Below are positions 1-64,000 of a DNA stretch of 64,000 bases, one piece after another. Every line of letters starts with the position of its first letter. Position 1 is the stretch's first letter. The stretch is from assembly GCF_000497755.1 (NCBI RefSeq), contig NZ_AYOD01000021.1, positions 62,001-126,000 of the forward strand. The letters run 5' to 3'. This DNA comes from Aliihoeflea sp. 2WW. GTDB lineage: Bacteria > Pseudomonadota > Alphaproteobacteria > Rhizobiales > Rhizobiaceae. Under the pieces are notes generated by a model that saw nothing but the letters and a program-made list of their open reading frames with translations, was not told the DNA's origin and did not search any database. A program made the translations under genes and the position numbers.

Positions 1-708
1 GCGCTCCTCAAAGGCCTGTCCGTCGAACTGATCATGAGCCATCTCGCTTGTGCCGATCAGTTCGCGCATTCCGCCAACGATCGGCAACGGCGCGAATTCG
101 CCAAGCTCAGATCTGTACTCCCTAAGAAAGCCGGTTCCTCTCTCGCAAACTCGGCGGGAGTATTCATCGGACGCGGTTTCCATTTCGATCTCGTGCGCCC
201 GGGAGCCGCATTGTACGGGCTCAATCCGACCCCCGGAAGGCCAAACCCGATGAAGGAGGTCGTCGGACTGTCGGCACGCGTCATCCAGCTGCGTGATGTG
301 CCGACGGGAACCTTCGTCGGTTACGGGCATACGAAGCGGACGGCACGCCCCTCGAAGCTTGCTACGATTTCGCTTGGATACGCCGACGGATGGCCACGTT
401 CCGCGTGCACGTCGGCCTTTTTCGACGATACAGCAATGCCGTTCATAGGACGCGTGTCTATGGACAGCATCGTCGTCGACGCGACCGACAGCGCCGGCAC
501 CCTTCGAGAAGGGGCCTTCGTCGATATCGTCTGTTCCGAACAGACGGTCGACGATGTCGCCTCGGCGTCCGGCACGATCGGCTACGAGATTCTCGTCCGC
601 CTCGGTCGCCGTTTCAGGCGCGAATACCGAAGCCTAGCCATGCTCGATGAAAGGCCCGGCAAGTCGGGCGAGCATGAGCTGTCATTGAACCGAAAAGTAG
701 AGACATGA
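1..708 (+). CDS. alr: alanine racemase, C-terminal part (start lies before the window)
   Basis: PLP-dependent racemase that interconverts L- and D-alanine for peptidoglycan or alanine catabolism; cytoplasmic. The frame is open from base 1, and the first methionine at 34 falls inside a typical racemase stretch (VELIMSHLACADQ), so it is not the start. The C-terminal beta-barrel domain is complete: SLGYADGW around 370-395 and GRVSMDSIVVD around 445-480 are the usual substrate-side motifs. The stop overlaps the start of the glutamate dehydrogenase gene by 4 bases (ATGA), so the two are probably translated together. An alanine racemase next to an amino acid dehydrogenase suggests amino acid catabolism, hence possibly a DadX-like role rather than the housekeeping Alr. 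Confidence 0.93.
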   Translation, partial: ALLKGLSVELIMSHLACADQFAHSANDRQRREFAKLRSVLPKKAGSSLANSAGVFIGRGFHFDLVRPGAALYGLNPTPGRPNPMKEVVGLSARVIQLRDVPTGTFVGYGHTKRTARPSKLATISLGYADGWPRSACTSAFFDDTAMPFIGRVSMDSIVVDATDSAGTLREGAFVDIVCSEQTVDDVASASGTIGYEILVRLGRRFRREYRSLAMLDERPGKSGEHELSLNRKVET

Positions 709-1973
709 TGCCCGAACACTCCCTGCTCGACGAAGCCTTGGTCCGCCTCGACGAGGCCGCCGCCCACCTCAATATCGACCCCGACGTCATCGAGAAGCTC
801 AAATATGCGCGTGAGACGACCAAAGTCCGCTTGATGATCCGCATGGATGACGGATCACGGAAATCGTTTCTTGCCTGGCGGTGCCGGTACGATGACACGC
901 GCGGGCCGACAAAAGGCGGAATACGCTTCCATCCCGAATCGACTGCCGACGAGGTAGAAACGCTGGCGTTCTGGATGACGTTCAAGTGCGCGGTGATGAA
1001 CCTGCCGTATGGCGGCGGCAAAGGAGCTGTCCAAGTCGATCCGCGAACCTTGTCCAAAGCCGAACTCGAACGGCTGTCGCGTGCCTATATCCAAGCGTTT
1101 GCGCGGATCATCGGGCCGGACCGGGATATTCCTGCCCCGGACGTCTATACGAACTCCATGATCATGGGCTGGATGGCCGACGAGTACGCCCAGATCGTGG
1201 GGCAGCACGAACCCGCCATGATCACGGGCAAGCCGATCGCGCTTGGCGGATCGCTCGGACGCGGCGACGCGACCGCGCGAGGCGGATATTACCTCGTGAA
1301 GCACTTGGCCGGCGATCTCAAGCTAGGCGAGACGATGCGCGTGGCGATCCAAGGGTTTGGCAATGCAGGGCAGCATATCGCGCGGCTGCTCGCAGCTGAC
1401 GGGCACAAGATCGTGGCCGTCTCGGATTCGCAGGGAGCGGTCTTTTCCGCGGCCGGTCTGCACATCGACCTGTTGACGCACGCCAAGTCAATCGGAATGC
1501 CGGTTGCCAGCACTGCAGGCAACGGAGGCCACGAGCGGCTAGAGGCCGACGAGCTTGTGGGGATCGAATGCGACTTGCTGGTCCCCGCGGCACTCGAAAA
1601 CATGATCCACGAAAACAACGCCGCCATGGTCAAGGCAAGTCTGGTGTTGGAACTGGCCAACGGTCCGATTACCCCTCCGGCGGACGAGATACTCGAAGCG
1701 AACGGAACGGTCGTGCTCCCCGACATTTTGGCGAATGCCGGAGGCGTTACGGTGTCCTATCTGGAGTGGGTTCAGAACCGGCAAGGGTTCTACTGGCCAG
1801 TCGAGGATATCCATCAACGCCTGCAGACGATGATGGAGAGCGAAGGCAGGGCGGTTTGGGAGGTCGGCCGAGAAAAGGGTGTCACTCTGCGCACCGCCGC
1901 CTACGTTCATGCTCTAGGACGGCTTGCCGAAGCCATAGAAGCGCACGGAACGCAGAGCTTCTTCACCAGCTGA
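705..1973 (+). CDS. gdhA: Glu/Leu/Phe/Val dehydrogenase (glutamate dehydrogenase type)
   Basis: Oxidative deamination of glutamate (or a related amino acid) to the 2-oxo acid with NAD(P). The protein has 422 residues, normal for the GluDH I / bacterial NAD type. The dimerisation domain carries the substrate lysine in MTFKCAVMNLPYGGGKGAV (K94, K106) and the aspartate in DIPAPDVYTN (about D146). The Rossmann fold follows with IQGFGNAGQH near residues 214-223, and the C-terminal ILANAGGVTVSYLEW motif is present. The ATG at 705 overlaps the racemase stop (ATGA); a second ATG follows at 708. Substrate choice between Glu and a branched-chain amino acid cannot be settled from the sequence. Confidence 0.95.
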   Translation: MMPEHSLLDEALVRLDEAAAHLNIDPDVIEKLKYARETTKVRLMIRMDDGSRKSFLAWRCRYDDTRGPTKGGIRFHPESTADEVETLAFWMTFKCAVMNLPYGGGKGAVQVDPRTLSKAELERLSRAYIQAFARIIGPDRDIPAPDVYTNSMIMGWMADEYAQIVGQHEPAMITGKPIALGGSLGRGDATARGGYYLVKHLAGDLKLGETMRVAIQGFGNAGQHIARLLAADGHKIVAVSDSQGAVFSAAGLHIDLLTHAKSIGMPVASTAGNGGHERLEADELVGIECDLLVPAALENMIHENNAAMVKASLVLELANGPITPPADEILEANGTVVLPDILANAGGVTVSYLEWVQNRQGFYWPVEDIHQRLQTMMESEGRAVWEVGREKGVTLRTAAYVHALGRLAEAIEAHGTQSFFTS

Positions 1974-2004
1974 ACCGCTGATTGCAGGCGCATGGAGGTG
2001 CAAA

Positions 2005-2733
2005 TTGAGGCTGTTGCTCACCCGGCCGCGAGAGCAAGCGTTTGCCTTGGCTGCAGCACTGCAAGCTGAGGGGCATGTCGTCCATATCGCGCCGCTGTTG
2101 AAGGTCGGACGCTCGCGTCACGATCGGGGCGCTCTCGAACAGGCGGCAGCGGTGATCCTCACGTCCGCGAACGCCGTGCCTGCCCTTGTCGGTCTCGATC
2201 TGGACGTGCCGATTTTTGCCGTCGGCCCCGAAACCGCCGCCGCGGTGAGAGAGGCAGGCTTCCGTCGCGTGGAAGCCGCGCTTGGTACAGCCGAGAGCCT
2301 TCTAGACCTGGTGCACGCGAGTTTGAGACCAAGCGACGGGCTTCTTGCCTATGCGAGCGGCCACCACGTCTCCGTCAACGTCGCATCCCGTTTGACCGAG
2401 CGAGGGTACCGTTGCAAACAAGTCGAGGTCTACCGCACGACTAAAGCCGGATCGCTCCCAAAGTCGGCTCGCCTCCGGTTGCTGGGAGGCGAGTTGGATG
2501 CCGTGCTGTTCATGTCGGTGCGGACGGCCGAATCCTTCTGCGAAATCGTCGCCGACACGGGGCTGTCCGGCAGTTGTCGATCGACGGCCTCTGTGTCGCT
2601 GTCAGGAAAGATCGATGCTCAGCTCCGACATTTGCCATGGAAAGATTCCCAGATTGCCGGGTCGCCGACCAGGGCCGGACTGCTTGAGGCCGTCGCCGCG
2701 CTCGATCGACGCCACCGAACTCGCGTCTTTTGA
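2005..2733 (+). CDS. uroporphyrinogen-III synthase-like protein (HemD family)
   Basis: Start is TTG at 2005, with a good ribosome site (GGAGG, 1994-1998); no ATG is better placed. The translation opens MRLLLTRPREQAFALAAALQAEGH, the usual HemD N-terminus, and shows VILTSANAVPAL, IFAVGPETAAAVREAGF and LAYASGHH, the three repeating blocks of the two-lobed HemD fold. Length is 242 residues, normal for the family. HemD closes hydroxymethylbilane to uroporphyrinogen III in heme and B12 synthesis. Its place here, 31 bp after gdh and away from hemC, suggests either a second copy or a HemD-like protein with another job. Confidence 0.85.
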   Translation: MRLLLTRPREQAFALAAALQAEGHVVHIAPLLKVGRSRHDRGALEQAAAVILTSANAVPALVGLDLDVPIFAVGPETAAAVREAGFRRVEAALGTAESLLDLVHASLRPSDGLLAYASGHHVSVNVASRLTERGYRCKQVEVYRTTKAGSLPKSARLRLLGGELDAVLFMSVRTAESFCEIVADTGLSGSCRSTASVSLSGKIDAQLRHLPWKDSQIAGSPTRAGLLEAVAALDRRHRTRVF

Positions 2734-2800
2734 GAGCGTCGTCAGTTCGATTGGCTGCGGCCGACGCCAATTGGCGCATCGGCCGCCGCCTCCAGCACCA

Positions 2801-4042
2801 TCACGGGAACAAGAGTTCGCGGTCGTCCCCGTTCTCGCTGATATGACTCGACAGGCCGAGCTGACCCAGCAATCCGAGAAAGGGGCGCGGCGGAAGTTCT
2901 TCCACGTTCGCCATTTTACGAACGTCCCATCGCCCGGTAGCTACCAGGATCGCCGCAGCGACGGCGGGAACGCCGGCCGTGTATGAAATGCCTTGGCTTC
3001 CCAGTTCTGCGAAGGCTTGCTCATGGTCGGCGACATTGTAGATGAAGACCTCCCGTTCCCGGCCGTCCTTGACGCCCTTGACCAGGTCCCCGATGCAAGT
3101 CTTGCCCGAATAGCCATCCGCCAAGGACGACGGGTCGGGCAGGACTGCCTTCACTACCTTGAGCGGAACGACTTCTAGGCCCTCGGCGGTCGTGACGGGT
3201 TTCTCCGAAAGGAGTCCGAGGTTCTTCAAAACGTTGAACACGTTGATGTAGTGGTCGCCAAATCCCATCCAGAACCTGACGTTCGGTATGCCGAGGACTT
3301 GGGACAGCGAATGCACTTCGTCATGCCCAGTCAGATATGCCGTTTGGCGGCCGACGACGGGAAGATCCCAGTCCTTGCCGACTTCGAACATCCGATTCGA
3401 CTTCCACGCGCCGTTTTGCCAGGACCAAACCTGCCCAGTGAACTCCCGGAAATTGATTTCTGGGTCGAAGTTCGTGGCAAAGTACCTGCCGTGACTGCCC
3501 GCGTTGATGTCGATGATGTCGACGGAATCGATGCGATCGAAATACTCGTCATGGGCGAAGCGCGCGTAGGCGTTGACGACACCGGGATCGAAGCCTGCAC
3601 CCAGGATCGCGGTGACGCCGGCGCTAGCGCACTCGTCACGCCGTTTCCATTCGTAGTTCGCGTACCACGGCGGCGTCTCGCAGACTTTCAGCTGATCTTC
3701 GTGGATAGCCGTGTCGATGTATGCCGCGCCCGTGGCTACGCATGCCGACAGCACCGACATGTTGAGGAAGGCCGAGCCGACGTTGATGACGATCCCAGCG
3801 CCGGTTCTGCGGATCAATTCGGTTGTCGCGGCGACGTCCATGGCGTCAAGTTGGTGCGCCTCCAGCAGACCATCGACCTTAAGCGCCGTCCTGTGCCGCA
3901 GAGAGGCGACAATGGCCTCACACTTCCCGAGCGTCCGCGACGCGATGTGTATGTCGCCGAGAACGTCGTTGTTCTGCGCGCACTTGTGCGCGACGACCTG
4001 TGCGACGCCACCAGCGCCGATGATGAGAATATGTCGCTTCAT
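2801..4042 (-). CDS. carboxynorspermidine dehydrogenase (saccharopine dehydrogenase-like)
   Basis: Makes carboxy(nor)spermidine by NADPH-dependent condensation of aspartate semialdehyde with a diamine, the first step of the alternative polyamine route. The Rossmann motif LIIGAGGVAQVVAHKC lies at residues 5-21. The substrate domain has ILGAGFDPGVVNAYARFA and a C-terminal GISYTAGVPAVAAAILVATG. I take the start at 4042 (MKRHILI), because the longer open frame to 4180 would run into nspC and its extra residues look unlike the family. Length is 413 residues, as expected. It lies 43 bp downstream of nspC and is probably the last gene of the ptsN-like operon. Confidence 0.92.
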   Translation of the reverse strand: MKRHILIIGAGGVAQVVAHKCAQNNDVLGDIHIASRTLGKCEAIVASLRHRTALKVDGLLEAHQLDAMDVAATTELIRRTGAGIVINVGSAFLNMSVLSACVATGAAYIDTAIHEDQLKVCETPPWYANYEWKRRDECASAGVTAILGAGFDPGVVNAYARFAHDEYFDRIDSVDIIDINAGSHGRYFATNFDPEINFREFTGQVWSWQNGAWKSNRMFEVGKDWDLPVVGRQTAYLTGHDEVHSLSQVLGIPNVRFWMGFGDHYINVFNVLKNLGLLSEKPVTTAEGLEVVPLKVVKAVLPDPSSLADGYSGKTCIGDLVKGVKDGREREVFIYNVADHEQAFAELGSQGISYTAGVPAVAAAILVATGRWDVRKMANVEELPPRPFLGLLGQLGLSSHISENGDDRELLFP

Positions 4043-4085
4043 TTCGAGGGGGGTATTCCTTGTTTCGTTGGGGTCGGAGGAAGGC

Positions 4086-5183
4086 TTACGAAAGGCTCGC
4101 TTCGTAATCGGCGTAGCCGAACTGGCGGATGTTCCGGATCGAACCGTCGAGCTCGCGTACGGCGATGGATGGCATGGCAACGCCGTTGAACCAGTTTTTC
4201 TTCACCATGGTGTAGCCGGCCGCGTCCTGGAACGAGATCCGGTCGCCGACCTTCAGCGGAGCTTCGAACCGGAACGTACCGAAAACGTCTCCCGCAAGGC
4301 AGGACTTCCCACAGACCATGTATTCGTGCGGTCCGGTGTTCGGGACAACTTGAGTCTCCTCGCGGTAGATGAGCAGGTCCAGCATATGGGCCTCGATGGA
4401 AGAATCGACGACGGCCAGGTGCCGGCCGTTGACAAGGGTGTCGAGCACGGAAACTTCCAGGGTCGTGCAGTCGGTGACGGCCGCTTCGCCGGGCTCCAGG
4501 TAGACCTGCACGCCGTAGCGCTCGGAAAATGCACGCAGACGATCACAGAGCGCGTCCAGGGGGTAGCCGTCCGCGGTGAAATGGATACCGCCGCCAAGGC
4601 TAACCCAGTCCAGGTACCGCAGGAGCTCTCCGAAGCGTTCCTCGATCCCGTCGAGCATCCGAGAAAACAGTTCGAAGTCGTCGTTCTCGCAGTTATTGTG
4701 GATCATGACCCCGTCGATCCGGTCCAGGACGGTTTCGATCCTGCCAGGGTCGCTTTCGCCGAGGCGGCTGAACGGCCGAGCCGGATCTGCAAGGTCAAAT
4801 GAAGACGAGGATATGCCCGGGTTGATACGCAGCCCGCAGGCGATCCCTCCCGCGCGAGGGCTGAAGCGATCCAGCTGCGCGACGGAGTTGAAGATTATCT
4901 TGTCCGCGTGTCCTACGGCTTCATCGATCTCGTGATCAGCCCAGGCGACGCTGTATGCATGGGTCTCGCCGCCGAACCGCGTCCGCCCGAGCCTGACTTC
5001 GTTCAGCGACGACGAGGTGGTGCCGTCCATATACGGCCGCATAAAATCGAAGACGGACCACGTCGCGAAGCACTTCAGGGCGAGCAGTGCCTTCGCGCCG
5101 GACTTCTCTCGCAGGTACGCGATCCGCTCCAAGTTGCGGAGCAGCTTCGCCTTGTCGACAAGGTAATAGGGCGTGTTCATCAT
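4086..5183 (-). CDS. nspC: carboxynorspermidine decarboxylase
   Basis: PLP enzyme of the alanine racemase-fold decarboxylase family that converts carboxy(nor)spermidine to (nor)spermidine, the second step after the dehydrogenase encoded just downstream. The PLP lysine is in ALLALKCFATW (K37), followed by TTSSSLNEVRLG, VMIHNNCEND, the glycine loop VSLGGGIHF and YLEPGEA. The C-terminal VCGKSCLAGDVFG carries the active-site cysteine that comes from the other subunit. Length is 365 residues, as usual. Its ATG at 5183 overlaps the upstream stop (ATGA), so it is translationally coupled to the unknown gene before it. Confidence 0.95.
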   Translation of the reverse strand: MMNTPYYLVDKAKLLRNLERIAYLREKSGAKALLALKCFATWSVFDFMRPYMDGTTSSSLNEVRLGRTRFGGETHAYSVAWADHEIDEAVGHADKIIFNSVAQLDRFSPRAGGIACGLRINPGISSSSFDLADPARPFSRLGESDPGRIETVLDRIDGVMIHNNCENDDFELFSRMLDGIEERFGELLRYLDWVSLGGGIHFTADGYPLDALCDRLRAFSERYGVQVYLEPGEAAVTDCTTLEVSVLDTLVNGRHLAVVDSSIEAHMLDLLIYREETQVVPNTGPHEYMVCGKSCLAGDVFGTFRFEAPLKVGDRISFQDAAGYTMVKKNWFNGVAMPSIAVRELDGSIRNIRQFGYADYEASLS

Positions 5184-6040
5184 GATTTGCTTCTTTCTCT
5201 CGCTACGCCTCTCGAAAAGGGGTCTGTCACTCCAAGGCCCAGGATTCTTCGCTTCATGGACCGCGCCGCCAGCGACACGTTGACGGAGGCCTTCATGGCG
5301 TAGGAGGCGGCGTAATTGGGCTCTGAGCTACCCCATACAGGGCTTTGCAGCATCGCGGGTGTGCGTTCAGCGAACCTGTCGGGAGCCGTGCGGAAACGAC
5401 CGAAGGAAATGGAGCCCATCCATTCGCAGATGTGGTCGGCCGGTTCACGAAGGCGGCCTAGAAGCTCGAGATATTCAGCTTGAACCTCGGGCGTCGATTG
5501 ACGCCGGTTCAGCATGTAGAGCCGATGAAGCTCGCTGGCGAAGAGATAGGGATCCCGCCGCGCCCGTCGCCAATAGACCCGTCTGCCGTCGGCGATGTCG
5601 AGGTATTCATCTATCGCGGCTACGGGTATCGCCTCTGGCGCGTGCGGAACGAACAACATAAAGGGATCGACGGCAATATCGTCGCCTGCAGCCTTAACGG
5701 TGGCCAAGCCCGGTCGTTCGGGCTTCGGCGCAAAATCCAGCACCTTCAGCAAGGATGCCGTTACCTGCCAACAACCCGCGGTCACCGCTGCCGCGTCTTG
5801 CACGGCCAGTCCGCACACCGTTACGAGGGCGTGGGCGATCGCCAGCTTGACGCAGCCGTGAGGCCCGTGTCTTCGAGCCGACGGATCCGCAGACGTCGTC
5901 GTCAATGAACGGCTGGTCCACGCTTCCACGATGTCGTGGATGGTGTCGACTTCGCAATCCAACGATTCGGCGATGTGCTCGTCGGTCACCGCCCCGTCGC
6001 GCCAAAGATTTGAGCGACCGGCGGTCTTGGCGGCGTTCAT
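5180..6040 (-). CDS. hypothetical protein in the carboxynorspermidine operon
   Basis: I do not recognise this 286-residue protein. It overlaps the EIIA-like gene upstream and nspC downstream by 4 bases each, so it is the coupled middle gene of the operon and very likely real. No signal peptide is visible, and only one moderately hydrophobic stretch (about residues 64-88, AIAHALVTVCGLAVQDAAAVTAG). The N-terminal 45 residues (DEHIAESLDCEVDTIHDIVEAW) could form a helix-turn-helix-like segment. The second half is rich in Arg and Tyr with a conserved-looking DHICEWMGSISFGRFR. The position suggests a role in polyamine metabolism or its control by the EIIA protein; this is inference from context only. 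Confidence 0.75.
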   Translation of the reverse strand: MNAAKTAGRSNLWRDGAVTDEHIAESLDCEVDTIHDIVEAWTSRSLTTTSADPSARRHGPHGCVKLAIAHALVTVCGLAVQDAAAVTAGCWQVTASLLKVLDFAPKPERPGLATVKAAGDDIAVDPFMLFVPHAPEAIPVAAIDEYLDIADGRRVYWRRARRDPYLFASELHRLYMLNRRQSTPEVQAEYLELLGRLREPADHICEWMGSISFGRFRTAPDRFAERTPAMLQSPVWGSSEPNYAASYAMKASVNVSLAARSMKRRILGLGVTDPFSRGVARERSKS

Positions 6041-6567
6041 GGCCGGCCCTCCATTTTTGCAGTCCGAGCGGCAGGCGCTGTCGGTGGCAGCCCGCCCGCA
6101 AGCTGGTTCGTGGAATGGTCAGAGGCGGTTTCGATGCGGGCGATGATCTCGTTTGGAGATGAAGCCAGGCGCATGCCTTCAAGGATGTCGGGATCCGACA
6201 ATACACGGCAGACGCGCGCGAGCGCTCGCGTGAATTCGGTGGACAGTTCCAATGGCGAAATAATCCCCAACACCACATCGACGGGCTGATCGTCCGGAGC
6301 CCGGAACCAAATGGGACGTTCCAGGATGACGAGCGTCGCGAATGGTTTGGAGAGGCCTCTTAGAAGGGCATGGGGAACGGCTATGCCCTTCTCGATTCCC
6401 GTCGAACCCAGGCTTTCCCGGTTGAGGAGTGCCGTCAGCACTGTGTCATCCGATAGGCCTGACTGGTTCGCAAGAGTGGCGGCGATCGCCCTGAGCAATG
6501 GACGTCGCGCTTCTGCAGTGGCGCGCACGAAGATGTCCTGCGGATGCAGGAGGCCAAGGATATCCAT
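6037..6567 (-). CDS. PTS EIIA type-2 domain protein (PtsN-like)
   Basis: Phosphoryl acceptor of the nitrogen-type PTS, with no transporter nearby, so a regulatory role is more likely than sugar uptake. The single EIIA type-2 domain (residues about 5-145) has the phosphorylated histidine in GIEKGIAVPHALLRGL (H66), preceded by ALLNRESLGSTG. An extra C-terminal tail of about 25 residues (GGLPPTAPAARTAKMEGRP) is Pro/Ala-rich. It is the first clear gene of a coupled operon leading to nspC and the carboxynorspermidine dehydrogenase. It is probably a paralogue of the housekeeping ptsN that sits near rpoN, which is not seen here. Confidence 0.88.
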   Translation of the reverse strand: MDILGLLHPQDIFVRATAEARRPLLRAIAATLANQSGLSDDTVLTALLNRESLGSTGIEKGIAVPHALLRGLSKPFATLVILERPIWFRAPDDQPVDVVLGIISPLELSTEFTRALARVCRVLSDPDILEGMRLASSPNEIIARIETASDHSTNQLAGGLPPTAPAARTAKMEGRP

Positions 6568-6748
6568 GATTTGTCTCCACGCCGGCCCTTGTCGGACCAG
6601 ACGACCGCGCCGCTATGGGCGCAAGAGTCGGTATCGGGTAATGCAATCCTGGCAGGCCCGGACGCTGAGCCAGGGGTCAGGTGGCGTCCGGGTCAGGGTC
6701 CTGCTTTGCGCAGGCGCGTGCCCTTCGGGGGCAGGAATGCAGGCGTGG

Positions 6749-7513
6749 TCAACATGCGCCGAACCTATCCATTCCGGCCTGCGAAGCAACCCCCGCCGAC
6801 AATTTGGGAAGACTTGCCTTGCACAAACCGATGTTGGATGCGCGATTCCCGTGCGCCGTCGGCGACCTTGACGACATTGCAGCGATCACGGCCGTCAGAC
6901 CTAGTTCGGCGACAAGAGCGGCAGCCTCGGCCGCAGTCGCCCAGTGCCTGACCACCTTCATCTCGGCGGGCCAACTGGTGTGTACGCGCAGAACGGATAG
7001 CCCATACACAACGACATTGACGCCTTGTTCGTCGCCACATGTCCGACGCCTGTTGTGGAAATACCTGCCGAGGGGCTCCGGTCCGAACCGGCCGGTGACG
7101 CCTGCATCGCGGAACGCCGCGCGATCGGCCGCCTGAACTTCCGCCGCCCAGTCCGAACGGACCTCAGCCGGAATAGCCCAGCTGTCCTCCCACTCTTTGC
7201 GCATCACCAGGATCTCCAGCGTTCCCTCGCATCCGATGCGCCAGGGCAGAGCCGCGATCTCGGTCGAAATCGACGCGGCTTCGGTGATCCTGCTCGGTCC
7301 GACGTTCATCATGGCCACACCGACCGTCCGGTCGCCGACCGCGCAGGCGCGGTGTCGAATGCGAATGGGTAGTGAGCAGGCTCCAACCTCGGCGACAAGC
7401 ACCACGGACATCTGCTTGCCGACTTCGGGACCGAACGATTGCAGGGAAGACATAGCAGGCGGACGCGAGGAAATCTCATAATACGCTCCATCGATGCGGC
7501 GCGCTGGCCGCAT
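6749..7513 (-). CDS. NUDIX-fold protein with a degenerate catalytic box
   Basis: The second half reads like the diphosphoinositol-polyphosphate-type NUDIX proteins of rhizobia: ISTEIAALPWR then EILVMRKEWEDSWAIP, AEVQAADRAAFRDAGVTGRFG, LGRYFHNRRR, VYGLSVLRV and VVRHWATAAEAAALVAELGL. The NUDIX box should carry Glu residues in the pattern REUxEExGU. Here it reads DRAAFRDAGV, so the metal-binding glutamates are gone and hydrolysis is doubtful. The first 67 residues are not family-like; the start may be the MMN pair at 7312, since no good ribosome site marks 7513. It is 182 bp upstream of the EIIA gene on the same strand and may share its transcript. Confidence 0.6.
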   Translation of the reverse strand: MRPARRIDGAYYEISSRPPAMSSLQSFGPEVGKQMSVVLVAEVGACSLPIRIRHRACAVGDRTVGVAMMNVGPSRITEAASISTEIAALPWRIGCEGTLEILVMRKEWEDSWAIPAEVRSDWAAEVQAADRAAFRDAGVTGRFGPEPLGRYFHNRRRTCGDEQGVNVVVYGLSVLRVHTSWPAEMKVVRHWATAAEAAALVAELGLTAVIAAMSSRSPTAHGNRASNIGLCKASLPKLSAGVASQAGMDRFGAC

Positions 7514-7940
7514 GTGTAGACCGCGATGTGGGCGAGAGTTCCCGGAGAGGCTCAGGTGCGGAATTCTGGTTGAGGAAGCCTGCTCCGGGAGGGAACGCGT
7601 CCCTTACCGGCAAGCCTCGACACCTTGATGAACGTCCTCATGCACATGGCGCTTACATAGCCGTTCGGATTGTCACTTTGCAGGTGACGTTATGTCGCTC
7701 GCGAAGCTCTGGTCGGGATCGATGAAGGTTTGACTTTGGTGCGGACCTCCTTTCAGTGGGGGTATGACCAAGTTGTCACAGATCATCCGGCTTCGCTTCC
7801 GCAAGCGGCCCCAAATCGGCCACTAGCCCTGGCTCGTCTGCGCTGAGCGCGACAGGCCAGGGAACAACGAAAAGTTTGTTCAAGCAGCGCGGCGGGTGCA
7901 GGGCATCCGCACGTCGCGCATCGCCGGAAAGGATCTGTTT
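7514..7940. other. intergenic stretch between divergent genes
   Basis: No coding frame here has a start, ribosome site and protein-like composition together. It separates the NUDIX-like gene (minus) from a small basic protein gene (plus), so promoters for both should lie here. I see no clear operator or hairpin. Confidence 0.4.
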
Positions 7941-8063
7941 ATGACCAAGAGAAATGGCAACAGGGAAGCGCGTAAGCCCAAGCAGGACAAGAAGAAGGAG
8001 CAAAAGTCCAGTTCCGTTTCGGAACTGGCGGCAGGGTTGTCCGTGACGCCGAGGCGCAAGTGA
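7941..8063 (+). CDS. small basic protein, 40 residues
   Basis: This short gene starts with ATG at 7941 behind a good ribosome site (GGAAAGGAT, 7926-7934). The product is MTKRNGNREARKPKQDKKKE at the N-terminus and continues to a Ser-rich middle and an Arg/Lys end. I recall similar 30-60 residue Lys-rich proteins with an MTKRNGNREAKKPK start in many rhizobia; their function is unknown. A hairpin 7 bases after the stop supports a real transcription unit. It may bind nucleic acid because of its charge, but nothing more can be said. Confidence 0.7.
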   Translation: MTKRNGNREARKPKQDKKKEQKSSSVSELAAGLSVTPRRK

Positions 8064-8069
8064 GTTCAG

Positions 8070-8100
8070 CCTGCACGCGGCTATGGATGCCGCGTGCAGG
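8070..8100. terminator. strong hairpin between convergent small genes
   Basis: A perfect 12-bp stem (CCTGCACGCGGC, 8070-8081, with 8089-8100) and a 7-base loop. It sits between the small basic protein gene (plus) and a small membrane peptide gene (minus), so it can serve both strands. There is no clear run of T after it in either direction. Confidence 0.6.
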
Positions 8101-8113
8101 ATACCTGTTTGCG

Positions 8114-8188
8114 TCAATAGACGGCAAACGCGAGCAGCATCAGTCCGAAGATGCCTGTCGCGATGATAACGGTTGTGACCGTGTCCAT
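8114..8188 (-). CDS. single-pass membrane peptide, 24 residues
   Basis: ATG at 8188 opens a frame for a 24-residue product whose residues 5-22 (TTVIIATGIFGLMLLAFA) are one hydrophobic helix. The upstream sequence AGAGATGAATACTCC gives only a weak ribosome site. The frame remains open upstream, but the longer version adds residues that do not look protein-like. Its neighbours are short stress-type genes (DUF1127 protein, basic peptide). The function is unknown, and it could also be chance. Confidence 0.45.
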   Translation of the reverse strand: MDTVTTVIIATGIFGLMLLAFAVY

Positions 8189-8241
8189 GGAGTATTCATC
8201 TCTATCTAATTGCGAAACGGCCACTGGGCCTTGGACGACTG

Positions 8242-8421
8242 CTACTTTTCGAGGGAGCCTCGTTTGACCGTCCTTGCAATGTCGTTTCTGATGAGCCCGA
8301 TATCCCAAAGTTCCCGGTCACTGAGCGCCTCAAGTTCCTTGATGGCTTTCCTGTGCCGCCATCGATGAACGCCGAGGGCGATTAGGCTGCGAATTGGCGA
8401 TCTGGATCTGTAATCCGACAT
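8242..8421 (-). CDS. DUF1127 protein
   Basis: Small basic protein of 59 residues with the DUF1127 signature near the C-terminus: WRHRKAIKELEALSDRELWDIGLIRNDIARTVKRG (residues about 21-55), matching the family pattern of a helix followed by LSDReLkDIGLsRsdI. I set the start at 8421 (MSDYRSRSP) behind CGGAGAACCGC; the open frame continues to 8526 without supporting features. In rhizobia such Arg-rich proteins take part in post-transcriptional control linked to phosphate and carbon metabolism and bind RNA. Here it stands alone. Confidence 0.88.
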   Translation of the reverse strand: MSDYRSRSPIRSLIALGVHRWRHRKAIKELEALSDRELWDIGLIRNDIARTVKRGSLEK

Positions 8422-8632
8422 GCGGTTCTCCGTGATGAAGGCGCACGCTGCCGCGACGTAGTCGCGGGCACTTTGAACGGTTATCCGGACAGCCCGGCAA
8501 CGGCCGTGCGACGCCGTCGCCGACATGGCGTCGGGATGCGAAGGTCGTCACCCCGGCGGACTGGCTGCTAGGCCCGCCGCCGGGGCGGAACCCGGGTCAG
8601 CAGCGGGCCTGATCGGATCAACGAACCCACAA

Positions 8633-9379
8633 TCATGCGAATGCTCGCCAGAAGAACGCGATGCTCATCGTCGCGCCGACCAGGACGACGATGAATTTGA
8701 CCACCTTTGCGGGTAGCGCTCTTGCGACCGGCGCGCCCGCATATCCGCCGACCGTCGCGGCGATCATCATCACGATCGCCTGACGCCACTCCACGATGCC
8801 CGCGACGGCGAAAGTTGCGACCGAGATCGCCGAAAGCACGAACGACAGTCCGGTTTTCAGCCCGTTCATCAGGTTGATGTCGCGCATGCCCCACAACGAG
8901 AACAGCGCCAGAAGGACGATCCCCAATCCTCCGTTGAAGTAGCCGCCATAGATCGAGACGATGAGCGTGCTCCAAGGCCCGTCACTATTGCCAAGGCTGT
9001 GGCGGGCGGCCCAGGTCTGGATGCGCGAGCCCAAGGCGAAGACGATCGTGGCGAGCGCCAGCAGGAACGGCACAACAACGGAGAAAGCCTCGTTCGATGA
9101 CACGAGCAAAAGGACCGAGCCGATAAGGCCGCCGATGGCCGTCACGCCAACGATCTTCAGCAGTCGCTTTCGGTCGAAAGCAGCAATCTCCTGCCTGAAG
9201 CCGAGCGCGCCGCCGAGATAGCCGGGGAATACGGCGACGGCACTCGTCGCGTTCGCTGCCACGGGCGGCACCCCGGTGTAGACGAGTGCCGGGAACGTCA
9301 GAAACGTGCCGCCGCCGGCAACCGTGTTCAGCATGCCGGCTAGGAAAGCGGCCGCGGCAAGGATGAGATACTCTGTCAT
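8633..9379 (-). CDS. TauE/SafE family sulfite or sulfonate exporter
   Basis: Integral inner-membrane protein of 248 residues with seven to eight hydrophobic helices. The family hallmarks are GMLNTVAGGGTFLTFPALVYTGVPPVAANATSAVAVFPGYLGGALGFR near the N-terminus and the second-half repeat SIYGGYFNGGLGIVLLALF followed by NGLKTGLSF. The family (also named DUF81) exports small anions such as sulfite or sulfoacetate, but the substrate differs between members and no sulfur gene is adjacent. The gene ends about 210 bp before the DUF1127 start on the same strand. Confidence 0.92.
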   Translation of the reverse strand: MTEYLILAAAAFLAGMLNTVAGGGTFLTFPALVYTGVPPVAANATSAVAVFPGYLGGALGFRQEIAAFDRKRLLKIVGVTAIGGLIGSVLLLVSSNEAFSVVVPFLLALATIVFALGSRIQTWAARHSLGNSDGPWSTLIVSIYGGYFNGGLGIVLLALFSLWGMRDINLMNGLKTGLSFVLSAISVATFAVAGIVEWRQAIVMMIAATVGGYAGAPVARALPAKVVKFIVVLVGATMSIAFFWRAFA

Positions 9380-9405
9380 TTTCGTTTTCCTTGCCGCAGC
9401 GGCAT

Positions 9406-9945
9406 TCAGGCGGCTGAAGGGCCAGGGTCATCGAATCCGTCATGGCCTGTCGGGACAAGACGTGGGCTGTCCTGGAGCGAGCCGCGGATGACCCTCAAAT
9501 TCGGCTTTCGTGGCATTCCCGCGGGCATGCCGACGATCGCCTCCTTCTCACGCTTCGCAGCCTCGGGCTGGTACAGCACCCTTTCAAGCAAGACGCGTTC
9601 TGTCTCGCCATCGCTGTTCGTCAGCGAGAACTCCTGTCCTTCGCTGAGGCCCATCAAGGCCAGACCGCGCGCCGTGGTGATCGGCAGGAACAGGCCGACC
9701 GAAGAGTGCATCCGATCGTGGGAAATGATCCGGCTGTCGGAATCGCGCCCGTTGACGCTGAATGTCACGCGGCTGCTGAGCGTGGCGACGTTCACAGGCA
9801 CGTCCTCGCGGAACATGACCGTCGCCGAGCCTAGCTTCCTGTCGAGAATAGGCTTGAGCGGATCGTCGGTACCGAGGCAGCGGTCGCGCATGACCTCGAG
9901 AATGGTGAAGTCCTTGGTGGTGAGGATGCAAGCATCGGGATTCAT
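9406..9945 (-). CDS. GreA/GreB-type C-terminal domain protein (Rnk-like) with a C-terminal extension
   Basis: Start at 9945 (MNPDACILTTKDFTILEVM) behind ATGGAGAACTGCG. The N-terminal 135 residues follow the Rnk pattern: a short helical arm, then a FKBP-like domain (VTFSVNGRD, LFLPITTARGLALMGLSEGQEF). The diagnostic TPIGAALLGLSVGQ of Rnk is replaced by TTARGLALMGLSEGQ. About 45 extra residues follow (REKEAIVGMPAGMPRKPNLRV). Such proteins bind RNA polymerase near the secondary channel or regulate nucleoside diphosphate kinase. It is 142 bp downstream of a second Rnk-like gene on the same strand, so the pair may be co-transcribed and have different tasks. Confidence 0.85.
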   Translation of the reverse strand: MNPDACILTTKDFTILEVMRDRCLGTDDPLKPILDRKLGSATVMFREDVPVNVATLSSRVTFSVNGRDSDSRIISHDRMHSSVGLFLPITTARGLALMGLSEGQEFSLTNSDGETERVLLERVLYQPEAAKREKEAIVGMPAGMPRKPNLRVIRGSLQDSPRLVPTGHDGFDDPGPSAA

Positions 9946-10086
9946 CGCAGTTCTCCATCGCTCCGCGGAGCGCATACGTTGATTACGCGTTGGAGACCCC
10001 TGGCCGCGAAATGCGGCGCAGGGGCTAGGATCCTGCGAGCAGACACCCTCCGAACAAGGCAAGACGGCACTGCGGCATGACGTCGG

Positions 10087-10536
10087 TCATGACGCGGTCT
10101 GCGCTTCCGGCAATGCCGACGCTTCGACCGTGACAGAGGGCGCGTCGACTGCCTGCACGGTGAGACGGTGGGTACGGCCATCGCGCGCGGTCCAGTCGAT
10201 GGACTGGCCGGCCGAAAGGCCGATCAGTGCGACGCCGATAGGAGTGATCACAGAGACCTTGCCTTGCGCGATGTCAGCCTCGCCTGGAAACACCAGCGTG
10301 ACACGACGATCCTCGCCCAGATCGCTCGTGAAACGCACCGACGACCCCATACGCACGACTCCGTCGGGGATACGGCCGTCGTCGACCACGCGAGCCCGCT
10401 CGAGTTCAGCGAACAACGTCTCGGCCACCTCCGGACTCCTGTCCGAAAACGATTCGGCAAGCCTCCAGAGCCGGTCACTATCGGTGCGAGCCAGCGTTAT
10501 CGCCGGCTTGCGGTTCTTATTCTTCGTTGGAGCCAT
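10087..10536 (-). CDS. rnk: Rnk-like regulator of nucleoside diphosphate kinase
   Basis: 149 residues from ATG 10536 (MAPTKNKNRKPAITLARTDSD); an alternative start lies 15 bases upstream. The N-terminal arm (LARTDSDRLWRLAES, AETLFAELERARVVDD) precedes a well-conserved GreA/GreB-type domain: VRMGSSVRF, RVTLVFPGEADIAQGKVSVITPIGVALIGLSAGQSI and DWTARDGRTHRLTV. These proteins act like GreA-fold factors on RNA polymerase and influence the NTP balance through Ndk. This is the canonical member of the pair; the gene at 9406-9945 is the divergent one. Confidence 0.92.
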   Translation of the reverse strand: MAPTKNKNRKPAITLARTDSDRLWRLAESFSDRSPEVAETLFAELERARVVDDGRIPDGVVRMGSSVRFTSDLGEDRRVTLVFPGEADIAQGKVSVITPIGVALIGLSAGQSIDWTARDGRTHRLTVQAVDAPSVTVEASALPEAQTAS

Positions 10537-10551
10537 GCCTTCGGCCCTCAT

Positions 10552-11384
10552 AGTTGTAGACCGCCGCAGCCAGTTAAGGAGCGGACGGAATCTAGTGAAA
10601 TTGAGAAGTGATGCCGCTTGTTGGGACCAAACCGCGATTGCGATAATCAGCCTATGCCCCGCGGCCGGGGCGCGACGCGACCTGGCCGGGGGTCAGATGC
10701 CCGCGATGGGGCATACCCTGAAAGAAACCGAAAGGTGGCGTGTGAACTTGCGCATGGCCAAGACGTGGGCTTTCGGGCGAAGAAAGTCAAGCCGCCCGGA
10801 GCAGCCTCGTCGCCGCTGGCTGGAAAACGCCTACGACGTGTCGCTTTCAGGCCAGATCCCTCCAGAATGGCGACCTACGCTGCGCACGGTCCGGTCAACA
10901 AAGATTGTCGCGATTATTTGGTAAACACTACGATCTTCGCTGCATTGCTGTCTGGAATTTTCTTGATGAAGATGGTCGCCAGGCTTCCAACGTCCTTATC
11001 CTGCTTCGTTCATCGGTCCGCTGTGACTGGCGAAGTCTCTCGACGAGTTCGCGGCTGTGCCCGCCTGCGACCGGTGTTGAAAGAAGCGCTGGGCCGCGAA
11101 TTTGTATGGCAGCTTGAGAACATCACCGAGATCGGAAGTGTGATGATGCTCAAGAGCGCGCCGTGCAACGTGCACCCGATCGTAACCCATTCCCAGCTTG
11201 AGCAGTTTCGCGGATGGAATCTCTATTATTGGCTCAGCATCTTTTTGCGGAACGCTTCAAACCTGCTCGATGCTGAACTAACGGCTGCGTTCATCGTGGA
11301 GTCAACTGCGCTCGCCAGAAGCCTGCAATTCGCTATCTGTGCCCCAGTAAGAGCCACTGATCTGAACGGCGGGGAGACGGCGAT
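10552..11384. other. 833 bp without a convincing gene
   Basis: Long plus-strand frames cross this region (10618-11388, and the tail of a frame ending at 10924). Their translations are Arg/Pro-rich, lack family-like motifs and have no ribosome site at the start. One segment (about 11085-11330) encodes QLENITEIGSVMMLKSAPC and NASNLLDAELTAAFIVESTA in the longest frame, which could be the remains of a gene. I make no functional call. Confidence 0.35.
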
Positions 11385-11870
11385 ATGAAACCTCGCTCGA
11401 CTGATCCCTTCCCCGATGCGGTCGCCGGGTTCGTGGCCAGTGTTTGGTTGGGAATGATAGTTGGCGTTTCTTTTTTGGCGACACTCGCGAAGTTTCAAGC
11501 CGCATCCCTCGACCCCGCTGTTGCGGTAGAAGTCGGCCGACGCACCTTCGCGGTGTTCACGAAAGTGGAGTGGGGCCTGGCGACGCTCCTCGGCATTGCT
11601 GTTTTCTTTCCAAGAGCGCCACGTGCAGAGATCGTTTTCACAGCCATCACCGTCGCAATCGTAGCGGTGCAGGCATTGTGGCTGCTTCCGGTCCTTGACT
11701 TGCGTGTCGAAGCGCTGATCAGCGGACGGCCTATGCCTTCCTCACCCCATCACATGCTTTACGCCGTGCTGGAAGCCGGAAAGGTGTTGACGCTGGCAGC
11801 CGTCGCGCTTGTTGCCCTGTTCAGATTGGGATGGCGCGACAAACCAGCGATTGATGGCGACAACCAATGA
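11385..11870 (+). CDS. DUF4149-like integral membrane protein
   Basis: 161 residues with four hydrophobic helices, about residues 12-35, 55-73, 83-103 and 125-150. The first helix (FVASVWLGMIVGVSFLATLAKFQA) and the motif EVGRRTFAVFTKVEWGLA resemble the DUF4149 family of small membrane proteins, whose role is unknown. Start ATG 11385 has GGCGGGGAGACG upstream. The stop overlaps the next open frame by 4 bases, so it is likely in an operon with the 5-formyl-THF cyclo-ligase. Confidence 0.75.
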   Translation: MKPRSTDPFPDAVAGFVASVWLGMIVGVSFLATLAKFQAASLDPAVAVEVGRRTFAVFTKVEWGLATLLGIAVFFPRAPRAEIVFTAITVAIVAVQALWLLPVLDLRVEALISGRPMPSSPHHMLYAVLEAGKVLTLAAVALVALFRLGWRDKPAIDGDNQ

Positions 11871-11956
11871 CGAGCGCCATTAGCCCAAATCCTCATGTGC
11901 GGATCACGGATCGTGCCAGCAGCGGCGTAGGTTCAACAATGGAAGGGAACGCGTTA

Positions 11957-12655
11957 ATGACAAATGGGGACGAAAACGCCGCTTATGCTTCGCCGCCGTG
12001 CTTCATGCATGAGCTCGATCCAGAATACTCAGGCCTCGCCCCGGACGAACAAGCCGCGATCGACGTCGCGCGATGGCGGAGGGCAAAGCGATCGCAGTTG
12101 ATCACGCAAAGGCTCGCTATCCCGGTAGATGCTCGCATGGATGCTTCTCGGCGAATTGCCAAACGGCTGGATCACGAGATTGGAATCGCAAACGGACTGA
12201 CAGTTGGCGTCTACTGGCCGTTTCGAGGCGAACCTGATCTCCGCGAATGGTCGGGCAGTGTTTGTTCCTGCGGAGCGCGACTGGCTCTTCCCGTGGTGAT
12301 AGCGAAGGGTAAGCCACTTGAATTCAGATCTTGGTCACCGGGTGAACAACTGGAAAAGGGCGTCTGGAACATACCAGTGCCAACTAATGGCAAAACAGTG
12401 ACTCCAGACGTCGTCGTGGCCCCGGTGGTTGGCTTCGACGGAGCCGGGTACCGCCTCGGCTATGGTGGCGGTTTTTACGACCGCACACTGGCCGGTATGG
12501 CGGCGAAGCCGGTCACCATAGGTGTGGGTTACTCACTCGCAGCGCTCTCGACCATCTATCCGCAGTGGCACGACATACCCCTCGATAAGATGGTCATCGA
12601 GGCAATTTATCCTGCTGCGTCAATGGCTCCGGATCAGGTGGTAGGGAGCGGATAG
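11957..12655 (+). CDS. 5-formyltetrahydrofolate cyclo-ligase
   Basis: ATP-dependent conversion of 5-formyl-THF to 5,10-methenyl-THF, returning the storage folate to the one-carbon pool. The fold is seen in the N-terminal AKRSQLITQRLAIPVDARMDASRRI and the signature GYRLGYGGGFYDRTLAG near the C-terminus, which binds phosphate and Mg-ATP. I choose ATG 11957 because AAGGGA lies 9 bases before it, and the following residues (ASPPCFMHELDPEYSG) match the N-terminal extension I recall in rhizobial homologues. The frame stays open to 11867, where it would overlap the upstream stop by 4 bases. The end overlaps the convergent DUF488 gene by 22 bases. Confidence 0.9.
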   Translation: MTNGDENAAYASPPCFMHELDPEYSGLAPDEQAAIDVARWRRAKRSQLITQRLAIPVDARMDASRRIAKRLDHEIGIANGLTVGVYWPFRGEPDLREWSGSVCSCGARLALPVVIAKGKPLEFRSWSPGEQLEKGVWNIPVPTNGKTVTPDVVVAPVVGFDGAGYRLGYGGGFYDRTLAGMAAKPVTIGVGYSLAALSTIYPQWHDIPLDKMVIEAIYPAASMAPDQVVGSG

Positions 12656-13173
12656 ACGACTTTTCCATCCGCTGTTTTCTGGGCTCCACGCGTAATCTTC
12701 GCTGTTTCCGTGCGACCAGGCGACATGAGATGGTCAACGGCGTGGCCGTTCATCAGCAAATAATCCGTGATGATCCGGCGATGACAGCGCCACCAGACCG
12801 CTTCTGAACACATTAGTGCAACACGGCGCTCGCCACCAAGACGAAGCAATTTGTCAAAGCCGTCCGCGAATTCGTCGCTCAGTGCATAATCAGCGTAGTT
12901 GTGAAAGCTTTGGACACGCCACATCGCATTCATTTTGTCATCCACATCGGGCTGCCTGGGTCGTCTCCCACCCAACGCCGGCAGATGGCGGTACCCGATC
13001 TGCACCTTTGCGAGATCGTGCGGCAAGCTTTCGATGTTGAAACCGGGGTTGGTGCGCGATCGTGGAAATGACCGAACGTCGACCAGCAGTGCTACCTGCG
13101 CATCCCTCAACATGTCTAGAAATTCGATGACTTGACGATTGGAATGCCCAACCGTCGCGAACTGAGCAGTCAT
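12634..13173 (-). CDS. DUF488 family protein
   Basis: 179 residues. Family signatures are clear: FATVGHSNRQVIEFLDML at the N-terminus, LLVDVRSFPRSRTNPGFN, and VALMCSEAVWWRCHRRIITDYL near the C-terminus with its Cys and Cys-His-Arg. The biochemical function of DUF488 is not established; the conserved Cys residues suggest redox or nucleotide chemistry. The ATG at 13173 overlaps the upstream DUF2945 stop (ATGA), so the two genes form a coupled pair. Such pairs are common in stress-response regions of soil bacteria. Confidence 0.92.
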   Translation of the reverse strand: MTAQFATVGHSNRQVIEFLDMLRDAQVALLVDVRSFPRSRTNPGFNIESLPHDLAKVQIGYRHLPALGGRRPRQPDVDDKMNAMWRVQSFHNYADYALSDEFADGFDKLLRLGGERRVALMCSEAVWWRCHRRIITDYLLMNGHAVDHLMSPGRTETAKITRGAQKTADGKVVYPLPTT

Positions 13174-13382
13174 CGCTGGATCTTCGTCAGCGCCTTCTCT
13201 TTATGCGCAGCTACGTGATCGGACTGGTCGCTTTTGATTTCGTACTGCGGGTCCTGCCTCGACGCTCGATGAGTATGTCCCTTATACTCGAAGTCGGCAT
13301 GATGAACTTTGATGACCTTACCGGATACGCGGCCCGCTTCTGAATTCCAGGCTACGTGATCGCCAACAGAAAACTTGCTCAT
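13170..13382 (-). CDS. DUF2945 (hypervirulence-associated TUDOR domain) protein
   Basis: 70 residues. The whole protein matches the small TUDOR-like domain: FSVGDHVAWNSEAGRVSGKVIKVH, then YKGHTHRASRQDPQYEIKSD and VAAHKEKALTKI. The domain is an SH3-like barrel found in bacteria and fungi; its ligand is unknown. ATG at 13382 has AAAGGAGGCCGAT upstream, an excellent ribosome site. It is the first gene of a two-gene operon with DUF488. Confidence 0.93.
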   Translation of the reverse strand: MSKFSVGDHVAWNSEAGRVSGKVIKVHHADFEYKGHTHRASRQDPQYEIKSDQSDHVAAHKEKALTKIQR

Positions 13383-13718
13383 ATCGGCCTCCTTTAGATT
13401 CCAAATGCCTTGGTGGCCGCTTTGTTTCGGTTGGAACCTCAGACTTCGCTATCAGTCGCGCGGTTTCGACTTGAGAAAGGCCGGAACAAGAGATTGGCTA
13501 AGTGAGGCTTGCCGGGAGCTCAATTGTCATCGGCGCAAGTCCATAGAATTCTGTCGTTTGGATGGGCCCCGGTAGCTATGTGCGAGTTGTGTTCACGAAG
13601 CTCTGACACTCATGTGATCCTCTAAAGTCGCCAGCAAGCGAACCGCATGCTTTCAAGCTCCGTATCGGGGTGTCAGAGACGGCCATACGGGTCGCTCATG
13701 TCTTGCTATGAGGAAACG
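13383..13718. other. intergenic stretch between divergent genes
   Basis: No supported gene. It separates the DUF2945-DUF488 pair (minus) from the fasciclin gene (plus) and must hold both promoters. A GGAAC at 13434-13438 could be part of an extracytoplasmic-function sigma promoter, but I see no convincing partner element at the right distance. Confidence 0.4.
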
Positions 13719-14192
13719 ATGATGATCAAGAAATTCTTGCTCGCAGGTGCAGCTGTGGTTGCAATGGGGACTTCGTCCTATGCCGCAGATATCGTCGACA
13801 CCGCCAGTGAGGCAGGGAGCTTCACAACTCTGATCGCGGCCGTCGAGGCGGCTGGTTTGGTGGAAACCCTCAAGGGTGAAGGTCCATTCACGGTTTTTGC
13901 CCCGACCGATGAAGCGTTCGCCGCGCTTCCCGAAGGCACACTCGACGACCTGCTGCTCGAGGAGAACCGGGATCAGTTGGTCTCCATTCTCACCTACCAT
14001 GTCGTGCCGGGCAATGTTGCTTCTAGCGACCTGACCGAGGGCATGACCGCGGCCACCGTCGAAGGAAACGAAGTGACCTTCACGCTCGAAGGCGGGCCAA
14101 AGGTGAATGACGCCAATATCACGCAGCCCGACGTGGCCGCCGATAACGGCGTCATCCATGTGATCGACGCGGTCATCATGCCGCCCATGTGA
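13719..14192 (+). CDS. secreted fasciclin-domain protein
   Basis: 157 residues from ATG 13719 (a second ATG follows at once), with AGGAAACG as the ribosome site. A signal peptide covers residues 1-23 ([21 protein letters not shown], cleavage after SYA). The remainder is a single FAS1 domain with [37 protein letters not shown] (H1 box) and a C-terminal [14 protein letters not shown] (H2 box). Bacterial single-FAS1 proteins are periplasmic or secreted adhesion or symbiosis factors. A hairpin terminator follows 27 bp after the stop. Confidence 0.95.
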
Positions 14193-14218
14193 CATCAATT
14201 ACGCCTAAGAACCGACTT

Positions 14219-14246
14219 CGGGGCGGCATCTGTCGCCCCGTTTCGT
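14219..14246 (+). terminator. terminator of the fasciclin gene
   Basis: Stem CGGGGCG (14219-14225) with CGCCCCG (14234-14240), 8-base loop, followed by TTTCGT. It lies between the convergent fasciclin and LOV-kinase genes and may serve both. Confidence 0.75.
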
Positions 14247-14257
14247 CCCGGAAAAGG

Positions 14258-15724
14258 CTAATTCTCGGTTGACCCGAGCTGTTCGTCCGGCAGCGCAGCT
14301 TCGATCTCGTAGAGGACGCCAGCTGGCCTATAGTTGATTTTCGCGGTCCCGCCCAAAGCAGCCGACACAACGCCTTCCACTAGACGTGTTCCAAAGCCCT
14401 TTCGGCTAGGCGGCACAACCGAAGGCCCGCCCATCTCACTCCAATGGAACTTCAATTTCTGCGGGTTGCCGGGTAGAACATCCCAGTGAATCGTCACAGA
14501 TCCGGCTTCTGACGATAGTGCGCCATACTTCGAGGCATTGGTCGCCAGTTCGTAGATTGCGAGCGACAGGGCTGAAACGGCCTGCTCATTTAAGACCACA
14601 CGTGGGCCACCGATGCGAATGTCCGCTCCCTGAAAAGGTTTGAGCGCCTCGTAGACTAAGGCTTTGAGGTCCGCAGAACGCCACCCTTCCAACGTCAGCA
14701 CATCCTGAGCGGCAGCCATTGCTCCAATACGCCCGAAGACGATTGCCTTGGCCTCTTCCAATGAGTTCGCAGTGCTCAGCGAGCGGGAAACGATCGATTG
14801 CACTGTGGCAAGGGAGTTTTTGACGCGGTGGTTGAGCTCTCTCGCCAAAAGCTTGCGATGTTCCTCCGCTTCCTTGCGTTCGGTGATGTCCTGAGTAATG
14901 CCGGTCATGATCCGGACTTGCGACCCATCCGATGAAAGATGCTGACCACGCACTTCGATCCAGCGTCTCTCGCCCTTTGGGGTTCTGATCCGATATTCGA
15001 CCTGAAATTCGCCGTGGTTGGCAATCGCCTCGGTCACGGCCGATTGCCACCTCTCAAAATCCTCGGGCTCGATAGCTGCTTTAAGATCAGCATAGGAAAA
15101 CGACTCGTTGGGCTCTCGCCCAAAGTTTTCTTTGCAGCGGGCGGAACAGATCAGGCGCTCGTTATCCAGTTCCAGTGTCCACGTTCCCATGCTTGCAGCA
15201 TTCAGGATGAAGCGAAGACGGTTCTCTGACGCGGTCAAATCGAGAACCCGCTTCTCGACTTGCCCTTCAAGTTCCGAGTGTGAATCGTGGAGTTCCGCTA
15301 ATCGCCGTCTCTCAGGCGTCACGTCGAACTGGCTGGCGAAGAAGTATGTCAGTTTGCCGTCATCATCGAAGACGGGTGAAATCAGGACGCGGTTCCAGAA
15401 CGTTGTGCCGTCTTTGCGATAGTTGAGAAGATCGATCTCGATGGCTTCTCGACGGGCGATGGCGTTGCGGACCTTGGTGATGTCATCGACGCTCGTCCCT
15501 GTGCCCTGCAGGAAGCGACAATTTTGGCCCATGATTTCTTCGCGTGCATAGCCTGTGAGACGAGAGAACGCGTCGTTTGCAAAGACGATGGGATTGTCCG
15601 GCTGCGATGGATCGGTAATCAACATCGGCATCCGCGTGGTTCTGACAGCTGCGGCGAAGGGGTCGTGCGAGCGAGCAACCCGATGAATCTCTTGATCTAT
15701 TCGCTGCTCTTCCTTTTTGCTCAT
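14258..15724 (-). CDS. LOV-domain HWE/HisKA_2-type histidine kinase (blue-light sensor)
   Basis: 488 residues, no membrane segment, cytoplasmic. The N-terminal LOV/PAS domain has the flavin-binding motif GQNCRFLQG with the photoactive cysteine C69, followed by NYRKDGTTFWNRV. A second PAS domain covers about residues 165-285 (ending TGITQDITERKEAE). The kinase has the H-box ELNHRVKNSLATVQSIVSRS (H299) and the ATPase N-box AIYELATNASKYGAL (N396). The organisation resembles the LOV-kinases of Brucella and Rhizobium that act through the general stress response. No response regulator, PhyR or EcfG-type gene is next to it, so the partner must be elsewhere. Confidence 0.95.
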   Translation of the reverse strand: MSKKEEQRIDQEIHRVARSHDPFAAAVRTTRMPMLITDPSQPDNPIVFANDAFSRLTGYAREEIMGQNCRFLQGTGTSVDDITKVRNAIARREAIEIDLLNYRKDGTTFWNRVLISPVFDDDGKLTYFFASQFDVTPERRRLAELHDSHSELEGQVEKRVLDLTASENRLRFILNAASMGTWTLELDNERLICSARCKENFGREPNESFSYADLKAAIEPEDFERWQSAVTEAIANHGEFQVEYRIRTPKGERRWIEVRGQHLSSDGSQVRIMTGITQDITERKEAEEHRKLLARELNHRVKNSLATVQSIVSRSLSTANSLEEAKAIVFGRIGAMAAAQDVLTLEGWRSADLKALVYEALKPFQGADIRIGGPRVVLNEQAVSALSLAIYELATNASKYGALSSEAGSVTIHWDVLPGNPQKLKFHWSEMGGPSVVPPSRKGFGTRLVEGVVSAALGGTAKINYRPAGVLYEIEAALPDEQLGSTEN

Positions 15725-15878
15725 TAACGCGCCCTAATTTTGCGAATGCTTGTGTGACGGTGGAGATTTATTGCTCGGCTGGCTAATTCGCTACGTAAAA
15801 AGACATCGATCCGGATGTTCGCGATCAAACTCAGGTGAAAATGTCGGGCAATGTTGAGCGGGTCTTTAAGGCTCGTTG

Positions 15879-17153
15879 TCATGCCTCCACGACAGGCAAG
15901 TCCGCCAACCGCGTCGTATATCGCGGCGTTCGCATCTCAGCTTTGAGGTGCCAGCTCTTCTCACGGAACCCTTCGCTAGCCAGCACAAGCGACTTCTTAC
16001 CGAAGCGGTCATTGACCTGGTCGAGCGCATCCATCAGGCGGCCGTCGCGTGGCCGAATAGGCGCGAACAGCGTCTGCGGAGCTTGGTCAGGTCGCAGCAG
16101 ATCGTCGAGGATGACGCCTGCCTTGGTGAAGCCGTAAGGCCTGTCAGTCCGCCATGACGCCCGCAGGCATCGCATTGCTGTCTCGACAAGATCGAACGTT
16201 TCCGCCGACATTGGCTTGAGCGCCATCGACTTGCTGGCATGGCGCTGCGGCCGGTCCGGTCGATGCGGATTGGTGTGGTAGAAGACCGTGAGGGTCCCGG
16301 CGACAAGACCATGACGGCGCAGCTTCTCTGCTGCGCGCGTGGCGTGAGCAGTGATCGCCCGGCCCATCGTGTCGATGTCCGTGATTGGCGTGCCGGGTGA
16401 CCGGGTCACCGCCATTCCTTTACGCTGCGGTTCGACCTCTTCAACGTCAAGACATCGCACGCCATTCAGTTCGGCGACCGTTCGCTCCAGGACAACGGTG
16501 CCGACCTTGCGCGCCAGAGCCATCGGCATGTCGCGCAATTCTGCGACGGTCTTGACGCCCTGCGCCAGCAGCTTGGCCTCAGTGCGGCCGCCGACACCCC
16601 ACACCTCACCGACCGCGATGTGAGGCAGGCACATGGCTCGGATCGTTGCGTCCATCATATCGCAGACGCCGCCGAAGACAGGGTTCTTCTTCGCGACATG
16701 GTTGGCGAGCTTGGCCAGTGTCTTGGTGGGGCCGATGCCGACGCAGGTCGGAATGCCTGTCAGCTGGCGCACCGCCTGACGCATGTCGCGCGCCTGTCCC
16801 ACCATGCGACCACCGAAGCCGGAGAGATCGACGAACGTCTCGTCAATCGAATAGACCTCGAGCGATGGCGAGAAGGCATGAAGCGCGCCGACCACCCGGC
16901 GGCTCATGTCTCCATACAGCGTGTAGTTCGAGGACAGCACCTTGATGCCGTTGCGCTCGACCTTGTCGCGGAACAGGTGCAGCGGCTCGCCCATCTTGAT
17001 GCCGAGGGCTTTGGCCTCGTCGGATCGGGCGACGGCACAGCCGTCATTGTTCGACAGCACCACCACCGGCACGCCAACCAGCCTCTGGTCGAAGACGCGC
17101 TCGCACGAGACGTAGAAGTTGTTGCAGTCGATCAGGGCCAGCGGATCGGCCAT
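15879..17153 (-). CDS. umuC: Y-family DNA polymerase V catalytic subunit (UmuC)
   Basis: Error-prone translesion polymerase, SOS-induced. 424 residues, full length. The metal-binding acidic residues are in [17 protein letters not shown] (D9) and [11 protein letters not shown] (D104, E105). The helix-hairpin-helix region includes [18 protein letters not shown] and [17 protein letters not shown]. The C-terminal little-finger domain carries the DUF4113-type tail ([23 protein letters not shown]). It starts 4 bp after the umuD stop, so umuDC are one operon under the LexA box at 17582-17596. Confidence 0.96.
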
Positions 17154-17156
17154 GGC

Positions 17157-17606
17157 TCATTCGACCGGATAGCGGCGCACGACCCCGGCAACGATGCCCC
17201 AGATCTCGCAGTCTTCATTCATACGAATGGGCGGATAGTTCTGCTTGCGCGAACGCGGCATCAGCCAAAGCTCGCCATCGCGCCGTTCGATCACCTTGAC
17301 GGTAACGCCGCCTTCGACGACCGCCAGAACGATGCGGCCCGGCCGTGCCTTGCCTGCCTTGTCCACGGCAATCAGGTCGCCGTCGATGATGCCTTCATCG
17401 ACAAGGCTGTCGCCCGACACCCGCCACCAGAACGTTGCGCTCTCATGCCGAACGACCCATGCGAAGGGATCGACCGTGTCCTCCTGATCATCGGCAGCAG
17501 GCGATGGAAACCCGGCCGCGACATTGATGCGGAGCGGCGGTCGATGATGTTCGGAATGCGGACGGGGCTGAGCATGAATACGAACATAACGCGAACAAAC
17601 TTGCAC
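17157..17606 (-). CDS. umuD: UmuD-like S24 peptidase (DNA polymerase V accessory subunit)
   Basis: 149 residues as written. The self-cleavage site is INVAAGFPSPA (A31-G32), with the serine in WRVSGDSLVDEG (S67) and the lysine in GGVTVKVIE (K104). After RecA-stimulated cleavage UmuD' binds UmuC. The start is uncertain. The GTG at 17606 has no ribosome site and lies upstream of the LexA box, which falls within codons 4-9. An ATG in another frame at about 17587 would enter the correct frame if one C were added to the run of four C near 17565. So the N-terminus may carry a base error. Confidence 0.88.
   Translation of the reverse strand: MQVCSRYVRIHAQPRPHSEHHRPPLRINVAAGFPSPAADDQEDTVDPFAWVVRHESATFWWRVSGDSLVDEGIIDGDLIAVDKAGKARPGRIVLAVVEGGVTVKVIERRDGELWLMPRSRKQNYPPIRMNEDCEIWGIVAGVVRRYPVE
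17582..17596 (-). promoter_or_regulatory. LexA (SOS) box of umuDC
   Basis: GAAC-ATAACGC-GAAC on the plus strand, that is GTTC-N7-GTTC read toward umuD. This is the alphaproteobacterial LexA consensus. It overlaps the umuD start region and lies about 60 bp from the divergent small gene and about 275 bp from SRAP, so it may also affect them. Confidence 0.85.
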
Positions 17607-17657
17607 GACTAGCCATCCTGTGTCTTACCTTGCGTCGAAGCGAAGGAAGCTATCTCG

Positions 17658-17855
17658 ATGATTGCGGATGAACCACAGGTCGTTCCATACCTGCCCCAGA
17701 CGCCAGCGGGCATCTTCGAGCACGGGTGCACGCATCCCGGCTTCGCACGCTGGGGGAGCTTTGGATTTGCGACCGGGCGCGCGGAGCCGCGCTGGTATTG
17801 CGGCGAGCATCGCGCGTTCGGCGAGAGCGTCCCGATGCAACTGGCCAGCGGCTGA
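17658..17855 (+). CDS. small Cys/His-containing protein in the SOS cluster
   Basis: 65 residues from ATG 17658 with GAAGGAAG as ribosome site. The segment IFEHGCTHPGFARWGSFGFATGRAEPRWYCGEHRAFGE has two Cys and two or three His in a C-x-H...C-x2-H spacing, suggesting a small zinc-binding fold. It lies 15 bp before the SRAP start and is probably co-transcribed with it, divergent from umuDC. I recall similar short proteins beside SRAP genes in rhizobia, but no function is known. Confidence 0.65.
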   Translation: MIADEPQVVPYLPQTPAGIFEHGCTHPGFARWGSFGFATGRAEPRWYCGEHRAFGESVPMQLASG

Positions 17856-17870
17856 CGGGAGGGACGCGCC

Positions 17871-18587
17871 TTGTGCAATCTCTACAACATCACCATCGGC
17901 CCGCAGGCGATCCTTGAACTGACGCGCGCGATGACGAACCGGGTCGGCAATCTCGAGCCGCAGGATGTCTACCCCGACTATCCCGCTCCCATCGTGCGGC
18001 AAGGTATGGATGGCGAGCGCGAGCTGGTTCGCGCGCGCTGGGGAATGCCGTCTTCGAAAAAGGCGATCTTCGAGGCGACCGTGAAGCGCGTCGAGAAGAT
18101 GCGGGCGAAGGGCAAGGACATTGATGACGATGAGTTCCGGCGCTTGCTCGCCTTGGAGCCGGATAGCGGCACGACCAACGTCCGCAACCTGACCTCGCCC
18201 CACTGGCGGCCATGGCAAGGCGTCGAGAGCCGCTGTGTCGTGCCTGCGACCTCATTCTCCGAATACGCCACGGTGCGCGGACCGGACGGCAAACTGCCGC
18301 TGCACTGGTTCGCTATCGACGAGATGAAGCCGCTGTTCGTCTTCGCGGGCATGTGGACGACATGGACCGGCGTGCGCAAGGCAAAAGAAGGCATGGTGAC
18401 GGCCGACATCTTTGCGTTTCTCACGACTGAGCCCAACGCCGTGGTCGCGCCGATCCATCCAAAGGCGATGCCAGTAATCCTGACGACCACCGAAGAAATC
18501 GACGTCTGGCTGCGCGCGCCATGGGACGAAGCGAAGGCGCTGCAACGGCCCCTGCCGGACGATCAGGTCGTTGAGGTCGCGGCATGA
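17871..18587 (+). CDS. SOS response-associated peptidase (SRAP/HMCES/YedK family)
   Basis: Protects abasic sites in single-stranded DNA by forming a thiazolidine link with its N-terminal cysteine. Start is TTG at 17871; after Met removal Cys2 (M-CNLYNIT) becomes the catalytic N-terminus, as the family requires. Further signatures are the RWGMPS segment, [25 protein letters not shown] (active-site Glu) and the C-terminal [12 protein letters not shown] histidine motif. Length is 238 residues, normal. The location opposite umuDC fits DNA-damage regulation. Confidence 0.95.
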
Positions 18588-18590
18588 AGA

Positions 18591-18869
18591 TCAAGCCGCC
18601 CAGCGGAACAGACATCGTGTGTGCCAACAAGGCATACGGGCAGATCGCGACATGTCGAGACCTGCTGCAACGAGGATCTCGTCTACCTCGATGACTTTTT
18701 CAGCGTCGGCAGGATCACAGATCCAAGTGTGGACAGGAGTTTCTGTCGCGATGATGATATCGAATGAACAGCTCTCGGCATCTACAAACGTCGGAGCACC
18801 GGCGATTGCTCGCGTGCTCATCGTGACGTCAGTACGAGATGCCTTTCCGGCCATGAAAAATCCGCTCAA
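18591..18869 (-). pseudogene. fragment resembling a phage prohead protease N-terminus
   Basis: The minus-strand frame holds TMSTRAIAGAPTFVDAESCSF, then TETPVHTWICDPADAEKVIE and VDEILVAAGLDMSRSARMP. This sequence of blocks is like the N-terminus of HK97/Mu-type capsid maturation proteases, where the motif is followed by a conserved catalytic His (LLDsHr). Here it breaks off into unrelated residues (CWHTRCLFRWAA) and stops. The likely start is the ATG at about 18821. No other phage structural gene is nearby, so this is probably a leftover at the edge of the mobile region. Family assignment is from memory and uncertain. Confidence 0.4.
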
Positions 18870-18945
18870 GAACGTTGTCTTCAGCGGATGGTGCGGGGGG
18901 TCTCGTGCAAGATACGAGACGCGGTCGGCAAAAAAATGGCCCCGG

Positions 18946-19452
18946 TTAGGAGGCCTTCTTTATGTAGGGACAGTCCGTCGGTGTCGGCCGAAAACCGTAC
19001 TTCCGCTGAATCGACAACCGGAGTGCCTCGTGCTCCTCGTAGTCCGCGCCATTATCCCGATCCAGTTTCGGCTCCGAACGGATCTCGTCTGCGTATGACA
19101 GCCATCGATCGATGATGGCAGCCGGATCACTCAGCGCGAGCCGGTGGTCCTCGTCGAGAATCGGGATGCCGTATCCGGTCACATACTCGTCGTCGTCGCA
19201 TTCGCGCTCGTTATCCGGAGGAAACGAAAGGAGCGTGTTGTCGTCGTAGAGACGATGGAAATATGTCCCGTCGGCTCTTTCTACGATGACAGTGAGGCTA
19301 TGACCCCGGCCAGGAACCTGAAGCCTGATGAAACTGGTGATACCCAATTTCATCGTCAGCTCGCTGACGATGTTCATCGAGATGCACGTGTCGTACTCAT
19401 CGGCTTCTACGGCCAAGATTTCAGCGGATTTCAGTACCGTGGTCATCGTCAT
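18946..19452 (-). CDS. hypothetical protein, 168 residues
   Basis: Not recognised. It is acidic (NERECDDDEYVTGYG), with no signal peptide or membrane helix. The C-terminal half has a tryptophan-containing helix (AAIIDRWLSYADEIRS) and ends in KYGFRPTPTDCPYIKKAS. It starts 4 bp after the stop of the 143-residue gene upstream, so it belongs to the same minus-strand operon. It begins the run of plasmid-like unknown genes. Confidence 0.7.
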   Translation of the reverse strand: MTMTTVLKSAEILAVEADEYDTCISMNIVSELTMKLGITSFIRLQVPGRGHSLTVIVERADGTYFHRLYDDNTLLSFPPDNERECDDDEYVTGYGIPILDEDHRLALSDPAAIIDRWLSYADEIRSEPKLDRDNGADYEEHEALRLSIQRKYGFRPTPTDCPYIKKAS

Positions 19453-19455
19453 AGC

Positions 19456-19887
19456 TCAGCTCACCAGGCGTACGTTGACCGACGGATCGAGAAGTCCCCA
19501 CCTCTTCTTCAGTGCGACTATCTCCTGAAGGAAACGGTCATCGTCTTCCGCAGTCTGCGGCTCGTCGATGCGCTCCAGCTCGAAACGGTATCCAGTAATC
19601 GTCTGCAAGAAACCGGCTGGATTAGCCCGCGCGGCGGTAGCCTGGTCTTTGTCGAGATACAGCTCGTGAGTGTAAGAATGCTCATACCCGTCGGCATAGT
19701 CCGCGGTGATAGTGGCATCTCCGGATGCTGCCGGGATCGTCAGTCGGAGCCCTTCCGGCTTCAGATTAAGAGCAGCGGCGGTTGGCGCATCAATATCGAA
19801 AACGAATGTCGTCGCGCCTTTATCGCGCTTGTTGACAAGCGTGTCGCGGAGGTCGGCCTTCTGGATCGTTGGGGCGGTGTGGGTCAA
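19456..19887 (-). CDS. hypothetical protein, 143 residues
   Basis: Not recognised. The N-terminus (QKADLRDTLVNKRDKGATTFVFD) is followed by a beta-rich middle (LRLTIPAASGDATITADYADGYEHSYTHELYLDKDQA), suggesting a small beta-sandwich. No membrane segment. The ribosome site AGGAGAAAATATTG precedes ATG 19887. The next gene starts 4 bp downstream, and the pair is surely co-transcribed. Confidence 0.7.
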   Translation of the reverse strand: MTHTAPTIQKADLRDTLVNKRDKGATTFVFDIDAPTAAALNLKPEGLRLTIPAASGDATITADYADGYEHSYTHELYLDKDQATAARANPAGFLQTITGYRFELERIDEPQTAEDDDRFLQEIVALKKRWGLLDPSVNVRLVS

Positions 19888-19948
19888 TATTTTCTCCTAT
19901 TCTTAGAAAATGCTGACCGCAATTCTATTGACGGGCAACCCCACTAAT

Positions 19949-20125
19949 TCATGTTTCGATTGCCCTTGCGGCAGCCCGCCGAGCCGCGCGCCTTTGCTCC
20001 ATCTTTTCGGCTGCTGCCTGATCCAATTCGAGATCGATCGGCGGATACAGCGTGTATGCGAGACCATACGCGGAAGCCCGCTTCTGGTCTTCGATGCCTC
20101 CCTCGCCTCATCGGGCTTCTGACAT
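19949..20125 (-). pseudogene. short frame interrupted by TGA at codon 6
   Basis: Read from ATG 20125 the frame is MSEAR, a TGA stop at 20108-20110, then GEGGIEDQKRASAYGLAYTL and a helical Ala/Arg-rich end (AAAEKMEQRRAARRAAARAIET). The part after the stop looks like real protein and sits 62 bp upstream of the two-gene operon on the same strand. It may be a short gene with a point nonsense change, or it may start at a non-standard codon after GAGGGAGG. Confidence 0.35.
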
Positions 20126-20254
20126 CATTGTTGGTCCGCCGGCGGAAATTTCCTAATCAAGTCCTCCGCATCAAGAATTGTGGGTTACTGTGGATAGACG
20201 GGAAACCAGAGTCTTCATCTTGCTGTCCAGGCGATCCCGTCATTTTATCTCGGC

Positions 20255-21259
20255 ATGACCGATTCTATTGCGAATGCTCGTAAATTCCTCGAAAGCCTGC
20301 AACGTCACGACTTGTCCAAGCTTCTGGCCTTCTCTGAAGTCGAGGTCGACATGGGTGAATGGTTTGACACCGTCATCACGATCACCTCCCCGAGACCATT
20401 CTCGGAAGCGCTGGAAGGACTGCAGGGTTTCGACAAGAAGCGCATCGCCGAGGCTATCGTCAGCGATGACCCGGGACTCACCGCGCCGTCTGGCTTCACA
20501 TCACTAGCAGCTTCCGGCTCGGCCATTGAAGGTGCCCAGTCTATTCTGCCGGAACTCCTGATCCATCAGGAGATGATGATCGATGTCGCGACTAGAGGGA
20601 CACAGATACAGGACGTCAACGACTACTACCTTGCCCGGCAAGTTCGCCTTACGAGCCTTTGCCCTGCGAGCAACGTTCCATACACCAACCCGCACGAAGA
20701 TTTGTGGGCATGGTTTCATTATTGGAAGTCTGAAGGTTACGACAGCTATCGGGAGCGACGGCACTACATCAGAGAGCTGTTTAAACCTTCAATCCGTGCG
20801 GCTGCAGGCAGGGCGTTCGCGGCGGTTCACGAACGCGAGCCGACCGGCTGGGAACGGGTCGATCGGGGCTTGGTAAAGGCTCGTGCCGATCTTGATGTGG
20901 CTTCGGTCGAAGAAGCTTGGCAGGGTGTCGGCCTACTATGTCGGGAAGTCCTGATCTCGCTTGCCCAAGAGGTGCATGACTCGGACCGGCATCCCACGAC
21001 AGACGAAACGGGAAAGATAATCAGCGATACTGATGCCAAACGTCTGCTCGAAGCATGGTTGCGCCACGAGTACGAGGGCGGCAGCAACAAGGAAATTCGC
21101 TCACACATCCGGGCATCGCTAGATTTGGCCAATAATCTGCAGCACCGGAGGACTGCAACGAGGCAGTTGGCTGCCTCTGCCTTGAAGCGACATCGTCGGC
21201 CGTCGCGGTTGTTGCAATACTGTCAGGCAGATGGGAAAAAAGATAATCGGAGGGACTAA
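20255..21259 (+). CDS. unknown protein with a HEPN-like C-terminal domain; probable frameshift near its end
   Basis: 334 residues as read. The C-terminal third (AWQGVGLLCREVLISLAQEVHD, then DTDAKRLLEAWLRHEYEGGSNKEIR and ASLDLANNLQHRRTATRQLA) resembles an all-helical domain I have seen at the end of abortive-infection-type proteins. In those the sequence continues in a hydrophobic helix. Such a helix (EATSSAVAVVAILSGRWEKR, stop at 21244) exists here in the next frame. One extra C at about 21170 (GCCTC to GCCCTC) would join it. The N-terminal two thirds have no recognised domain. It is followed by a membrane protein gene that overlaps it, so the two may be a defence-type operon. Confidence 0.7.
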   Translation: MTDSIANARKFLESLQRHDLSKLLAFSEVEVDMGEWFDTVITITSPRPFSEALEGLQGFDKKRIAEAIVSDDPGLTAPSGFTSLAASGSAIEGAQSILPELLIHQEMMIDVATRGTQIQDVNDYYLARQVRLTSLCPASNVPYTNPHEDLWAWFHYWKSEGYDSYRERRHYIRELFKPSIRAAAGRAFAAVHEREPTGWERVDRGLVKARADLDVASVEEAWQGVGLLCREVLISLAQEVHDSDRHPTTDETGKIISDTDAKRLLEAWLRHEYEGGSNKEIRSHIRASLDLANNLQHRRTATRQLAASALKRHRRPSRLLQYCQADGKKDNRRD

Positions 21260-21767
21260 TTTGTGGTGGCGGAAAGAGATCGACCCCGACCTGCCATGGT
21301 ATCGGCGGCCTGACTACACGGGCAATTTGACCGAGGCCCAGAAACGGAAGCTAGACGCGATCCGCGACCGCGACGTCCACCCGGCAGCTAAGCTCGCAAA
21401 TTTACCTGATGAAGTCAAAAACTACATCGGCAGGCTAGAGCTGGAGGCCTACGACGCCAAGCAGAGCCAAACCGCGGCTGGTCCCATTCTGTTCATGCTG
21501 GCCATCCTGTGCATCATGGCCCTGAATTACTTCGGCATCGAAGCGTCAACCGACCGTTCACGGTACATCGTCGGCGCGGCAATGATTATTGCAGCGTGGA
21601 TCGTTTACAGCCGAAAATGGAAGGCTAACGCCAAAGAATTTCTTCCTGACGGTGGCCGAGCTGAAGCGCAGGCCGATGAGGAATTCCGCCGGGAGTGGGA
21701 GCTGGAATACCTCTCGCTTCTGCGTAGGGAGGAGCGTAACGATTTAGATTCCGACAGGAGTAAATAG
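21231..21767 (+). CDS. hypothetical two-helix membrane protein
   Basis: 178 residues. Two adjacent hydrophobic helices at about residues 83-101 (GPILFMLAILCIMALNYFG) and 108-125 (IVGAAMIIAAWIVYSRKW), flanked by charged cytoplasmic parts rich in Arg and Glu. The N-terminus (NLWWRKEIDPDLPWYRRPDY) is Trp-rich. It starts inside the end of the HEPN-like gene, so the two are co-translated. A membrane partner next to a HEPN-like protein is a pattern known from phage-defence pairs, but this is only suggestive. Confidence 0.65.
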   Translation: MGKKIIGGTNLWWRKEIDPDLPWYRRPDYTGNLTEAQKRKLDAIRDRDVHPAAKLANLPDEVKNYIGRLELEAYDAKQSQTAAGPILFMLAILCIMALNYFGIEASTDRSRYIVGAAMIIAAWIVYSRKWKANAKEFLPDGGRAEAQADEEFRREWELEYLSLLRREERNDLDSDRSK

Positions 21768-21887
21768 CTGCAAATTACAGCAATTAACCTCGTCGGATAT
21801 TAAGTGTGCCTGATCCACGCAAATCAGCAACTTCGGGTTGACCCAATCTCCTGTGGCGGCGATTACGACCGCCCAAAGGAGAGAACG

Positions 21888-22322
21888 TTGACTGACAAAA
21901 AAATCCCCGAACCCTTCAAGCCATTCATCAAGGAAGAACTCGATCTTTTGCGTTTGCGCGCTGAAAATGAGATTGCGCGTTGCAAAAGCGACGACATGAA
22001 GGGCCATCCCCACAGCCATCCCGCAATTGTCGTCAATAAGGACTTCCTGAAAAATCTCGATCGCGCAGAGAAGAGCTTGGAGGGCAACCCGAGCACGCCC
22101 GTGCTCTGGGGTTTTTTTGAGAGCGCGTACAATGATCTCCGAAATGCGATCCAAGAGGTTGAGAACTCGAACGAAAAAGCTCCATCCGATTTCCAGTTCC
22201 GGTGTATCATGCTCTACAAGGGCAAGGCAGATGCGGCCCGCAGTGCTATCAGCGATGTTATGGGTCGGAGCAACAGGCGGGCTGAAGCCAAGGCCTTGGT
22301 CGAGCAGTACGCCGACGACTAA
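21888..22322 (+). CDS. hypothetical protein, 144 residues
   Basis: TTG start at 21888 chosen for the ribosome site AAGGAGAG eight bases before; the open frame runs further up without support. Product begins TDKKIPEPFKPFIKEELDLL, is charged and helical, has no membrane segment, and ends with NRRAEAKALVEQYADD. A Trp/Phe motif (VLWGFFESAYNDLRNAIQEVEN) lies in the middle. Not recognised. Its end overlaps the convergent 115-residue gene by 4 bases. Confidence 0.65.
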   Translation: MTDKKIPEPFKPFIKEELDLLRLRAENEIARCKSDDMKGHPHSHPAIVVNKDFLKNLDRAEKSLEGNPSTPVLWGFFESAYNDLRNAIQEVENSNEKAPSDFQFRCIMLYKGKADAARSAISDVMGRSNRRAEAKALVEQYADD

Positions 22323-22666
22323 GCAGCTTCCCTTTCGACGATTTCGACCTCGTACCAGCACTCGACCCGGCTGCCGCGATCTCTTTCGGTGAGGACCGGG
22401 ACGAGCGAGGTCTCGAGGACGTACAGCTCGGAAATCTCTCGATAGGAGAAGCCCTCTGCTAGCCGCTCGTCGATGAAAGCTTTGACCTTCTCATCGGCTT
22501 TCTTCAAGGCGGTCTTCAGGGCATCCTTCCGATAGACGTCGGGCATCGTCGTCCCTGACCTCGGCGACATATGATCCGTGATAAAAGCGGCCTCTGCAGA
22601 TAGTGCGGGGGCCGTTTCTTCCTTGGGGGTTTCGGTTGTATGGGCTGTCTTATTCGTACGTGGCAT
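22319..22666 (-). CDS. hypothetical protein, 115 residues
   Basis: Not recognised. The first 40 residues are Thr/Glu/Ala-rich and probably disordered. The rest (TALKKADEKVKAFIDERLAEGFSYREISELYVLETSLVPVL) contains a plausible helix-turn-helix (EGFSYREISELY). It could be a small regulator of the plasmid-like element. ATG 22666 has CGGAGATCAGC upstream. Confidence 0.6.
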   Translation of the reverse strand: MPRTNKTAHTTETPKEETAPALSAEAAFITDHMSPRSGTTMPDVYRKDALKTALKKADEKVKAFIDERLAEGFSYREISELYVLETSLVPVLTERDRGSRVECWYEVEIVEREAA

Positions 22667-22734
22667 GCTGATCTCCGGTTGTAGAACAGATCATATGCCG
22701 ACCGGCGGAACGCTCAAAATCTCGAGGGTCATCG

Positions 22735-23211
22735 ATGAACGACACGACGGTGCCATTACAGAAGCTGCACACCGTTGACTCCCTTCGTCGTCGAACGCTC
22801 GAGGAACGTGCAGCCATATATGACAACTGCTTGCGTCAAGGTGGCCCAGCCGCCGACGAAGTTATCGGCATGCTCCAGACGACGGGATTACCGTACACGA
22901 AGCAGCAGGAAATTTACGACGGGCACCCGATCTATCGAGCTATCGAACTCGTCATCGGCAAGACCGAAAACATCGAGCTGATGCTTGATTCGGCTGCAAA
23001 GGGTCGTCCGCCGGTCGAAGCCGTCGATCCCCTCATCGCCGCCGAACTGAAATCTGACTACGGTGCGCATAATGGCGGCACGGTCACCGCTGGGTATCTC
23101 GTAGGCCAGGTCATGTACTCGCGCGGATACGAGAAACAAGGACAGACGAAGCTGAAGACCGGCTGCGTCGCTAAGACGGGAACTCTCTTCAGAAAGCGCA
23201 AAAGCGGCTAG
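22735..23211 (+). CDS. hypothetical protein, 158 residues
   Basis: Not recognised. Helical N-terminal half (SLRRRTLEERAAIYDNCLRQ, then VIGMLQTTGLPYTKQQEIYDG), followed by TENIELMLDSAAKGRPPVEAVDPL and a Gly/Lys-rich basic end (GTLFRKRKSG). No signal peptide. It stands alone on the plus strand between minus-strand genes and its stop overlaps the next one by three bases. Confidence 0.6.
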   Translation: MNDTTVPLQKLHTVDSLRRRTLEERAAIYDNCLRQGGPAADEVIGMLQTTGLPYTKQQEIYDGHPIYRAIELVIGKTENIELMLDSAAKGRPPVEAVDPLIAAELKSDYGAHNGGTVTAGYLVGQVMYSRGYEKQGQTKLKTGCVAKTGTLFRKRKSG

Positions 23212-23360
23212 GCCGACATCCGTGGCCGCATCCGGTAGTCATTCAGCCTGACCACATTTGTGCTTTCCCAGCGGTCTGCGACTTCGTTCAGCTCGCCCTG
23301 CTCCGCAAGGTCGACCATTTCGTACATGACGCCACGATACCACGCTTGGATGTCGCGCAT
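23208..23360 (-). CDS. short hypothetical protein, 50 residues
   Basis: A minus-strand frame from ATG 23360 gives MRDIQAWYRGVMYEMVDLAE, then QGELNEVADRWESTNVVRLN and a basic end (DYRMRPRMSA). The regular helix pattern and balanced composition suggest a real product. The ribosome site is weak, and the frame continues upstream to about 23415 without another ATG. Its stop overlaps the plus-strand gene at 22735-23211. Function unknown. Confidence 0.45.
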   Translation of the reverse strand: MRDIQAWYRGVMYEMVDLAEQGELNEVADRWESTNVVRLNDYRMRPRMSA

Positions 23361-23499
23361 CAGCCCCAGATCGACCAGTGCATGTCCCTCCCGAGACCTG
23401 CCTGGTCGTAAACCGTACCGTTGTCACGAACATCCGCAGTCTCCTCGTTCAGACAAGGATTGGACGCGGTCCTGCAAGATTCCAGTTCGCCGGCGGGAT

Positions 23500-23967
23500 T
23501 CAGTCGAACAGGTCGGTTTGTTCTGTGAAGCCCATCTCGAGATTCAGAGATGCCGGGACTTGGCGACGGTAACGCGCTGCCAGTTCGTGAACGAGCGCGG
23601 CGTACGCGGGGCTGCTCTGAATCGCATCGATCGATGCGGATGCGAGAGCATGACCGAGGGCAACGTCGGACCTCGCGAACCCCAAACCGTTTGCATCTTT
23701 CACGTGATCGGGGTCGCAACCAGCGACAATCCGGAGAGCATCGTGAGCTGCTTTGATGTGAGCACGTCCTGGAGAAGCTTGGCGGGCTTCCCGGTCGAGA
23801 TCGGTCAGAGACATCCCGAAACGGGTCTGTGCCGCTTTAGCAGCCAGATGCCTCAGGCCACCCCGTCTACGGGTAGCCGTGCGGTGGTCGCGCTCCCGGA
23901 ACCACGGGTCTGCGTTGTGCTCGCGAACGAAGTCTTCAGGATCGTCCCAGAGCGAGATTTCAGACAT
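23500..23967 (-). CDS. hypothetical protein, 155 residues
   Basis: Not recognised. Opens MSEISLWDDPEDFVREHNAD, then a basic helical stretch (TATRRRGGLRHLAAKAAQTRFG) and an Ala-rich C-terminal region (HALASASIDAIQSSPAYAALVHELAARYRR). Soluble. It is one of several minus-strand genes (24897 back to 23208) that look like a plasmid maintenance or accessory set upstream of the origin. Confidence 0.6.
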   Translation of the reverse strand: MSEISLWDDPEDFVREHNADPWFRERDHRTATRRRGGLRHLAAKAAQTRFGMSLTDLDREARQASPGRAHIKAAHDALRIVAGCDPDHVKDANGLGFARSDVALGHALASASIDAIQSSPAYAALVHELAARYRRQVPASLNLEMGFTEQTDLFD

Positions 23968-24072
23968 GTCGTCCTCCGTCTCTACGTGAATTTCTCATCT
24001 GACGATTCAAAACCGTCGAGTAACGGGGGGAACTGCCTTTGCCTGTGGCGTCTCGATGTGATGCTGAGACGG

Positions 24073-24390
24073 TCATGACGACTGCTCCCGAGCCGCATTG
24101 GCAGCCGACGGATCGAAACGGCCCAGGCGGCGAATAAGCGAGGTTTTGGCTGCTGCTGGCGAATAGCCCCGGGAGACGAGCAGGTCGAGTGAATCTGACA
24201 GGAGACGCCGGAAAACGGATTTGTCCGCAGACGCGTCACGCGACGCACCCTCGACCAGACGTGCCACTGCCTCGGCCACGGCAACGTCAACGGCTGACGC
24301 TTCCGGACGACCCAGATCCTGCAGGCGCTTACGATAACGGCGCTGGCGCGCCTGGTGTGCTGTGTTTGTTAGAGTTGCGTATCGCGGCAT
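24073..24390 (-). CDS. hypothetical basic protein, 105 residues
   Basis: The N-terminus is strongly basic (HQARQRRYRKRLQDLGRPEAS), followed by VDVAVAEAVARLVEGAS and a helical end with LDLLVSRGYSPAAAKTSLIRRLGR. The layout (a basic arm plus a helical domain of about 70 residues) resembles small plasmid DNA-binding proteins. Family not recognised. ATG 24390 lies behind GACGGGAGACGGAA, a good ribosome site. Confidence 0.6.
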   Translation of the reverse strand: MPRYATLTNTAHQARQRRYRKRLQDLGRPEASAVDVAVAEAVARLVEGASRDASADKSVFRRLLSDSLDLLVSRGYSPAAAKTSLIRRLGRFDPSAANAAREQSS

Positions 24391-24462
24391 TTCCGTCTCC
24401 CGTCGTCACTACGTGTCGTCACTACGATGCGGACGCGGCTTGCAAGCGACAACCGGAATAAG

Positions 24463-24485
24463 AAACGGCCCCGAAAGGGCCGTTT
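24463..24485 (-). terminator. terminator of the 24511-24897 gene
   Basis: Stem AAACGGCCC with GGGCCGTTT and a 5-base loop; on the minus strand it is followed by CTTATT. Lies 26 bp after the stop of the gene at 24511-24897. Confidence 0.75.
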
Positions 24486-24510
24486 GAGACGTGGTTTGGC
24501 TTGGGCGGGG

Positions 24511-24897
24511 TCAGACCACGTCGCACTGGAGTTTGCGCTTGAATGACCCGTTTCTGACGCTTTGCTCGATACGCAGCGCCGTCCCGGGAGTCTCGGAGAA
24601 GATCGACCGGATCACTTCGCGAATACGATCCGCCCCGGGACCATCTTCTTGCAGTATCGCAATAGCCGCGTCGGCAAGTGCGAGACGCATAAACTGCGAT
24701 GTGCCGGGGAGTTTTCCCTGACTAATTTTCCGACGACCCGCTTCACGGCTCTCCCGCTTCTTCCGACGCATATAGTCACGTCGATCTTCGACGGACAGTT
24801 CCCGCACGGTGGGCTCACGCTCGACGAGCTTGTTGTACAGTGCAAGCAGGGCCTCGTCCTGCTCGGCCTGAGTATTCGTTTTCGCGGTCTTCGTCAT
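24511..24897 (-). CDS. hypothetical protein near the replication origin
   Basis: 128 residues, highly charged. The N-terminal half (EQDEALLALYNKLVEREPTV, then SVEDRRDYMRRKKRESREAGRRK) forms a long basic helix. The C-terminal half (FMRLALADAAIAILQEDGPGADRIREVIRSIF) is amphipathic. It is divergent from repA with about 650 bp of origin sequence between them. A role in plasmid partition or copy control is possible from position only. It ends at a clear terminator. Confidence 0.6.
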   Translation of the reverse strand: MTKTAKTNTQAEQDEALLALYNKLVEREPTVRELSVEDRRDYMRRKKRESREAGRRKISQGKLPGTSQFMRLALADAAIAILQEDGPGADRIREVIRSIFSETPGTALRIEQSVRNGSFKRKLQCDVV

Positions 24898-24971
24898 GCT
24901 GCATCTCCTGCACGGCGTTCCCGTGCCACAGACACAGCATCGGTCGACCGGCGGACAAATTCAAGGACAAT

Positions 24972-24987
24972 GTTTGACATGTCAAAC
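24972..24987. promoter_or_regulatory. 16-bp perfect palindrome upstream of repA
   Basis: GTTTGACATGTCAAAC. It lies between the divergent gene at 24897 and the iterons. A sister palindrome, GTTTGACGCGTCAAAC, lies just after repA at 27388. Both share GTTTGAC-NN-GTCAAAC, so one dimeric protein could bind both. The layout is like the 16-bp palindromic parS/operator sites of rhizobial plasmids, but no parA/parB gene is seen. Confidence 0.6.
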
Positions 24988-25277
24988 TGAAAACGAAATG
25001 TGGAGCCTCTTTGACCGTTCCGCTAATTCCCCTTTGCACGGTCTTTCGAGATTAACCTCTACCTCCCCACCCATCCGACCTGACCGACTGATGAGGGCGA
25101 AGCCTGTCCACGGCCTTTACTTAAGAAAAAAATCGACCCCCGCACTGCCGACCTACGCGTCGGCTTCCGGACAACCGAAAATCCCCTGGAAATCCTTACT
25201 TAAGAATCTTTCCTAGTATCCCCCCACGATTTCGTTGACGAACGTAAACCCTGTCTTCGAAAACCCCGATTCTTTCT

Positions 25278-25475
25278 GTGACAGATTGTACAGAGTTGTG
25301 TCTTTGTGACACGTTTCTGACCTTGTCACTTAGACGCAAAATCCCTGCTTTTCGTGACATCTTGTCACTTAGACGTCGTCAACGCCTTCAACAGCATGTC
25401 TCTGTGACACATCCCGGACTCCGTCACTTAAACACTTTTGGCGTCTGTGTGACAAAGTCCGAACCTTGTCACTTA
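25278..25475 (+). repeat. iterons and candidate replication origin of the RepA replicon
   Basis: GTGACA occurs at 25278, 25306, 25354, 25404 and 25449, and its complement in TGTCACTTA(A/G)AC at 25324, 25363 and 25467, with a variant (CGTCAC) at 25423. Four units pair a GTGACA with a TTGTCACTTA 2 to 12 bases later. The array ends about 70 bp before the repA start, the usual place for iterons bound by a Rep_3-type initiator. Two copies of TTACTTAAGAA (about 25115 and 25196) just upstream give an AT-rich part suited to strand opening. Confidence 0.8.
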
Positions 25476-25543
25476 AACCGCTTGCTTCATTCCGCCGGCC
25501 GACCAATCCTTGAATCAGGGAACACGAATTGGGGGCACGGTCG

Positions 25544-27385
25544 ATGTCCGAAGTCAGAAAATCGAAAACGAAAATCACCGGGGCAGACCGCAAGGGCGTG
25601 CAGGCGTCCGATCTCATCCGGCAGCTGACCGATGCTTACTCACAAGAGCCAGCCCCGACATCTGACAAGCCTCGTGTCCTAATTGAAACGCTCCGTATCG
25701 TCGGTGAGGACATCCTCACGGCACAGGACGCAGCCCTCTACGAACTGATGCTCGCGAACGCGCGCAACAAAGGCATCGACCTCGACAAGCACACCCTGCA
25801 GATGCCAGACGTCCTTTCGTTCCTTCGTGTCCGTCACACCGACCGCGTTCTCGACTCTCTTGAGCGCCTGACGAGGACGGTCGTTCGCTATGACATCGCG
25901 ACATCCGAAACCCGACGTCGTGCACCGATCTCGATGATCTCCGCGGAATTCGTTGACGACCTGAAAACCGGGACGTCGATCCTGTCATATGAAATCCCCC
26001 GTTCTGTACGGGAAATTTTTTTCGCCGCTCGTCAGTATACGATGCTCGAGATCGCGGCGTTCGCCCGGTTCTCTTCCCGTTACGCCGGACGCCTCTATCA
26101 AAGGTTGGCGCTCCGGGCGGGCATGGACGGCGAGCATGGCAAGGTCTGGGAGATCGAGCCCAAGGAACTTGCGGAGCAACTCGGATATCCGACATCGGAT
26201 GACGGCGGACTGCATCTTGGCAGCTTCATGCGCCGCTGTGTCGAGCCAGCCGTTGCCGATGTCCAGCAGCACGTTGAGCGGTTTTCTTTTGAGATGGATG
26301 TCATCCGCGGTGCTAGTCGCGGACGCCCGATTGATAAACTCGTCTTCCGCATTTCAGGTGTGCAGAAGCCCATTTCGCAAATGCAGGCGGCTCACCTTTC
26401 GAGCGTCGAGATGCGGGTGGTCAGGTCTGACGAGCCTACTCTCGATCCCGGTGATCTGCCGAGCACGCTCGTCGTAGGCAGGGCCGTGACCGCGACTGGA
26501 GTTGGTGCTGTCACGCTTTCGAATGAATGGCGAGCTTTCATTGCGGCCGCCAAGGAAGACCCGTTCGGGTCAGTCGATGGCAACATCCAAAACTGCAACG
26601 TCATTGCGAAACTACGCTCGACGGGCGTCGGGCACGCGTTCATGGATTGGGTCGATCAGAAATACCTGTCGTCGGTCCCGCCCAAGCAGCCGCCTGCTCC
26701 GACGACGGCGGTGAAGCCACAGCCGAGAAAGACACCGCCGCCGCCCGCCTTCATGGTGAAGACTCCAACTCCTGTCCCCGTCACTAAGGCCCCCGCAGTT
26801 CCCGTCACTGTTGAGGAGCCTGCCGCAGCAATTGAACCCCCAGTGATCCGCCGAAAAACCGAAGCTGAAAAGCTGGAGGAATCCAAACGGCTAGGTCAAA
26901 AATTCGCTCAGAACGTCCTCGATTACGCAGACGGGTATTATCCAGGCAGAGAGTTCGAGTGTTGGCCGAATGCGGCACTGCAGATCATGCAGTCATATGC
27001 AGATTTCGAAGCCCCGCCGTTTGACTCACTAAGCCGCCATATCAACGAGAAGACCTTCAAAGATCTGGTCGTCCCCGCCGTAGCTGCTATCCAGAAGATG
27101 GAGGACGCGCAGTTCAAGAAAACAATGGTGAACATCTGCATCGCGGTGCGCGACTGGGACATCCCAAAATTCTTGAGGATCTGCAAGGCTATCAAGTTGA
27201 CCAACCCGATGTCGGCAGTCCGCGCAGCACCACTCCAGCGCCAGCCGTCCTCGACAAAGAGCCAGAACGCAACCCGGCAGGTCACGGAGACCTCGGCTGA
27301 GTACGATTTCGCGGATCCAGCCTACTCGTCGTTGGCATCCGGATTCGAGGGGGCCTATGAGAGCGAAAGCATCTTCGCAGACTGA
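25544..27385 (+). CDS. repA: replication initiator protein RepA (Rep_3-type winged-helix protein)
   Basis: 613 residues from ATG 25544 (a TTG at 25529 extends it by five). Residues about 20-280 have the twin winged-helix pattern: LYELMLANARNKGIDL, LERLTRTVVRYDIATS, ARFSSRYAGRLYQRLALRAG, PKELAEQLGYP, FMRRCVEPAVADVQQHVER and RGRPIDKLVFRISG. The protein binds the iterons upstream and starts replication of the element. A Pro-rich linker (about residues 375-425) leads to a C-terminal domain of about 190 residues not usual in Rep_3 proteins (KLEESKRLGQKFAQNVLDYA onward). This makes it larger than common initiators (300-400). It is flanked by two similar 16-bp palindromes. Confidence 0.85.
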   Translation: MSEVRKSKTKITGADRKGVQASDLIRQLTDAYSQEPAPTSDKPRVLIETLRIVGEDILTAQDAALYELMLANARNKGIDLDKHTLQMPDVLSFLRVRHTDRVLDSLERLTRTVVRYDIATSETRRRAPISMISAEFVDDLKTGTSILSYEIPRSVREIFFAARQYTMLEIAAFARFSSRYAGRLYQRLALRAGMDGEHGKVWEIEPKELAEQLGYPTSDDGGLHLGSFMRRCVEPAVADVQQHVERFSFEMDVIRGASRGRPIDKLVFRISGVQKPISQMQAAHLSSVEMRVVRSDEPTLDPGDLPSTLVVGRAVTATGVGAVTLSNEWRAFIAAAKEDPFGSVDGNIQNCNVIAKLRSTGVGHAFMDWVDQKYLSSVPPKQPPAPTTAVKPQPRKTPPPPAFMVKTPTPVPVTKAPAVPVTVEEPAAAIEPPVIRRKTEAEKLEESKRLGQKFAQNVLDYADGYYPGREFECWPNAALQIMQSYADFEAPPFDSLSRHINEKTFKDLVVPAVAAIQKMEDAQFKKTMVNICIAVRDWDIPKFLRICKAIKLTNPMSAVRAAPLQRQPSSTKSQNATRQVTETSAEYDFADPAYSSLASGFEGAYESESIFAD

Positions 27386-27387
27386 TC

Positions 27388-27403
27388 GTTTGACGCGTCA
27401 AAC
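27388..27403. promoter_or_regulatory. 16-bp perfect palindrome right after repA
   Basis: GTTTGACGCGTCAAAC, beginning 3 bp after the repA stop. It differs from the palindrome at 24972 only in the two central bases and fits the form GTT-N4-GC-N4-AAC that I recall for repABC-plasmid parS sites. It could be a partition site or an operator. Confidence 0.6.
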
Positions 27404-27572
27404 TTCTTTTCAGAAATCGGCCTAAGCCGGCTTGCCGGGGTCGGAGGATCCCGGTACGTAAGATCGCAACGAAGGACATCAGCAAATGACGAGGCTCTCG
27501 ATACGCATAGCGAAATGAAGTCACCGCCCATCTCGGGCGAACCCATTTTGCTATCTGTCTGGAGCCATTCTT

Positions 27573-28133
27573 ATGTCCGCGTTCACTCGCAAATTCTATG
27601 TTTCTGACACTCATTTCGGGCACGAAGCCATCTTGGGCTTCTGCAACCGGCCCTTTTCGTCCGTCAAGGAAATGGACGAGTTTATGGTCGACCGTTGGAA
27701 CTCCGTCGTCCGCGATACCGACATCGTCTATCACCTGGGGGACTTTTCTTTTGGCTGCCCCGAACGTGCCGTAGCGATCCATCGGCGACTGAAGGGTCGG
27801 AAATACCTGATTCTCGGCAATCATGATCTCCGCCGCGGCGACAGCGTGTTGCCACACATCCTGCGCATGGAATGGGAGCGGCCTCCCGTACTCACGGCAT
27901 CGACGTCAGACGGCGGAAATCGGCTGTTCTTGAGCCACTACGGCCACCGTACGTGGCCCGGTCAGAACCGTGGTTCCTATCATTTCTACGGCCATTCTCA
28001 TGCTTCGATCCCGCACCTTGGGCTGTCGCGTGACGTGGGTGTCGACTGTGCGGACGTAGCTTTCACGCCCCGTACTTTTCACGAACTGACGGCAGCGCTT
28101 CCCGGCCTGACGTCCGCAGTTACGGCTGCGTAA
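27573..28133 (+). CDS. calcineurin-like metallophosphoesterase
   Basis: 186 residues, soluble. All metal-binding motifs are present: VSDTHFGH (D12, H14), HLGDFSFG (D57), ILGNHD (N83, H84), the LSHYGHR segment and FYGHSH (H141, H143). Small proteins of this kind are phosphodiesterases acting on cyclic nucleotides, nucleotides or RNA; the substrate cannot be told. ATG 27573 lies about 190 bp after repA. A GC-rich hairpin follows the stop, so it is probably transcribed alone or with repA. Confidence 0.9.
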   Translation: MSAFTRKFYVSDTHFGHEAILGFCNRPFSSVKEMDEFMVDRWNSVVRDTDIVYHLGDFSFGCPERAVAIHRRLKGRKYLILGNHDLRRGDSVLPHILRMEWERPPVLTASTSDGGNRLFLSHYGHRTWPGQNRGSYHFYGHSHASIPHLGLSRDVGVDCADVAFTPRTFHELTAALPGLTSAVTAA

Positions 28134-28155
28134 GGCGGGGTCCAATCCCCCGCCT
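28133..28155 (+). terminator. GC-rich hairpin after the phosphoesterase gene
   Basis: AGGCGGGG (28133-28140) pairs with CCCCGCCT (28148-28155) over a 7-base loop. It overlaps the stop codon and has no T-run after it. It could act as a weak terminator before the AAA gene at 28205. Confidence 0.5.
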
Positions 28156-28204
28156 CGGACTACTGCTGCTGATCCGCCGGACAGCGCGAACCCCCGGAAT
28201 TTCC

Positions 28205-30289
28205 ATGACTAAGAAAAAGGGTAATACACCAACTATCATCGACCCCTCGTCGCCTGCCGCCAAAGCTTTGTTGAACATGAGAATCGCTCAGGGCAAGCGG
28301 GTATGGACTGATTATGCTGCAGGTGAAGAGCCGCCGTTCAACACGCTCCCGGAAAACATCATCTATCAGCAAATCAGGACCGCACTCGCGGACCTCCCCG
28401 AAATTTATGACCACAGAGTTCCTGTCATGCTCGGCGTTCAAGTCGGCGATGCCGAAGATCTCGACGAGCAAGTCGCAAAGGTTCTCAAAAAGATGTTTTG
28501 TTACGGCCCTCCTGCCGAAGATCCCGTCGATGCCACTCCGCGTCCAACTATCGTCGGTGATGTCGTCTATTTTTCTGACACGCCTTACCCGGCGCTGTTC
28601 AAGACGAAGATTGCTGCAGTCGTCCTCGAGTCTCGCATCGACAGGGTTTTCGTCGTCTCGCCCAACCGGCAGGGCTTCCCGCCGGATTTCGCGATGATCG
28701 CGGACGGCAAGATCGAAATCGGTGAGCCGACGCCTGACGAAGTCAAAGCTGCGTGCGCGATTTTCTACGCAGATGTCCTCGACGGGCCGATCTCCGATGA
28801 CGATGCCGTGTTCATGTCGCAGATGCCCATGACGGACATCGGACTGGTTTTCCGACCGAACAGGCATTTCGGACTGGCAATGGAAAAGTGCCGAGCAGAA
28901 CGCACGCCGTCGCCGGAAAAGCCTAAGGCTGTCGTAGTCCCGAAATCGGAGGTGCGGCTTGGTGATCTCGCAGGCTACGGCGAAGCGAAAAAATGGGGCT
29001 TTGCCCTGGCTCACGACCTCCGGGATTGGCAACGGGGTCTCATCAGCTGGGATGAAGTCGACCGCGGCATCCTCCTGTCCGGCGCACCAGGCACGGGCAA
29101 AACGACTTTCGCATCTGCTCTCGCCCGCACCTGCGACGTCGACATCGTCTACGGCTCCGTCGCGAAATGGCAGTCCGCAGGACACATGGGCGACTTCCTG
29201 AAGGCGATGCGGGCCGCGTTCAAGGAAGCGAAGAGCCGTGCTCCGTGTATCCTGTTGATCGATGAGCTGGACAGCATCGGCAGTCGTGATGCGCAGAATG
29301 GAGATCATGCTGCGTACATCCGCGAATGCATCAATGGACTCCTCGAATGTCTCGACGGCGCTGAAGACCGCGAAGGCGTAATCGTCATTGGCACAACCAA
29401 CCGTCCGGACGACATTGATGCTGGCGTCCTGCGCCCAGGGCGGCTGGATCGTCACATCGAAATCCCTCTGCCGGATGCTAGTGCCCGCGATCGCATCCTG
29501 CGTTTTCATCTAAAGGGCGATCTGAACGGTGCTGACCTGACGCCCGTAGTCTCACGGACCGACGGCCGGTCGGGTGCCGATCTCGAGCAAGTTGTGCGCC
29601 TCGCAAAGCGGGTTGCCCGATACGCAAAGCGGGGCATCACAGTTGACGATCTCGTCTCGCAGCTGCCGAAAGAAACTCTGGTCTCGGCCAAAACCAGATA
29701 CCTCCTTGCGGTCCATGAAGCCGGGCACATCGTCGTGGGCGGCGACCTGCATGAGATTCAGTCCGCAACTATCTCGCGGACATGGGAAGAGATCGCGGAC
29801 GGCACAGGTGCCCACGTCGCTTTCCGGCAGTCGGAGCCTCTCGCTCGCCGTGACGACTACGTACGCCGCATGATCCGGCTTCTTGGAGGCCTGGCAGCCG
29901 AGCAAGTCGTTTTCGGTGAGCACACAGACGGCGCGGGCGGATCGGATGACAGTGATCTCGCGCAGGTCACCCGGCTTGCCGTTCTGATGGAGTGCAGCAT
30001 GGGCTTCGGGGAGAGCATGGTGCACTACACGGATAACGACCCGGCCAACGTCTCGATGCTGCTGCGGATCAACGCCGATCTCCGGATGCGCGTTGAGGAG
30101 ATCGTCAACGAATGCGTTCATGAAGCCAAGCGGATCGCACTCGAGCAAAGGGCCGAAATCCTGAAGTTGGCAGACGCCCTGCTCAAAGCCGACAAGATGT
30201 CCGGTGATGAGATCCGTGCCCTCCTGTCCCAGAAGAAGGTATCGACGATCTCTCCGGAGGAAGCCCGACAGTTGGGGAACTTTCACTGA
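28205..30289 (+). CDS. soluble FtsH-like AAA ATPase with M41 metalloprotease motif
   Basis: 694 residues. Residues 1-245 are unlike FtsH and contain no membrane helix. The AAA domain has LLSGAPGTGKTTFASALA (Walker A 293-300), CILLIDELDSIG (Walker B), a second-region VIGTTNRPDDIDAGVLRPGRLDR and the SGADLEQVV sensor-2 helix. The C-terminal peptidase has HEAGH at 504-508 and the third zinc ligand region GGSDDSDLAQVT. It is therefore probably an ATP-driven protease of the M41 fold that works in the cytosol instead of at the membrane. Its stop overlaps the start of a small membrane protein gene, which could supply the anchor in trans. It lies on the plasmid-like element. Confidence 0.9.
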   Translation: MTKKKGNTPTIIDPSSPAAKALLNMRIAQGKRVWTDYAAGEEPPFNTLPENIIYQQIRTALADLPEIYDHRVPVMLGVQVGDAEDLDEQVAKVLKKMFCYGPPAEDPVDATPRPTIVGDVVYFSDTPYPALFKTKIAAVVLESRIDRVFVVSPNRQGFPPDFAMIADGKIEIGEPTPDEVKAACAIFYADVLDGPISDDDAVFMSQMPMTDIGLVFRPNRHFGLAMEKCRAERTPSPEKPKAVVVPKSEVRLGDLAGYGEAKKWGFALAHDLRDWQRGLISWDEVDRGILLSGAPGTGKTTFASALARTCDVDIVYGSVAKWQSAGHMGDFLKAMRAAFKEAKSRAPCILLIDELDSIGSRDAQNGDHAAYIRECINGLLECLDGAEDREGVIVIGTTNRPDDIDAGVLRPGRLDRHIEIPLPDASARDRILRFHLKGDLNGADLTPVVSRTDGRSGADLEQVVRLAKRVARYAKRGITVDDLVSQLPKETLVSAKTRYLLAVHEAGHIVVGGDLHEIQSATISRTWEEIADGTGAHVAFRQSEPLARRDDYVRRMIRLLGGLAAEQVVFGEHTDGAGGSDDSDLAQVTRLAVLMECSMGFGESMVHYTDNDPANVSMLLRINADLRMRVEEIVNECVHEAKRIALEQRAEILKLADALLKADKMSGDEIRALLSQKKVSTISPEEARQLGNFH

Positions 30290-30483
30290 TGGGCTGGTTG
30301 AGGCGACAGGATCGCAACGGAGACGACCGGGAAGAATGGGACCTGCCATTGACCGAACAGGATCCCGGTTCTCCGGAACAGATGTCGATTTGGACGATCC
30401 TCGCGGCGGCAGTGATGTGGGGTCTGGTGGCGTTATTTGTCGTTGGGGGACAGTGGCGCTTGTTCGGTAACCATTCGCCTTAA
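30289..30483 (+). CDS. small membrane protein coupled to the AAA protease
   Basis: 64 residues. The first half is acidic and soluble (DREEWDLPLTEQDPGSPEQ), then one hydrophobic helix (IWTILAAAVMWGLVALFVVGG, about residues 34-54) and a short basic tail. The ATG overlaps the protease stop by one base, so translation is coupled. A membrane adaptor for the FtsH-like protein is a reasonable guess. No family recognised. Confidence 0.65.
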   Translation: MGWLRRQDRNGDDREEWDLPLTEQDPGSPEQMSIWTILAAAVMWGLVALFVVGGQWRLFGNHSP

Positions 30484-30539
30484 CGCCGCCGAAAGACGCG
30501 GTGGACCACAACCATGACGGGCAACAAAAAGGATAGACG

Positions 30540-30929
30540 ATGAAGGCAACTTTCTTGGCAGGACTGGCATCAGTCCTGGTCACCACGACGGCCATGGCAG
30601 ACCGAAGCGTTTTCGTGGGCGAATGGGCGGCAGCGGAGTTGTGTGCTGAAGGCATTCAATGCTGGATCGAGATCGAGCAGGCTGCCGAGGGACACAGCTT
30701 CACTCTCGTTTTCGCAGACAGGATGAATGCGCAAGACCGCAAATGTGAGGTTTCAGGTGTCTTGAGGAACCCCTCGTCGGAGCACGATTATAACATCTCC
30801 GGTTCGACTGATGCCGGCGACGTGCAGCTGACATGGAGCGCAGGCGATATGAGAGTGCAAACCACTGGCTGGAAAGCCTGTAGTCGATACGAGGTGCAGG
30901 AACACTGGTTCGCATTCGGGGATATGTAG
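30540..30929 (+). CDS. secreted protein of unknown function, 129 residues
   Basis: A signal peptide covers residues 1-20 (MKATFLAGLASVLVTTTAMA, cleaved before DRS). The mature part has four Cys (ELCAEGIQCWIEIEQ, RKCEVSGVL, WKACSRYEV) that can form two disulfides, and a beta-rich pattern ending in a Trp-containing strand. Periplasmic or exported. It is followed 7 bp later by a second secreted protein gene, so the two form an operon. Confidence 0.75.
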   Translation: MKATFLAGLASVLVTTTAMADRSVFVGEWAAAELCAEGIQCWIEIEQAAEGHSFTLVFADRMNAQDRKCEVSGVLRNPSSEHDYNISGSTDAGDVQLTWSAGDMRVQTTGWKACSRYEVQEHWFAFGDM

Positions 30930-30935
30930 GAGACC

Positions 30936-31343
30936 ATGATGGGAAGTTCATTCATTTCGGCCGCCGTCATCTCGCTCGTGCTGTCGTCCGCTGCTCATGC
31001 AAATGTCGAAAACCTGCCCGAGCATGTTTTCGGCAGGTGGTCGGTAGACTGCAATGATCCAGGCGCTCCAGCGCTGACTGTCACCCGTGAGGGCATGACA
31101 ACCTCGCATGCTGGCCAGGAATTCCAGTTCGATTTCGAAGTCAGTTTGACATATGGGGGCGGCGCTCGCGCCGATGGCAGCAAAGTCTGGATGTTGGCAT
31201 TGATGCCGTCAGGCGATCGCTTCGCATTTATTGCCGAGGCAGCCTCCGAGATCAGAGCGCCGCTGTCGATCCAAGAAGGCTACGAATCTTCGGTCGAAGG
31301 TGCTGACTTCCTAGTGGATACCAATCCGCAGTTCTGTGGCTAG
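30936..31343 (+). CDS. secreted protein of unknown function, 135 residues
   Basis: Signal peptide at residues 1-22 (SSFISAAVISLVLSSAAHA, cleaved before NVEN). The mature protein contains HVFGRWSVDCNDPGAPALTV and ends in NPQFCG, giving one likely disulfide. A short motif FGRWSVDC is common in small periplasmic proteins that bind ligands, but I do not recognise the family. Second gene of the secreted pair. Confidence 0.75.
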   Translation: MMGSSFISAAVISLVLSSAAHANVENLPEHVFGRWSVDCNDPGAPALTVTREGMTTSHAGQEFQFDFEVSLTYGGGARADGSKVWMLALMPSGDRFAFIAEAASEIRAPLSIQEGYESSVEGADFLVDTNPQFCG

Positions 31344-31355
31344 GCTAGGCGGTCA

Positions 31356-31553
31356 TTGAAAACGAAGGGCGGCTTAACGGTCGAGGAGATCGTCGAGCAG
31401 GTCGCGGCGAATGCCCGCATCGAGGGTCATGAACTCGATGCGGAGACGCTGGAAGTTGTTCGCAAGATCGCGGGTGGCGAGATGTCAGCCGACGAGGTCG
31501 CCGCGTGGGGACAGGCACGGGCTGCTGAGGATATTCAGCAGCACAAGCGCTGA
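31356..31553 (+). CDS. VbhA-like antitoxin
   Basis: 65 residues, helical, with a TTG start at 31356 about 12 bp after the previous stop. The sequence LTVEEIVEQVAANARIEGHELDAETLEVVRKIAGGEMSADEVAAW matches the small VbhA antitoxins that block Fic adenylyltransferase toxins. The inhibitory motif is normally S/T-x3-E-G/N; here it reads NARIEG, so the Ser is replaced by Asn and the Glu-Gly is kept. No Fic gene (HPFxxGNGR) lies nearby, so it is an orphan in this window. Similar short orphan genes are frequent on rhizobial plasmids. Confidence 0.65.
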   Translation: MKTKGGLTVEEIVEQVAANARIEGHELDAETLEVVRKIAGGEMSADEVAAWGQARAAEDIQQHKR

Positions 31554-31594
31554 TATCGCGCGGATTGGAAAAGTTCTTGTCGTCGTCGTGTGAC

Positions 31595-32805
31595 CTAGAA
31601 CAGCGTCGCCAGCCAAGGCCCCACGTTGCTGAGCGCTGATATCACAGCTTCCAGAATACCAGTGAAATGCCCCACGACGCCATAGCCAACAGCTTTTCCA
31701 AGCGTGCCTCCGAACTCCTTGGAGAAGCCAGACACTATGTCTTCTAGAGCCACTCCACACCTTCGGACTACGGTACGAAGAACTCGAGTGATGACGCTGG
31801 TCGACTTAGTGACATGTTCGACGTCAGGTACGTCTTCGCGCAGCTGTCCACGAATTTCATCAGCAGCCAGCCTAACTTCAGCCAGCTCCTCGTCCGTAAA
31901 TCTTTCATCAGCCGGGGGGTTGTTGTCCCCGATACCACCACGCACTCGATCCTTCGGAGCAGGTGGAAGCATCATTGCGAGTTGATCAAACGACGACAGC
32001 ATCCTCCGTCTGTTTGCCAACTCCGGATCTGTGCCGAACTGAGGTGCCTCCCCATTCGCTACTGCGAACCTAGCGGCTGCAAGCTCGCTCTCTAGATCGG
32101 AAATCGGGTCTGGTTCATCCTCATCTCGACCTTCATCAATGCGGTCAGGATGCGCCGAGGTGGGAGCCCAGTCGTAGGTACCATCGACTTGGATTTCATC
32201 GACTGCGGCTTCGAGCGCGTCCTCCGATATGCTCTCGCCAAACTCACCAAAAAGGGCATCTTGAGCGTTGTACGGCCCACCATGGATGTAGAGGTAGCCA
32301 CCTTCACGCCCATTGTAGGGTGTCTCGTGAGCAGGATCTTCGTGATATTGGAGGAACCAGTAAACGAGGTACGGCACCTGTTCGTCGGTTGATAGACGGC
32401 TCAACTCGTCAGCAGTAACACCGACCTCATCGTCGTCAGACAGATAGCGATGTGGACCTGCGTCACGCGGCGCTGGCTCTTCCGCAGCCTGCAGTTCAAA
32501 CGGCTCGTCATAGTCACTGGCTTCTGGAACGGCCACGAACTCGAAATCGTCGACGAGTGGTGGCTGCCGATCTCATGGGAAATGCCGTTGGTAACACCCA
32601 CGGGATACTCCGAAAGTTCCCAGCGAAGAGGGCCTAGCTCTTCATGGATAATCTCGAATCCATAAATGTTTTCCAGCCCCATCGGGCGCTCTTCTGAAGA
32701 GATCGGATCCCATTCGATTTCATCAGAATCGATCTCGTAAACTTCACCAGTTTCGGCGTGGGATATGCGGGCAACGCCAGTAGCTTCGATATACAATGTC
32801 GTCAC
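31595..32805 (-). pseudogene. conserved hypothetical protein, split by a probable one-base frameshift
   Basis: Two overlapping frames make one protein. The first part starts at ATG 32805 (MTTLYIEATGVARISHAETG) and reads in frame to ISHEIGSHH near 32555. The continuation (LVDDFEFVAVPEASDYDEPF onward) is in the next frame and runs to 31595. Adding one C at about 32553 (CACTC to CACCTC) joins them into about 400 residues. The C-terminal part has the motif RGGIGDNNPPADERFTDEEL and a hydrophobic Gly-rich end (GVVGHFTGILEAVISALSNVG), so it may insert in a membrane. I recall similar hypothetical proteins in rhizobial genomes. It may also be a true frameshift mutation. Confidence 0.65.
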
Positions 32806-32868
32806 CGTCCTCGTGTCTAATGACGGATATACAGCAGCAAGAAACTAGGAATCCATAGGTTTGTTGCG

Positions 32869-34446
32869 TTAAGCGGTTGCAGATTTCTGACGCTCGTACT
32901 CGTCGAGCAATGCGTTCGTCCAAACCTCCATGCCCTCCGATTTCAGTTTGAGGAATTGCGCGCCGCCGTATGCCTGGCCCGTGATCCTGGCCTGACGCTG
33001 ACGCATGAAATCCTCGCGCTGCTGCTGCGTCATACTGACATCCAAATCGACGTTGGATTTCACCTCGTGAGCCAAGATCACCGACGCTCCTCCCGGAATT
33101 CCAGCATCGTCCAACACAGTCTGCAGGCGGCGTCGGACATCATGACCGGACCACCATGCGATGCCGTTCTCCTCGAAGAGATCGCGGCTGTCCGTGCGGA
33201 CCGGGAGCTTCTTCGGCGTGCCATCCTTCTTCAGTCGAGGCTCCCATCCTTCGGGCTTTTTCTGCTCGACTGTGTCACGGCCCGCTAGACGGTAAAGAAC
33301 ACGGTAGACGCCGGAAACAGTCGCGTGTTTGTCGGCATCGCGGTCGGATGGAAATGCCCATTGTTTCGAGCCGTGGTGCTTGGCCTTTGTCCTGATGTTC
33401 TCGATATGTGCGGCTGCGCGAGGAGGGATCGGCAGCATCTGCGCTTTGCCTCCTTTCATCAGGGAGTCCTCCCACGCGGCGATCCGCCAGCCGTTCCCGC
33501 GGTTTTCATCTGGAAGGAGGTTGTAGGTCTTCAGCGACAGAGCAGCATCGCCGCGCTGCACCGTCATGACGATCCACCACAAACCCGAAAGCACACCAGC
33601 CCCAACCCCGGCTTTGTCAATGGATCGGCCAGGTAGCGGCTTTTCAAGATATTCCTCCGCTATGATCAGAGACTTGACGATGTCCGCAATCTCGGGCTTC
33701 CGGGTCTTCGCAGTAACCTTGTACGGGGCGTGCAGCATCTCCCACCAAGTGTCCCGGATGTCGAGACCAGCATCGGAATGGTACTTTAGCGTCCACGCAA
33801 AAACGCTTCGCGTCCACGCGATTGCTTTCTTGGCAGGTGAGATCCCTGACCGTTTGCGAATATCATTTCGAGCTTTTTCGATATCGCTGCGAGTCAGGGC
33901 CGATATCGGTGTCTCCATGATTTCGGCGAACTCAGGCTTCTTGAACGTCGTGCGGATGTCTTTCTCGGAGGATGGCCGAAGTGGCTTTTCTGCCCCCTCC
34001 GCAGTCCGATCGAGGATCATCTGATCAATGCAGTCTTTGAAGAGGCGGCCGTCCATCGACGTGTCACGGATCTTCGCGAGGGCGTCATCGTGGCCGTAAC
34101 CCGAATGGTACAAGGCGAGATACTCGTCGATGATATCGGGATCGGTTTTTAGAAGCGCCTTGATCCTGCCTCCCAACTCTCGGGCTTTCTCCGGGGCCGT
34201 CAGAGGTCGGTTGTGCTTTGGGTAGATGTAGCCAAGAGTTTTGGTGAACCTCTCGGTCTTGACGGCCCACGTCGCGACGCCGTTGGCGTTAATGAGCCGT
34301 AGACCTGGCAGAGCCATGTCAGATATGACGGTCATGGCGTTGCCGACGGTCGTCTCTCCTTCGGCTTTTGCCCTAGCCACAGCCTCAGCCGATCTTGCGG
34401 CCCGGTCCACATGGACCGCTTTTATAAACTCTTTCGTCGCCGCCAT
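32869..34446 (-). CDS. tyrosine-type site-specific integrase of the left element
   Basis: 525 residues from ATG 34446 (a GTG at 34479 adds 11). The C-terminal catalytic domain has the first Arg in WWIVMTVQRGDAALSL, the H-x-x-R box in WWSGHDVRRRLQTVL and a candidate nucleophile Tyr in RITGQAYGG. The N-terminal part includes SAM-like core-binding helices (PISALTRSDIEKARNDIRKRSG). It points away from the tRNA-end repeat at 34671, with paired short repeats in between, as expected for an integrase and its arm sites. It probably belongs to the element that occupies the region to the left (RepA element). Confidence 0.85.
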   Translation of the reverse strand: MAATKEFIKAVHVDRAARSAEAVARAKAEGETTVGNAMTVISDMALPGLRLINANGVATWAVKTERFTKTLGYIYPKHNRPLTAPEKARELGGRIKALLKTDPDIIDEYLALYHSGYGHDDALAKIRDTSMDGRLFKDCIDQMILDRTAEGAEKPLRPSSEKDIRTTFKKPEFAEIMETPISALTRSDIEKARNDIRKRSGISPAKKAIAWTRSVFAWTLKYHSDAGLDIRDTWWEMLHAPYKVTAKTRKPEIADIVKSLIIAEEYLEKPLPGRSIDKAGVGAGVLSGLWWIVMTVQRGDAALSLKTYNLLPDENRGNGWRIAAWEDSLMKGGKAQMLPIPPRAAAHIENIRTKAKHHGSKQWAFPSDRDADKHATVSGVYRVLYRLAGRDTVEQKKPEGWEPRLKKDGTPKKLPVRTDSRDLFEENGIAWWSGHDVRRRLQTVLDDAGIPGGASVILAHEVKSNVDLDVSMTQQQREDFMRQRQARITGQAYGGAQFLKLKSEGMEVWTNALLDEYERQKSATA

Positions 34447-34460
34447 GCCTTCATCCAAAA

Positions 34461-34559
34461 CTGGTGTCGCAAATCTCACACCAGCCCTACACCAGTCTCA
34501 AGTTTGTGGACAAGGGTAGATGGGCTCTTCGTTTTCAGACCGACTGGTGTAACACCAGC
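34461..34559. repeat. candidate arm-type sites of the left integrase
   Basis: ACACCAG occurs at 34478 and 34489, spaced 11 bp apart. CTGGTGT occurs at 34461 and 34545, the latter forming the perfect inverted repeat CTGGTGT-A-ACACCAG (34545-34559). All lie between the integrase start and the tRNA-end repeat, where integrase arm sites are expected. Confidence 0.55.
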
Positions 34560-34670
34560 TTCAATTATCGATAAAATCCCTTGCAATGCAAGGCTTTAAG
34601 CGCAAATATCGTAGGTGTAGTGGGAGCTGGTCAACAAATTGGTTTTAGGTAATAATATTCGACCGTAGGA

Positions 34671-34715
34671 ATCATAATCCTTGTGTCGGGGGTTCGAATC
34701 CCTCCTCCGCTACCA
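34671..34715 (+). repeat. attachment site: tRNA-Met-like (CAU) 3' end, copy 1
   Basis: 45 bp identical to 62285-62329. It starts in an anticodon loop (ATCATAA, CAU anticodon) and holds the T arm (GGGGGTTCGAATCCCTC) and the acceptor end CTCCGCT-A-CCA. The sequence upstream does not give the matching 5' acceptor strand or a D arm, so this is a tRNA 3' half and not an intact tRNA gene. Tyrosine integrases lie on both sides, directed away. Confidence 0.85.
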
Positions 34716-34791
34716 TTATAAGTGCTTGTTTTTAATACGAAAACCGGCGTTCTTGGGTTTAGCCCATCCCGGCTTTAACGTGGCATATGCG

Positions 34792-34884
34792 CTAGCACAG
34801 GACTAGCACAGCCCGATTTTGAGCCCTTTTTAATCAGTGCGTTAGAGGGTGTCTCCAAAACGCGTTAGCACGGTCCTAGCACAG
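34792..34884. repeat. candidate arm-type sites of the right integrase
   Basis: CTAGCACAG at 34792, 34803 and 34876 and TTAGCACGG at 34865. They form two pairs, each with 11-bp spacing (one helical turn), between the attachment site and the integrase start. Confidence 0.6.
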
Positions 34885-34918
34885 CGCTCGGCACCAACGT
34901 AACGCCATTGGACATCGC

Positions 34919-36202
34919 ATGAGCAAGACCAGCAAACGCCCCTTCACTCTCTTCCAGCGCACCTCGCTGGGAGGCAAGCAGGTCCGGAAATCGCTTGGCA
35001 CGGACGACGAGCAGGAAGCCGAGCAGCTCGCTTATCAGGCGTGGGGTGAAGCGCACTATCGGAGCAAGCACGGCCTTCAGCTGGAAGCGACCGCGTTTTC
35101 GGTGGTCGCCGAAAAGTTCATCGAGAAGATGCAGGCGGAAGCCGAACGCGGCGAGCGCAGCCCATATCACAAGAATGACTGGCCACCGATTATCCGACGC
35201 TACCTGATCGGGTTCTTCGGTGATCGCTCTGTCGATGGCATCCGTGACGCCGATCTTGAGCGTTACCTGGAATGGCGCAAGCACTATTGGTCGACAGGTC
35301 CGGGCAAAGACATCCCCTACATCGAGTACGAACGCGACGGCAAGAAGCTGCGTCGACAGCCGAAACGTGATGTGCCGTCCATCAGCCGACAGCGCGGTGA
35401 ACTCGTGGCGGTTCGCGCGCTGTTTGATCAACTGGCTCGATGGGGCCACGTGACGCCGATATCGGGGATCAGCATTCGGGCCAACCGCCGCATTGATAAT
35501 CGCAGACCCAGCTTCGAACCGCACGAATATGCCAAGCTGATCCAGACAAGTCTGGATCGCCTCGTGGATCCGATCATGCTGGCAGGAGGTCCCAAAGAGG
35601 TGACCAGTTCGGATGGCCGTGCGTGGAAACAGGTCAAGATTGACGACCACACACGTCGCGACCGTATCGCCCTGCACTGTTACGTTGAGCTTGCCGCGAA
35701 CACCGGCATGCGTCCGACTGAAACGAAGAACCTCAACTGGGGTGACATCCTTGGCTACCGTGACATCATCAATAAACCGATCGGCGAACGTGATGTGCGC
35801 ATTCGCGTCCGGGGCAAAGGCAAAAGCGGGACGCTGATCCCGCAACTCGCGGCGATCCCGGCTCTCGACATGCTGTGGCAGATGTTCGTCAAGGAGGTGG
35901 GACGTGAGCCACGGGATGACGAACCCGTGTTTGCGGATCCGAAGGGCCAGCGGGTCTTGTCATTTGCGAACGGCTTTCGGCAGCTATTGAAGGCCGCGGA
36001 CCTCGAATACGACCATCGGGGTGTGCGCCGAACCCCCTATTCACTTCGCCACTTCTACGTGTCGCAGCAGCTCGCACACGGCGTTCCCATTCATGACCTC
36101 GCACGCAATACTCGCACGTCGATCCAAATGATGGACAAGCACTACGCTCAGGTGCAGGTCGAGCGAATGAAAGATAGCCTGCGGCCAGATTGGCGGAATT
36201 GA
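34919..36202 (+). CDS. tyrosine-type site-specific integrase of the right element
   Basis: 427 residues. Catalytic residues are visible: ELAANTGMRPTETKNL (Arg I), RRTPYSLRHFYVSQQLA (H/R box, here LRHFY), and DKHYAQV with the nucleophile Tyr. The N-terminal domain (SLGTDDEQEAEQLAYQAWGE) is an AP2-like arm-binding fold. It starts 204 bp after the att copy with two pairs of 9-bp repeats between. ATG 34919 has no good ribosome site. It is likely the integrase of the 34.7-62.3 kb element. Confidence 0.92.
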   Translation: MSKTSKRPFTLFQRTSLGGKQVRKSLGTDDEQEAEQLAYQAWGEAHYRSKHGLQLEATAFSVVAEKFIEKMQAEAERGERSPYHKNDWPPIIRRYLIGFFGDRSVDGIRDADLERYLEWRKHYWSTGPGKDIPYIEYERDGKKLRRQPKRDVPSISRQRGELVAVRALFDQLARWGHVTPISGISIRANRRIDNRRPSFEPHEYAKLIQTSLDRLVDPIMLAGGPKEVTSSDGRAWKQVKIDDHTRRDRIALHCYVELAANTGMRPTETKNLNWGDILGYRDIINKPIGERDVRIRVRGKGKSGTLIPQLAAIPALDMLWQMFVKEVGREPRDDEPVFADPKGQRVLSFANGFRQLLKAADLEYDHRGVRRTPYSLRHFYVSQQLAHGVPIHDLARNTRTSIQMMDKHYAQVQVERMKDSLRPDWRN

Positions 36203-36269
36203 GATTCAGTTCCTTTAATAGATCAATAGATCTATTCGCCAGTCCCCTTCGATATACTAGGGTCCAGAC

Positions 36270-36524
36270 TCATAACCAGTAGCTGACGGTTGCCGCGATG
36301 CAGATGGCGGCCAGGAAGTTGGTCGCAAGCCTGTCATAGCGGGTAGCGATGCGAAGAAAGTCCTTGAGGCGGCAGAACATGCGCTCGATGGCGTTGCGGT
36401 CGCGGTAGAGATAGGGCGAGAAGTAGTTCTTCCACTTCCTGTTTGCCTTCGGCGGTATGTACTTCGACAACGAAAGTTCGCGCTTCCAATCGCCAGTTCG
36501 CCGGCTGCCCCAAACATCCATCAT
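36270..36524 (-). mobile_element. IS5-family transposase, C-terminal fragment
   Basis: 84 residues ending in the typical last part of IS5/IS427-group transposases: YIPPKANRKWKNYFSPYLYR, then DRNAIERMFCRLKDFLRIATRYDRLATNFLAA and CIAATVSYWL. This includes the conserved Glu of the DDE triad (NAIERMF). The N-terminal part with the first two Asp residues is missing, so it is a dead remnant. It lies just after the integrase and 140 bp before the flagellin gene. Confidence 0.85.
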
Positions 36525-36666
36525 CGAGCGGGTGTTCCATGCCGTCCGCCGACGAGACGTGACCCAGGGTCACCTCCGTTGAAGTTTTCATTCATCACTC
36601 GTTAACCATGACATACCATGAGTTGTATTGAGACCGAGTTGCCGGTTGCAGTGCATGGAGAAGATC

Positions 36667-38391
36667 ATGGCAAGCATACTCACCAACTCTTCCGCCATGA
36701 CTGCCCTGCAAACGCTCCGCAGCCTCAGCAGCGCCATGGCACGGGAGCAATCCGCGATTGCGACCGGGCTCCGCGTGGCTCAAGCATCCGACAACGCCGC
36801 GTACTGGTCCATTTCAGTGAGTATGCGATCGACCGTTGGTGCACTGTCCGCCGTGAACGATGCCCTCGGACTTGGTGCAGCGATCGTAGACATCGCGTAT
36901 TCGGGGATTGGACAGACCAAAGACCTCATTTCGGCCGTCCGTGACCGACTTGTTTTAGCGTCATCCAGTAGCGATCATCATGTGGCAATTCAGGGCGAGA
37001 TTTCGCAACTTGCCGCCCAGACCCAAGCGGTCGCGTCTTCGGCAACCGTCGGCGGCGTAAACCTCCTACTTACTGACGTCGAAGACATCTGGGAGGGCCG
37101 AATTGAGAACAGGTCTCAGTCCTTTCTATCATCCTATAGGAGCGAGGCTTCGGGACCGGCTCTCAGCCATATCATCCACGATCTCCAAGCCACGTCGCTT
37201 TTCAACGCCAATGGCGGGGGGATTTTGGAACGCGATCCGCGCAGTCCCCTGACCCTCGGCGGTATGCGGCTGACGTCTTCATCAACGGCCACAGGCTATT
37301 CGCCTTCTAATGATCGGATCGGGTTTAGTGCGCGGATCAGCTTCAATTTCGTCGGCCCGTTGGATTTCACGGGCGGCAATACCATGGAATTCGATCTGAC
37401 CGTCGATGCCGACAATCCAGCACATCCCATAGATTCACCTTATCATCCGGGTCTCACCAACATCATCGCAATTGATCAATCGTTGGTCGAGGACGTCCTG
37501 CCCGGATCAGGAGGTATCGTCACCAATTTTCAGCAATTTCGCTCTGTCCTAAACGCCGCCATGATCGGCACTGGTGGCTATGCGAACTTTGTATCCGATG
37601 GTCACGGTGGCATCGTTCAAAATCGCATCAGTATCGGAGTGTACCCAAGCTCCGGTCTGGATGGTTCGCAGGTTTCAATATCGAACTTCGATTCTAGCGC
37701 AGGGAGCGGAGGTCTCGTTGACGCGACGCATTGGGGATCGCGCGGCAATTCAATCAATCTGAGCTTTCAGCCCTTCAAAGTCTACCGCGACGTCGCGGTA
37801 CAATTTCAGTTTGTGGTCAACGACGAGCGAACCGACCACTTTCTCGACCAAGAGACGATCAATTCGATCCTTGGCCGCGACGATGGGCGTGTGGAAACGT
37901 CTACGGATATGGCGCTTTTGATTGAACACCTTGTCGGCCGGCCAGGCCTTGAGATTTCGGCGACCACGGCCACCACCATCTCTATCAATACAGACAGAAA
38001 TGACCGCCTAGCTGGGAGCAAGAGCCAAATCGGGTTTACTAGCATCGGCGTCAATATTGAACCGATCCCCAATTTCGGCGTTTTGGATATCGATATCGTC
38101 GGCAATCCCGATCTTTTGCCATCCTATCTTGCTGCCGTCGACGCGATGCTTAAGCGTGTGATTACTGCTGGATCAACTCTGGGCGCGCTGAAAAATCGGA
38201 TTGAGGGTCAGGCATCTAATAACTCCTATCGCATTGACGCCATCCATCGAGGAATTGGTCAATTGGTCGATGCGGATATGGAAGAAGCATCCGTGAGACT
38301 TCGCGCTCTTGAGGTCCAGCAGCAATTGGCGCTGCAGGCGCTAAACGTGGCAAATGACGCACCTGAAGCTTTGTTGCAGCTATACGCATAG
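36667..38391 (+). CDS. flagellin with an enlarged central domain
   Basis: 574 residues from ATG 36667 (MASILTNSSAMTALQTL) behind GGAGAAGATC. The N-terminal D0/D1 helices are typical of alphaproteobacterial flagellins (QTLRSLSSAMAREQSAIATGLRV, ASDNAAYWSISVSMRSTV), as is the C-terminal D0/D1 (NRIEGQASNNSYRIDAIHRGIGQLVDADMEEASVRLRALEVQQQLALQALNVAN). Between them are about 350 residues of beta-rich, Gly/Ser/Asp-rich sequence, where common rhizobial flagellins have about 100-200. It has no signal peptide, as normal. No other flagellar gene is near; it is carried as cargo of the mobile element beside an IS remnant. Confidence 0.9.
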   Translation: MASILTNSSAMTALQTLRSLSSAMAREQSAIATGLRVAQASDNAAYWSISVSMRSTVGALSAVNDALGLGAAIVDIAYSGIGQTKDLISAVRDRLVLASSSSDHHVAIQGEISQLAAQTQAVASSATVGGVNLLLTDVEDIWEGRIENRSQSFLSSYRSEASGPALSHIIHDLQATSLFNANGGGILERDPRSPLTLGGMRLTSSSTATGYSPSNDRIGFSARISFNFVGPLDFTGGNTMEFDLTVDADNPAHPIDSPYHPGLTNIIAIDQSLVEDVLPGSGGIVTNFQQFRSVLNAAMIGTGGYANFVSDGHGGIVQNRISIGVYPSSGLDGSQVSISNFDSSAGSGGLVDATHWGSRGNSINLSFQPFKVYRDVAVQFQFVVNDERTDHFLDQETINSILGRDDGRVETSTDMALLIEHLVGRPGLEISATTATTISINTDRNDRLAGSKSQIGFTSIGVNIEPIPNFGVLDIDIVGNPDLLPSYLAAVDAMLKRVITAGSTLGALKNRIEGQASNNSYRIDAIHRGIGQLVDADMEEASVRLRALEVQQQLALQALNVANDAPEALLQLYA

Positions 38392-38849
38392 AAGGCCGCG
38401 AGCGCGGTGGGTCGATCCAAAGCCTGCGCGGCTATTTCCTTGTCGGTTTTCAGCGCATAATCATCGAGCAAGCTGTTCAAGCCGCTTGCAGCGACCGGCG
38501 CGAAACTCGATGCCCCCGCTAGAAGCAACGCGCCGGTCGTCCAATTTTCGTCAAACGAATCTTGGAACGATCCGCCGGGCATAGACGGACTGCCGGCCAC
38601 CCTTGGGGTGGTCGGCTGCCCCTCAGTCACGTGGCGTCCCTCGGACTCGAATCAATAGAAGATATCGACGCAAGTCCGGCAGCGGCTAACTAGTTCGCAC
38701 AGCAGGAACAAGGCGAGTAAAAATGCTGAAAGTGAGCCTGCGCGAAGCCGCTCCATGGCTGTTGAGCTAATTGGTTATCCTGCTTCGCTTGTTCCAGAAG
38801 CGATGGCAGCAGAGGGAAGCAGGTTGGACCTTTCCTCGAACGGGATAGC
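38392..38849. other. 458 bp between convergent genes
   Basis: A minus-strand frame (38630 down to about 38394) translates to GALLLAGASSFAPVAASGLNSLLDDYALKTDKEIAAQ and then runs into the flagellin end. It looks somewhat protein-like and may be a gene remnant, but has no ribosome site or recognised motif. I see no other feature. Confidence 0.3.
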
Positions 38850-40112
38850 CTAGCAAGCCTGCAGCGGAGCCAGTTCGTCCGTCCACGGTTGCATTCTGCT
38901 CCCGAAAAAACGGTCGCGGGCTTCTGCCGTAAAGAGTTCGGCGGGGAGAGTATGCACGCCGAGAAGCGATGCGACTGCAGGAAGTACTGCCTCTGGATCG
39001 CGCTGGTGATTAAGTAAGGCGGCGTGCCGCCGACGCGTCCCTTCTTCGTCGAATCCAGCACGCCATTCTGCTATGAGCCTCCCCATGAAGCGCATGCGCC
39101 TCATCCGCTCCCGCCGTTCCCGGACGTATGGTTGAAATTCGGCGCGTCCCCATCTGGAACTCGACGAGAGTATTTCCGAGACAAGGCGCGCGTCCCTGAA
39201 CGCTATCGATAGGCCCTGCCCTGCGATCGGGTCGTTGTGACCGGCGGCGTCGCCAATGAGGACCGCTCCTTCGGCAGCAGGATCAGTTGACCAGACGTCT
39301 TCGTTCGGGTAGCCGCGGCAGGGTCCGTCAGGCCGAGCCGCGGCCAGCGCCTCACTGCCTTCCACGGTTCCAAACCGGAACGCCTCAAGGAACTTCCGCG
39401 CACCTTCGGCTCCGGCGAAACGGCCTTTCTGGGCTTTGGCGCATACGAGATAGAGGCGCGATCTGCCGCCGCCCTGCGGGAACACAAAATAAACGACATC
39501 TCCTTCCGTACCTATCGTTTGGGCAGTGTCCGGCCAGCCCTGGACCTCCTCCACCAGTAGGCCGGTTATCAAGTAGCGGGGCGGATCGGACAGTCGCCGG
39601 ATACCCAACTGACGGCAGACTGAAGAACCGCGGCCATCCGCCCCCACAAGGAGATCGCAGGTCATTTCGTGGCGCACTCCGTCCCGCGTGAAGGTGATCC
39701 TTGAGGGCTTGCTCCCGATGAACTGCAATCTGTCGACGCCGCGGAGGAGACGGGCGCCTGCCTCGACCGCGGCTGCGTTGAGGGCGTTGCAGATCTGAAC
39801 GTGCTGCATCGTCAGAGGACCCCGAACTCCTTCGACTACCGTCGACAGGTCCGAATGCAGAGGTTCCCCCAAACCGGTCTCCGGAAAGCTGAGGTGACAG
39901 GTGACGTGGTGCGCTCCCGCCCGGAGAAGACGGTCGTACAACCGGAGTTGCCGCGCCTCCAGAACGCCCCAGGGCGCTATCCATTCACCTCGAACGCGAT
40001 CAACGTGAAAGCGGCTCTTCTCCAGCATCGTTGTTTCGATCCCGCGCGATGCGAGTGCAAATGCGAGCGCGCTTCCAGCAACGCCGGCTCCTATGATCAC
40101 CACGGATGGCAT
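38850..40112 (-). CDS. FAD-dependent monooxygenase (PHBH type)
   Basis: 420 residues. N-terminal FAD-binding VVIIGAGVAGSALAFALASRG (residues 4-24), the DG motif CDLLVGADGRGSSVCRQLG, and the GD motif VLIGDAAGHNDPIAGQGLSIAFRDA that binds the ribityl chain. Enzymes of this class hydroxylate or epoxidise aromatic and polyketide-type substrates with NAD(P)H and O2. The substrate is unknown and no pathway gene is adjacent. Start ATG 40112 has AGGAGGAGCCGA upstream, an excellent ribosome site. Confidence 0.9.
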   Translation of the reverse strand: MPSVVIIGAGVAGSALAFALASRGIETTMLEKSRFHVDRVRGEWIAPWGVLEARQLRLYDRLLRAGAHHVTCHLSFPETGLGEPLHSDLSTVVEGVRGPLTMQHVQICNALNAAAVEAGARLLRGVDRLQFIGSKPSRITFTRDGVRHEMTCDLLVGADGRGSSVCRQLGIRRLSDPPRYLITGLLVEEVQGWPDTAQTIGTEGDVVYFVFPQGGGRSRLYLVCAKAQKGRFAGAEGARKFLEAFRFGTVEGSEALAAARPDGPCRGYPNEDVWSTDPAAEGAVLIGDAAGHNDPIAGQGLSIAFRDARLVSEILSSSSRWGRAEFQPYVRERRERMRRMRFMGRLIAEWRAGFDEEGTRRRHAALLNHQRDPEAVLPAVASLLGVHTLPAELFTAEARDRFFGSRMQPWTDELAPLQAC

Positions 40113-40456
40113 TCGGCTCCTCCTATCGAGCGAGTTGACCTAGCAGATAGCGCATGACAGGCTTCGTCCTCCACTGCATTTCCGCCGTTCCGGAGCCTCG
40201 GCAGGGCCGTCGATGTTGGCTACGATCTCGGATACCTTCCCCATCTTCGGTGCGAGGGCAGGTCGAGTGAGGCATCCGATCTTCAAGATCTCTAATCTTC
40301 AGAGCTTTCAGAACGTCGGTCATGCTGGAGCGGCTTGCGTCGTCCAAGCAGTCATCCCCCAGAACAGCGTTTGCGATCTGAAACTGCCTATCGAACCTGA
40401 CTGGGAGCTGGGCGACCCCGCGCAAGCGGATCGGCCGCCCAGATCGTTAATTGGAT
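40113..40456. other. 344 bp without a supported gene
   Basis: Short frames exist on both strands, but none has a start signal or family-like sequence. It probably holds the promoter of the FAD monooxygenase gene. Confidence 0.35.
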
Positions 40457-40921
40457 TTACTGCGCCGCTTGCGGCATATCGACGTTGTAAATGTGACGCG
40501 TAATCAGGAATTTGCCGTCCGGCCCAGGCTCGGCAAGAGTAAGCCAATCGCCAGCTACGGGCATCTCCCCATTCGGACCATTCACGGTCATGGAGTAAGT
40601 TCCGGACTGATAAATTGCGTCAGCCAGTTGTCGCGTCTCATCGACGGTCAGATCGAGGTCTTTCGCGCCCATTTGTTCGAACTGCATTGTTTGCCATTCA
40701 GCAACTCCATCCTTGCCTTGAACGCGGTCCGCATTGGGCGGGAGAACGACCGCGTCGTCCGCGTAGAGCTCGGCGATACCTTCCGCAGACTGCTCATTGA
40801 AAGCCTGCTTGTAAGCTTCGGAGATTTCGTTCGCCGTCGCCTCTGGGTCCTGTGCATGGGCAGAAAGGGGTACAGCAGCGAGCATGACGAATGATAGTGC
40901 AGTCGATTTGAACTTCTTCAT
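40457..40921 (-). CDS. secreted SnoaL/DUF4440-like (NTF2-fold) protein
   Basis: 154 residues from ATG 40921 behind GGGAGGTGAAT. A signal peptide occupies residues 1-23 (MKKFKSTALSFVMLAAVPLSAHA, cleaved before QDPE). The mature part shows the NTF2-like pattern: ISEAYKQAFNEQSAEGIAELYADDAVVLPPNADRVQGKDGVAEW, then the strands VDETRQLADAIYQSGTYSMTV and GDWLTLAEPGPDGKFLITRHIYN. Such domains bind small hydrophobic molecules, sometimes as enzymes. Periplasmic; function unknown. Confidence 0.88.
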   Translation of the reverse strand: MKKFKSTALSFVMLAAVPLSAHAQDPEATANEISEAYKQAFNEQSAEGIAELYADDAVVLPPNADRVQGKDGVAEWQTMQFEQMGAKDLDLTVDETRQLADAIYQSGTYSMTVNGPNGEMPVAGDWLTLAEPGPDGKFLITRHIYNVDMPQAAQ

Positions 40922-41164
40922 ATTCACCTCCCATTTCGCATTGCCATGAGGAAATACGCCCTTGCTAGAGCTCAGATAGGATGTGCCTATGGACATATTC
41001 CATCAAGCACAAAAGATATTGTTGAAGACGGCCGCGCACCATCAACGCAATCGCTTCCCACATTATTTTGGTCTAGATCGATATGCTGGTTCATAATTAA
41101 TTCTTTTGTCTAGCTAGTTTATTTTCCTGTTCGGGTCGAAAAGTATGCTCATTACTCGCTATTT

Positions 41165-42103
41165 CTACGTTTCTAATTCTTCTCGCGCAGCGGGCGCTGT
41201 GACGGCCAGTTCACGCAGGGTACGGATCATCAAATCGCGATCGGCCAACAAGCCCTTGTAGTAGAGCTGCGGCTCATCCAGTGCTTCAATTTGATTGACG
41301 AACCCGGCTGCTATCGCAGCGCGCTTGGGGTGGCTTGCAAGGCAAGCTAACGGATCAAGATAAATTCGGATCGTGAAGAGAATGTCGCCGCTCTCCTTGA
41401 GTTTACACAGCGTCTGACGCTCGATACGCATAAAGACACGCTGAGCGACCTCACTTGGCGTCAGATCTCCAGCCGATCCGTCCTCGCGCTCCACCTTCTT
41501 GGCGTGCATGGCCGGGTGGTAGCGGGCTGGATTGTACTGTAGCGACCAGTTGAAGCGTTCTACCGGCTGGCAGACTTGCATCTGGTCAAAGATGCGCGCG
41601 ATGAGTTGTGCCATGCGCGTGCCTCGCCCGAATTGTGGCACCGGTTCGTGGATATCGGGGAGCGGGCGATCGAACTTCTCGCTCAGCGACCATGATGATG
41701 GGAAACACAGACAGGCAGCAACTAGCCGCCAACCATCGCCGCAGTGGCGCATAAGCACCAAGTCTTCCTGTACGAGTCGAGCCGCAGTTTTCAGAGGCGC
41801 ATCATCGTCAGCCTCTAATTTTACGGTACGGCCTCCGACTTTCGCGCTTCCGGTCGTGAAGTGATGAGTATTGCCATGGTAGGTTGTAAGGTTGCCGACG
41901 ATAAGGTCCAAGGCTTCCCGCTGGGCATTCCTCGTATCGTCGCGCGCCACGAAAACGGCTTCTGATTTGTTGGCGAGAAGCTGGTCTTTCTCGTCAAGAT
42001 ACTCGTCCAGCCCCTCATCTACCTCGATGAGAAGGGTCGGATCGAGCGGGCGAAGTCCAATCGCGAACGGTTTCGCCGATCCGTCAAAAGGCGTGTGCCG
42101 CAA
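41165..42103 (-). CDS. DUF3445 heme-dependent oxidative N-demethylase-like protein
   Basis: 312 residues. It follows the DUF3445 family: MRHTPFDGSAKPFAIGLRPL at the N-terminus, KLVQEDLVLM-like middle (RLVQEDLVLMRHCGDGWRLVAACLCFPSSWSLSEKFDRPLPDIHEPVP), ERFNWSLQYNP and RIERQTLCKLKESGDILFTIRIYLDPL. The family contains heme enzymes that remove methyl groups from secondary amines with O2. The gene seems to act alone; the partner subunits of dimethylamine monooxygenase are not here. The upstream gene (42224-42682) is on the same strand, 121 bp away. Confidence 0.88.
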   Translation of the reverse strand: MRHTPFDGSAKPFAIGLRPLDPTLLIEVDEGLDEYLDEKDQLLANKSEAVFVARDDTRNAQREALDLIVGNLTTYHGNTHHFTTGSAKVGGRTVKLEADDDAPLKTAARLVQEDLVLMRHCGDGWRLVAACLCFPSSWSLSEKFDRPLPDIHEPVPQFGRGTRMAQLIARIFDQMQVCQPVERFNWSLQYNPARYHPAMHAKKVEREDGSAGDLTPSEVAQRVFMRIERQTLCKLKESGDILFTIRIYLDPLACLASHPKRAAIAAGFVNQIEALDEPQLYYKGLLADRDLMIRTLRELAVTAPAAREELET

Positions 42104-42223
42104 CCTTCGAACCTCCTTGCCAGCTTGCGCACTTGGAACACGGCCCTGGCTGCCTCATCCGCAATTGCCATCGCTTTCAGGTTCGATGCTGTCTTGAGCT
42201 CGTTGACCGTGCGTCCTGACAGC

Positions 42224-42682
42224 TCATGCTGCTCCCACTGGCGGCGCAGCCGGCGTAGTGGCATTCTGCGAGAGGAGATGGGCCGCGACGGCAAGTGCAA
42301 TTGCCACCAAACAGGCAACCATTGCGCTGACGTTGGCCTGCGCCGTCGCCAAATAGTAGTTCAACAAAATGGCGAATGCGGCGACACTGAATCCAACCGA
42401 AACTGTCGTCAAAGTGTTTCGAGCCCACCTTTCTCCGCGCCTGAAGGGAACAATGACGATGACGGCCAGCAATGCGGCCAAACCCAACATCGCCACGCCC
42501 ATCATCGCGTAGAGCGCACGGAACACGGCCCAGTCACCTGGGGCAAGCGGCTGAGATATAGACAGCGCAGCAGCGTGGTGAGAAGCCAAATCCATTGCGA
42601 GAAGATAGCGCGCGCCGAACAGCGCCAAAAGCAGAACAACGAGACCATACAGCAGCGCTGGCAGTTGATTTCCCCGCATCAC
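42224..42682 (-). CDS. four-helix membrane protein of unknown function
   Basis: 152 residues with hydrophobic segments at about 8-30, 53-78, 90-110 and 115-137. The motif DWAVFRALYAMMGVAMLGLA and the basic loop FRRGERWARNTL between helices 2 and 3 are typical of small inner-membrane proteins annotated as hypothetical. Start at the ATG pair (42682). It may be co-transcribed with DUF3445. Confidence 0.75.
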   Translation of the reverse strand: MMRGNQLPALLYGLVVLLLALFGARYLLAMDLASHHAAALSISQPLAPGDWAVFRALYAMMGVAMLGLAALLAVIVIVPFRRGERWARNTLTTVSVGFSVAAFAILLNYYLATAQANVSAMVACLVAIALAVAAHLLSQNATTPAAPPVGAA

Positions 42683-42864
42683 ACACCTCGCTCACCAGAA
42701 CAAGCGACGTTCCAGGATTGCTGAAATTCGGCGCCGCTACAACTAGACTGATTGGTTAGGTCTATTTTGCCGAGTGCGCGTTTCCACTTGGCAGACGAGA
42801 GGTTGCCCTTTGGCATCCCGGCTGTAGTCCGGACATCGGAAACGATGTTTAGGAGGACTTCAGC

Positions 42865-43314
42865 ATGTCTCATCTCAAAGCGCTCAAGCTGGCAGCCGCT
42901 CAGCCGGCTCGTGCGAACGCCGATCCCGTTCAGCGTACGCGTGACAAGGTCGTGGCGGCTCTCACGGAACAGAAGGCAGCGGCAGAGGCCAAGATCGCCG
43001 GCAACCATTATGCACCCACGCAGATGGTGTGGCGCAAGAACGAAGCGGGCGAACGCGTCCAGGTGGAAAAGCCCAAGCGGCTGCGGCCGGGCTGGTTTCA
43101 GGATGCAGCTGGCAAATCCTATTTCTCGCTGCGCTACGCGGGCCGGCCGATCGAACTCGCCAAGGATAAGAACGCCGTCGAGGTCGCCGATTTCAAAACC
43201 CTCCCGGCTCTGATCGACCAGTTGATCGCGGCTGTACAGGATGGCGAACTCGATGCACAGCTGGCAGCTGCCGCCAATGCGCGTGGCGAACAGCTGCGCA
43301 AGGCCAAGGCATGA
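42865..43314 (+). CDS. hypothetical protein of alphaproteobacterial mobile elements
   Basis: 149 residues, basic and soluble, with a strong ribosome site (TAGGAGGACTTCAGC). The sequence TQMVWRKNEAGERVQVEKPKRLRPGWF then KSYFSLRYAGRPIELAKDKNAVEVADFKTLPALIDQLIAAV looks like a small conserved domain. I recall such proteins on integrative elements near TraG or replication genes, function unknown. It overlaps the next gene by 4 bases. Confidence 0.7.
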   Translation: MSHLKALKLAAAQPARANADPVQRTRDKVVAALTEQKAAAEAKIAGNHYAPTQMVWRKNEAGERVQVEKPKRLRPGWFQDAAGKSYFSLRYAGRPIELAKDKNAVEVADFKTLPALIDQLIAAVQDGELDAQLAAAANARGEQLRKAKA

Positions 43315-43595
43315 GCGATAGCCGCAACGAGGTCGACCAGATGCTGGTCGACCAGACCGTTTTGTTCGCGCGCATGCTCTCGGGCATTACCATGCTGGGT
43401 GACGTCCAAAAAACGATTGCCCAGAGCCTCATCGATGCCCGCATTGCGCCTGACCACAAAGTGCTCATTTCTGGCAATGTTGCCGTCGCCATAAACGCGC
43501 TCAACCGTGCTTCGCACATGATCATGCGTGCGAACGTTGACCTTTGCGATCGCTACGACGCGGATATGCGCGATGATGGCCACCAACCGCATTGA
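43311..43595 (+). CDS. hypothetical protein, 94 residues
   Basis: Helical, soluble protein (QMLVDQTVLFARMLSGITML, then VQKTIAQSLIDARIAPDHKVLISGNVAVAINALNRASHMI). Its ATG overlaps the previous stop (ATGA), so the two are translated together. Not recognised. Confidence 0.7.
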   Translation: MSDSRNEVDQMLVDQTVLFARMLSGITMLGDVQKTIAQSLIDARIAPDHKVLISGNVAVAINALNRASHMIMRANVDLCDRYDADMRDDGHQPH

Positions 43596-43760
43596 CGACC
43601 GACAGCGCTTGTCATGCGCAGCATCAGCTTCAAAGAGCGTCAACAAGCGCCTTCCCAGCCATGATGCACCCCGCATGCAGGATGGCGCTTGGCGGCGCTC
43701 TTTGACGCTGGATTGGTGCCGCAGAAGCATTGTCCGACTTCAGTTGCGAACATCCTCGCC

Positions 43761-44627
43761 ATGCCCCTCGCCCAGCTGATCCGGCTCGAGCTGCTTGTGG
43801 CGATCGCGGGCTTGGCGCTCGCCGCCAAACATCAGGGCACCGCGCTGACCACCCCCTGGCTCGCTGAAGCTGTCATACTCATCGTCCTGTTCGGTGCAGT
43901 CGCCGTCGCCATTTTCCTCGCCAGGGTCGTGTTCGGCGGAGCGGTCGGCTGGATGACGAGCTGGTTTGCCATCTTCGTTGCCGTCGTCATCGCCAATGAG
44001 GCGTTGAGCTTCCGATCGGTCATTCTGCCCCAGGGACGCCACTACACGCTGACCGACCCCACGGCCGTCAGCATCACCACGCAGGTGCGCGGCCGTTCCG
44101 AGATATGGGCCACCGTGACCAACCGCAGCCGAGATTGGCTACGCAATGCTGTGGTGCAGTGCCAGCTTCGCTTTGACAACGGCGATCCGATCGAGCGCGC
44201 CTACAGCTACGGGGTCGCCAACGGCTATCTCGGCGAAGGCGAAAGCACGACCAAACCCGTAATCTCGTCGCAGGAAGTGCGCCTGCGTCGCGCTCATCCC
44301 GAACTGACCCGATGCAGGCTCAAATATGCGCAGTTTATGGAGCGCCCTGCCCTGCCCGTGGAGATTGCCATCAGCTATGATCGCAACCACTACCGGCACA
44401 TCTTCACGATCACTAACCGCAGCGACCAGACAATCAGCAATCTGCTGCTTCAGTGCCGAGACGAGAACGGCCTCAATCGAACCTTGCAGACGGTGGGCAG
44501 ATGGTCAAACGATCCACGGGCAGATCAAGCGATCGTGCCTGGCGGCACGGCTGAACTGGTCACAATGGATCGGTCATTCGGGACGTTGGAAAATTGCGCC
44601 GTTCTCAGCCTGTCTTCAACCTCGTAG
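43761..44627 (+). CDS. hypothetical membrane protein with a beta-rich exported domain
   Basis: 288 residues if started at ATG 43761; a TTG at 43689 would add 24. Three hydrophobic helices come first (about residues 8-24, 33-55 and 60-85). A soluble C-terminal domain of about 190 residues follows with Ig-like strands (RSEIWATVTNRSRDWLRNAVVQCQLRF and HIFTITNRSDQTISNLLLQCRDENG), two copies of one pattern: T(V/I)TNRS...Q C. The repeated domain is probably periplasmic. It ends inside the convergent GST gene. Confidence 0.65.
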   Translation: MPLAQLIRLELLVAIAGLALAAKHQGTALTTPWLAEAVILIVLFGAVAVAIFLARVVFGGAVGWMTSWFAIFVAVVIANEALSFRSVILPQGRHYTLTDPTAVSITTQVRGRSEIWATVTNRSRDWLRNAVVQCQLRFDNGDPIERAYSYGVANGYLGEGESTTKPVISSQEVRLRRAHPELTRCRLKYAQFMERPALPVEIAISYDRNHYRHIFTITNRSDQTISNLLLQCRDENGLNRTLQTVGRWSNDPRADQAIVPGGTAELVTMDRSFGTLENCAVLSLSSTS

Positions 44628-45336
44628 CTGCGACATCCTCAAAGCACCGCTCTTTCATCCGGTCGCAATAGGCTTTGATAGCGCCGACGCTTCGCGCGTG
44701 TTGCGCAACCGGGGTTTGCATGGGCCAATAGACAGTTGGCGCGAGAAGCCCAAAGACCGCGGCGTCATACGATCTTGGTTGATCGCCGAACATAAACGGC
44801 CGGTCGCCGAGATAGGCGGCAAACGCGTCGATGTCGGCTTTTCCCTTTGCCGCGATCACGTCCGGCGAGTGCCGTCCAATACCGCGAGCGTAGAGTTGCT
44901 TGCGCATATGTGACTGCATCATCGTGAAGACGACGGGTCCAATCACTGGCGGCATGGTTGCGCGCATGTCCGCCTTCATGAATTGAGCGCCTGCCTGGTG
45001 AACGAGCAGTTCCCATTCCAAGACCTGATGGAAATGCTCTTCGAACGCACGCCGCCACGCATGGCCCACAGCTTTTTGAGCCGGCGATAAGCCAGCGTCG
45101 AGATCAATTCCGTGTCGGCGGGAAAGCAGATCAATGATGAGCTCGGTATCCCCCATTGGCTCACCGTCCAGCAACACCCATGGGTTCTTCTTCTTGGGTG
45201 CCTTACGCGTGTCGTCCTCGAATTTCTGCTCGTATGGTATGCCGGCCAGATTGAGCCACGACAGAAGCTTCAAGTCGAACGGCCCGCCCGCTGGCAATCC
45301 CCAGTTCGGGCGGAAGGTGTAAACCTGCAAAGACAT
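44605..45336 (-). CDS. glutathione S-transferase family protein (Faxc/metaxin-like)
   Basis: 243 residues. The N-terminal thioredoxin-like half reads VYTFRPNWGLPAGGPFDLKLLSWLNLAGIPYEQKF and KKNPWVLLDGEPMGDTELIIDLLSRRHG. The C-terminal helical half contains AYLGDRPFMFGDQPRSYDAAVFGLLAPTVYWPM. This is the Faxc-type subgroup of GSTs found in proteobacteria, where the glutathione Ser/Cys is not obvious. The substrate is unknown. ATG 45336 lies behind AGGAGGTAACC. Confidence 0.88.
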   Translation of the reverse strand: MSLQVYTFRPNWGLPAGGPFDLKLLSWLNLAGIPYEQKFEDDTRKAPKKKNPWVLLDGEPMGDTELIIDLLSRRHGIDLDAGLSPAQKAVGHAWRRAFEEHFHQVLEWELLVHQAGAQFMKADMRATMPPVIGPVVFTMMQSHMRKQLYARGIGRHSPDVIAAKGKADIDAFAAYLGDRPFMFGDQPRSYDAAVFGLLAPTVYWPMQTPVAQHARSVGAIKAYCDRMKERCFEDVAATRLKTG

Positions 45337-45402
45337 GGTTACCTCCTGCTTGACGCCGCAAGAGATAATTACCCGAAAGCTCGCCTACGAAAAGAGCCAT
45401 TT

Positions 45403-46659
45403 TCAGATGACGTTCTTTCGTTCTGGATCACATATGTACACTGGGAGCAGCTCAAGGCAGCTATCCGGCAGCCAGTTCGTATCTAGTAACGGTTCTTTAT
45501 ACCTACCCTCATCAGGACCAACATCACCAAGACCCATACAGCCCGCACCAGCAGCAACACCCCCACATGCATCTGTCTTTTTAAAAGAAACAGACACATC
45601 TATTTCTTCCGAAGAAAGCCAAAGCTCAAAGTCCTCGTCAGTCTCTTCAGCGTTCAGCGGCTTGGGTGCCTTGCGACGCGCTCTCATGCTGATGCGGTCC
45701 TCTTCAAAGGCTCTCACCTTCGCATCATGCGCACCGCGTGCATCTCCTGCACGACCAATCTCAAACCTAAGACATCTGAACCCGCCTTTCGTCTGCTTGG
45801 CCCAACCCACGTATGCGGCGATGTCTTTGTCCGGCCACCACTGGCGTTGCCTGGGCTGGTCGTCTTCGTCCAGCTGCGTCACGTCCAACCCATAGCCGTC
45901 CTTATAGTCTTGTTCGAGCCGGAACTTGAGGCAGTAGCGGATCGCCTTCTTCAAGTTCTCGTTGACGGGAAGGTTTGCCCGAAACCCCTGCACGTGCAGC
46001 TGATACGCGGTTCGCCGGCCGTCTCCGCGAAGAGCTTTGCGAAGCTCATCCAACGACACCCCGCCAAGGTCCACGATCACATGCACATGCGGAATCCAGA
46101 TCGTTCCACCCGCCATTGCCAGCACTGGCGCTCCCAACTCCCCGAGAGCCCGCTGCTTCTGCTGGCTGAGCTTGGGAAGGTCCAACGCGTCAATGCGGTC
46201 TATCTCCCAGAACCCCGTCATGTGGACGCCATTCCAGCGGCTGTCCTGGCGGCGCTTTCTTTTTAGAAGATTGATCAGGCGCCGCTTCTCGCGCTTCATG
46301 AGGTCGGCGACCAAGCCAAGTTGCGACGTCACTGGCAGCAGGATCGTGACGAATGCCAATCGCTCATTCGGCACACCCAGGAAGCTCTCGCGGATCGCCT
46401 TTTTTGTTTCCTTGCCCCGGCGCACCATCGAGCAGCGCGAGCAATGCGGGATGCGGCAGTAGCGCATGTTGTTGTGCGCATCGACCTCTCCGCACTCTCG
46501 CATCCGAGAAGACAGGTCATGACCCCAACCGAGAGCATCCATGATCCTCTCATTGTGCTCGTGCCGTCCCGGCGACAGCCACCGGATCCGTCGCAAGTCC
46601 CGTGGATCGAGTTGTCCGGTGCGGACCAGCTCCGCGCGCAATTCATCTAATGTTTTCAT
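45403..46659 (-). CDS. HUH-type single-strand endonuclease (Rep-like)
   Basis: 418 residues from ATG 46659 behind GGAGG. The core has an FVTILLP strand (about 113, motif 1), the HUH metal site in WIPHVHVIVDL (H201/H203 counting from the longer start, H196/H198 from this one) and a single Tyr in KKAIRYCLKFRLE as nucleophile candidate. The N-terminal region has a Cys cluster (MRECGEVDAH, YCRIPHCSRCSMVRRGK) that may bind zinc. The last 100 residues are poorly conserved and acidic. The layout fits rolling-circle Rep proteins of plasmids and phages. It is divergent from a small DUF6626-type gene with an 81-bp region between. Confidence 0.8.
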   Translation of the reverse strand: MKTLDELRAELVRTGQLDPRDLRRIRWLSPGRHEHNERIMDALGWGHDLSSRMRECGEVDAHNNMRYCRIPHCSRCSMVRRGKETKKAIRESFLGVPNERLAFVTILLPVTSQLGLVADLMKREKRRLINLLKRKRRQDSRWNGVHMTGFWEIDRIDALDLPKLSQQKQRALGELGAPVLAMAGGTIWIPHVHVIVDLGGVSLDELRKALRGDGRRTAYQLHVQGFRANLPVNENLKKAIRYCLKFRLEQDYKDGYGLDVTQLDEDDQPRQRQWWPDKDIAAYVGWAKQTKGGFRCLRFEIGRAGDARGAHDAKVRAFEEDRISMRARRKAPKPLNAEETDEDFELWLSSEEIDVSVSFKKTDACGGVAAGAGCMGLGDVGPDEGRYKEPLLDTNWLPDSCLELLPVYICDPERKNVI

Positions 46660-46681
46660 CGCCAATACCTCCATATTTTGC

Positions 46682-46701
46682 CCTGCTATTTATAAAGCAG
46701 G
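46682..46701. promoter_or_regulatory. hairpin in the divergent region between HUH Rep and the small gene
   Basis: CCTGCT (46682-46687) with AGCAGG (46696-46701) over the AT-rich loop ATTTATAA. Both flanking genes have ATATGGAGGT ribosome sites. Possible operator or part of a replication origin. Confidence 0.45.
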
Positions 46702-46740
46702 CCGGCATAAATATTAGCGTTCACGCATATGGAGGTGGCC

Positions 46741-47028
46741 ATGGACATTCGCACAATCTACGAGACCCTCAACAAGCTCGGCTATGCCAACTCGCAAGTG
46801 GAGTTTTCGCGTTTCTGGCTGGGGAGAAGTGCCAGATACTATTCGCATCTCATTGCGGCTGGCCGAGAGCCGGGTTTGGGAACTTTGGTAGCTCTTGAAT
46901 GGCGGCTCATGACGCTTCTGGACGGCCAGCCAAGGATCTGCGGATTACTGGAAGACCTCCGCAACCACATCTCCAGCCGTTCCATCACGGACCAGCCTAC
47001 CCACGGCAAACGCTGCCACTTGAACTAA
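46741..47028 (+). CDS. DUF6626-like small protein
   Basis: 95 residues from ATG 46741 behind ATATGGAGGTGGCC. The N-terminus (IYETLNKLGYANSQVEFSRFWLGRSARYYSHLIAAGREPGLGTLVALEWRL) has the form of a Cro-like helix-turn-helix with the pattern S-x2-EFS-x2-WLGRS. I recall this short family in alphaproteobacteria as DUF6626. It is opposite to the Rep gene and could regulate it. It ends one base before the convergent glycosyltransferase gene. Confidence 0.75.
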   Translation: MDIRTIYETLNKLGYANSQVEFSRFWLGRSARYYSHLIAAGREPGLGTLVALEWRLMTLLDGQPRICGLLEDLRNHISSRSITDQPTHGKRCHLN

Positions 47029-47967
47029 TCACGCCTGGTCCGGCTTCGTAACCACGACCCGTCGTGGCCGCCCGCGCAGATGCAGTTCCACGAACTTCGT
47101 CCGATCCAGGAGGTGGGAACGCTTCCCTTCGCCATGCATGCGTAGGCCTTGCGCGGCATATCGGGCCGCGATGGCTTCATTGCCCACCTTCATGACTTCC
47201 GGCGCGTGCTTGAAATGGCTGGGTCCAGAAAACTCCTTCAGCACCATGTTCTCGCAGCGATAGACTGTACAACCATTGGCAACTGCCTCGATCGCGAAAA
47301 GCGTATCTTCGCCGTGAAGGGTGTGATCGGGCGGCGGCAGCACCGCCTTACGCCCGTCCAACCGAAAATTCCTGACCACGAACAGGCTTCCCTTTAGATC
47401 GTAGTTGGCTTCGAAGACATGACGCGTCTGATAGAACGCAGGCGCTTCAGCCCAAATCTGGTTCTGTCCCGGCAGCTTCGCAGGGTTTATGGGGTAAAAC
47501 ACATCAACGTCGCCATAGGCGGCGGCACCATTCGCGGCCATTTCGCTGAAGAATGCGCCTCCGCTGTTATGGCGGGGGCTATGATAGAGAATGGCATCGT
47601 CGTCCATCATGATGCCCCAAGGCACATCACTGTCATAGAACAGGCTCAGGCAGACGATGCGGTTCTCGATTAGAGACTGGCCGGGGATCGAGATAACCCG
47701 CCCTCCTCTCGCCAAGAGAAGCTTCAATTCTCCCTCAGCGGCAACTTCTTGCGCCGTCCAACCGGAAGCCAACACCGTGACGGCAACGTCCGTCATTAAT
47801 CGCCACCAACGCAATTGCTTGCGCAGGTTGATCCTTCGGACAGCGCGATGCTCAGGGCTATCAGGAAGATAGCTGACAATATAAGCAACGAACATGCCGT
47901 TGCTGGCATAGGGCGCGTCGGGAAAGGCCACGGGAATGCGGCCATAGTTGTGGTCAATGATCGGCAT
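47029..47967 (-). CDS. GT-A-type glycosyltransferase (phage-like)
   Basis: 312 residues from ATG 47967 behind GGAGCTTCCC. The GT-A signature is LSLFYDSDVPWGIMMDDDAILY, with the metal-binding DDD, after an N-terminal Rossmann-like half (ELKLLLARGGRVISIPGQSLIENR). The acceptor side has DHTLHGEDTLFAIEAVANGC, where ED is a common catalytic motif, and CENMVLKEFSGPSHF. There is no membrane helix, so the target is in the cytosol. It lies 34 bp downstream of the TGT-like gene on the same strand, as the next gene of an operon. A nucleic acid or protein acceptor is more likely than a surface polysaccharide. The sugar donor cannot be predicted. Confidence 0.75.
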   Translation of the reverse strand: MPIIDHNYGRIPVAFPDAPYASNGMFVAYIVSYLPDSPEHRAVRRINLRKQLRWWRLMTDVAVTVLASGWTAQEVAAEGELKLLLARGGRVISIPGQSLIENRIVCLSLFYDSDVPWGIMMDDDAILYHSPRHNSGGAFFSEMAANGAAAYGDVDVFYPINPAKLPGQNQIWAEAPAFYQTRHVFEANYDLKGSLFVVRNFRLDGRKAVLPPPDHTLHGEDTLFAIEAVANGCTVYRCENMVLKEFSGPSHFKHAPEVMKVGNEAIAARYAAQGLRMHGEGKRSHLLDRTKFVELHLRGRPRRVVVTKPDQA

Positions 47968-48000
47968 GGGAAGCTCCAATTTTTGGATCGACGAGCGCTA

Positions 48001-49257
48001 TCAGCGCGCGTCGTCGTCCATGACCGCACTTCCACCCGCATAGTGCGCGAGGAAGCGCTTGTACTTGGTGATCTCGGCCATGGGCGTCGTGCTGCCGAAT
48101 ATCTTGTCAAAGCCCTCCCATGCCTTGCGAATGTGCCAAGGTGTCTGCCCACGGTCAGTGGCTTCGGCCAGTGCGAGGAGATTTGCCTCGCGAAGGGCTG
48201 TTAGCTCCTTGAAGACCTCGTGATTGGTGAGCATCTGCAGGCCCAGCGTGTCCCATCCCGTCACGCTGTTATGGTTCGCCGGATTGAAATCACCGATACG
48301 GCAGATGTCGCCAAGTGGGCTCGAAAACGGAAATCGGGCATTCCGATCTAAGCCAGACCAGTGATCTGGAAACTGATAGCGGAGGAAGTTCATCTGCTCG
48401 CGGTCGTAGGCGATGCCCGTGGTAATCTGCTTGTTCGCCTGCACGATACGGAACGCCAGAGAACTGTCGTAGCTGATCGTGATCGACGCGTTCATGTGCT
48501 TGCGCAGCGCTCTTTGGAGACCCGTCAGCATGACACCGAAACCGGGCCGGGTTGTGCCTAGAACATGGATCCACCCAAGACGGTCCAACACGCCCGCATC
48601 GCGCATCCCGATGAGCTGCTTGCACCACAACGCCAGATCAAGCTTGGTGTCGCCTGCAAGGGCAACGCCCTCGAAATGACGCTGATACGGCTCCACGGCT
48701 GCGGCCCAAATCTGAGCCTCCTTCGCATTGCGACCCTGCATCACGGTCAGCAGGCGGAGGTCATCTGACGACCGATGGTCGATTGCGAACTTGATGCTTT
48801 CAATCGTGGTATCGAGACAATCTTGAAATCTCTTGGATGTCCCGCCAGCCACGTCCAGCGAGCGCGTGGGATCATCCAAGATCAGGCCGACGTCACATTG
48901 CGCTTCAAGCCAGTTCAGTGACTTTCTGCGAAAAGCTGAGAACGGTTCGGAAAGTGCTCCGCTGATTGCCGAATAACCGCCGCTGTCCCCGATCATGATG
49001 GTGCGACGACGGTCCCGCCGAGACACGACAGTCGGGGCATTGTCATAGACGCCGAAGGCTGCGCTATAGAGGCCAGCATGATAGTGAAAGAACGGGCTTG
49101 TGCGGTCGAGATAGTTCAGTTGCGCGGCACTGCCGCCATTGGGAAGCGCGCGGTGTTGGTTGGTTGAGTTTCCTGCCGCGAACCGAGCGAAATTCGAATT
49201 CAGGGCAGGCGTGAAAACGGCATGGTCCTCCATGCCGATCGTGAGATCGATGGTCAT
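48001..49257 (-). CDS. TGT-like transglycosylase (DpdA-type, putative 7-deazaguanine inserting enzyme)
   Basis: 418 residues. The pattern follows tRNA-guanine transglycosylases: IMIGDSGGYSAISG (D91, like DSGGFQ), CDVGLILDDPTR, LLTVMQGRNAKEA (Q174), FEGVALAGDTKLDLALW (like IGGL), WIHVLGTTRPGFGVML and SITISYDSSLAFR (D264, in place of the nucleophile Asp). The typical C-x-C-x2-C zinc site of TGT is not visible. Divergent TGT homologues of this kind (DpdA) exchange guanine in DNA for preQ0/preQ1-type bases in phages and genomic islands. No preQ0 genes (queC, queD, queE, folE) and no DNA-modification partners DpdB-K are near, so the base would come from the host pathway. Assignment rests on motifs only. 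Confidence 0.7.
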   Translation of the reverse strand: MTIDLTIGMEDHAVFTPALNSNFARFAAGNSTNQHRALPNGGSAAQLNYLDRTSPFFHYHAGLYSAAFGVYDNAPTVVSRRDRRRTIMIGDSGGYSAISGALSEPFSAFRRKSLNWLEAQCDVGLILDDPTRSLDVAGGTSKRFQDCLDTTIESIKFAIDHRSSDDLRLLTVMQGRNAKEAQIWAAAVEPYQRHFEGVALAGDTKLDLALWCKQLIGMRDAGVLDRLGWIHVLGTTRPGFGVMLTGLQRALRKHMNASITISYDSSLAFRIVQANKQITTGIAYDREQMNFLRYQFPDHWSGLDRNARFPFSSPLGDICRIGDFNPANHNSVTGWDTLGLQMLTNHEVFKELTALREANLLALAEATDRGQTPWHIRKAWEGFDKIFGSTTPMAEITKYKRFLAHYAGGSAVMDDDAR

Positions 49258-49291
49258 CTAATTCATCCATGGTGCTAGAAAGGAAGTAGCT

Positions 49292-49314
49292 GGGGCGCGC
49301 GCGGTACGCGCCCC
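49292..49314 (-). terminator. hairpin between the unknown 568-residue gene and the TGT-like gene
   Basis: GGGGCGCG (49292-49299) pairs with CGCGCCCC (49307-49314) over a 7-base loop. It is located after the stop of the upstream gene (49327) and 35 bp before the TGT-like start. It may reduce transcription into the modification genes. Confidence 0.5.
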
Positions 49315-49326
49315 GAGGCCGAAGGT

Positions 49327-51033
49327 CTATTCGGCGTTCTCAAAAACGCTGAACAATGACGCGTTCCTGTCGGCGGCGGTCGTACGGGACGGCACATACA
49401 CCTCGTAATTGAACCGCGAGGTGCTGAAGGCGAGCCTCAGACCAGCATTTCGATCCGCCGCGTACCGGATCGCGGAGATCACGGGAAGCGCGGCGATCAC
49501 CGAACTGACGCGCGCAAAATCCCCTTCCATCAGGGACACGGAGACAGCAGTCCCCTTTCCGCTTGCATCTCGTTCGTCGTCCTTCTTACCTGCCGAGATA
49601 TTCCAGCGGTCGCCCGAAAAATGGTGGTCCTGCTTAGCCTTTGCCTGCTTCGCCTTACCCTTGGCGACCTTGGCAATGAACTCGTTGTGACGAGACCGCC
49701 ACGTGCGTAAAGACATCTCACCTTCGCACTGCGCGTTGAACCGATCCGGATGGACGGTCAGCGGAAGGTTGCCCTGGGCAGACTGCAAAGGTTCAACCAA
49801 ACATCCGACGTTCCTATCTCGGTCAGCTGGATCGGCTGCGGCACGGGTCGTGACGACGAGACGGACCACGCCATTGGTGACGCCAGCCTCCTGCCACTCC
49901 CCCTGGAACACGTGACGCCGCTGCGGGTCTGCAATGTTGGCATCCATGATCCGCCGCTCCCGGGTGCGCAGATGACAGCGCCTGCCAAGAGGATGCGGAA
50001 AGATTTCGTCCACAGGGTCAGCAAGAACGACCACCGACGAATGCACGAGAATGGGGGAAATCGTCACAGGCTCGCCGTCTTCGAACACAATCTGCCTATG
50101 GGCGACCCGAACCCCCTTCTCTGGGTCCTCGGGATCGTCCAGTCCGTCCTTCAGAAGTTCCGTGTCCTCTTCGGCCACCATCTCGCTGGCTTCGAGCAAC
50201 TCGCCGACCTGCGCAATGACAGGATCGACGACATCGACGGACAGCAGCAGAGTATCAATCTGCGTCTGCGTTGCAGGAACAGTTGCGCGCAGGGTCGGCG
50301 CAGCGCCATCATGAGCAACAAATGCGACCTGAACGTCGTCAGCGGATCCATCGCCAAAGACAACCGCCCGCGCCTTTTCCAGATGAACCTCACGGCTCAA
50401 TTCCGGATCCAGCGCAATCTGCGCCTCGCGCTGCGGTCGCGGCTTCCTCTTTGCCTTATTGTTCTTGCGCTGCTCAGCTGCCATTTTCGTGAGACCGCCT
50501 CGCTGCTTGATGACGCCCTCCAGGGCCATCACTCCGACCGACGAGACCGGATAGCTGACCGGATCCGACTGGATCGCTGCCGTCAAATTCTCGACTGCAA
50601 GCGCAGTCCGGTCGAGGAAGGTCGCCAGATCGTGCCGCCCCGTTTGGCCGATGGTGTTGGCTCCGAAAGTGGCGGCCGTTGCAGGCATGCAAGGATGCTT
50701 GCTCTTCGGAATGGTGACGCCCGCATCCATCGCTTCGGCCTTCCAGTCGTGATCAGGCCGATAGGCGATCTCAAGAGCGAGGTAGCTTACCGCCAGACGC
50801 AGCTTCTCGTCGGAGCTGACGTAGTCATCTTGGCTTTCCTGCCCGAGATCGCGTCGTTCGTGGGCCCACTCCGCCCAATCCAAATCCTCAGGAATTACCC
50901 CCGAGATGGGTTCAATAACATCCGTGTGGCTAGCCTCCTCCTGGGGGATCTCAATAGATGTTGCTTGCTGTGCAAGTTTCGCGTCGGGTGAAGTTTCGGT
51001 TGTGGTGGCGAGTTCGGTATTTTCGGTCGACAT
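49327..51033 (-). CDS. large acidic protein of unknown function
   Basis: 568 residues. No family recognised. The first 60 residues are acidic and likely disordered (TETSPDAKLAQQATSIEIPQ). The middle has a basic Lys/Arg segment (EQRKNNKAKRKPRPQREAQI). A second basic stretch (KVAKGKAKQAKAKQDHHFSG) precedes a C-terminal domain (SLMEGDFARVSSVIAALPVISAIRYAAD and LRLAFSTSRFNYEVYVPSRT). No signal peptide or helix for a membrane. The base composition and gene size suggest a phage- or plasmid-specific protein. It starts 9 bp after a 37-bp hairpin and is the first large gene of the minus-strand run leading to the TGT-like gene. Confidence 0.65.
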   Translation of the reverse strand: MSTENTELATTTETSPDAKLAQQATSIEIPQEEASHTDVIEPISGVIPEDLDWAEWAHERRDLGQESQDDYVSSDEKLRLAVSYLALEIAYRPDHDWKAEAMDAGVTIPKSKHPCMPATAATFGANTIGQTGRHDLATFLDRTALAVENLTAAIQSDPVSYPVSSVGVMALEGVIKQRGGLTKMAAEQRKNNKAKRKPRPQREAQIALDPELSREVHLEKARAVVFGDGSADDVQVAFVAHDGAAPTLRATVPATQTQIDTLLLSVDVVDPVIAQVGELLEASEMVAEEDTELLKDGLDDPEDPEKGVRVAHRQIVFEDGEPVTISPILVHSSVVVLADPVDEIFPHPLGRRCHLRTRERRIMDANIADPQRRHVFQGEWQEAGVTNGVVRLVVTTRAAADPADRDRNVGCLVEPLQSAQGNLPLTVHPDRFNAQCEGEMSLRTWRSRHNEFIAKVAKGKAKQAKAKQDHHFSGDRWNISAGKKDDERDASGKGTAVSVSLMEGDFARVSSVIAALPVISAIRYAADRNAGLRLAFSTSRFNYEVYVPSRTTAADRNASLFSVFENAE

Positions 51034-51041
51034 AGTGGCTC

Positions 51042-51078
51042 CTATCGGGTCGTCGTGTCGTTATCGACGTCCCGATAG
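51042..51078. promoter_or_regulatory. 37-bp hairpin before the 568-residue gene
   Basis: CTATCGGG-T-CGTCG (51042-51055) against CGACG-T-CCCGATAG (51065-51078), 13 pairs with one T/T mismatch and the loop TGTCGTTAT. It lies just upstream of the ATG at 51033, so it could be an operator, a 5'-UTR structure or a double-strand origin for the HUH Rep. Confidence 0.55.
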
Positions 51079-51173
51079 TCCCGCGTTCAGCCGCAGCTAC
51101 CTTACCAATCCTGAAAAAAGATACAGGCCTCTTTCCTGTTTCAAATCAATCGTTTAGTGCATTGAACAGGATT

Positions 51174-52118
51174 CTATTTCGTTTGCTTCTTTACGAGTTT
51201 CGGCCGGAGATGACGATCCAGACGTGCTGCCACCTTCCCGGCCAATTCGTTGTTGAGATGGAGGTTGCGGCGGGTCCCTTGAACTGAGCTACATGCGACC
51301 ATCGCGATCACGATACGTGCGGCTCTCGTTTGAACGTACGGCTTGTTTGGAAGAGGCGGCAGCTTGTGCACAAGGTAGTGGCGCTCGGCCAATCGCAGAT
51401 CGGCAGGAGAAAACCCTTTCATCTCGTGGACAAGGGCTGCCCAGGCTGCGGTCGCCTGATCCAAACATCGCTCCGTCCATCGCTCATGCGCCTCGATGAA
51501 TTTCTTGCTTCGGGTCTCGGCCGGAACTATCCGAAGCTTTTCGTGGAAGCCGTGCAAAACGTCAAATTGCTCCCACTGCGATAGGGCACGGTACACATTG
51601 AGTGTTTCATGGGCGACCAGCGCGGGCAGAGGTTCCCCGAGATGCTGCTCCAACAAGTGCGTCACTCTGCGTTCGTGAGGCAGCATTCCGTCGTGGAGAA
51701 GTTGATCCAGCTGATCCTGCAGGCGGATCTTGCCCCAAAGGGTCGCTACAGGGCTTAATGCAACGACTGCTTCATCGTCCCAAAAAGTACTGAGCTTCGC
51801 GACAAATAGATCTTCATCGCTCATAGCCGAAATGGTTTTGACATATTCTGGAGCCGTCTGAGGCTTTTGGCCCCGCTTGCCATTGTACGCTCTCGTAGGC
51901 TTCGCGTTTCTATCCTCCACTCGTCGATTAATATGATCGCGTCGAGCCACCTGATGGAGGGCATAAAGGTGATCCAGAAGTATTGTGGCGCTGCTCTCCT
52001 GAGAACGCCTCTCCATGCCACGAAGGACGCTGCGAGATCTCAGCACCTGCCGAGCACGCGTCCCTTCAAAGACTGAGTTGAGAAGCGCGTGGGGAGACGC
52101 GGTCCGAGTGTGAGACAT
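51174..52118 (-). CDS. hypothetical helical protein
   Basis: 314 residues from ATG 52118; the frame continues to 52223 but those residues (LCWYYSRWSIFLKD) do not look real. Mostly helical and soluble, rich in His and Arg (LLEQHLGEPLPALVAHETLNVYRALSQWEQFDVLHGFHEKLRIV). A C-terminal basic tail (VAARLDRHLRPKLVKKQTK). No family recognised. It shares the strand with the acidic 568-residue gene and is separated by 141 bp. Confidence 0.6.
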   Translation of the reverse strand: MSHTRTASPHALLNSVFEGTRARQVLRSRSVLRGMERRSQESSATILLDHLYALHQVARRDHINRRVEDRNAKPTRAYNGKRGQKPQTAPEYVKTISAMSDEDLFVAKLSTFWDDEAVVALSPVATLWGKIRLQDQLDQLLHDGMLPHERRVTHLLEQHLGEPLPALVAHETLNVYRALSQWEQFDVLHGFHEKLRIVPAETRSKKFIEAHERWTERCLDQATAAWAALVHEMKGFSPADLRLAERHYLVHKLPPLPNKPYVQTRAARIVIAMVACSSVQGTRRNLHLNNELAGKVAARLDRHLRPKLVKKQTK

Positions 52119-52284
52119 GGCGGAAAGAAACCTGCAGGACAACGAAACGGGGACATCGGCAAAATATTTGCGCAGCAAATCTTTTAAAAAGATTGACCAA
52201 CGGCTGTAGTACCAACATAGCATTACGCAAAGATGGCCGATAAGCAGTCATCCATCAATTTGATAGTAAAAATGAGAGATTTTG

Positions 52285-53307
52285 ATGGCGGTATGGGTGA
52301 TAAGGGCGGGCGGCCATGGTGAGCAAGAACCTTACGCCATAGCCAATGACATGGCGGTAGTGGGATGGGATGAGGTGGGCGACCTGGCTAATCTGTTGGA
52401 GCGAAAATCTCTACTTCCCCTTCTTGTTGAAGTTTATCCAGATGAAGCTGAGAACACTCTCAAGAACTGGGAGACGCAGCTTTGGGCGTTCTCCCACCGG
52501 GTAGAACCTGGCGATCTCGTCATCTTGCCCCGTAAACGCACCTCAACCGTTGCCATTGGCCGCGCATTGGGCGCTTACCGCTTCGTTGAAGACGCCCCTT
52601 CAGGCTGCCGCCACCAGATCCCAGTGGAATGGGTCAAGAAGGATATTCCACGTCAGTCCATCGAAAGTGATCTGCGATACTCTATTGGTGGCGCCATGAC
52701 CGTGTTTCAGGTTCGACGAAACCGTGCCGAAGATCGATTCCGCGCATTTCTTGACGGACGTACCCTTGCCTTGGGCTTCGACACCAAAGCGGCCGAAGAG
52801 TTGGATGCAGAGACTGAAGAGGTTACCCACCCCGATCTTGAACGACTGGCTCTTGATCAGATCACAGATCACATCAGCCGCAAATTCCGGGGCCATGAGC
52901 TGGAGCGTCTTGTAGAAGCCGTACTGATCGCGCAGGGGTTTGTCACAGACCGCACCAACGAAGGAGCTGACGGTGGCGTCGACATCCTATGTGGACGGGG
53001 TTCGCTCGGACTGGAACCCCCTCGTATGTGTGTTCAAGTTAAATCGCAGGATAAGGCGCTGGACGTGAAGGTCGTGCGTGAGCTTCAAGGCGTGCTTAGC
53101 ACGTTCGGCGCGGATCTAGGGCTGATTGTGGCATGGGGTGGCTTTACCAGCAGCGCGGATCAGGAAGCTCGTCGGAACTTCTTCAAGATCAGGCTATGGG
53201 ATCCGGACAAGCTGATCACGCAGCTCGTTTCCGTTTACGATCGCCTACCCGAAGACATCCAGAAGGACCTTCCTCTGAAGCGGGTTTGGACGCTGGTTCA
53301 GGGCTAG
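52285..53307 (+). CDS. Mrr-type restriction endonuclease with PUA/EVE-like N-terminal domain
   Basis: 340 residues from ATG 52285 (a TTG one codon earlier is possible). The N-terminal part (WVIRAGGHGEQEPYAIANDMAVVGWDEVGDL and FSHRVEPGDLVILPRKRTSTVAIGRALG) has the form of EVE/PUA-like folds that hold a flipped-out modified base. The C-terminal Mrr_cat domain has FRGHELERLVEAVLIAQGF and the PD-(D/E)xK core GADGGVDILCGRG with CVQVKSQ (D and Q-x-K). This is a typical type IV enzyme for cutting modified DNA, or a self-guarding nuclease. It is opposite to the preceding genes and the next recombinase. Confidence 0.88.
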   Translation: MAVWVIRAGGHGEQEPYAIANDMAVVGWDEVGDLANLLERKSLLPLLVEVYPDEAENTLKNWETQLWAFSHRVEPGDLVILPRKRTSTVAIGRALGAYRFVEDAPSGCRHQIPVEWVKKDIPRQSIESDLRYSIGGAMTVFQVRRNRAEDRFRAFLDGRTLALGFDTKAAEELDAETEEVTHPDLERLALDQITDHISRKFRGHELERLVEAVLIAQGFVTDRTNEGADGGVDILCGRGSLGLEPPRMCVQVKSQDKALDVKVVRELQGVLSTFGADLGLIVAWGGFTSSADQEARRNFFKIRLWDPDKLITQLVSVYDRLPEDIQKDLPLKRVWTLVQG

Positions 53308-53310
53308 GCT

Positions 53311-53880
53311 TTAAAGCAGCTCCACAGCCGCGCGCGTGTGTCGGTCCGTAACTTCCACGTATCGTTGCGTCGTGCTCATATTTCTATGACCCGCCAAAGT
53401 CATGATCACCTTCAGGCTGACCCCAGCGTGTGCCAGCTTCGTGATGAACCAACGACGACCGCTATGGGAGCTTGCGCCATTCAAGCCAGCCTCTCGGTAC
53501 AACTTGGACATGAGCTGGCAAAGAGTATTTGCGGAAAAAGCCGTCTGTTTCTGCGTAACGAGCAGAGGCGTATTGATCATAGGTGACCTCTCCCATTCCG
53601 CTCGGAAGCGATCGATCTCTCGGCGCAGCTTCTCCCCGATGAACACAACCCGCGCATGGCCGCCCTTCGTGACCGCCGCGCTCAACCTGATCTGGTCACG
53701 TACCTGCCCATCGCTGTCGATAACATCGCCGACCCGTAGCGATGCAATCTCCCCTACCCGCAACCCAGCGAGATGCGAAAGCATGATGGCGAGCCGGTTG
53801 CGCGCGGCGTGTTTGCTCAGCGCGATCACTGCCAGGAGCCGCTTCAGTTCGACGTCGGTCAGAACCCGTGCCTGCTTCAT
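53311..53880 (-). CDS. short tyrosine recombinase (phage integrase family)
   Basis: 189 residues, about the catalytic domain only. Arg I in LAGLRVGEIASLRVGD, the central Lys in VTKGGHARVV, SSHSGRRWFITKLAHAG (H-x-x-R), TLAGHRNMSTTQRYVEV with the nucleophile Tyr. The usual N-terminal core-binding domain is missing, as in small XerC-like enzymes and invertases. It ends 3 bp from the Mrr gene, tail to tail. It may mobilise a sub-element or invert DNA; a search for flanking repeats is needed. Confidence 0.9.
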   Translation of the reverse strand: MKQARVLTDVELKRLLAVIALSKHAARNRLAIMLSHLAGLRVGEIASLRVGDVIDSDGQVRDQIRLSAAVTKGGHARVVFIGEKLRREIDRFRAEWERSPMINTPLLVTQKQTAFSANTLCQLMSKLYREAGLNGASSHSGRRWFITKLAHAGVSLKVIMTLAGHRNMSTTQRYVEVTDRHTRAAVELL

Positions 53881-54337
53881 GGAAACCTCACAAACGATAG
53901 CGTTTCTGCGACTTTCGTTATGTTTCCAATTTGGTCGAAGGGCGAGCGCGACGAGCAGCGCGGATGATGCTCAACGGGATCAAGGCTTTGCGACGCGTTT
54001 CGGCGAAAACATCATGGAATGTGCGTTACGTGACATGCGGTGGCCTAGTCGGATGCTTGGCTGAAGCCATTGGAAGGCGTGTCGTCTAGGAGCATGTCCA
54101 CGCAGCACCAATCTTTACGTTAGAACATACGTTTTATTAAACACATGCGCCGCGAACGCTCGATCGGCGGTCCAAACATGCATTAAATCACGGAATTTAA
54201 CCGCCGTTTAATATGTGAGATAAGATTATGACCCGGGATAGATTTTCGGTCTAATCTGGGCGTGGGGCTTAAGATACCGATATAACATCCTCAAGACAAT
54301 CAGTATTATCAAATTCTATGTTTGAGGCAATGGAACC
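53881..54337. other. 457 bp without a supported gene
   Basis: Upstream of two diverging units. The right half is AT-rich. No open frame with start signal; I see no clear repeats. Confidence 0.35.
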
Positions 54338-54676
54338 ATGACCGACATTTCTCCTAATTCAACTGCAATCCATAATAAGGCCCTCGGTTATGTTGCAGGC
54401 CTTCTAATGATTTTCTTCGCTCCTGCTGGAGTGATTCTGGCCTATATCGACCGGAGCAAGGCATCCACGTTGCTAGCATCCCACTACTCGTATCTCATCG
54501 GGACATTCTGGAAAGGGCTTCTTTTCGGCGTTGTCAGCAGTGTTTTGACCCTGGTTCTCATTGGGGGCCTCCTGTGGATCGCGACGGGCATCTGGTATTT
54601 GATCCGCTGCATCAAAAGCCTCGTTTATCTCCACCGTGACCAGCCGATCGCGAAGCCCCACTCGTGGTTGATCTGA
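54338..54676 (+). CDS. DUF4870-like membrane protein
   Basis: 112 residues with two to three hydrophobic helices (about 14-36 and 56-88). The sequence ALGYVAGLLMIFFAPAGVILAYIDRSKAS and the end IATGIWYLIRCIKSLVYLHRDQPIAKPHSWLI follow the DUF4870 pattern of small inner-membrane proteins with unknown role. It overlaps the next gene by 13 bases. Confidence 0.75.
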   Translation: MTDISPNSTAIHNKALGYVAGLLMIFFAPAGVILAYIDRSKASTLLASHYSYLIGTFWKGLLFGVVSSVLTLVLIGGLLWIATGIWYLIRCIKSLVYLHRDQPIAKPHSWLI

Positions 54677-55059
54677 GCGTGCGCGCCAACATCACCCGCG
54701 TTTCGGCGGTGGTAGTCCTTGGGGCCGCAGTCCTGTTGGGCGCTTGTTCGAATAGAGAGCCTTCCGCTGCAGACATCGTTTCGGCTCTCGAACGCGAAAT
54801 GAGTTCCGAGCTGGAACAAATGCGAAGGGTCTCGTCTGGACTGATGGGCAGCTACGGGACGAATCCGATGGGCGGCCTGATGAATTTCAAGATTTCGAAC
54901 CTCGAAAAAATCGGCTGCACCGAAAACGGCAAAACCGCCTATCGCTGCAACGTTAACTTCGAAGTGTCCGGAGGAATTCTCGGTTCAACCCGGCAGACCC
55001 GTTCAGGGGCGGTCGAATTGCTGCGAGCAAGCAGCGGATGGACCGTCAGCTCATTCTAG
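54664..55059 (+). CDS. putative lipoprotein
   Basis: 131 residues from GTG 54664; another GTG at 54679 gives a shorter leader. A signal with lipobox LLGAC lies around residues 24-28, so the mature protein starts at Cys28. The rest (SAADIVSALEREMSSELEQM, FKISNLEKIGCTENGKTAYRCNVNFEVSGG) has a Cys pair and ends SGWTVSSF. Anchored to the membrane in the periplasm. It is between two other envelope proteins in the same orientation. Confidence 0.7.
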   Translation: MVDLSVRANITRVSAVVVLGAAVLLGACSNREPSAADIVSALEREMSSELEQMRRVSSGLMGSYGTNPMGGLMNFKISNLEKIGCTENGKTAYRCNVNFEVSGGILGSTRQTRSGAVELLRASSGWTVSSF

Positions 55060-55097
55060 TTGCGGTCCGCATCCAAATATACGCAAGCAGAGTATCC

Positions 55098-56993
55098 ATG
55101 AGAAACATTATCGCTACTATAGGAACCGTAGCCCTCCTTGCTGGTGCAAGTGCTGCCAACGCTAACGACGACAGCGTGACGTATTATTCAGGCAGCTTCT
55201 CGTGCTCGGGAAGGGACTATACGACCGACTGGACATTCGGACGGCAACTGGGCACAAACGCCTCGACCGCCACGGTATATTTTCAGCGCTCGGCTGTCGA
55301 CCGCGTCGAGTGGCTCGATCTGGTCGAGCAGGCTGGTTCCGACGCCCTCATCGACGCCAATGGAAATCCGCGTTTGAGAATTGCGCGAGATAACGGCACC
55401 ATCCTCGCCGACTGGCTGAGAGGGGCGCCGGATCAAGGGTGCGAACCGTTCGCCGTCAGCCAATCGAAAAGCCCGAAAGAGCGTTTCGACGAGCTTTTCA
55501 CATTCCTTGAGACGTCCCGGCCCGACGCTGCGGCGGCGAATGCAGCGGCGGGAATGCTCGCATCCACGCCGATAATCTATGCCTTGCCCGAACTCGACCA
55601 GCAGCTTTATCTTCGCCGGTTAAGCGAGATGAGAAGCGCATTCTGGACTCGCTACCGCGACGGGCTGGTTTCGGACTTCGCCCAGGTGCCGTTGGAAACC
55701 GATAGCGACCGCAACGCGTTTGTGCAACTTCTCGCCGGAGCGCTTTCCGGCCCTATGGAGCTGATCGAGGGCCGAAACAATTTCCGCGATGCCTTTGCTG
55801 CCTTTCAGCAGGCGGTCGACCGCTATGAAGTCGCCGGGTCTTCTGCGGCCGCGGATATGTATCCAGGCGGGCAGATCGTCTGCCAGCGCTTTTCAGCGAT
55901 TCAGGATGCCGCACCGGGCTACGATTTTGATAAGCTGGAGTTCGCGACGGGCCTTCCATCCGATTATTGGAGCCGCGATATTGCGGAGGATCTGCTCGAG
56001 ACGATGCGCGAATGCCATCGCTCCTCGCAAGGCTATGCAAATGAACTTGCGCGCCAGTGGCCTGAAATGCAGAGGACGAGCGAGATTGCGCAGGCTCTTC
56101 GCCGGGAGCAGTCCCGCCTTCTCGGCCTACCAGTCGAGATGTCGACACTGATCGATACCAAGAATCTGCAACCCGACGCCGCAGTTGTCTCAAACGTCTC
56201 CACTTCCTCACAGATGTATCATCGGTTTTTCGGTCAACCACTCGAGCGAAGACGTGAAGAACTCATTCAAGCGAGCCTGGCATCGATCGCAAAGCAGTCG
56301 GAAAGCTACATGCTAGACGAACCCGAAATAGCCCAGTCGGTGTCGGACGCATGCGATGCCCTGAGGTCGAGCGTGTCGCGTGATCGTCGGGACGTGATCC
56401 AGCAGGCCTGCACGACCGCAACGAAAAGCATCTCTGACCGGCAGAGGACAGAAGCAACGGCTCAGATCGCCGCCGCTTTCGCCGACGCAGAACCTGGAAC
56501 CGACGCAGCGAAAGAGGCGTTGGCGCTTTGCGAGAACCTACCCCGCACGCTATCGTTCGACGCTCGCGACGAGGTTTATCGAACGTGTCAGGAAGCCGGA
56601 GGCCAATTGCAGGCAAAGGAGCGGGCATTGAGATGCGACATAGCTGTAGCCAAGTCCGGCGCGTCGCCCGAGTTCCTGACGAACACCGTTTCTGTCCGCT
56701 CAGCTATCGGCAGCAGGAATGTGGAGCTCAAGGAACTCATTTGCCATGGCATTGAACGCGACGTGCAAGTGTCGTTCAGCTCGAGCGGATATCTCATGTG
56801 GAAAAAACAAGAGATGCTTCTCGATTTCCCCGGACCGGCGGAAAAGGTCAACGTTCTACGCCTCGTGCTCAACCCATCCGAGACAGACGCGGACTGGACG
56901 ATTGACGTGGAAGATTCAGCGACACACGATGAACTCGCGCGTGAAGGCATCGACGTGGAATCCGTGACCGCATGCCTTCTGGGCAGGTGCTAG
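55098..56993 (+). CDS. large secreted protein of unknown function
   Basis: 631 residues from ATG 55098. A signal peptide covers residues 1-22 (IIATIGTVALLAGASAANA, cut before NDDSV). The mature part starts with a small beta domain (SVTYYSGSFSCSGRDYTTDW) and then is mostly helical, with many Cys in pairs (IVCQRFSA, MRECHRSS, SDACDALRS, QQACTTAT, LALCENLP, YRTCQEAG, LRCDIA, LICHGI, TACLLGRC). No family recognised. Follows the lipoprotein gene; the gene ends at a strong terminator. Confidence 0.75.
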   Translation: MRNIIATIGTVALLAGASAANANDDSVTYYSGSFSCSGRDYTTDWTFGRQLGTNASTATVYFQRSAVDRVEWLDLVEQAGSDALIDANGNPRLRIARDNGTILADWLRGAPDQGCEPFAVSQSKSPKERFDELFTFLETSRPDAAAANAAAGMLASTPIIYALPELDQQLYLRRLSEMRSAFWTRYRDGLVSDFAQVPLETDSDRNAFVQLLAGALSGPMELIEGRNNFRDAFAAFQQAVDRYEVAGSSAAADMYPGGQIVCQRFSAIQDAAPGYDFDKLEFATGLPSDYWSRDIAEDLLETMRECHRSSQGYANELARQWPEMQRTSEIAQALRREQSRLLGLPVEMSTLIDTKNLQPDAAVVSNVSTSSQMYHRFFGQPLERRREELIQASLASIAKQSESYMLDEPEIAQSVSDACDALRSSVSRDRRDVIQQACTTATKSISDRQRTEATAQIAAAFADAEPGTDAAKEALALCENLPRTLSFDARDEVYRTCQEAGGQLQAKERALRCDIAVAKSGASPEFLTNTVSVRSAIGSRNVELKELICHGIERDVQVSFSSSGYLMWKKQEMLLDFPGPAEKVNVLRLVLNPSETDADWTIDVEDSATHDELAREGIDVESVTACLLGRC

Positions 56994-57021
56994 CCTCTGG
57001 AAGAATTGTCCGATCATGACT

Positions 57022-57058
57022 GGGCGAAGCCGCTGCATTCAGGCAACCGGCTTCGCCC
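57022..57058 (+). terminator. terminator after the large secreted protein
   Basis: GGGCGAAGCCG (57022-57032) with CGGCTTCGCCC (57048-57058), an 11-bp perfect stem and 15-base loop, followed by GGATTTCTT. Located 29 bp after the stop. Confidence 0.8.
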
Positions 57059-57235
57059 GGATTTCTTCCGGTCGAAGCCTTTCCCCCCTCGCCGCCCGAA
57101 TGGGTTATGCCGAGGTAGGGTAGAAATCTAATAAACTGATCACCCCCGCAAATAGAGCACGTTGCTGGCGAGACGCGTCGGTGAGTGCCAAGCCCTCAAA
57201 GGCGCAGCGGTTGGCAGACGTTGAGTTGCATATCG

Positions 57236-58879
57236 ATGTTCGATCTCAAGCGTATCCCGCCCTTTGTCCCGCTTATGGCGCTGATAACATTCGTGTATCT
57301 GACCCTTGAGGTTCCTTTTTCAGTCCATCTTGTGCAAGTTCTGGGCAATAATCCGACACAGGACGAGATCGATCATATTGAGCGCTGTGGCCGCGTGCTG
57401 ACAGGTCTGGCCGTTTCGATCTGGATCATGGGAATCTGGATATTTCCAGTGGCCTACAAAAGAGGCCAGCCGCTTTTGACAAGCGCGATATTTGCGGCAG
57501 CAATAGCCACTATAGTCACGTACTCTACCTATCGGTCGCTTGATGTATTTGCCGAGTATATCGCGGATCATTCCACCGCCGAAGTAAGACATGAAGCGTT
57601 CAAGGCGAACCTCGCAAAGGGGTACTTTGCCGCGCATGGTAAAGGTGATCTGGTCCCCTCAAACGAGAATGATTGGAATGCCTTCATATCGGTTGCAGCT
57701 GTCCTCTCGTCGCCAGGCAGCTTTGTGTCGGTCGCAGGCGCCAATGTGGAGGATAAGGCCTCGCTGGAGGCGGCACGTTTTCTGGGGACGCCTCAGCACT
57801 TCAGGGCGCGCGTGTTCGAGCCGATCTTCGGGGGCGTCCGAACGGCGTTTGACAGCTACGAAGAAGCGTCGATGGCACGTTCGAGCCGCCTTTCTGGAGC
57901 CGGTCAGGAGGCCGATCGACATTGGAATACATATCGAGATCGCCTGCGCAGACAGAACCTCGCTCATGTTACGAGTTGGAGTGGTGCAGGGGCCGCACGG
58001 GTGCGGCGACAGGTACAAGCCAGTGGTGTTCCGGTTCGAGACAACTGGCACCCAAATGACGAGCGCGGCTTCAAGAGAGCCGCCTCGGAGGAATTGCGGC
58101 GTCAGGTGGAAGAGCGCTATCGTAATGGCGTAAATAATTCGGCCGGCGGCTACATCGAGCCTGGCTTACGTTTCGAATCTTTTCTCAAGCATTCGGTCAT
58201 TCAGAAAAGGATTCGCGAGGACATTGGATTGCCCGTGTCCGGCTCGCCCATATTACCCGAAATTTCTGATGGTGATTTTGTCAGCATCGTTTACGAACCG
58301 CGGGCCGCTTCGCTTTCCAAGGAGTTGGCGGATGCCTTCAATAGCTCCAGTGGCGAATTCTCCAACTACGGCAGATACGAGGTCTTCGGGGTTGCTGCGA
58401 TGAAGGCGACCCGGCTACCGGCGATGGCGATACTGCTGTCGATTGCAGGCGCAGCGCTGCATATCTTCAAGTTCGTCAGCTATCTTTCCTGGATGTATGG
58501 CTTAAGCCGAAGCCTTGCTCACAAAAAAATGCTGTCTTTGCGGTATGGATCTTCACTCGCCCTTACGACATGCGCTTTTGGCTACATGTTCCTGGCTGGA
58601 AACGCCATCACGGGTACCTCAGCCTTTGCCGAGCTGCGCGCAAGGGGATTTTACAGCTCCGTTCTCGAGGGAGCTATTTCAATACAACCCAAATTCACGT
58701 TTTTGGGCAATGCGCTCAGTTTCGGTGCGTGGCAATTGATGGTCGCGCATTTGCCTGCGTCGGCGGATGAAAACAGCCGGCAAAACGCCATCGATATTGT
58801 CGGCGTCGTCAGTGACGCGAATTACAGGAATTTGCCGGACACGGGAGTTCCATTGCCAACGTCGCGGCCATCAATGTGA
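57236..58879 (+). CDS. membrane protein of unknown function
   Basis: 547 residues from ATG 57236 (the frame opens at 57185). Three N-terminal helices (about 9-28, 54-74, 84-105), a soluble middle of about 280 residues with charged coiled segments (RVRRQVQASGVPV), and four C-terminal helices (about 387-500). The middle part carries the motif HSVIQKRIREDIGLP. Not recognised. Comes after a terminator, so it has its own promoter. Its convergent neighbour is the Cys-rich protein. Confidence 0.7.
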   Translation: MFDLKRIPPFVPLMALITFVYLTLEVPFSVHLVQVLGNNPTQDEIDHIERCGRVLTGLAVSIWIMGIWIFPVAYKRGQPLLTSAIFAAAIATIVTYSTYRSLDVFAEYIADHSTAEVRHEAFKANLAKGYFAAHGKGDLVPSNENDWNAFISVAAVLSSPGSFVSVAGANVEDKASLEAARFLGTPQHFRARVFEPIFGGVRTAFDSYEEASMARSSRLSGAGQEADRHWNTYRDRLRRQNLAHVTSWSGAGAARVRRQVQASGVPVRDNWHPNDERGFKRAASEELRRQVEERYRNGVNNSAGGYIEPGLRFESFLKHSVIQKRIREDIGLPVSGSPILPEISDGDFVSIVYEPRAASLSKELADAFNSSSGEFSNYGRYEVFGVAAMKATRLPAMAILLSIAGAALHIFKFVSYLSWMYGLSRSLAHKKMLSLRYGSSLALTTCAFGYMFLAGNAITGTSAFAELRARGFYSSVLEGAISIQPKFTFLGNALSFGAWQLMVAHLPASADENSRQNAIDIVGVVSDANYRNLPDTGVPLPTSRPSM

Positions 58880-58904
58880 TTGTTATGAGCTATCTTGATT
58901 TCGA

Positions 58905-60554
58905 TTAGTAATTCGCGAGTTTGTTTTCAATATTTTTCAAGAGCCAATCTATTCCTTGCGCAGACAGGTCCGGCTTGCTCCATGGCCAGATGTCGACGCC
59001 AAAATATACCGTCGCGCCGCACAGAATAGCGACTGCTATGGGTATGACGCGGCCGTCGCGTCCGAGCGATACTTGTGTTTTAGCTCCTGTTTCGCGCCGT
59101 AGGGCTCGTTTTGCCGAGTTTCGAATAGTTGCGGCAGCAAGGAGATAGGCCGAGGCGGCAAATGCTCCGACGGCAAAAGGAAAATTAGCCTTGGCTGCCA
59201 GTTCAGGCAATCCCAGTGACTGGGAGATGGCCCATGCGCCGCCCACAACGAGCAGGGGGCGCCATACGGCATTTCTCACCGCATTCAGTTTGAACTGTTC
59301 GATGCATTTTTCGTAGTATTCGCAAACAGAAATTACATATTTGATCGAAACGGCGCCGAGAGTATTTTTCTCTACTGCGCGCGTGCAATCCTGCTTGCCA
59401 TTTCCATCGTCGTATCCGCTTCTCAGAGCACTTAGCAGGCCCGGAAAGCGTGCCATTCTTTCAAGAAATTCCGACGGTCTGGCGGTGCTGGCTTCGACTG
59501 CGGCTGTCGTTGCCGCCTGGGCTTGACCGTCGAGAAACGGCGTGAACCAGGTCGTTTCTTTCGCGGCGTAAAGGTGCTTGAAGTCAAAAGTGTTTCCGAC
59601 AATGGAGCAAGTGCCCGAAGCCAGCGTAGCGTTGGCGCGAATTTTCACCGAGGCTTTGTGGACGTCGTTTTCAGATGACAGTTCGACAGACGCCGAAGTG
59701 GCGTCAGTCCACGGCAGCCATTGGTCGTTGGCCTTGATGTCGCCTTGAAAGCCGCCGCTTGCCCAATCCATCATCAGGCTTTCTTCCTTCGGCGGCAGTG
59801 CGGCCGTAGAGGAGAGCGATCCGTCAGTTTTCACGCCCAAACTCAAAAGGCGCGTAAACATGCCGTAACCATTGCAAGGGCCGCACCTGATCTCGCCGTG
59901 CCCTCCGCAATTTGTGCATGAGACTTTTGTTGTTCCGTAGCAGGCATCGCAGTCGACCTTGCCGTAGTGACAGCGATAGCACTGGATGTTTCTTCCGTAC
60001 GAATCCTGCTGGGTGCCCGATCCGGTGCACGCCGGGCAGGCTTTCTTTCCCATGAAACACCAGTTGCAATTCGTTTTGCCATGCCCAGAGCAATGGTGGC
60101 ACGTGTTGGCTCCGGTTTCGTGGCAGGCGCTGCAACCATGTTCAGTTGCGACGACGGGATGCATCTGTTCCTGGCAACTATAGTTTCCCAGCTTGATTCG
60201 CTTGCGAACTTCGTTGACCGAGCGCAGCTCGCCGACCATGGCTCGCTCCGTCGAGGTCATCAGGTTAGCGGCGCTTTGTCGATCCAACACAGGGACGCCG
60301 TGGGCATGGCGGCCGGGACTTTCCTTCGAATACACCTGCGTGGTCACGCTGAAGACAGCTTCGAACGAAGATTTCAGACGTTCTCGTTTCCAGCTCTCGA
60401 GGTCGAGGGTTTCGAGATGCGTCTTTGCCTCGTCTGAGGGGTAATATACTGAGCGCGCCGTCTTAGCTGCGGCTTCAATCGTATCGCCGAGACGTTCCTG
60501 TATTCGGTTATCGCGCGCTTCTTCTTCGGCGTCCGCGCTTTGTTCCTGATCCAT
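58905..60554 (-). CDS. DnaJ-type zinc-finger protein with C-terminal membrane helices
   Basis: 549 residues from ATG 60554 (GGAAAAAAG). Residues 141-227 have eight C-x2-C motifs (CSAC, CHHC, CNWC, CPAC, CYRC, CDAC, CTNC, CGPC) with C-x2-C-x-G-x-G spacing, as in the DnaJ cysteine-rich domain, but twice as common as in a four-motif DnaJ. There is no J domain. The middle is beta-rich, and the C-terminus has three hydrophobic helices (about 445-465, 470-492 and 515-533). The role is unknown; it resembles hypothetical proteins linked to protein folding or thiol handling at the membrane. Confidence 0.75.
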   Translation of the reverse strand: MDQEQSADAEEEARDNRIQERLGDTIEAAAKTARSVYYPSDEAKTHLETLDLESWKRERLKSSFEAVFSVTTQVYSKESPGRHAHGVPVLDRQSAANLMTSTERAMVGELRSVNEVRKRIKLGNYSCQEQMHPVVATEHGCSACHETGANTCHHCSGHGKTNCNWCFMGKKACPACTGSGTQQDSYGRNIQCYRCHYGKVDCDACYGTTKVSCTNCGGHGEIRCGPCNGYGMFTRLLSLGVKTDGSLSSTAALPPKEESLMMDWASGGFQGDIKANDQWLPWTDATSASVELSSENDVHKASVKIRANATLASGTCSIVGNTFDFKHLYAAKETTWFTPFLDGQAQAATTAAVEASTARPSEFLERMARFPGLLSALRSGYDDGNGKQDCTRAVEKNTLGAVSIKYVISVCEYYEKCIEQFKLNAVRNAVWRPLLVVGGAWAISQSLGLPELAAKANFPFAVGAFAASAYLLAAATIRNSAKRALRRETGAKTQVSLGRDGRVIPIAVAILCGATVYFGVDIWPWSKPDLSAQGIDWLLKNIENKLANY

Positions 60555-60735
60555 CTTTTTTCCGTATGTGCGCGAGAGTTTACTTTCGCATCCCGCGGCG
60601 CTTTTGTTTTCTGGATATTGTTTCGCGCGAAAACGTCGCTGGCCCGCGCCAGCCGGCCAATCCAGAGTTATGAGCATGGGGTTGCAAGCGCGGGATCCGA
60701 ATTTCGCGCCATTCAGTCTCGAGGATACTGGACCG

Positions 60736-61574
60736 TCAGTGATGAGGTAGATCTATTACCAGCCGTGCGCTGGATGCGTCCCGCGTATGCTCAATGACTT
60801 CACATCCATCCCGAACCGGCGACGCGCCTTCAAGGATCAGCTTGTCGCTGTCATGCGGCCAATTCCCAAAGACGCGATATGGAGCCGGATGGCATCCCTT
60901 TTTGAAGACATATGCGACGCCGTCAAAGAAGTCTTGCGTGATATTTCCGCGAAACAGCACCTGTCCATACTCAATGAGGCCAGCCAGTCCCTCCCGAGGG
61001 CTCAGATATACGATTTCGCCGCGGCCATGATCGATCATCATCCCCGAACCGTTGTGGCCGGCAAGTTCACGGCTGGATGACATTTCGACTTCCGGGACGA
61101 TCCCGGCTGAATATCGTAAGGAGTGCCAAGCGGACAGAGCAGCCGCCACTGTGCAGCGAGCGTGATGCCCCCATCCGCATTTGACGTCTGTACGACAGTT
61201 CCATCGGTCGCTCGCTTAAAGCGATATTGGCCTTCCCAAAGACCCATGTGCGAGTTTCGCCAGAAACCGTCCCAGACATATTCGTCGTCGGACGTCGATA
61301 TCAGGCTGCCCGTCTGACAATTAGCTTTGGCTTCGTAAACTTTGCCGTGCTCGTTTGAGAGCACGACCGCAGCACAGTCGTCATCGTCGGGACGCCAGTT
61401 ATCACACCATGCCGCCGCAGACTCTTCGCTGACACGAGCGCGTGCAAACGCACTATCGGTTCCGTACCCGCCGCCTTCGAAAACATACGCTGTCGGCTTT
61501 TGTGGATGGACGGGTAGCGCCAATCCAGCGTTCGACAACGAAGCCAGTCCGGCAGCAACGATAGTGACGTACAT
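60736..61574 (-). pseudogene. secreted protein with a known C-terminal module, probably split by a frameshift
   Basis: Two overlapping frames. The first (ATG 61574) has a signal peptide (YVTIVAAGLASLSNAGLALP) and mature sequence to CPLGTPYDIQPG. The second continues with IVPEVEMSSSRELAGHNGSG, then GEIVYLSPREGLAGLIEYGQVLFRG, AYVFKKGCHPAPYRVFG and LILEGASPVRDGCEVIEHTRD. This is a module I recall in secreted proteins of rhizobia. One more G in the GGG near 61099 (CCGGGATC to CCGGGGATC) would join them into about 280 residues. Alternatively two genes overlap by about 45 bases, with a start at ATG 61083. Confidence 0.6.
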
Positions 61575-61833
61575 ATTAATTCCCCATCTATAACCCGCTT
61601 AGGATCATGTGGTGTGTCCGTATAAATTTGATGGAGATCATTGCTCATTTTTCTGAGATCAGCGTCCATCAGTTTTATAAGAGCATTCCGCTAGCACATC
61701 CGAACGCCCGATATTATTAGCTCTCAACTTATCAGCGAACGAGTTGCTGAGAGACTTACTTGTCACGACGTCGTCGAGATGGGCATCGATCCACGCTTCG
61801 TTTCAGCAGCCGCTGACCGTCCCGCCGACTGAA

Positions 61834-62164
61834 ATGCGTTGGCCATCTTTTTATGACACAATGGTCTGGAATGTCGTCAATGACCTCGCGATGATGCACG
61901 ACCGGGCGATCGAAGCCTGGAACAACGGGATATTTTTTTGCCGAATCAGCTAACGAAGCCACAACTGCTACCGTGTTCCGCCGCGCAGATGGCAATCTAA
62001 GCCTATCTATGACGAGCGAGGTGTATTGGTGGGAGGACGGCGAATTAAGCGCAGCCAACGAAACCCGCAAGTCGCTGGTAGACAAATTCAGCGCGATCTG
62101 TACGTTAAATATTCGCATCGTCAGCGCACAAACGAAGAAACTTCTTGCTGCAAAGAGGCAATAA
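61834..62164 (+). pseudogene. small helical protein, probably split by a T-run length change
   Basis: Frame 1 from ATG 61834 reads MRWPSFYDTMVWNVVNDLAMMHDRAIEAWNNGIFF and then hits a stop. In the next frame, after the run of seven T (61933-61939), the sequence continues AESANEATTATVFRRADGNL, then SLSMTSEVYWWEDGEL and SAANETRKSLVDKFSAICTL to 62164. Removing one T joins them into about 110 residues. The composition on both sides is protein-like and the join is smooth. Function unknown. It is the last gene before the right attachment site. Confidence 0.5.
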
Positions 62165-62284
62165 GTGTGGTGGCTGTAACAGAATAAAATACACCTCTCA
62201 CTGCGCTCGCTCTTGCAAGCTCAGCTTTAGCGCAGATAGATGTATTCTGCGTAAAATAAAGAACTTATAGTTTCGTGTATTCAG

Positions 62285-62329
62285 ATCATAATCCTTGTGT
62301 CGGGGGTTCGAATCCCTCCTCCGCTACCA
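62285..62329 (+). repeat. attachment site: tRNA-Met-like (CAU) 3' end, copy 2
   Basis: Identical over 45 bp to 34671-34715. No intact tRNA 5' half is next to it. The downstream CCA end is directly followed by the serine recombinase gene's end on the other strand. The distance between the two copies is about 27.6 kb, the likely size of the element bounded by them. Confidence 0.85.
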
Positions 62330-63947
62330 ACGGTGCAGCCCCCACGGGTTGGCCGTCTTCCTGTAAGAACGGGACCAGTGTCGCCTCTACCTCGATCGTC
62401 AGGCGTCCATCATCATCACGATCGAGCGTGATCGACCGGATCAGTTCCCGCACGATCGGTGCAAGCTCGCCCATGTCGTCCAGCAAGATCAGCGTCATTT
62501 CGAGACGCGCCCTTGGCGGCCGGAGAGGGTCGATCGCTTTCCCCATCAGCCTATTGGCGAACGCCTTGATGGCGGTCGGGTGCAGGACGACATTGTTGCC
62601 CTTTGGCAGGCTGGCGAGTTCCTGTTTGAGGTCGTCGCGCTCCGCACCTTGTGCCTTCATCCGGGCGTCAATCGCGTCCTGATCGCCGATGCCCTTCATG
62701 AGCAAGCCGAGAAGCTGATCGTTGTCCTTGGCGATGGCAGCAAGGCGGGCCTCGATTTCAGCACGGCGGCGATGCTCGTGCGCCCCTTGTGCATGTCGGG
62801 CCTCGATATAGCGTCGGGCGTACACCTCGATCTGTTCCGGGCTGGCGAGTTCCTTCGTCAGGCTGTGAATGACCAGTTCCTCCACGTCGGCGAGATAGAA
62901 GGTCTTCGGATCGGGGCAGGCTCCGCTGTTGGTGTGCGCCGAACAGCGCAGGCGCGTCCGACCGGATTTGTCGACGCCAGCCACGGCCATGCCAGCACCG
63001 CAAGCGCCGCACTTGAGAAGACCGGACAGGAGCCGCTTGGGTCGATTGTTGCCCCGGATCGGCCCGCCCTTGGCCGTCTGCGCGCGTCCGATTATTTGAG
63101 CCTGTACGGCATCGAACAACTCATCAGGGATGATGCGCAAGTCGGGAACATCGGCTGTCTTCCAATCATTCTCGGGATTGGGGCGGGACACGCGCTTGCC
63201 GGTCGATGGGTCTTTGATCATGTGGACCTTGTTCCAGACGATGCGGCCCACATAGATCGGGTTGCGCAACATGCCCGTGCCACGGGAGGCGGAGCCGTAC
63301 AGCGCTGACGGAGCCCATAGCTTGCCGCGCGGCGGCTTCACATGCTCCGCATTCAACTGGCGACATATGGCCTTGGGGCTGGTGCCCTTCGCATAATCCT
63401 CGAAAATGCGCAGGACGATCGCAGCTTCGTCTTCCACGATCTGCGGCTTGCCGGGGTTCGTCGGGTCAGGGCGATAGCCGTAAGCTTTGCCGCCTGCCGA
63501 TAACCCCTGCTTGATCAAGCCGCTCATGCCGCGCCTGACCTTGTGGACGTTGTCCTCACGGAATAGCTGGGCCACGAGACCACGCAAGGCGACGTTGATG
63601 GTGTTCGCCTCGCCATCGTTCACGGAGACGATACGAACGCCGATAAAATCCATGGTTTTGTGCAACGTCGCCATATCGGCGATGTCACGGGACAGACGGT
63701 CAAGCGCCTCCACGACGATCACCTTGAACTGACCGTCCTTCGCGTCCTGCACCATCCGGGCGAGGTCCAGACGCCCGTGCATGGATGCGCCCGACATGGC
63801 CTTGTCGGCATAGGTGCCGGCGACGGTAAAGCCCTCGCGCTTGGCGAAGGCTTTACAGAGGTCGATCTGGTCTTCGGTCGATCGCTCGTTCTGGAGGTCG
63901 GTGCTGTAGCGGGCGTAGATGGCCGCCTTCAAAGGTTCCACATTCAT
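62286..63947 (-). CDS. large serine recombinase; C-terminus encoded by the tRNA 3' end
   Basis: 553 residues from ATG 63947 (a GTG at 63956 adds three). The N-terminal resolvase domain has AAIYARYSTD with the catalytic Ser, and EALDRLSRDIADMATLHK. The recombinase domain reads KAYGYRPDPTNPGKP, and the zinc ribbon is LKCGACGAGM with RCSAHTNSGACPDP. A coiled coil follows (IEARLAAIAKDNDQLLGLL). The last 14 residues (LVAEEGFEPPTQGL) are the antisense of the tRNA end. This is typical of a recombinase gene that has evolved to end in its own attachment site. It probably belongs to an element that continues to the right of the window. Confidence 0.92.
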   Translation of the reverse strand: MNVEPLKAAIYARYSTDLQNERSTEDQIDLCKAFAKREGFTVAGTYADKAMSGASMHGRLDLARMVQDAKDGQFKVIVVEALDRLSRDIADMATLHKTMDFIGVRIVSVNDGEANTINVALRGLVAQLFREDNVHKVRRGMSGLIKQGLSAGGKAYGYRPDPTNPGKPQIVEDEAAIVLRIFEDYAKGTSPKAICRQLNAEHVKPPRGKLWAPSALYGSASRGTGMLRNPIYVGRIVWNKVHMIKDPSTGKRVSRPNPENDWKTADVPDLRIIPDELFDAVQAQIIGRAQTAKGGPIRGNNRPKRLLSGLLKCGACGAGMAVAGVDKSGRTRLRCSAHTNSGACPDPKTFYLADVEELVIHSLTKELASPEQIEVYARRYIEARHAQGAHEHRRRAEIEARLAAIAKDNDQLLGLLMKGIGDQDAIDARMKAQGAERDDLKQELASLPKGNNVVLHPTAIKAFANRLMGKAIDPLRPPRARLEMTLILLDDMGELAPIVRELIRSITLDRDDDGRLTIEVEATLVPFLQEDGQPVGAAPLVAEEGFEPPTQGL

Positions 63948-64000
63948 GGTCGGCACGTCCTCTCCCTATCGAAGGTACTTCGCCATTGCGGCGTGATCGT

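What the first reader, a model, noticed from the sequence alone, without database searches (positions are those of the whole stretch)
47029..49257. DpdA/TGT-like transglycosylase paired with a cytosolic GT-A glycosyltransferase
The gene at 48001-49257 has the motif order of a TGT (GDSGGYS, MQG, AGD, HVLG, YDSS) but no visible zinc site. The next gene, 34 bp on, has a DDD and an ED motif of a GT-A glycosyltransferase and no membrane helix. No preQ0 synthesis genes are here. Inference: a two-step system that puts a deazaguanine into DNA (or RNA) and then adds a sugar. Neither the standard Dpd cluster nor phage glycosyl-HMC systems has this layout as far as I know.
Basis: partly seen in the sequence, partly recalled or inferred. 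Interest (0 to 1): 0.85.

Follow-up and report, generated by a model that had tools for sequence, protein, structure and literature searches.

The report
DNA-base swapper paired with sugar transferase
A bacterial mobile element carries an enzyme that looks built to swap guanine in nucleic acid for a 7-deazaguanine, next to an enzyme that looks built to add a sugar; distant relatives of the first enzyme in viruses sit beside a different sugar-adding enzyme and genes that make 7-deazaguanine and a sugar phosphate, which hints at a sugar-coated DNA base.

Summary
On the minus strand, P0001 (49257-48001) has every TGT motif named and no zinc-site pattern; P0002 (47029-47979) has DDD and ED. P0001 is a remote TGT/DpdA homologue: profile E=2.6e-11 with DpdA2, 4.5e-7 with TGT; a low-confidence barrel model matches TGTs and DpdA best. 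P0002 is GT-A/GT2-like (E=1.6e-5, 4.7e-6).
The exact pair is not conserved: P0002 is absent from 9 of 9 other bacterial genomes with the TGT-like gene. Its one close relative is in jumbo phage Phosso, which has the TGT-like gene 100 kb away; a distant one sits among polysaccharide-type genes. But in PA5oct and 11 of 12 viral contigs a different, GT-B-like gene follows the TGT-like gene, then FolE and phosphomannomutase (10 of 12 each). In bacteria the usual partner is P0003, whose C-terminus resembles a phage family from the same loci.
Best reading: a DpdA-like transglycosylase whose 7-deazaguanine is then glycosylated. Base exchange is well supported; glycosylation is inferred; chemistry is untested. 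A PA5oct deazaguanine system is already in print.

The parts
48001..49257 (-). TGT/DpdA-like transglycosylase (P0001, 418 aa)
47029..47979 (-). GT-A (GT2-like) glycosyltransferase (P0002; likely ATG start at 47967, 312 aa)
   Evidence: controls
49327..51033 (-). P0003 (568 aa), usual partner directly upstream of the TGT-like gene in bacteria; its C-terminal region resembles a phage family found in the loci of phage TGT-like genes
53311..53880 (-). short tyrosine recombinase (189 aa), about 64% identical to one near the TGT-like gene in 5 of 10 other bacterial loci; likely mobility gene
51174..52223 (-). uncharacterised protein P0004, further upstream on the same strand; membership of the module not shown
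   Evidence: only weak matches, the best BrxB at E 0.0029; no relative in the 10 other loci at E 1e-5
46729..47028 (+). DUF6626 protein P0006; weak relatives (E 5e-4 to 0.003) in 4 of 9 other bacterial loci
45403..46674 (-). possible HUH-type replication protein (motif HVHVIVDL by eye only; no Pfam match at E 1)

Best explanation
A nucleic-acid modification module on a mobile element, most likely acting on DNA. P0001 exchanges guanine for a 7-deazaguanine base by the TGT reaction (D264 as nucleophile, D91 as general acid/base; roles carried over from TGT). P0002 then moves a sugar from a nucleotide-sugar (metal held by DDD) onto the 7-substituent. The host seems to lack a true QueC, so the base would be a salvaged one such as queuine, preQ1 or preQ0; queuine offers hydroxyls and is glycosylated in animal tRNA (recalled). 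P0003 may bring the transglycosylase to its DNA. Shown here: homology of both enzymes, conserved catalytic residues, the clusters in phages, the P0003 partnership. Inferred: DNA as target, the order of steps, the sugar, the base, the role of P0003.
For: TGT/DpdA homology: hhalign E 2.6e-11 vs DpdA2, 4.5e-7 vs TGT with D91 and D264 on the TGT aspartates; Foldseek's first seven rows are six TGT chains plus DpdA 7ui4; the 50 rows shown by VIA-align are TGTs. Phage relatives lie in deazaguanine loci: QueE-like gene 2.8 kb from PA5oct gp168, FolE in the same genome; QueF, a preQ0-transporter-like gene, QueC, a glutamine-amidotransferase-like gene (subthreshold) and FolE just downstream in Vibrio phage 2.275.O. 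Glycosylation: a GT-B-like gene follows the TGT-like gene in PA5oct and in 11 of 12 viral contigs (10 with a 4-bp overlap), with FolE after it in 10 of 12 and phosphomannomutase PF03332 in 10 of 12; the other two contigs end inside, or about 0.4 kb after, the TGT-like gene. P0002 is GT-A-like. P0002 has a tblastn match in 1 of 50,697 phage records, and that record is one of the 13 with a TGT-like match; both are large genomes, which weakens the coincidence.
Against: P0002 is absent from 9 of 9 other bacterial genomes with the TGT-like gene, from PA5oct, 2.275.O and the Azospirillum plasmid; in Phosso the two genes are about 100 kb apart, and no annotated deazaguanine gene is in either Phosso stretch seen, nor a QueC match in its genome. 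A distant P0002 relative (phage DSL-LC06, 25% identity to the Phosso protein, E 2e-4) sits among genes named as LPS/capsule-type sugar genes and has no TGT-like match: the family may serve surface sugars. No base-synthesis or sugar-supply gene was seen beside the window genes. The phage GT-B assignment rests on subthreshold Pfam matches (E 0.0011-0.062) and a weak model (pLDDT 53.5; best Foldseek E 1.2e-3, to a glycosyltransferase). The P0001 model has mean pLDDT 51.9, and unrelated TIM barrels follow closely in Foldseek (E 5e-4, 9e-4). 12 of 12 viral contigs (fragments) and PA5oct lack a QueC match, so the inserted base there may be an earlier intermediate. No nucleoside data exist here.
Confidence: 0.47

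Rival explanations
1. P0001 modifies DNA with a deazaguanine, but P0002 is an accidental neighbour, perhaps of phage origin, that glycosylates something else such as a surface polysaccharide.
For: GT-A absent from 9 of 9 other bacterial genomes and loci; in 8 of 11 bacterial loci, window included, the partner is P0003, in one of them broken; distant relative DSL-LC06 lies among LPS/capsule-type genes.
Against: Same strand, 33 bp apart; its one close relative is in a genome that also has the rare TGT-like gene; phage relatives of P0001 carry a different glycosyltransferase-like gene in the same position.
Confidence: 0.28
2. The pair modifies tRNA: P0001 is a diverged tRNA transglycosylase and P0002 a queuosine glycosyltransferase like those of animals.
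For: TGT fold; glycosylated queuosine is known in animal tRNA (recalled).
Against: The host has its own canonical TGT; P0001 is nearer in profile to the phage DNA enzyme DpdA2 than to TGT; no zinc-site pattern (by eye); relatives lie beside DNA polymerase, or primase and helicase, genes in jumbo phages.
Confidence: 0.12
3. A Dpd-like restriction-modification island: P0001/P0002 mark DNA and the Mrr-type nuclease next door (52282-53307) restricts by that mark.
For: P0007 matches PADLOC candidate PDC-S02 at E 1.7e-131 and Pfam Mrr_cat at 4.4e-26.
Against: The nuclease has no relative at E 1e-5 in the 10 other bacterial loci compared and lies on the opposite strand; P0001, P0002 and P0003 have no PADLOC match at E 1.
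Confidence: 0.1

Closest known systems
DpdA2 of Vibrio phage nt-1 (DNA guanine transglycosylase; PMC6884629, passages read)
   Same: Motif order DSGG / D-P / QG or HGN-QGN / H.LG / SYDS; no CxCx2C zinc pattern by eye; near deazaguanine synthesis genes in phages; hhalign E 2.6e-11
   Different: tblastn from three members of the present family (13 records each, all listed) does not reach nt-1; the reverse search listed 40 of 70 records and none of those was a member. nt-1 DpdA2 lies between FolE and a QueC-like gene; the present family lies beside a glycosyltransferase-like gene, an amidoligase-like gene or P0003
Canonical tRNA-guanine transglycosylase (PF01702)
   Same: TIM-barrel-like model and catalytic aspartates
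   Different: No Pfam match at E 1, no zinc-site pattern (by eye); the host has a separate canonical TGT
Bacterial DpdA / dpd island (structure 7ui4)
   Same: Same fold family (Foldseek rank 6, E 1.5e-4)
   Different: No Dpd-named PADLOC match among the seven window proteins scanned; host QueC matches weak and partial
Phage DNA glycosyltransferases (T4 alpha/beta-GT, TAGT PF20691)
   Same: A sugar added to an already modified DNA base (recalled)
   Different: Here the acceptor would be a 7-deazaguanine; a TAGT relation is not shown (E 0.029, near the unrelated profiles)
PA5oct deazaguanine synthesis/incorporation system (PMC7824862, passages read)
   Same: Same phage; its gp168 is a member of the present family
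   Different: The passages read name no protein and no glycosyltransferase with it; the supplement was not seen

Membership tests
TGT superfamily | TIM barrel related to TGT | tested here: met
   (model mean pLDDT 51.9); hhalign E 4.5e-7
TGT superfamily | catalytic Asp in DSGG and nucleophile Asp of the later motif | tested here: met
   D91 and D264 invariant and aligned with the TGT aspartates of DSGG and FDC
canonical TGT (PF01702) | match to the Pfam model | tested here: not met
   no Pfam family for P0001 at E 1
canonical TGT (PF01702) | CxCx2C...H zinc site (recalled) | tested here: not met
   by eye in P0001
DpdA (DNA guanine transglycosylase) | profile similarity to a DpdA subfamily | tested here: met
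   DpdA2, E 2.6e-11; against nt-1 alone 6.9e-4; negative control 0.25. DpdA1, DpdA3 and DpdA4 were not compared
DpdA (DNA guanine transglycosylase) | deazaguanine synthesis genes nearby | tested here: inconclusive
   yes in several phage relatives; none seen among 17 window proteins scanned
DpdA (DNA guanine transglycosylase) | deazaguanine in DNA | not testable with these tools
   needs nucleoside mass spectrometry
GT-A / GT2-like glycosyltransferase | DXD-type motif, later acidic motif, profile similarity | tested here: met
   E 1.6e-5; E 4.7e-6; unrelated profiles 0.06-0.7 and 0.1
GT-A / GT2-like glycosyltransferase | match to a curated family model | tested here: not met
   P0002: 0 families at E 1 in Pfam, PHROGs, PADLOC and NCBIfam
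TAGT (PF20691) | profile similarity | tested here: inconclusive
   Phosso relative E 0.026, under the cut-off; hhalign E 0.029
Dpd island | neighbouring Dpd proteins | tested here: inconclusive
   no Dpd-named PADLOC match among seven window proteins; I did not check which Dpd models that library holds

The most novel reading that the evidence does not exclude
A two-enzyme route to a glycosylated 7-deazaguanine in DNA, assembled at least twice with unrelated glycosyltransferases (GT-A in a bacterial element and a jumbo phage, GT-B in marine phages and the PA5oct group, the marine ones with their own phosphomannomutase), with P0003 or its phage counterpart as a dedicated partner of the transglycosylase.
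Probability: 0.36. Interest if true: 0.87.

Novelty: new variant of a known kind. Interest (0 to 1): 0.74.

Why it matters
In eight searches of an open-licence PMC library (titles and abstract starts of the listed papers, most not opened) no glycosylated 7-deazaguanine in DNA came up; key papers such as Cui 2023 are not held. If real, it joins two strategies against restriction (base exchange and base glycosylation), makes a testable prediction for an already isolated phage group (PA5oct, Paride and relatives), and offers an enzyme family that no Pfam, PHROGs, PADLOC or NCBIfam model recognised in P0001 beyond chance.

Tried and rejected
PDB sequence searches with P0001, P0002 and profiles A8, A7, A5, A14 and A11 gave nothing or chance-level rows. 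For the GT-B profile A16 the best row, E 0.00095, is an entry named SAKe6FR with no stretch that passes on its own; I set it aside.

TAGT membership of P0002: a subthreshold Pfam hint for its phage relative did not stand out from unrelated profiles.

Sliding-clamp idea for P0003's C-terminus and the phage family A8: they look clamp-like by eye, but hhalign against eight bacterial DnaN (A8 0.39, A7 0.45, C-terminal set 0.087) and one gp45 (0.33, 0.44, 0.31) gave nothing. The resemblance of the two families to each other stands (3.8e-4, 5.5e-5 with more sequences).

More P0002 relatives: three viral-contig scans returned only the window's own genome or nothing. The single genome-contig scan gave one P0001 relative, the genome already found as G287. 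One alignment was too loose to scan with; a scan with the PA5oct protein matched nothing.

Whether the IMG/VR provirus call makes this a prophage gene: the provirus contig holds it, but frames that look by eye like phage structural genes lie beyond the window's right end, and the shared recombinase at 53311-53880 suggests a separate element. Not resolved.

Rows dropped before counts or profiles: of 80 TAGT loci kept (of 205) I used 11 plus the query; of 70 phage records with DpdA2 relatives 6 besides nt-1; of 10 host TGT genes 7; of 15 host GT2 matches 8; of 12 viral contigs 9 in A4, A5 and A17, 3 in A12; of 8 viral stretches with the A8 family 5. The GT2 set A15 (3 of the weak TAGT matches) was chosen after the fact; the host-derived set is an independent repeat.
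Full report
WHAT IS THERE. Both genes are on the minus strand. P0002 begins at TTG 47979 by the mechanical rule; the ATG at 47967 with a GGAG before it is likelier and gives a 33-bp gap. P0002 matches no family at E 1 in Pfam, PHROGs, PADLOC or NCBIfam; P0001 has one chance-level NCBIfam row at E 0.094.

WHAT P0001 IS. tblastn found relatives in 13 of 50,697 phage records: 11 Pseudomonas records of the PA5oct group, Vibrio phage 2.275.O and Sinorhizobium phage Phosso; and in 1 of 72,556 plasmid records. A pattern scan of IMG/VR gave 13 loci, one from the window's own genome and 12 others at 29-33% identity. It was found in 2 of 385 genomes of the class with P0001 alone, and with a profile in 6 of 397 of the order and 4 of 398 of the phylum; the window's genome is counted in all three. 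Profile comparison with DpdA2 of Vibrio phage nt-1 and six relatives gave probability 97.3, E 2.6e-11; with seven canonical TGTs 92.6, E 4.5e-7; the pair DpdA2-TGT gave 95.3, E 2.2e-8; a negative control 0.25. An earlier comparison with nt-1 DpdA2 alone was weak (probability 26.7, E 6.9e-4). The AlphaFold model is poor (mean pLDDT 51.9, pTM 0.53) but shows alternating strands and helices, with DSGG, QG, HVLG and the SYDSS aspartate at or just after strand ends. Foldseek's first seven rows are six TGT chains and DpdA 7ui4, E 1.3e-5 to 2.1e-4; other TIM barrels follow at 5e-4 and above. The 50 rows shown by VIA-align are TGTs, Z 13.9-15.2 over 208-263 residues, rmsd 3.5-6.1; 859 of 999 chains reach Z 8, as barrels do.

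WHAT P0002 IS. Its profile (three sequences, one only 24% identical) matches a small GT2 set at probability 79, E 1.6e-5, and a set of eight host GT2 proteins at 86.4, E 4.7e-6. Unrelated profiles gave 0.57, 0.7, 0.41 and 0.06 and 0.1; TAGT gave 0.029. DDD and ED align with those of the GT2 set.

HOW THE PAIR FARES ELSEWHERE. P0002 has no match in 9 of 9 other bacterial genomes that carry the TGT-like gene, nor in PA5oct, 2.275.O or the plasmid record; it has one in Phosso, 46-50% identical, at 223 kb of the record against 323 kb for the TGT-like gene. A distant relative, phage DSL-LC06 (25% identity to the Phosso protein, E 2e-4), lies among genes named LPS heptosyltransferase, FkbM methyltransferase, KpsC-like and sialyltransferase, which speaks for a surface-sugar role in that phage. 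So the exact pair is not conserved. The kind of pair is: PA5oct gp167 overlaps gp168 by 1 bp, and relatives of gp167 at 36-39% identity follow the TGT-like gene in 11 of 12 viral contigs, 10 with a 4-bp overlap and one after 0.9 kb; the twelfth contig stops inside the TGT-like gene. That protein is GT-B-like: Pfam Glycos_transf_1 at E 0.0011-0.062 in three tested, under the cut-off, and a weak model (pLDDT 53.5) whose first Foldseek rows are mostly glycosyltransferases at E 0.0012 and above. It shows no relation to P0002. FolE follows in 10 of 12 contigs, a phosphomannomutase is in 10 of 12 (E 5.1e-29 and 2.4e-31 for two of them). QueD was tested and confirmed in L019 only. QueE-like frames were found in 3 of 12 stretches and YhhQ-like ones in 3 of 12; the L019 QueE-like frame has no Pfam match at E 0.1. 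QueC gave 0 of 12. PA5oct, 2.275.O and Phosso have no phosphomannomutase match.

OTHER DECORATION. In Vibrio phage 2.275.O the next gene is not a glycosyltransferase: it matches Amidoligase_2 at E 1.8e-4, just under the cut-off (21.9 against 22 bits), and QueF is next. In Phosso the next gene is annotated as primase. The TGT-like enzyme may thus feed different decorations, or none.

THE BACTERIAL PARTNER. There are 11 bacterial loci (window, nine genomes, one plasmid). A P0003-like frame lies directly upstream in seven: window, G603, G685, G700 and G750 by BLAST, G1056 (BLAST 7.8e-4; hhalign 6.7e-10) and G1076 (hhalign 2.4e-10). In an eighth, G623, both genes are broken into pieces. In G287 a 247-aa frame lies upstream (hhalign 0.0063). 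In the Azospirillum plasmid only the downstream neighbour was compared (0.16). In G868, where the TGT-like match is partial, BLAST found none. P0003's C-terminal region resembles the family of PA5oct gp170 and 2.275.O gp465 (E 5.5e-5, probability 66, 106 columns; six controls 0.11-0.94). gp170 is two genes before gp168 in PA5oct, and the family lies about 4.8-7.4 kb upstream in 8 of 12 viral stretches; the other four hold at most 5.6 kb upstream. This suggests an old partnership of the two proteins.

THE ELEMENT. A 189-aa tyrosine recombinase at 53311-53880 (Pfam 4.2e-25) is about 64% identical to ones in 5 of the 10 other bacterial loci and 40% in a sixth, while the TGT-like proteins of those six loci are 53% down to 27% identical to P0001: a shared mobility gene. 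The copy of the pair in IMG/VR is from the same genome or one like it (100% identity). The class is Alphaproteobacteria: G287, told as of the same class, has a contig of the same length, 42,022 bases, as a record titled Alphaproteobacteria bacterium that matches equally.

SOURCE OF THE BASE. The host has a canonical TGT. Its QueC-family matches cover about 60 of 210 positions at E 6.9e-5 and 3.5e-4 in frames of 562 and 399 aa; the tool marks them as over the 22-bit cut-off. I read them as other ATPases of that superfamily, so probably no QueC; G603 and G700 have better matches (7.1e-22, 5.9e-20), and G868, G1056 and G1076 strong ones. So in the window's host the base is probably salvaged. Which one is unknown; host YhhQ and QueF were not searched.

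PRIOR WORK. Hutinet 2019 (PMC6884629, passages) defines DpdA2. The 2021 jumbo-phage survey (PMC7824862, passages) says PA5oct has a deazaguanine synthesis/incorporation system, so the phage side of base exchange was already seen. The 2026 review (PMC13282480, passages) names predicted deazaguanine incorporation in general. A 2025 paper on carboxymethylcytosine (PMC12783734, passages) cites Cui 2023 for further deazaguanine derivatives; Cui 2023 is not held, and what I know of DpdA3 and DpdA4 is recalled. Searches for deazaguanine with glycosyltransferase, glycosylated or phosphomannomutase showed no title or abstract start on a glycosylated deazaguanine in DNA; most listed papers were not opened.

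VERDICT. Base exchange by P0001: about 0.75 likely. DNA rather than RNA as target is inferred from kinship with DpdA2 and from the phage setting.

Noticed in passing
window 52282-53307 (+): Mrr-type nuclease matching PADLOC candidate defence family PDC-S02 at E 1.7e-131, on the strand opposite to the TGT-like gene.
   Followed up: partly
L006:10729-11841: Putative amidoligase (just under the Pfam cut-off) right after the TGT-like gene of Vibrio phage 2.275.O, followed by QueF: perhaps an amino-acid decoration of a deazaguanine.
   Followed up: partly
window 49327-51033 C-terminus and L005:7912-8658: P0003's C-terminal region and a phage family near phage TGT-like genes look related (E 5.5e-5); clamp-like by eye, but no clamp test supports it.
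   Followed up: yes
L014:10425-14015 and L019:14292-17855: Very large proteins (1196 and 1187 aa) with a subtilisin-like SGTSMA motif inside the phage modification gene cluster; seen by eye only.
   Followed up: no
L019:18832-19395: Weak 2OG-Fe(II) oxygenase match (E 0.028, under the cut-off) in the phage cluster between FolE and QueD.
   Followed up: no
L039 (G623): TGT-like and P0003-like genes both broken into pieces, so the module decays in at least one genome.
   Followed up: no
L190 (right of the window): Several long minus-strand frames that look like phage tail and head genes by eye; a prophage seems to lie to the right of the element.
   Followed up: no
window 62286-63956 (-): Large serine recombinase (Resolvase plus Recombinase domains), perhaps the integrase of the neighbouring prophage.
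   Followed up: no
L080:5477-6418: Distant P0002 relative in phage DSL-LC06 among genes named as LPS/capsule-type sugar genes.
   Followed up: partly
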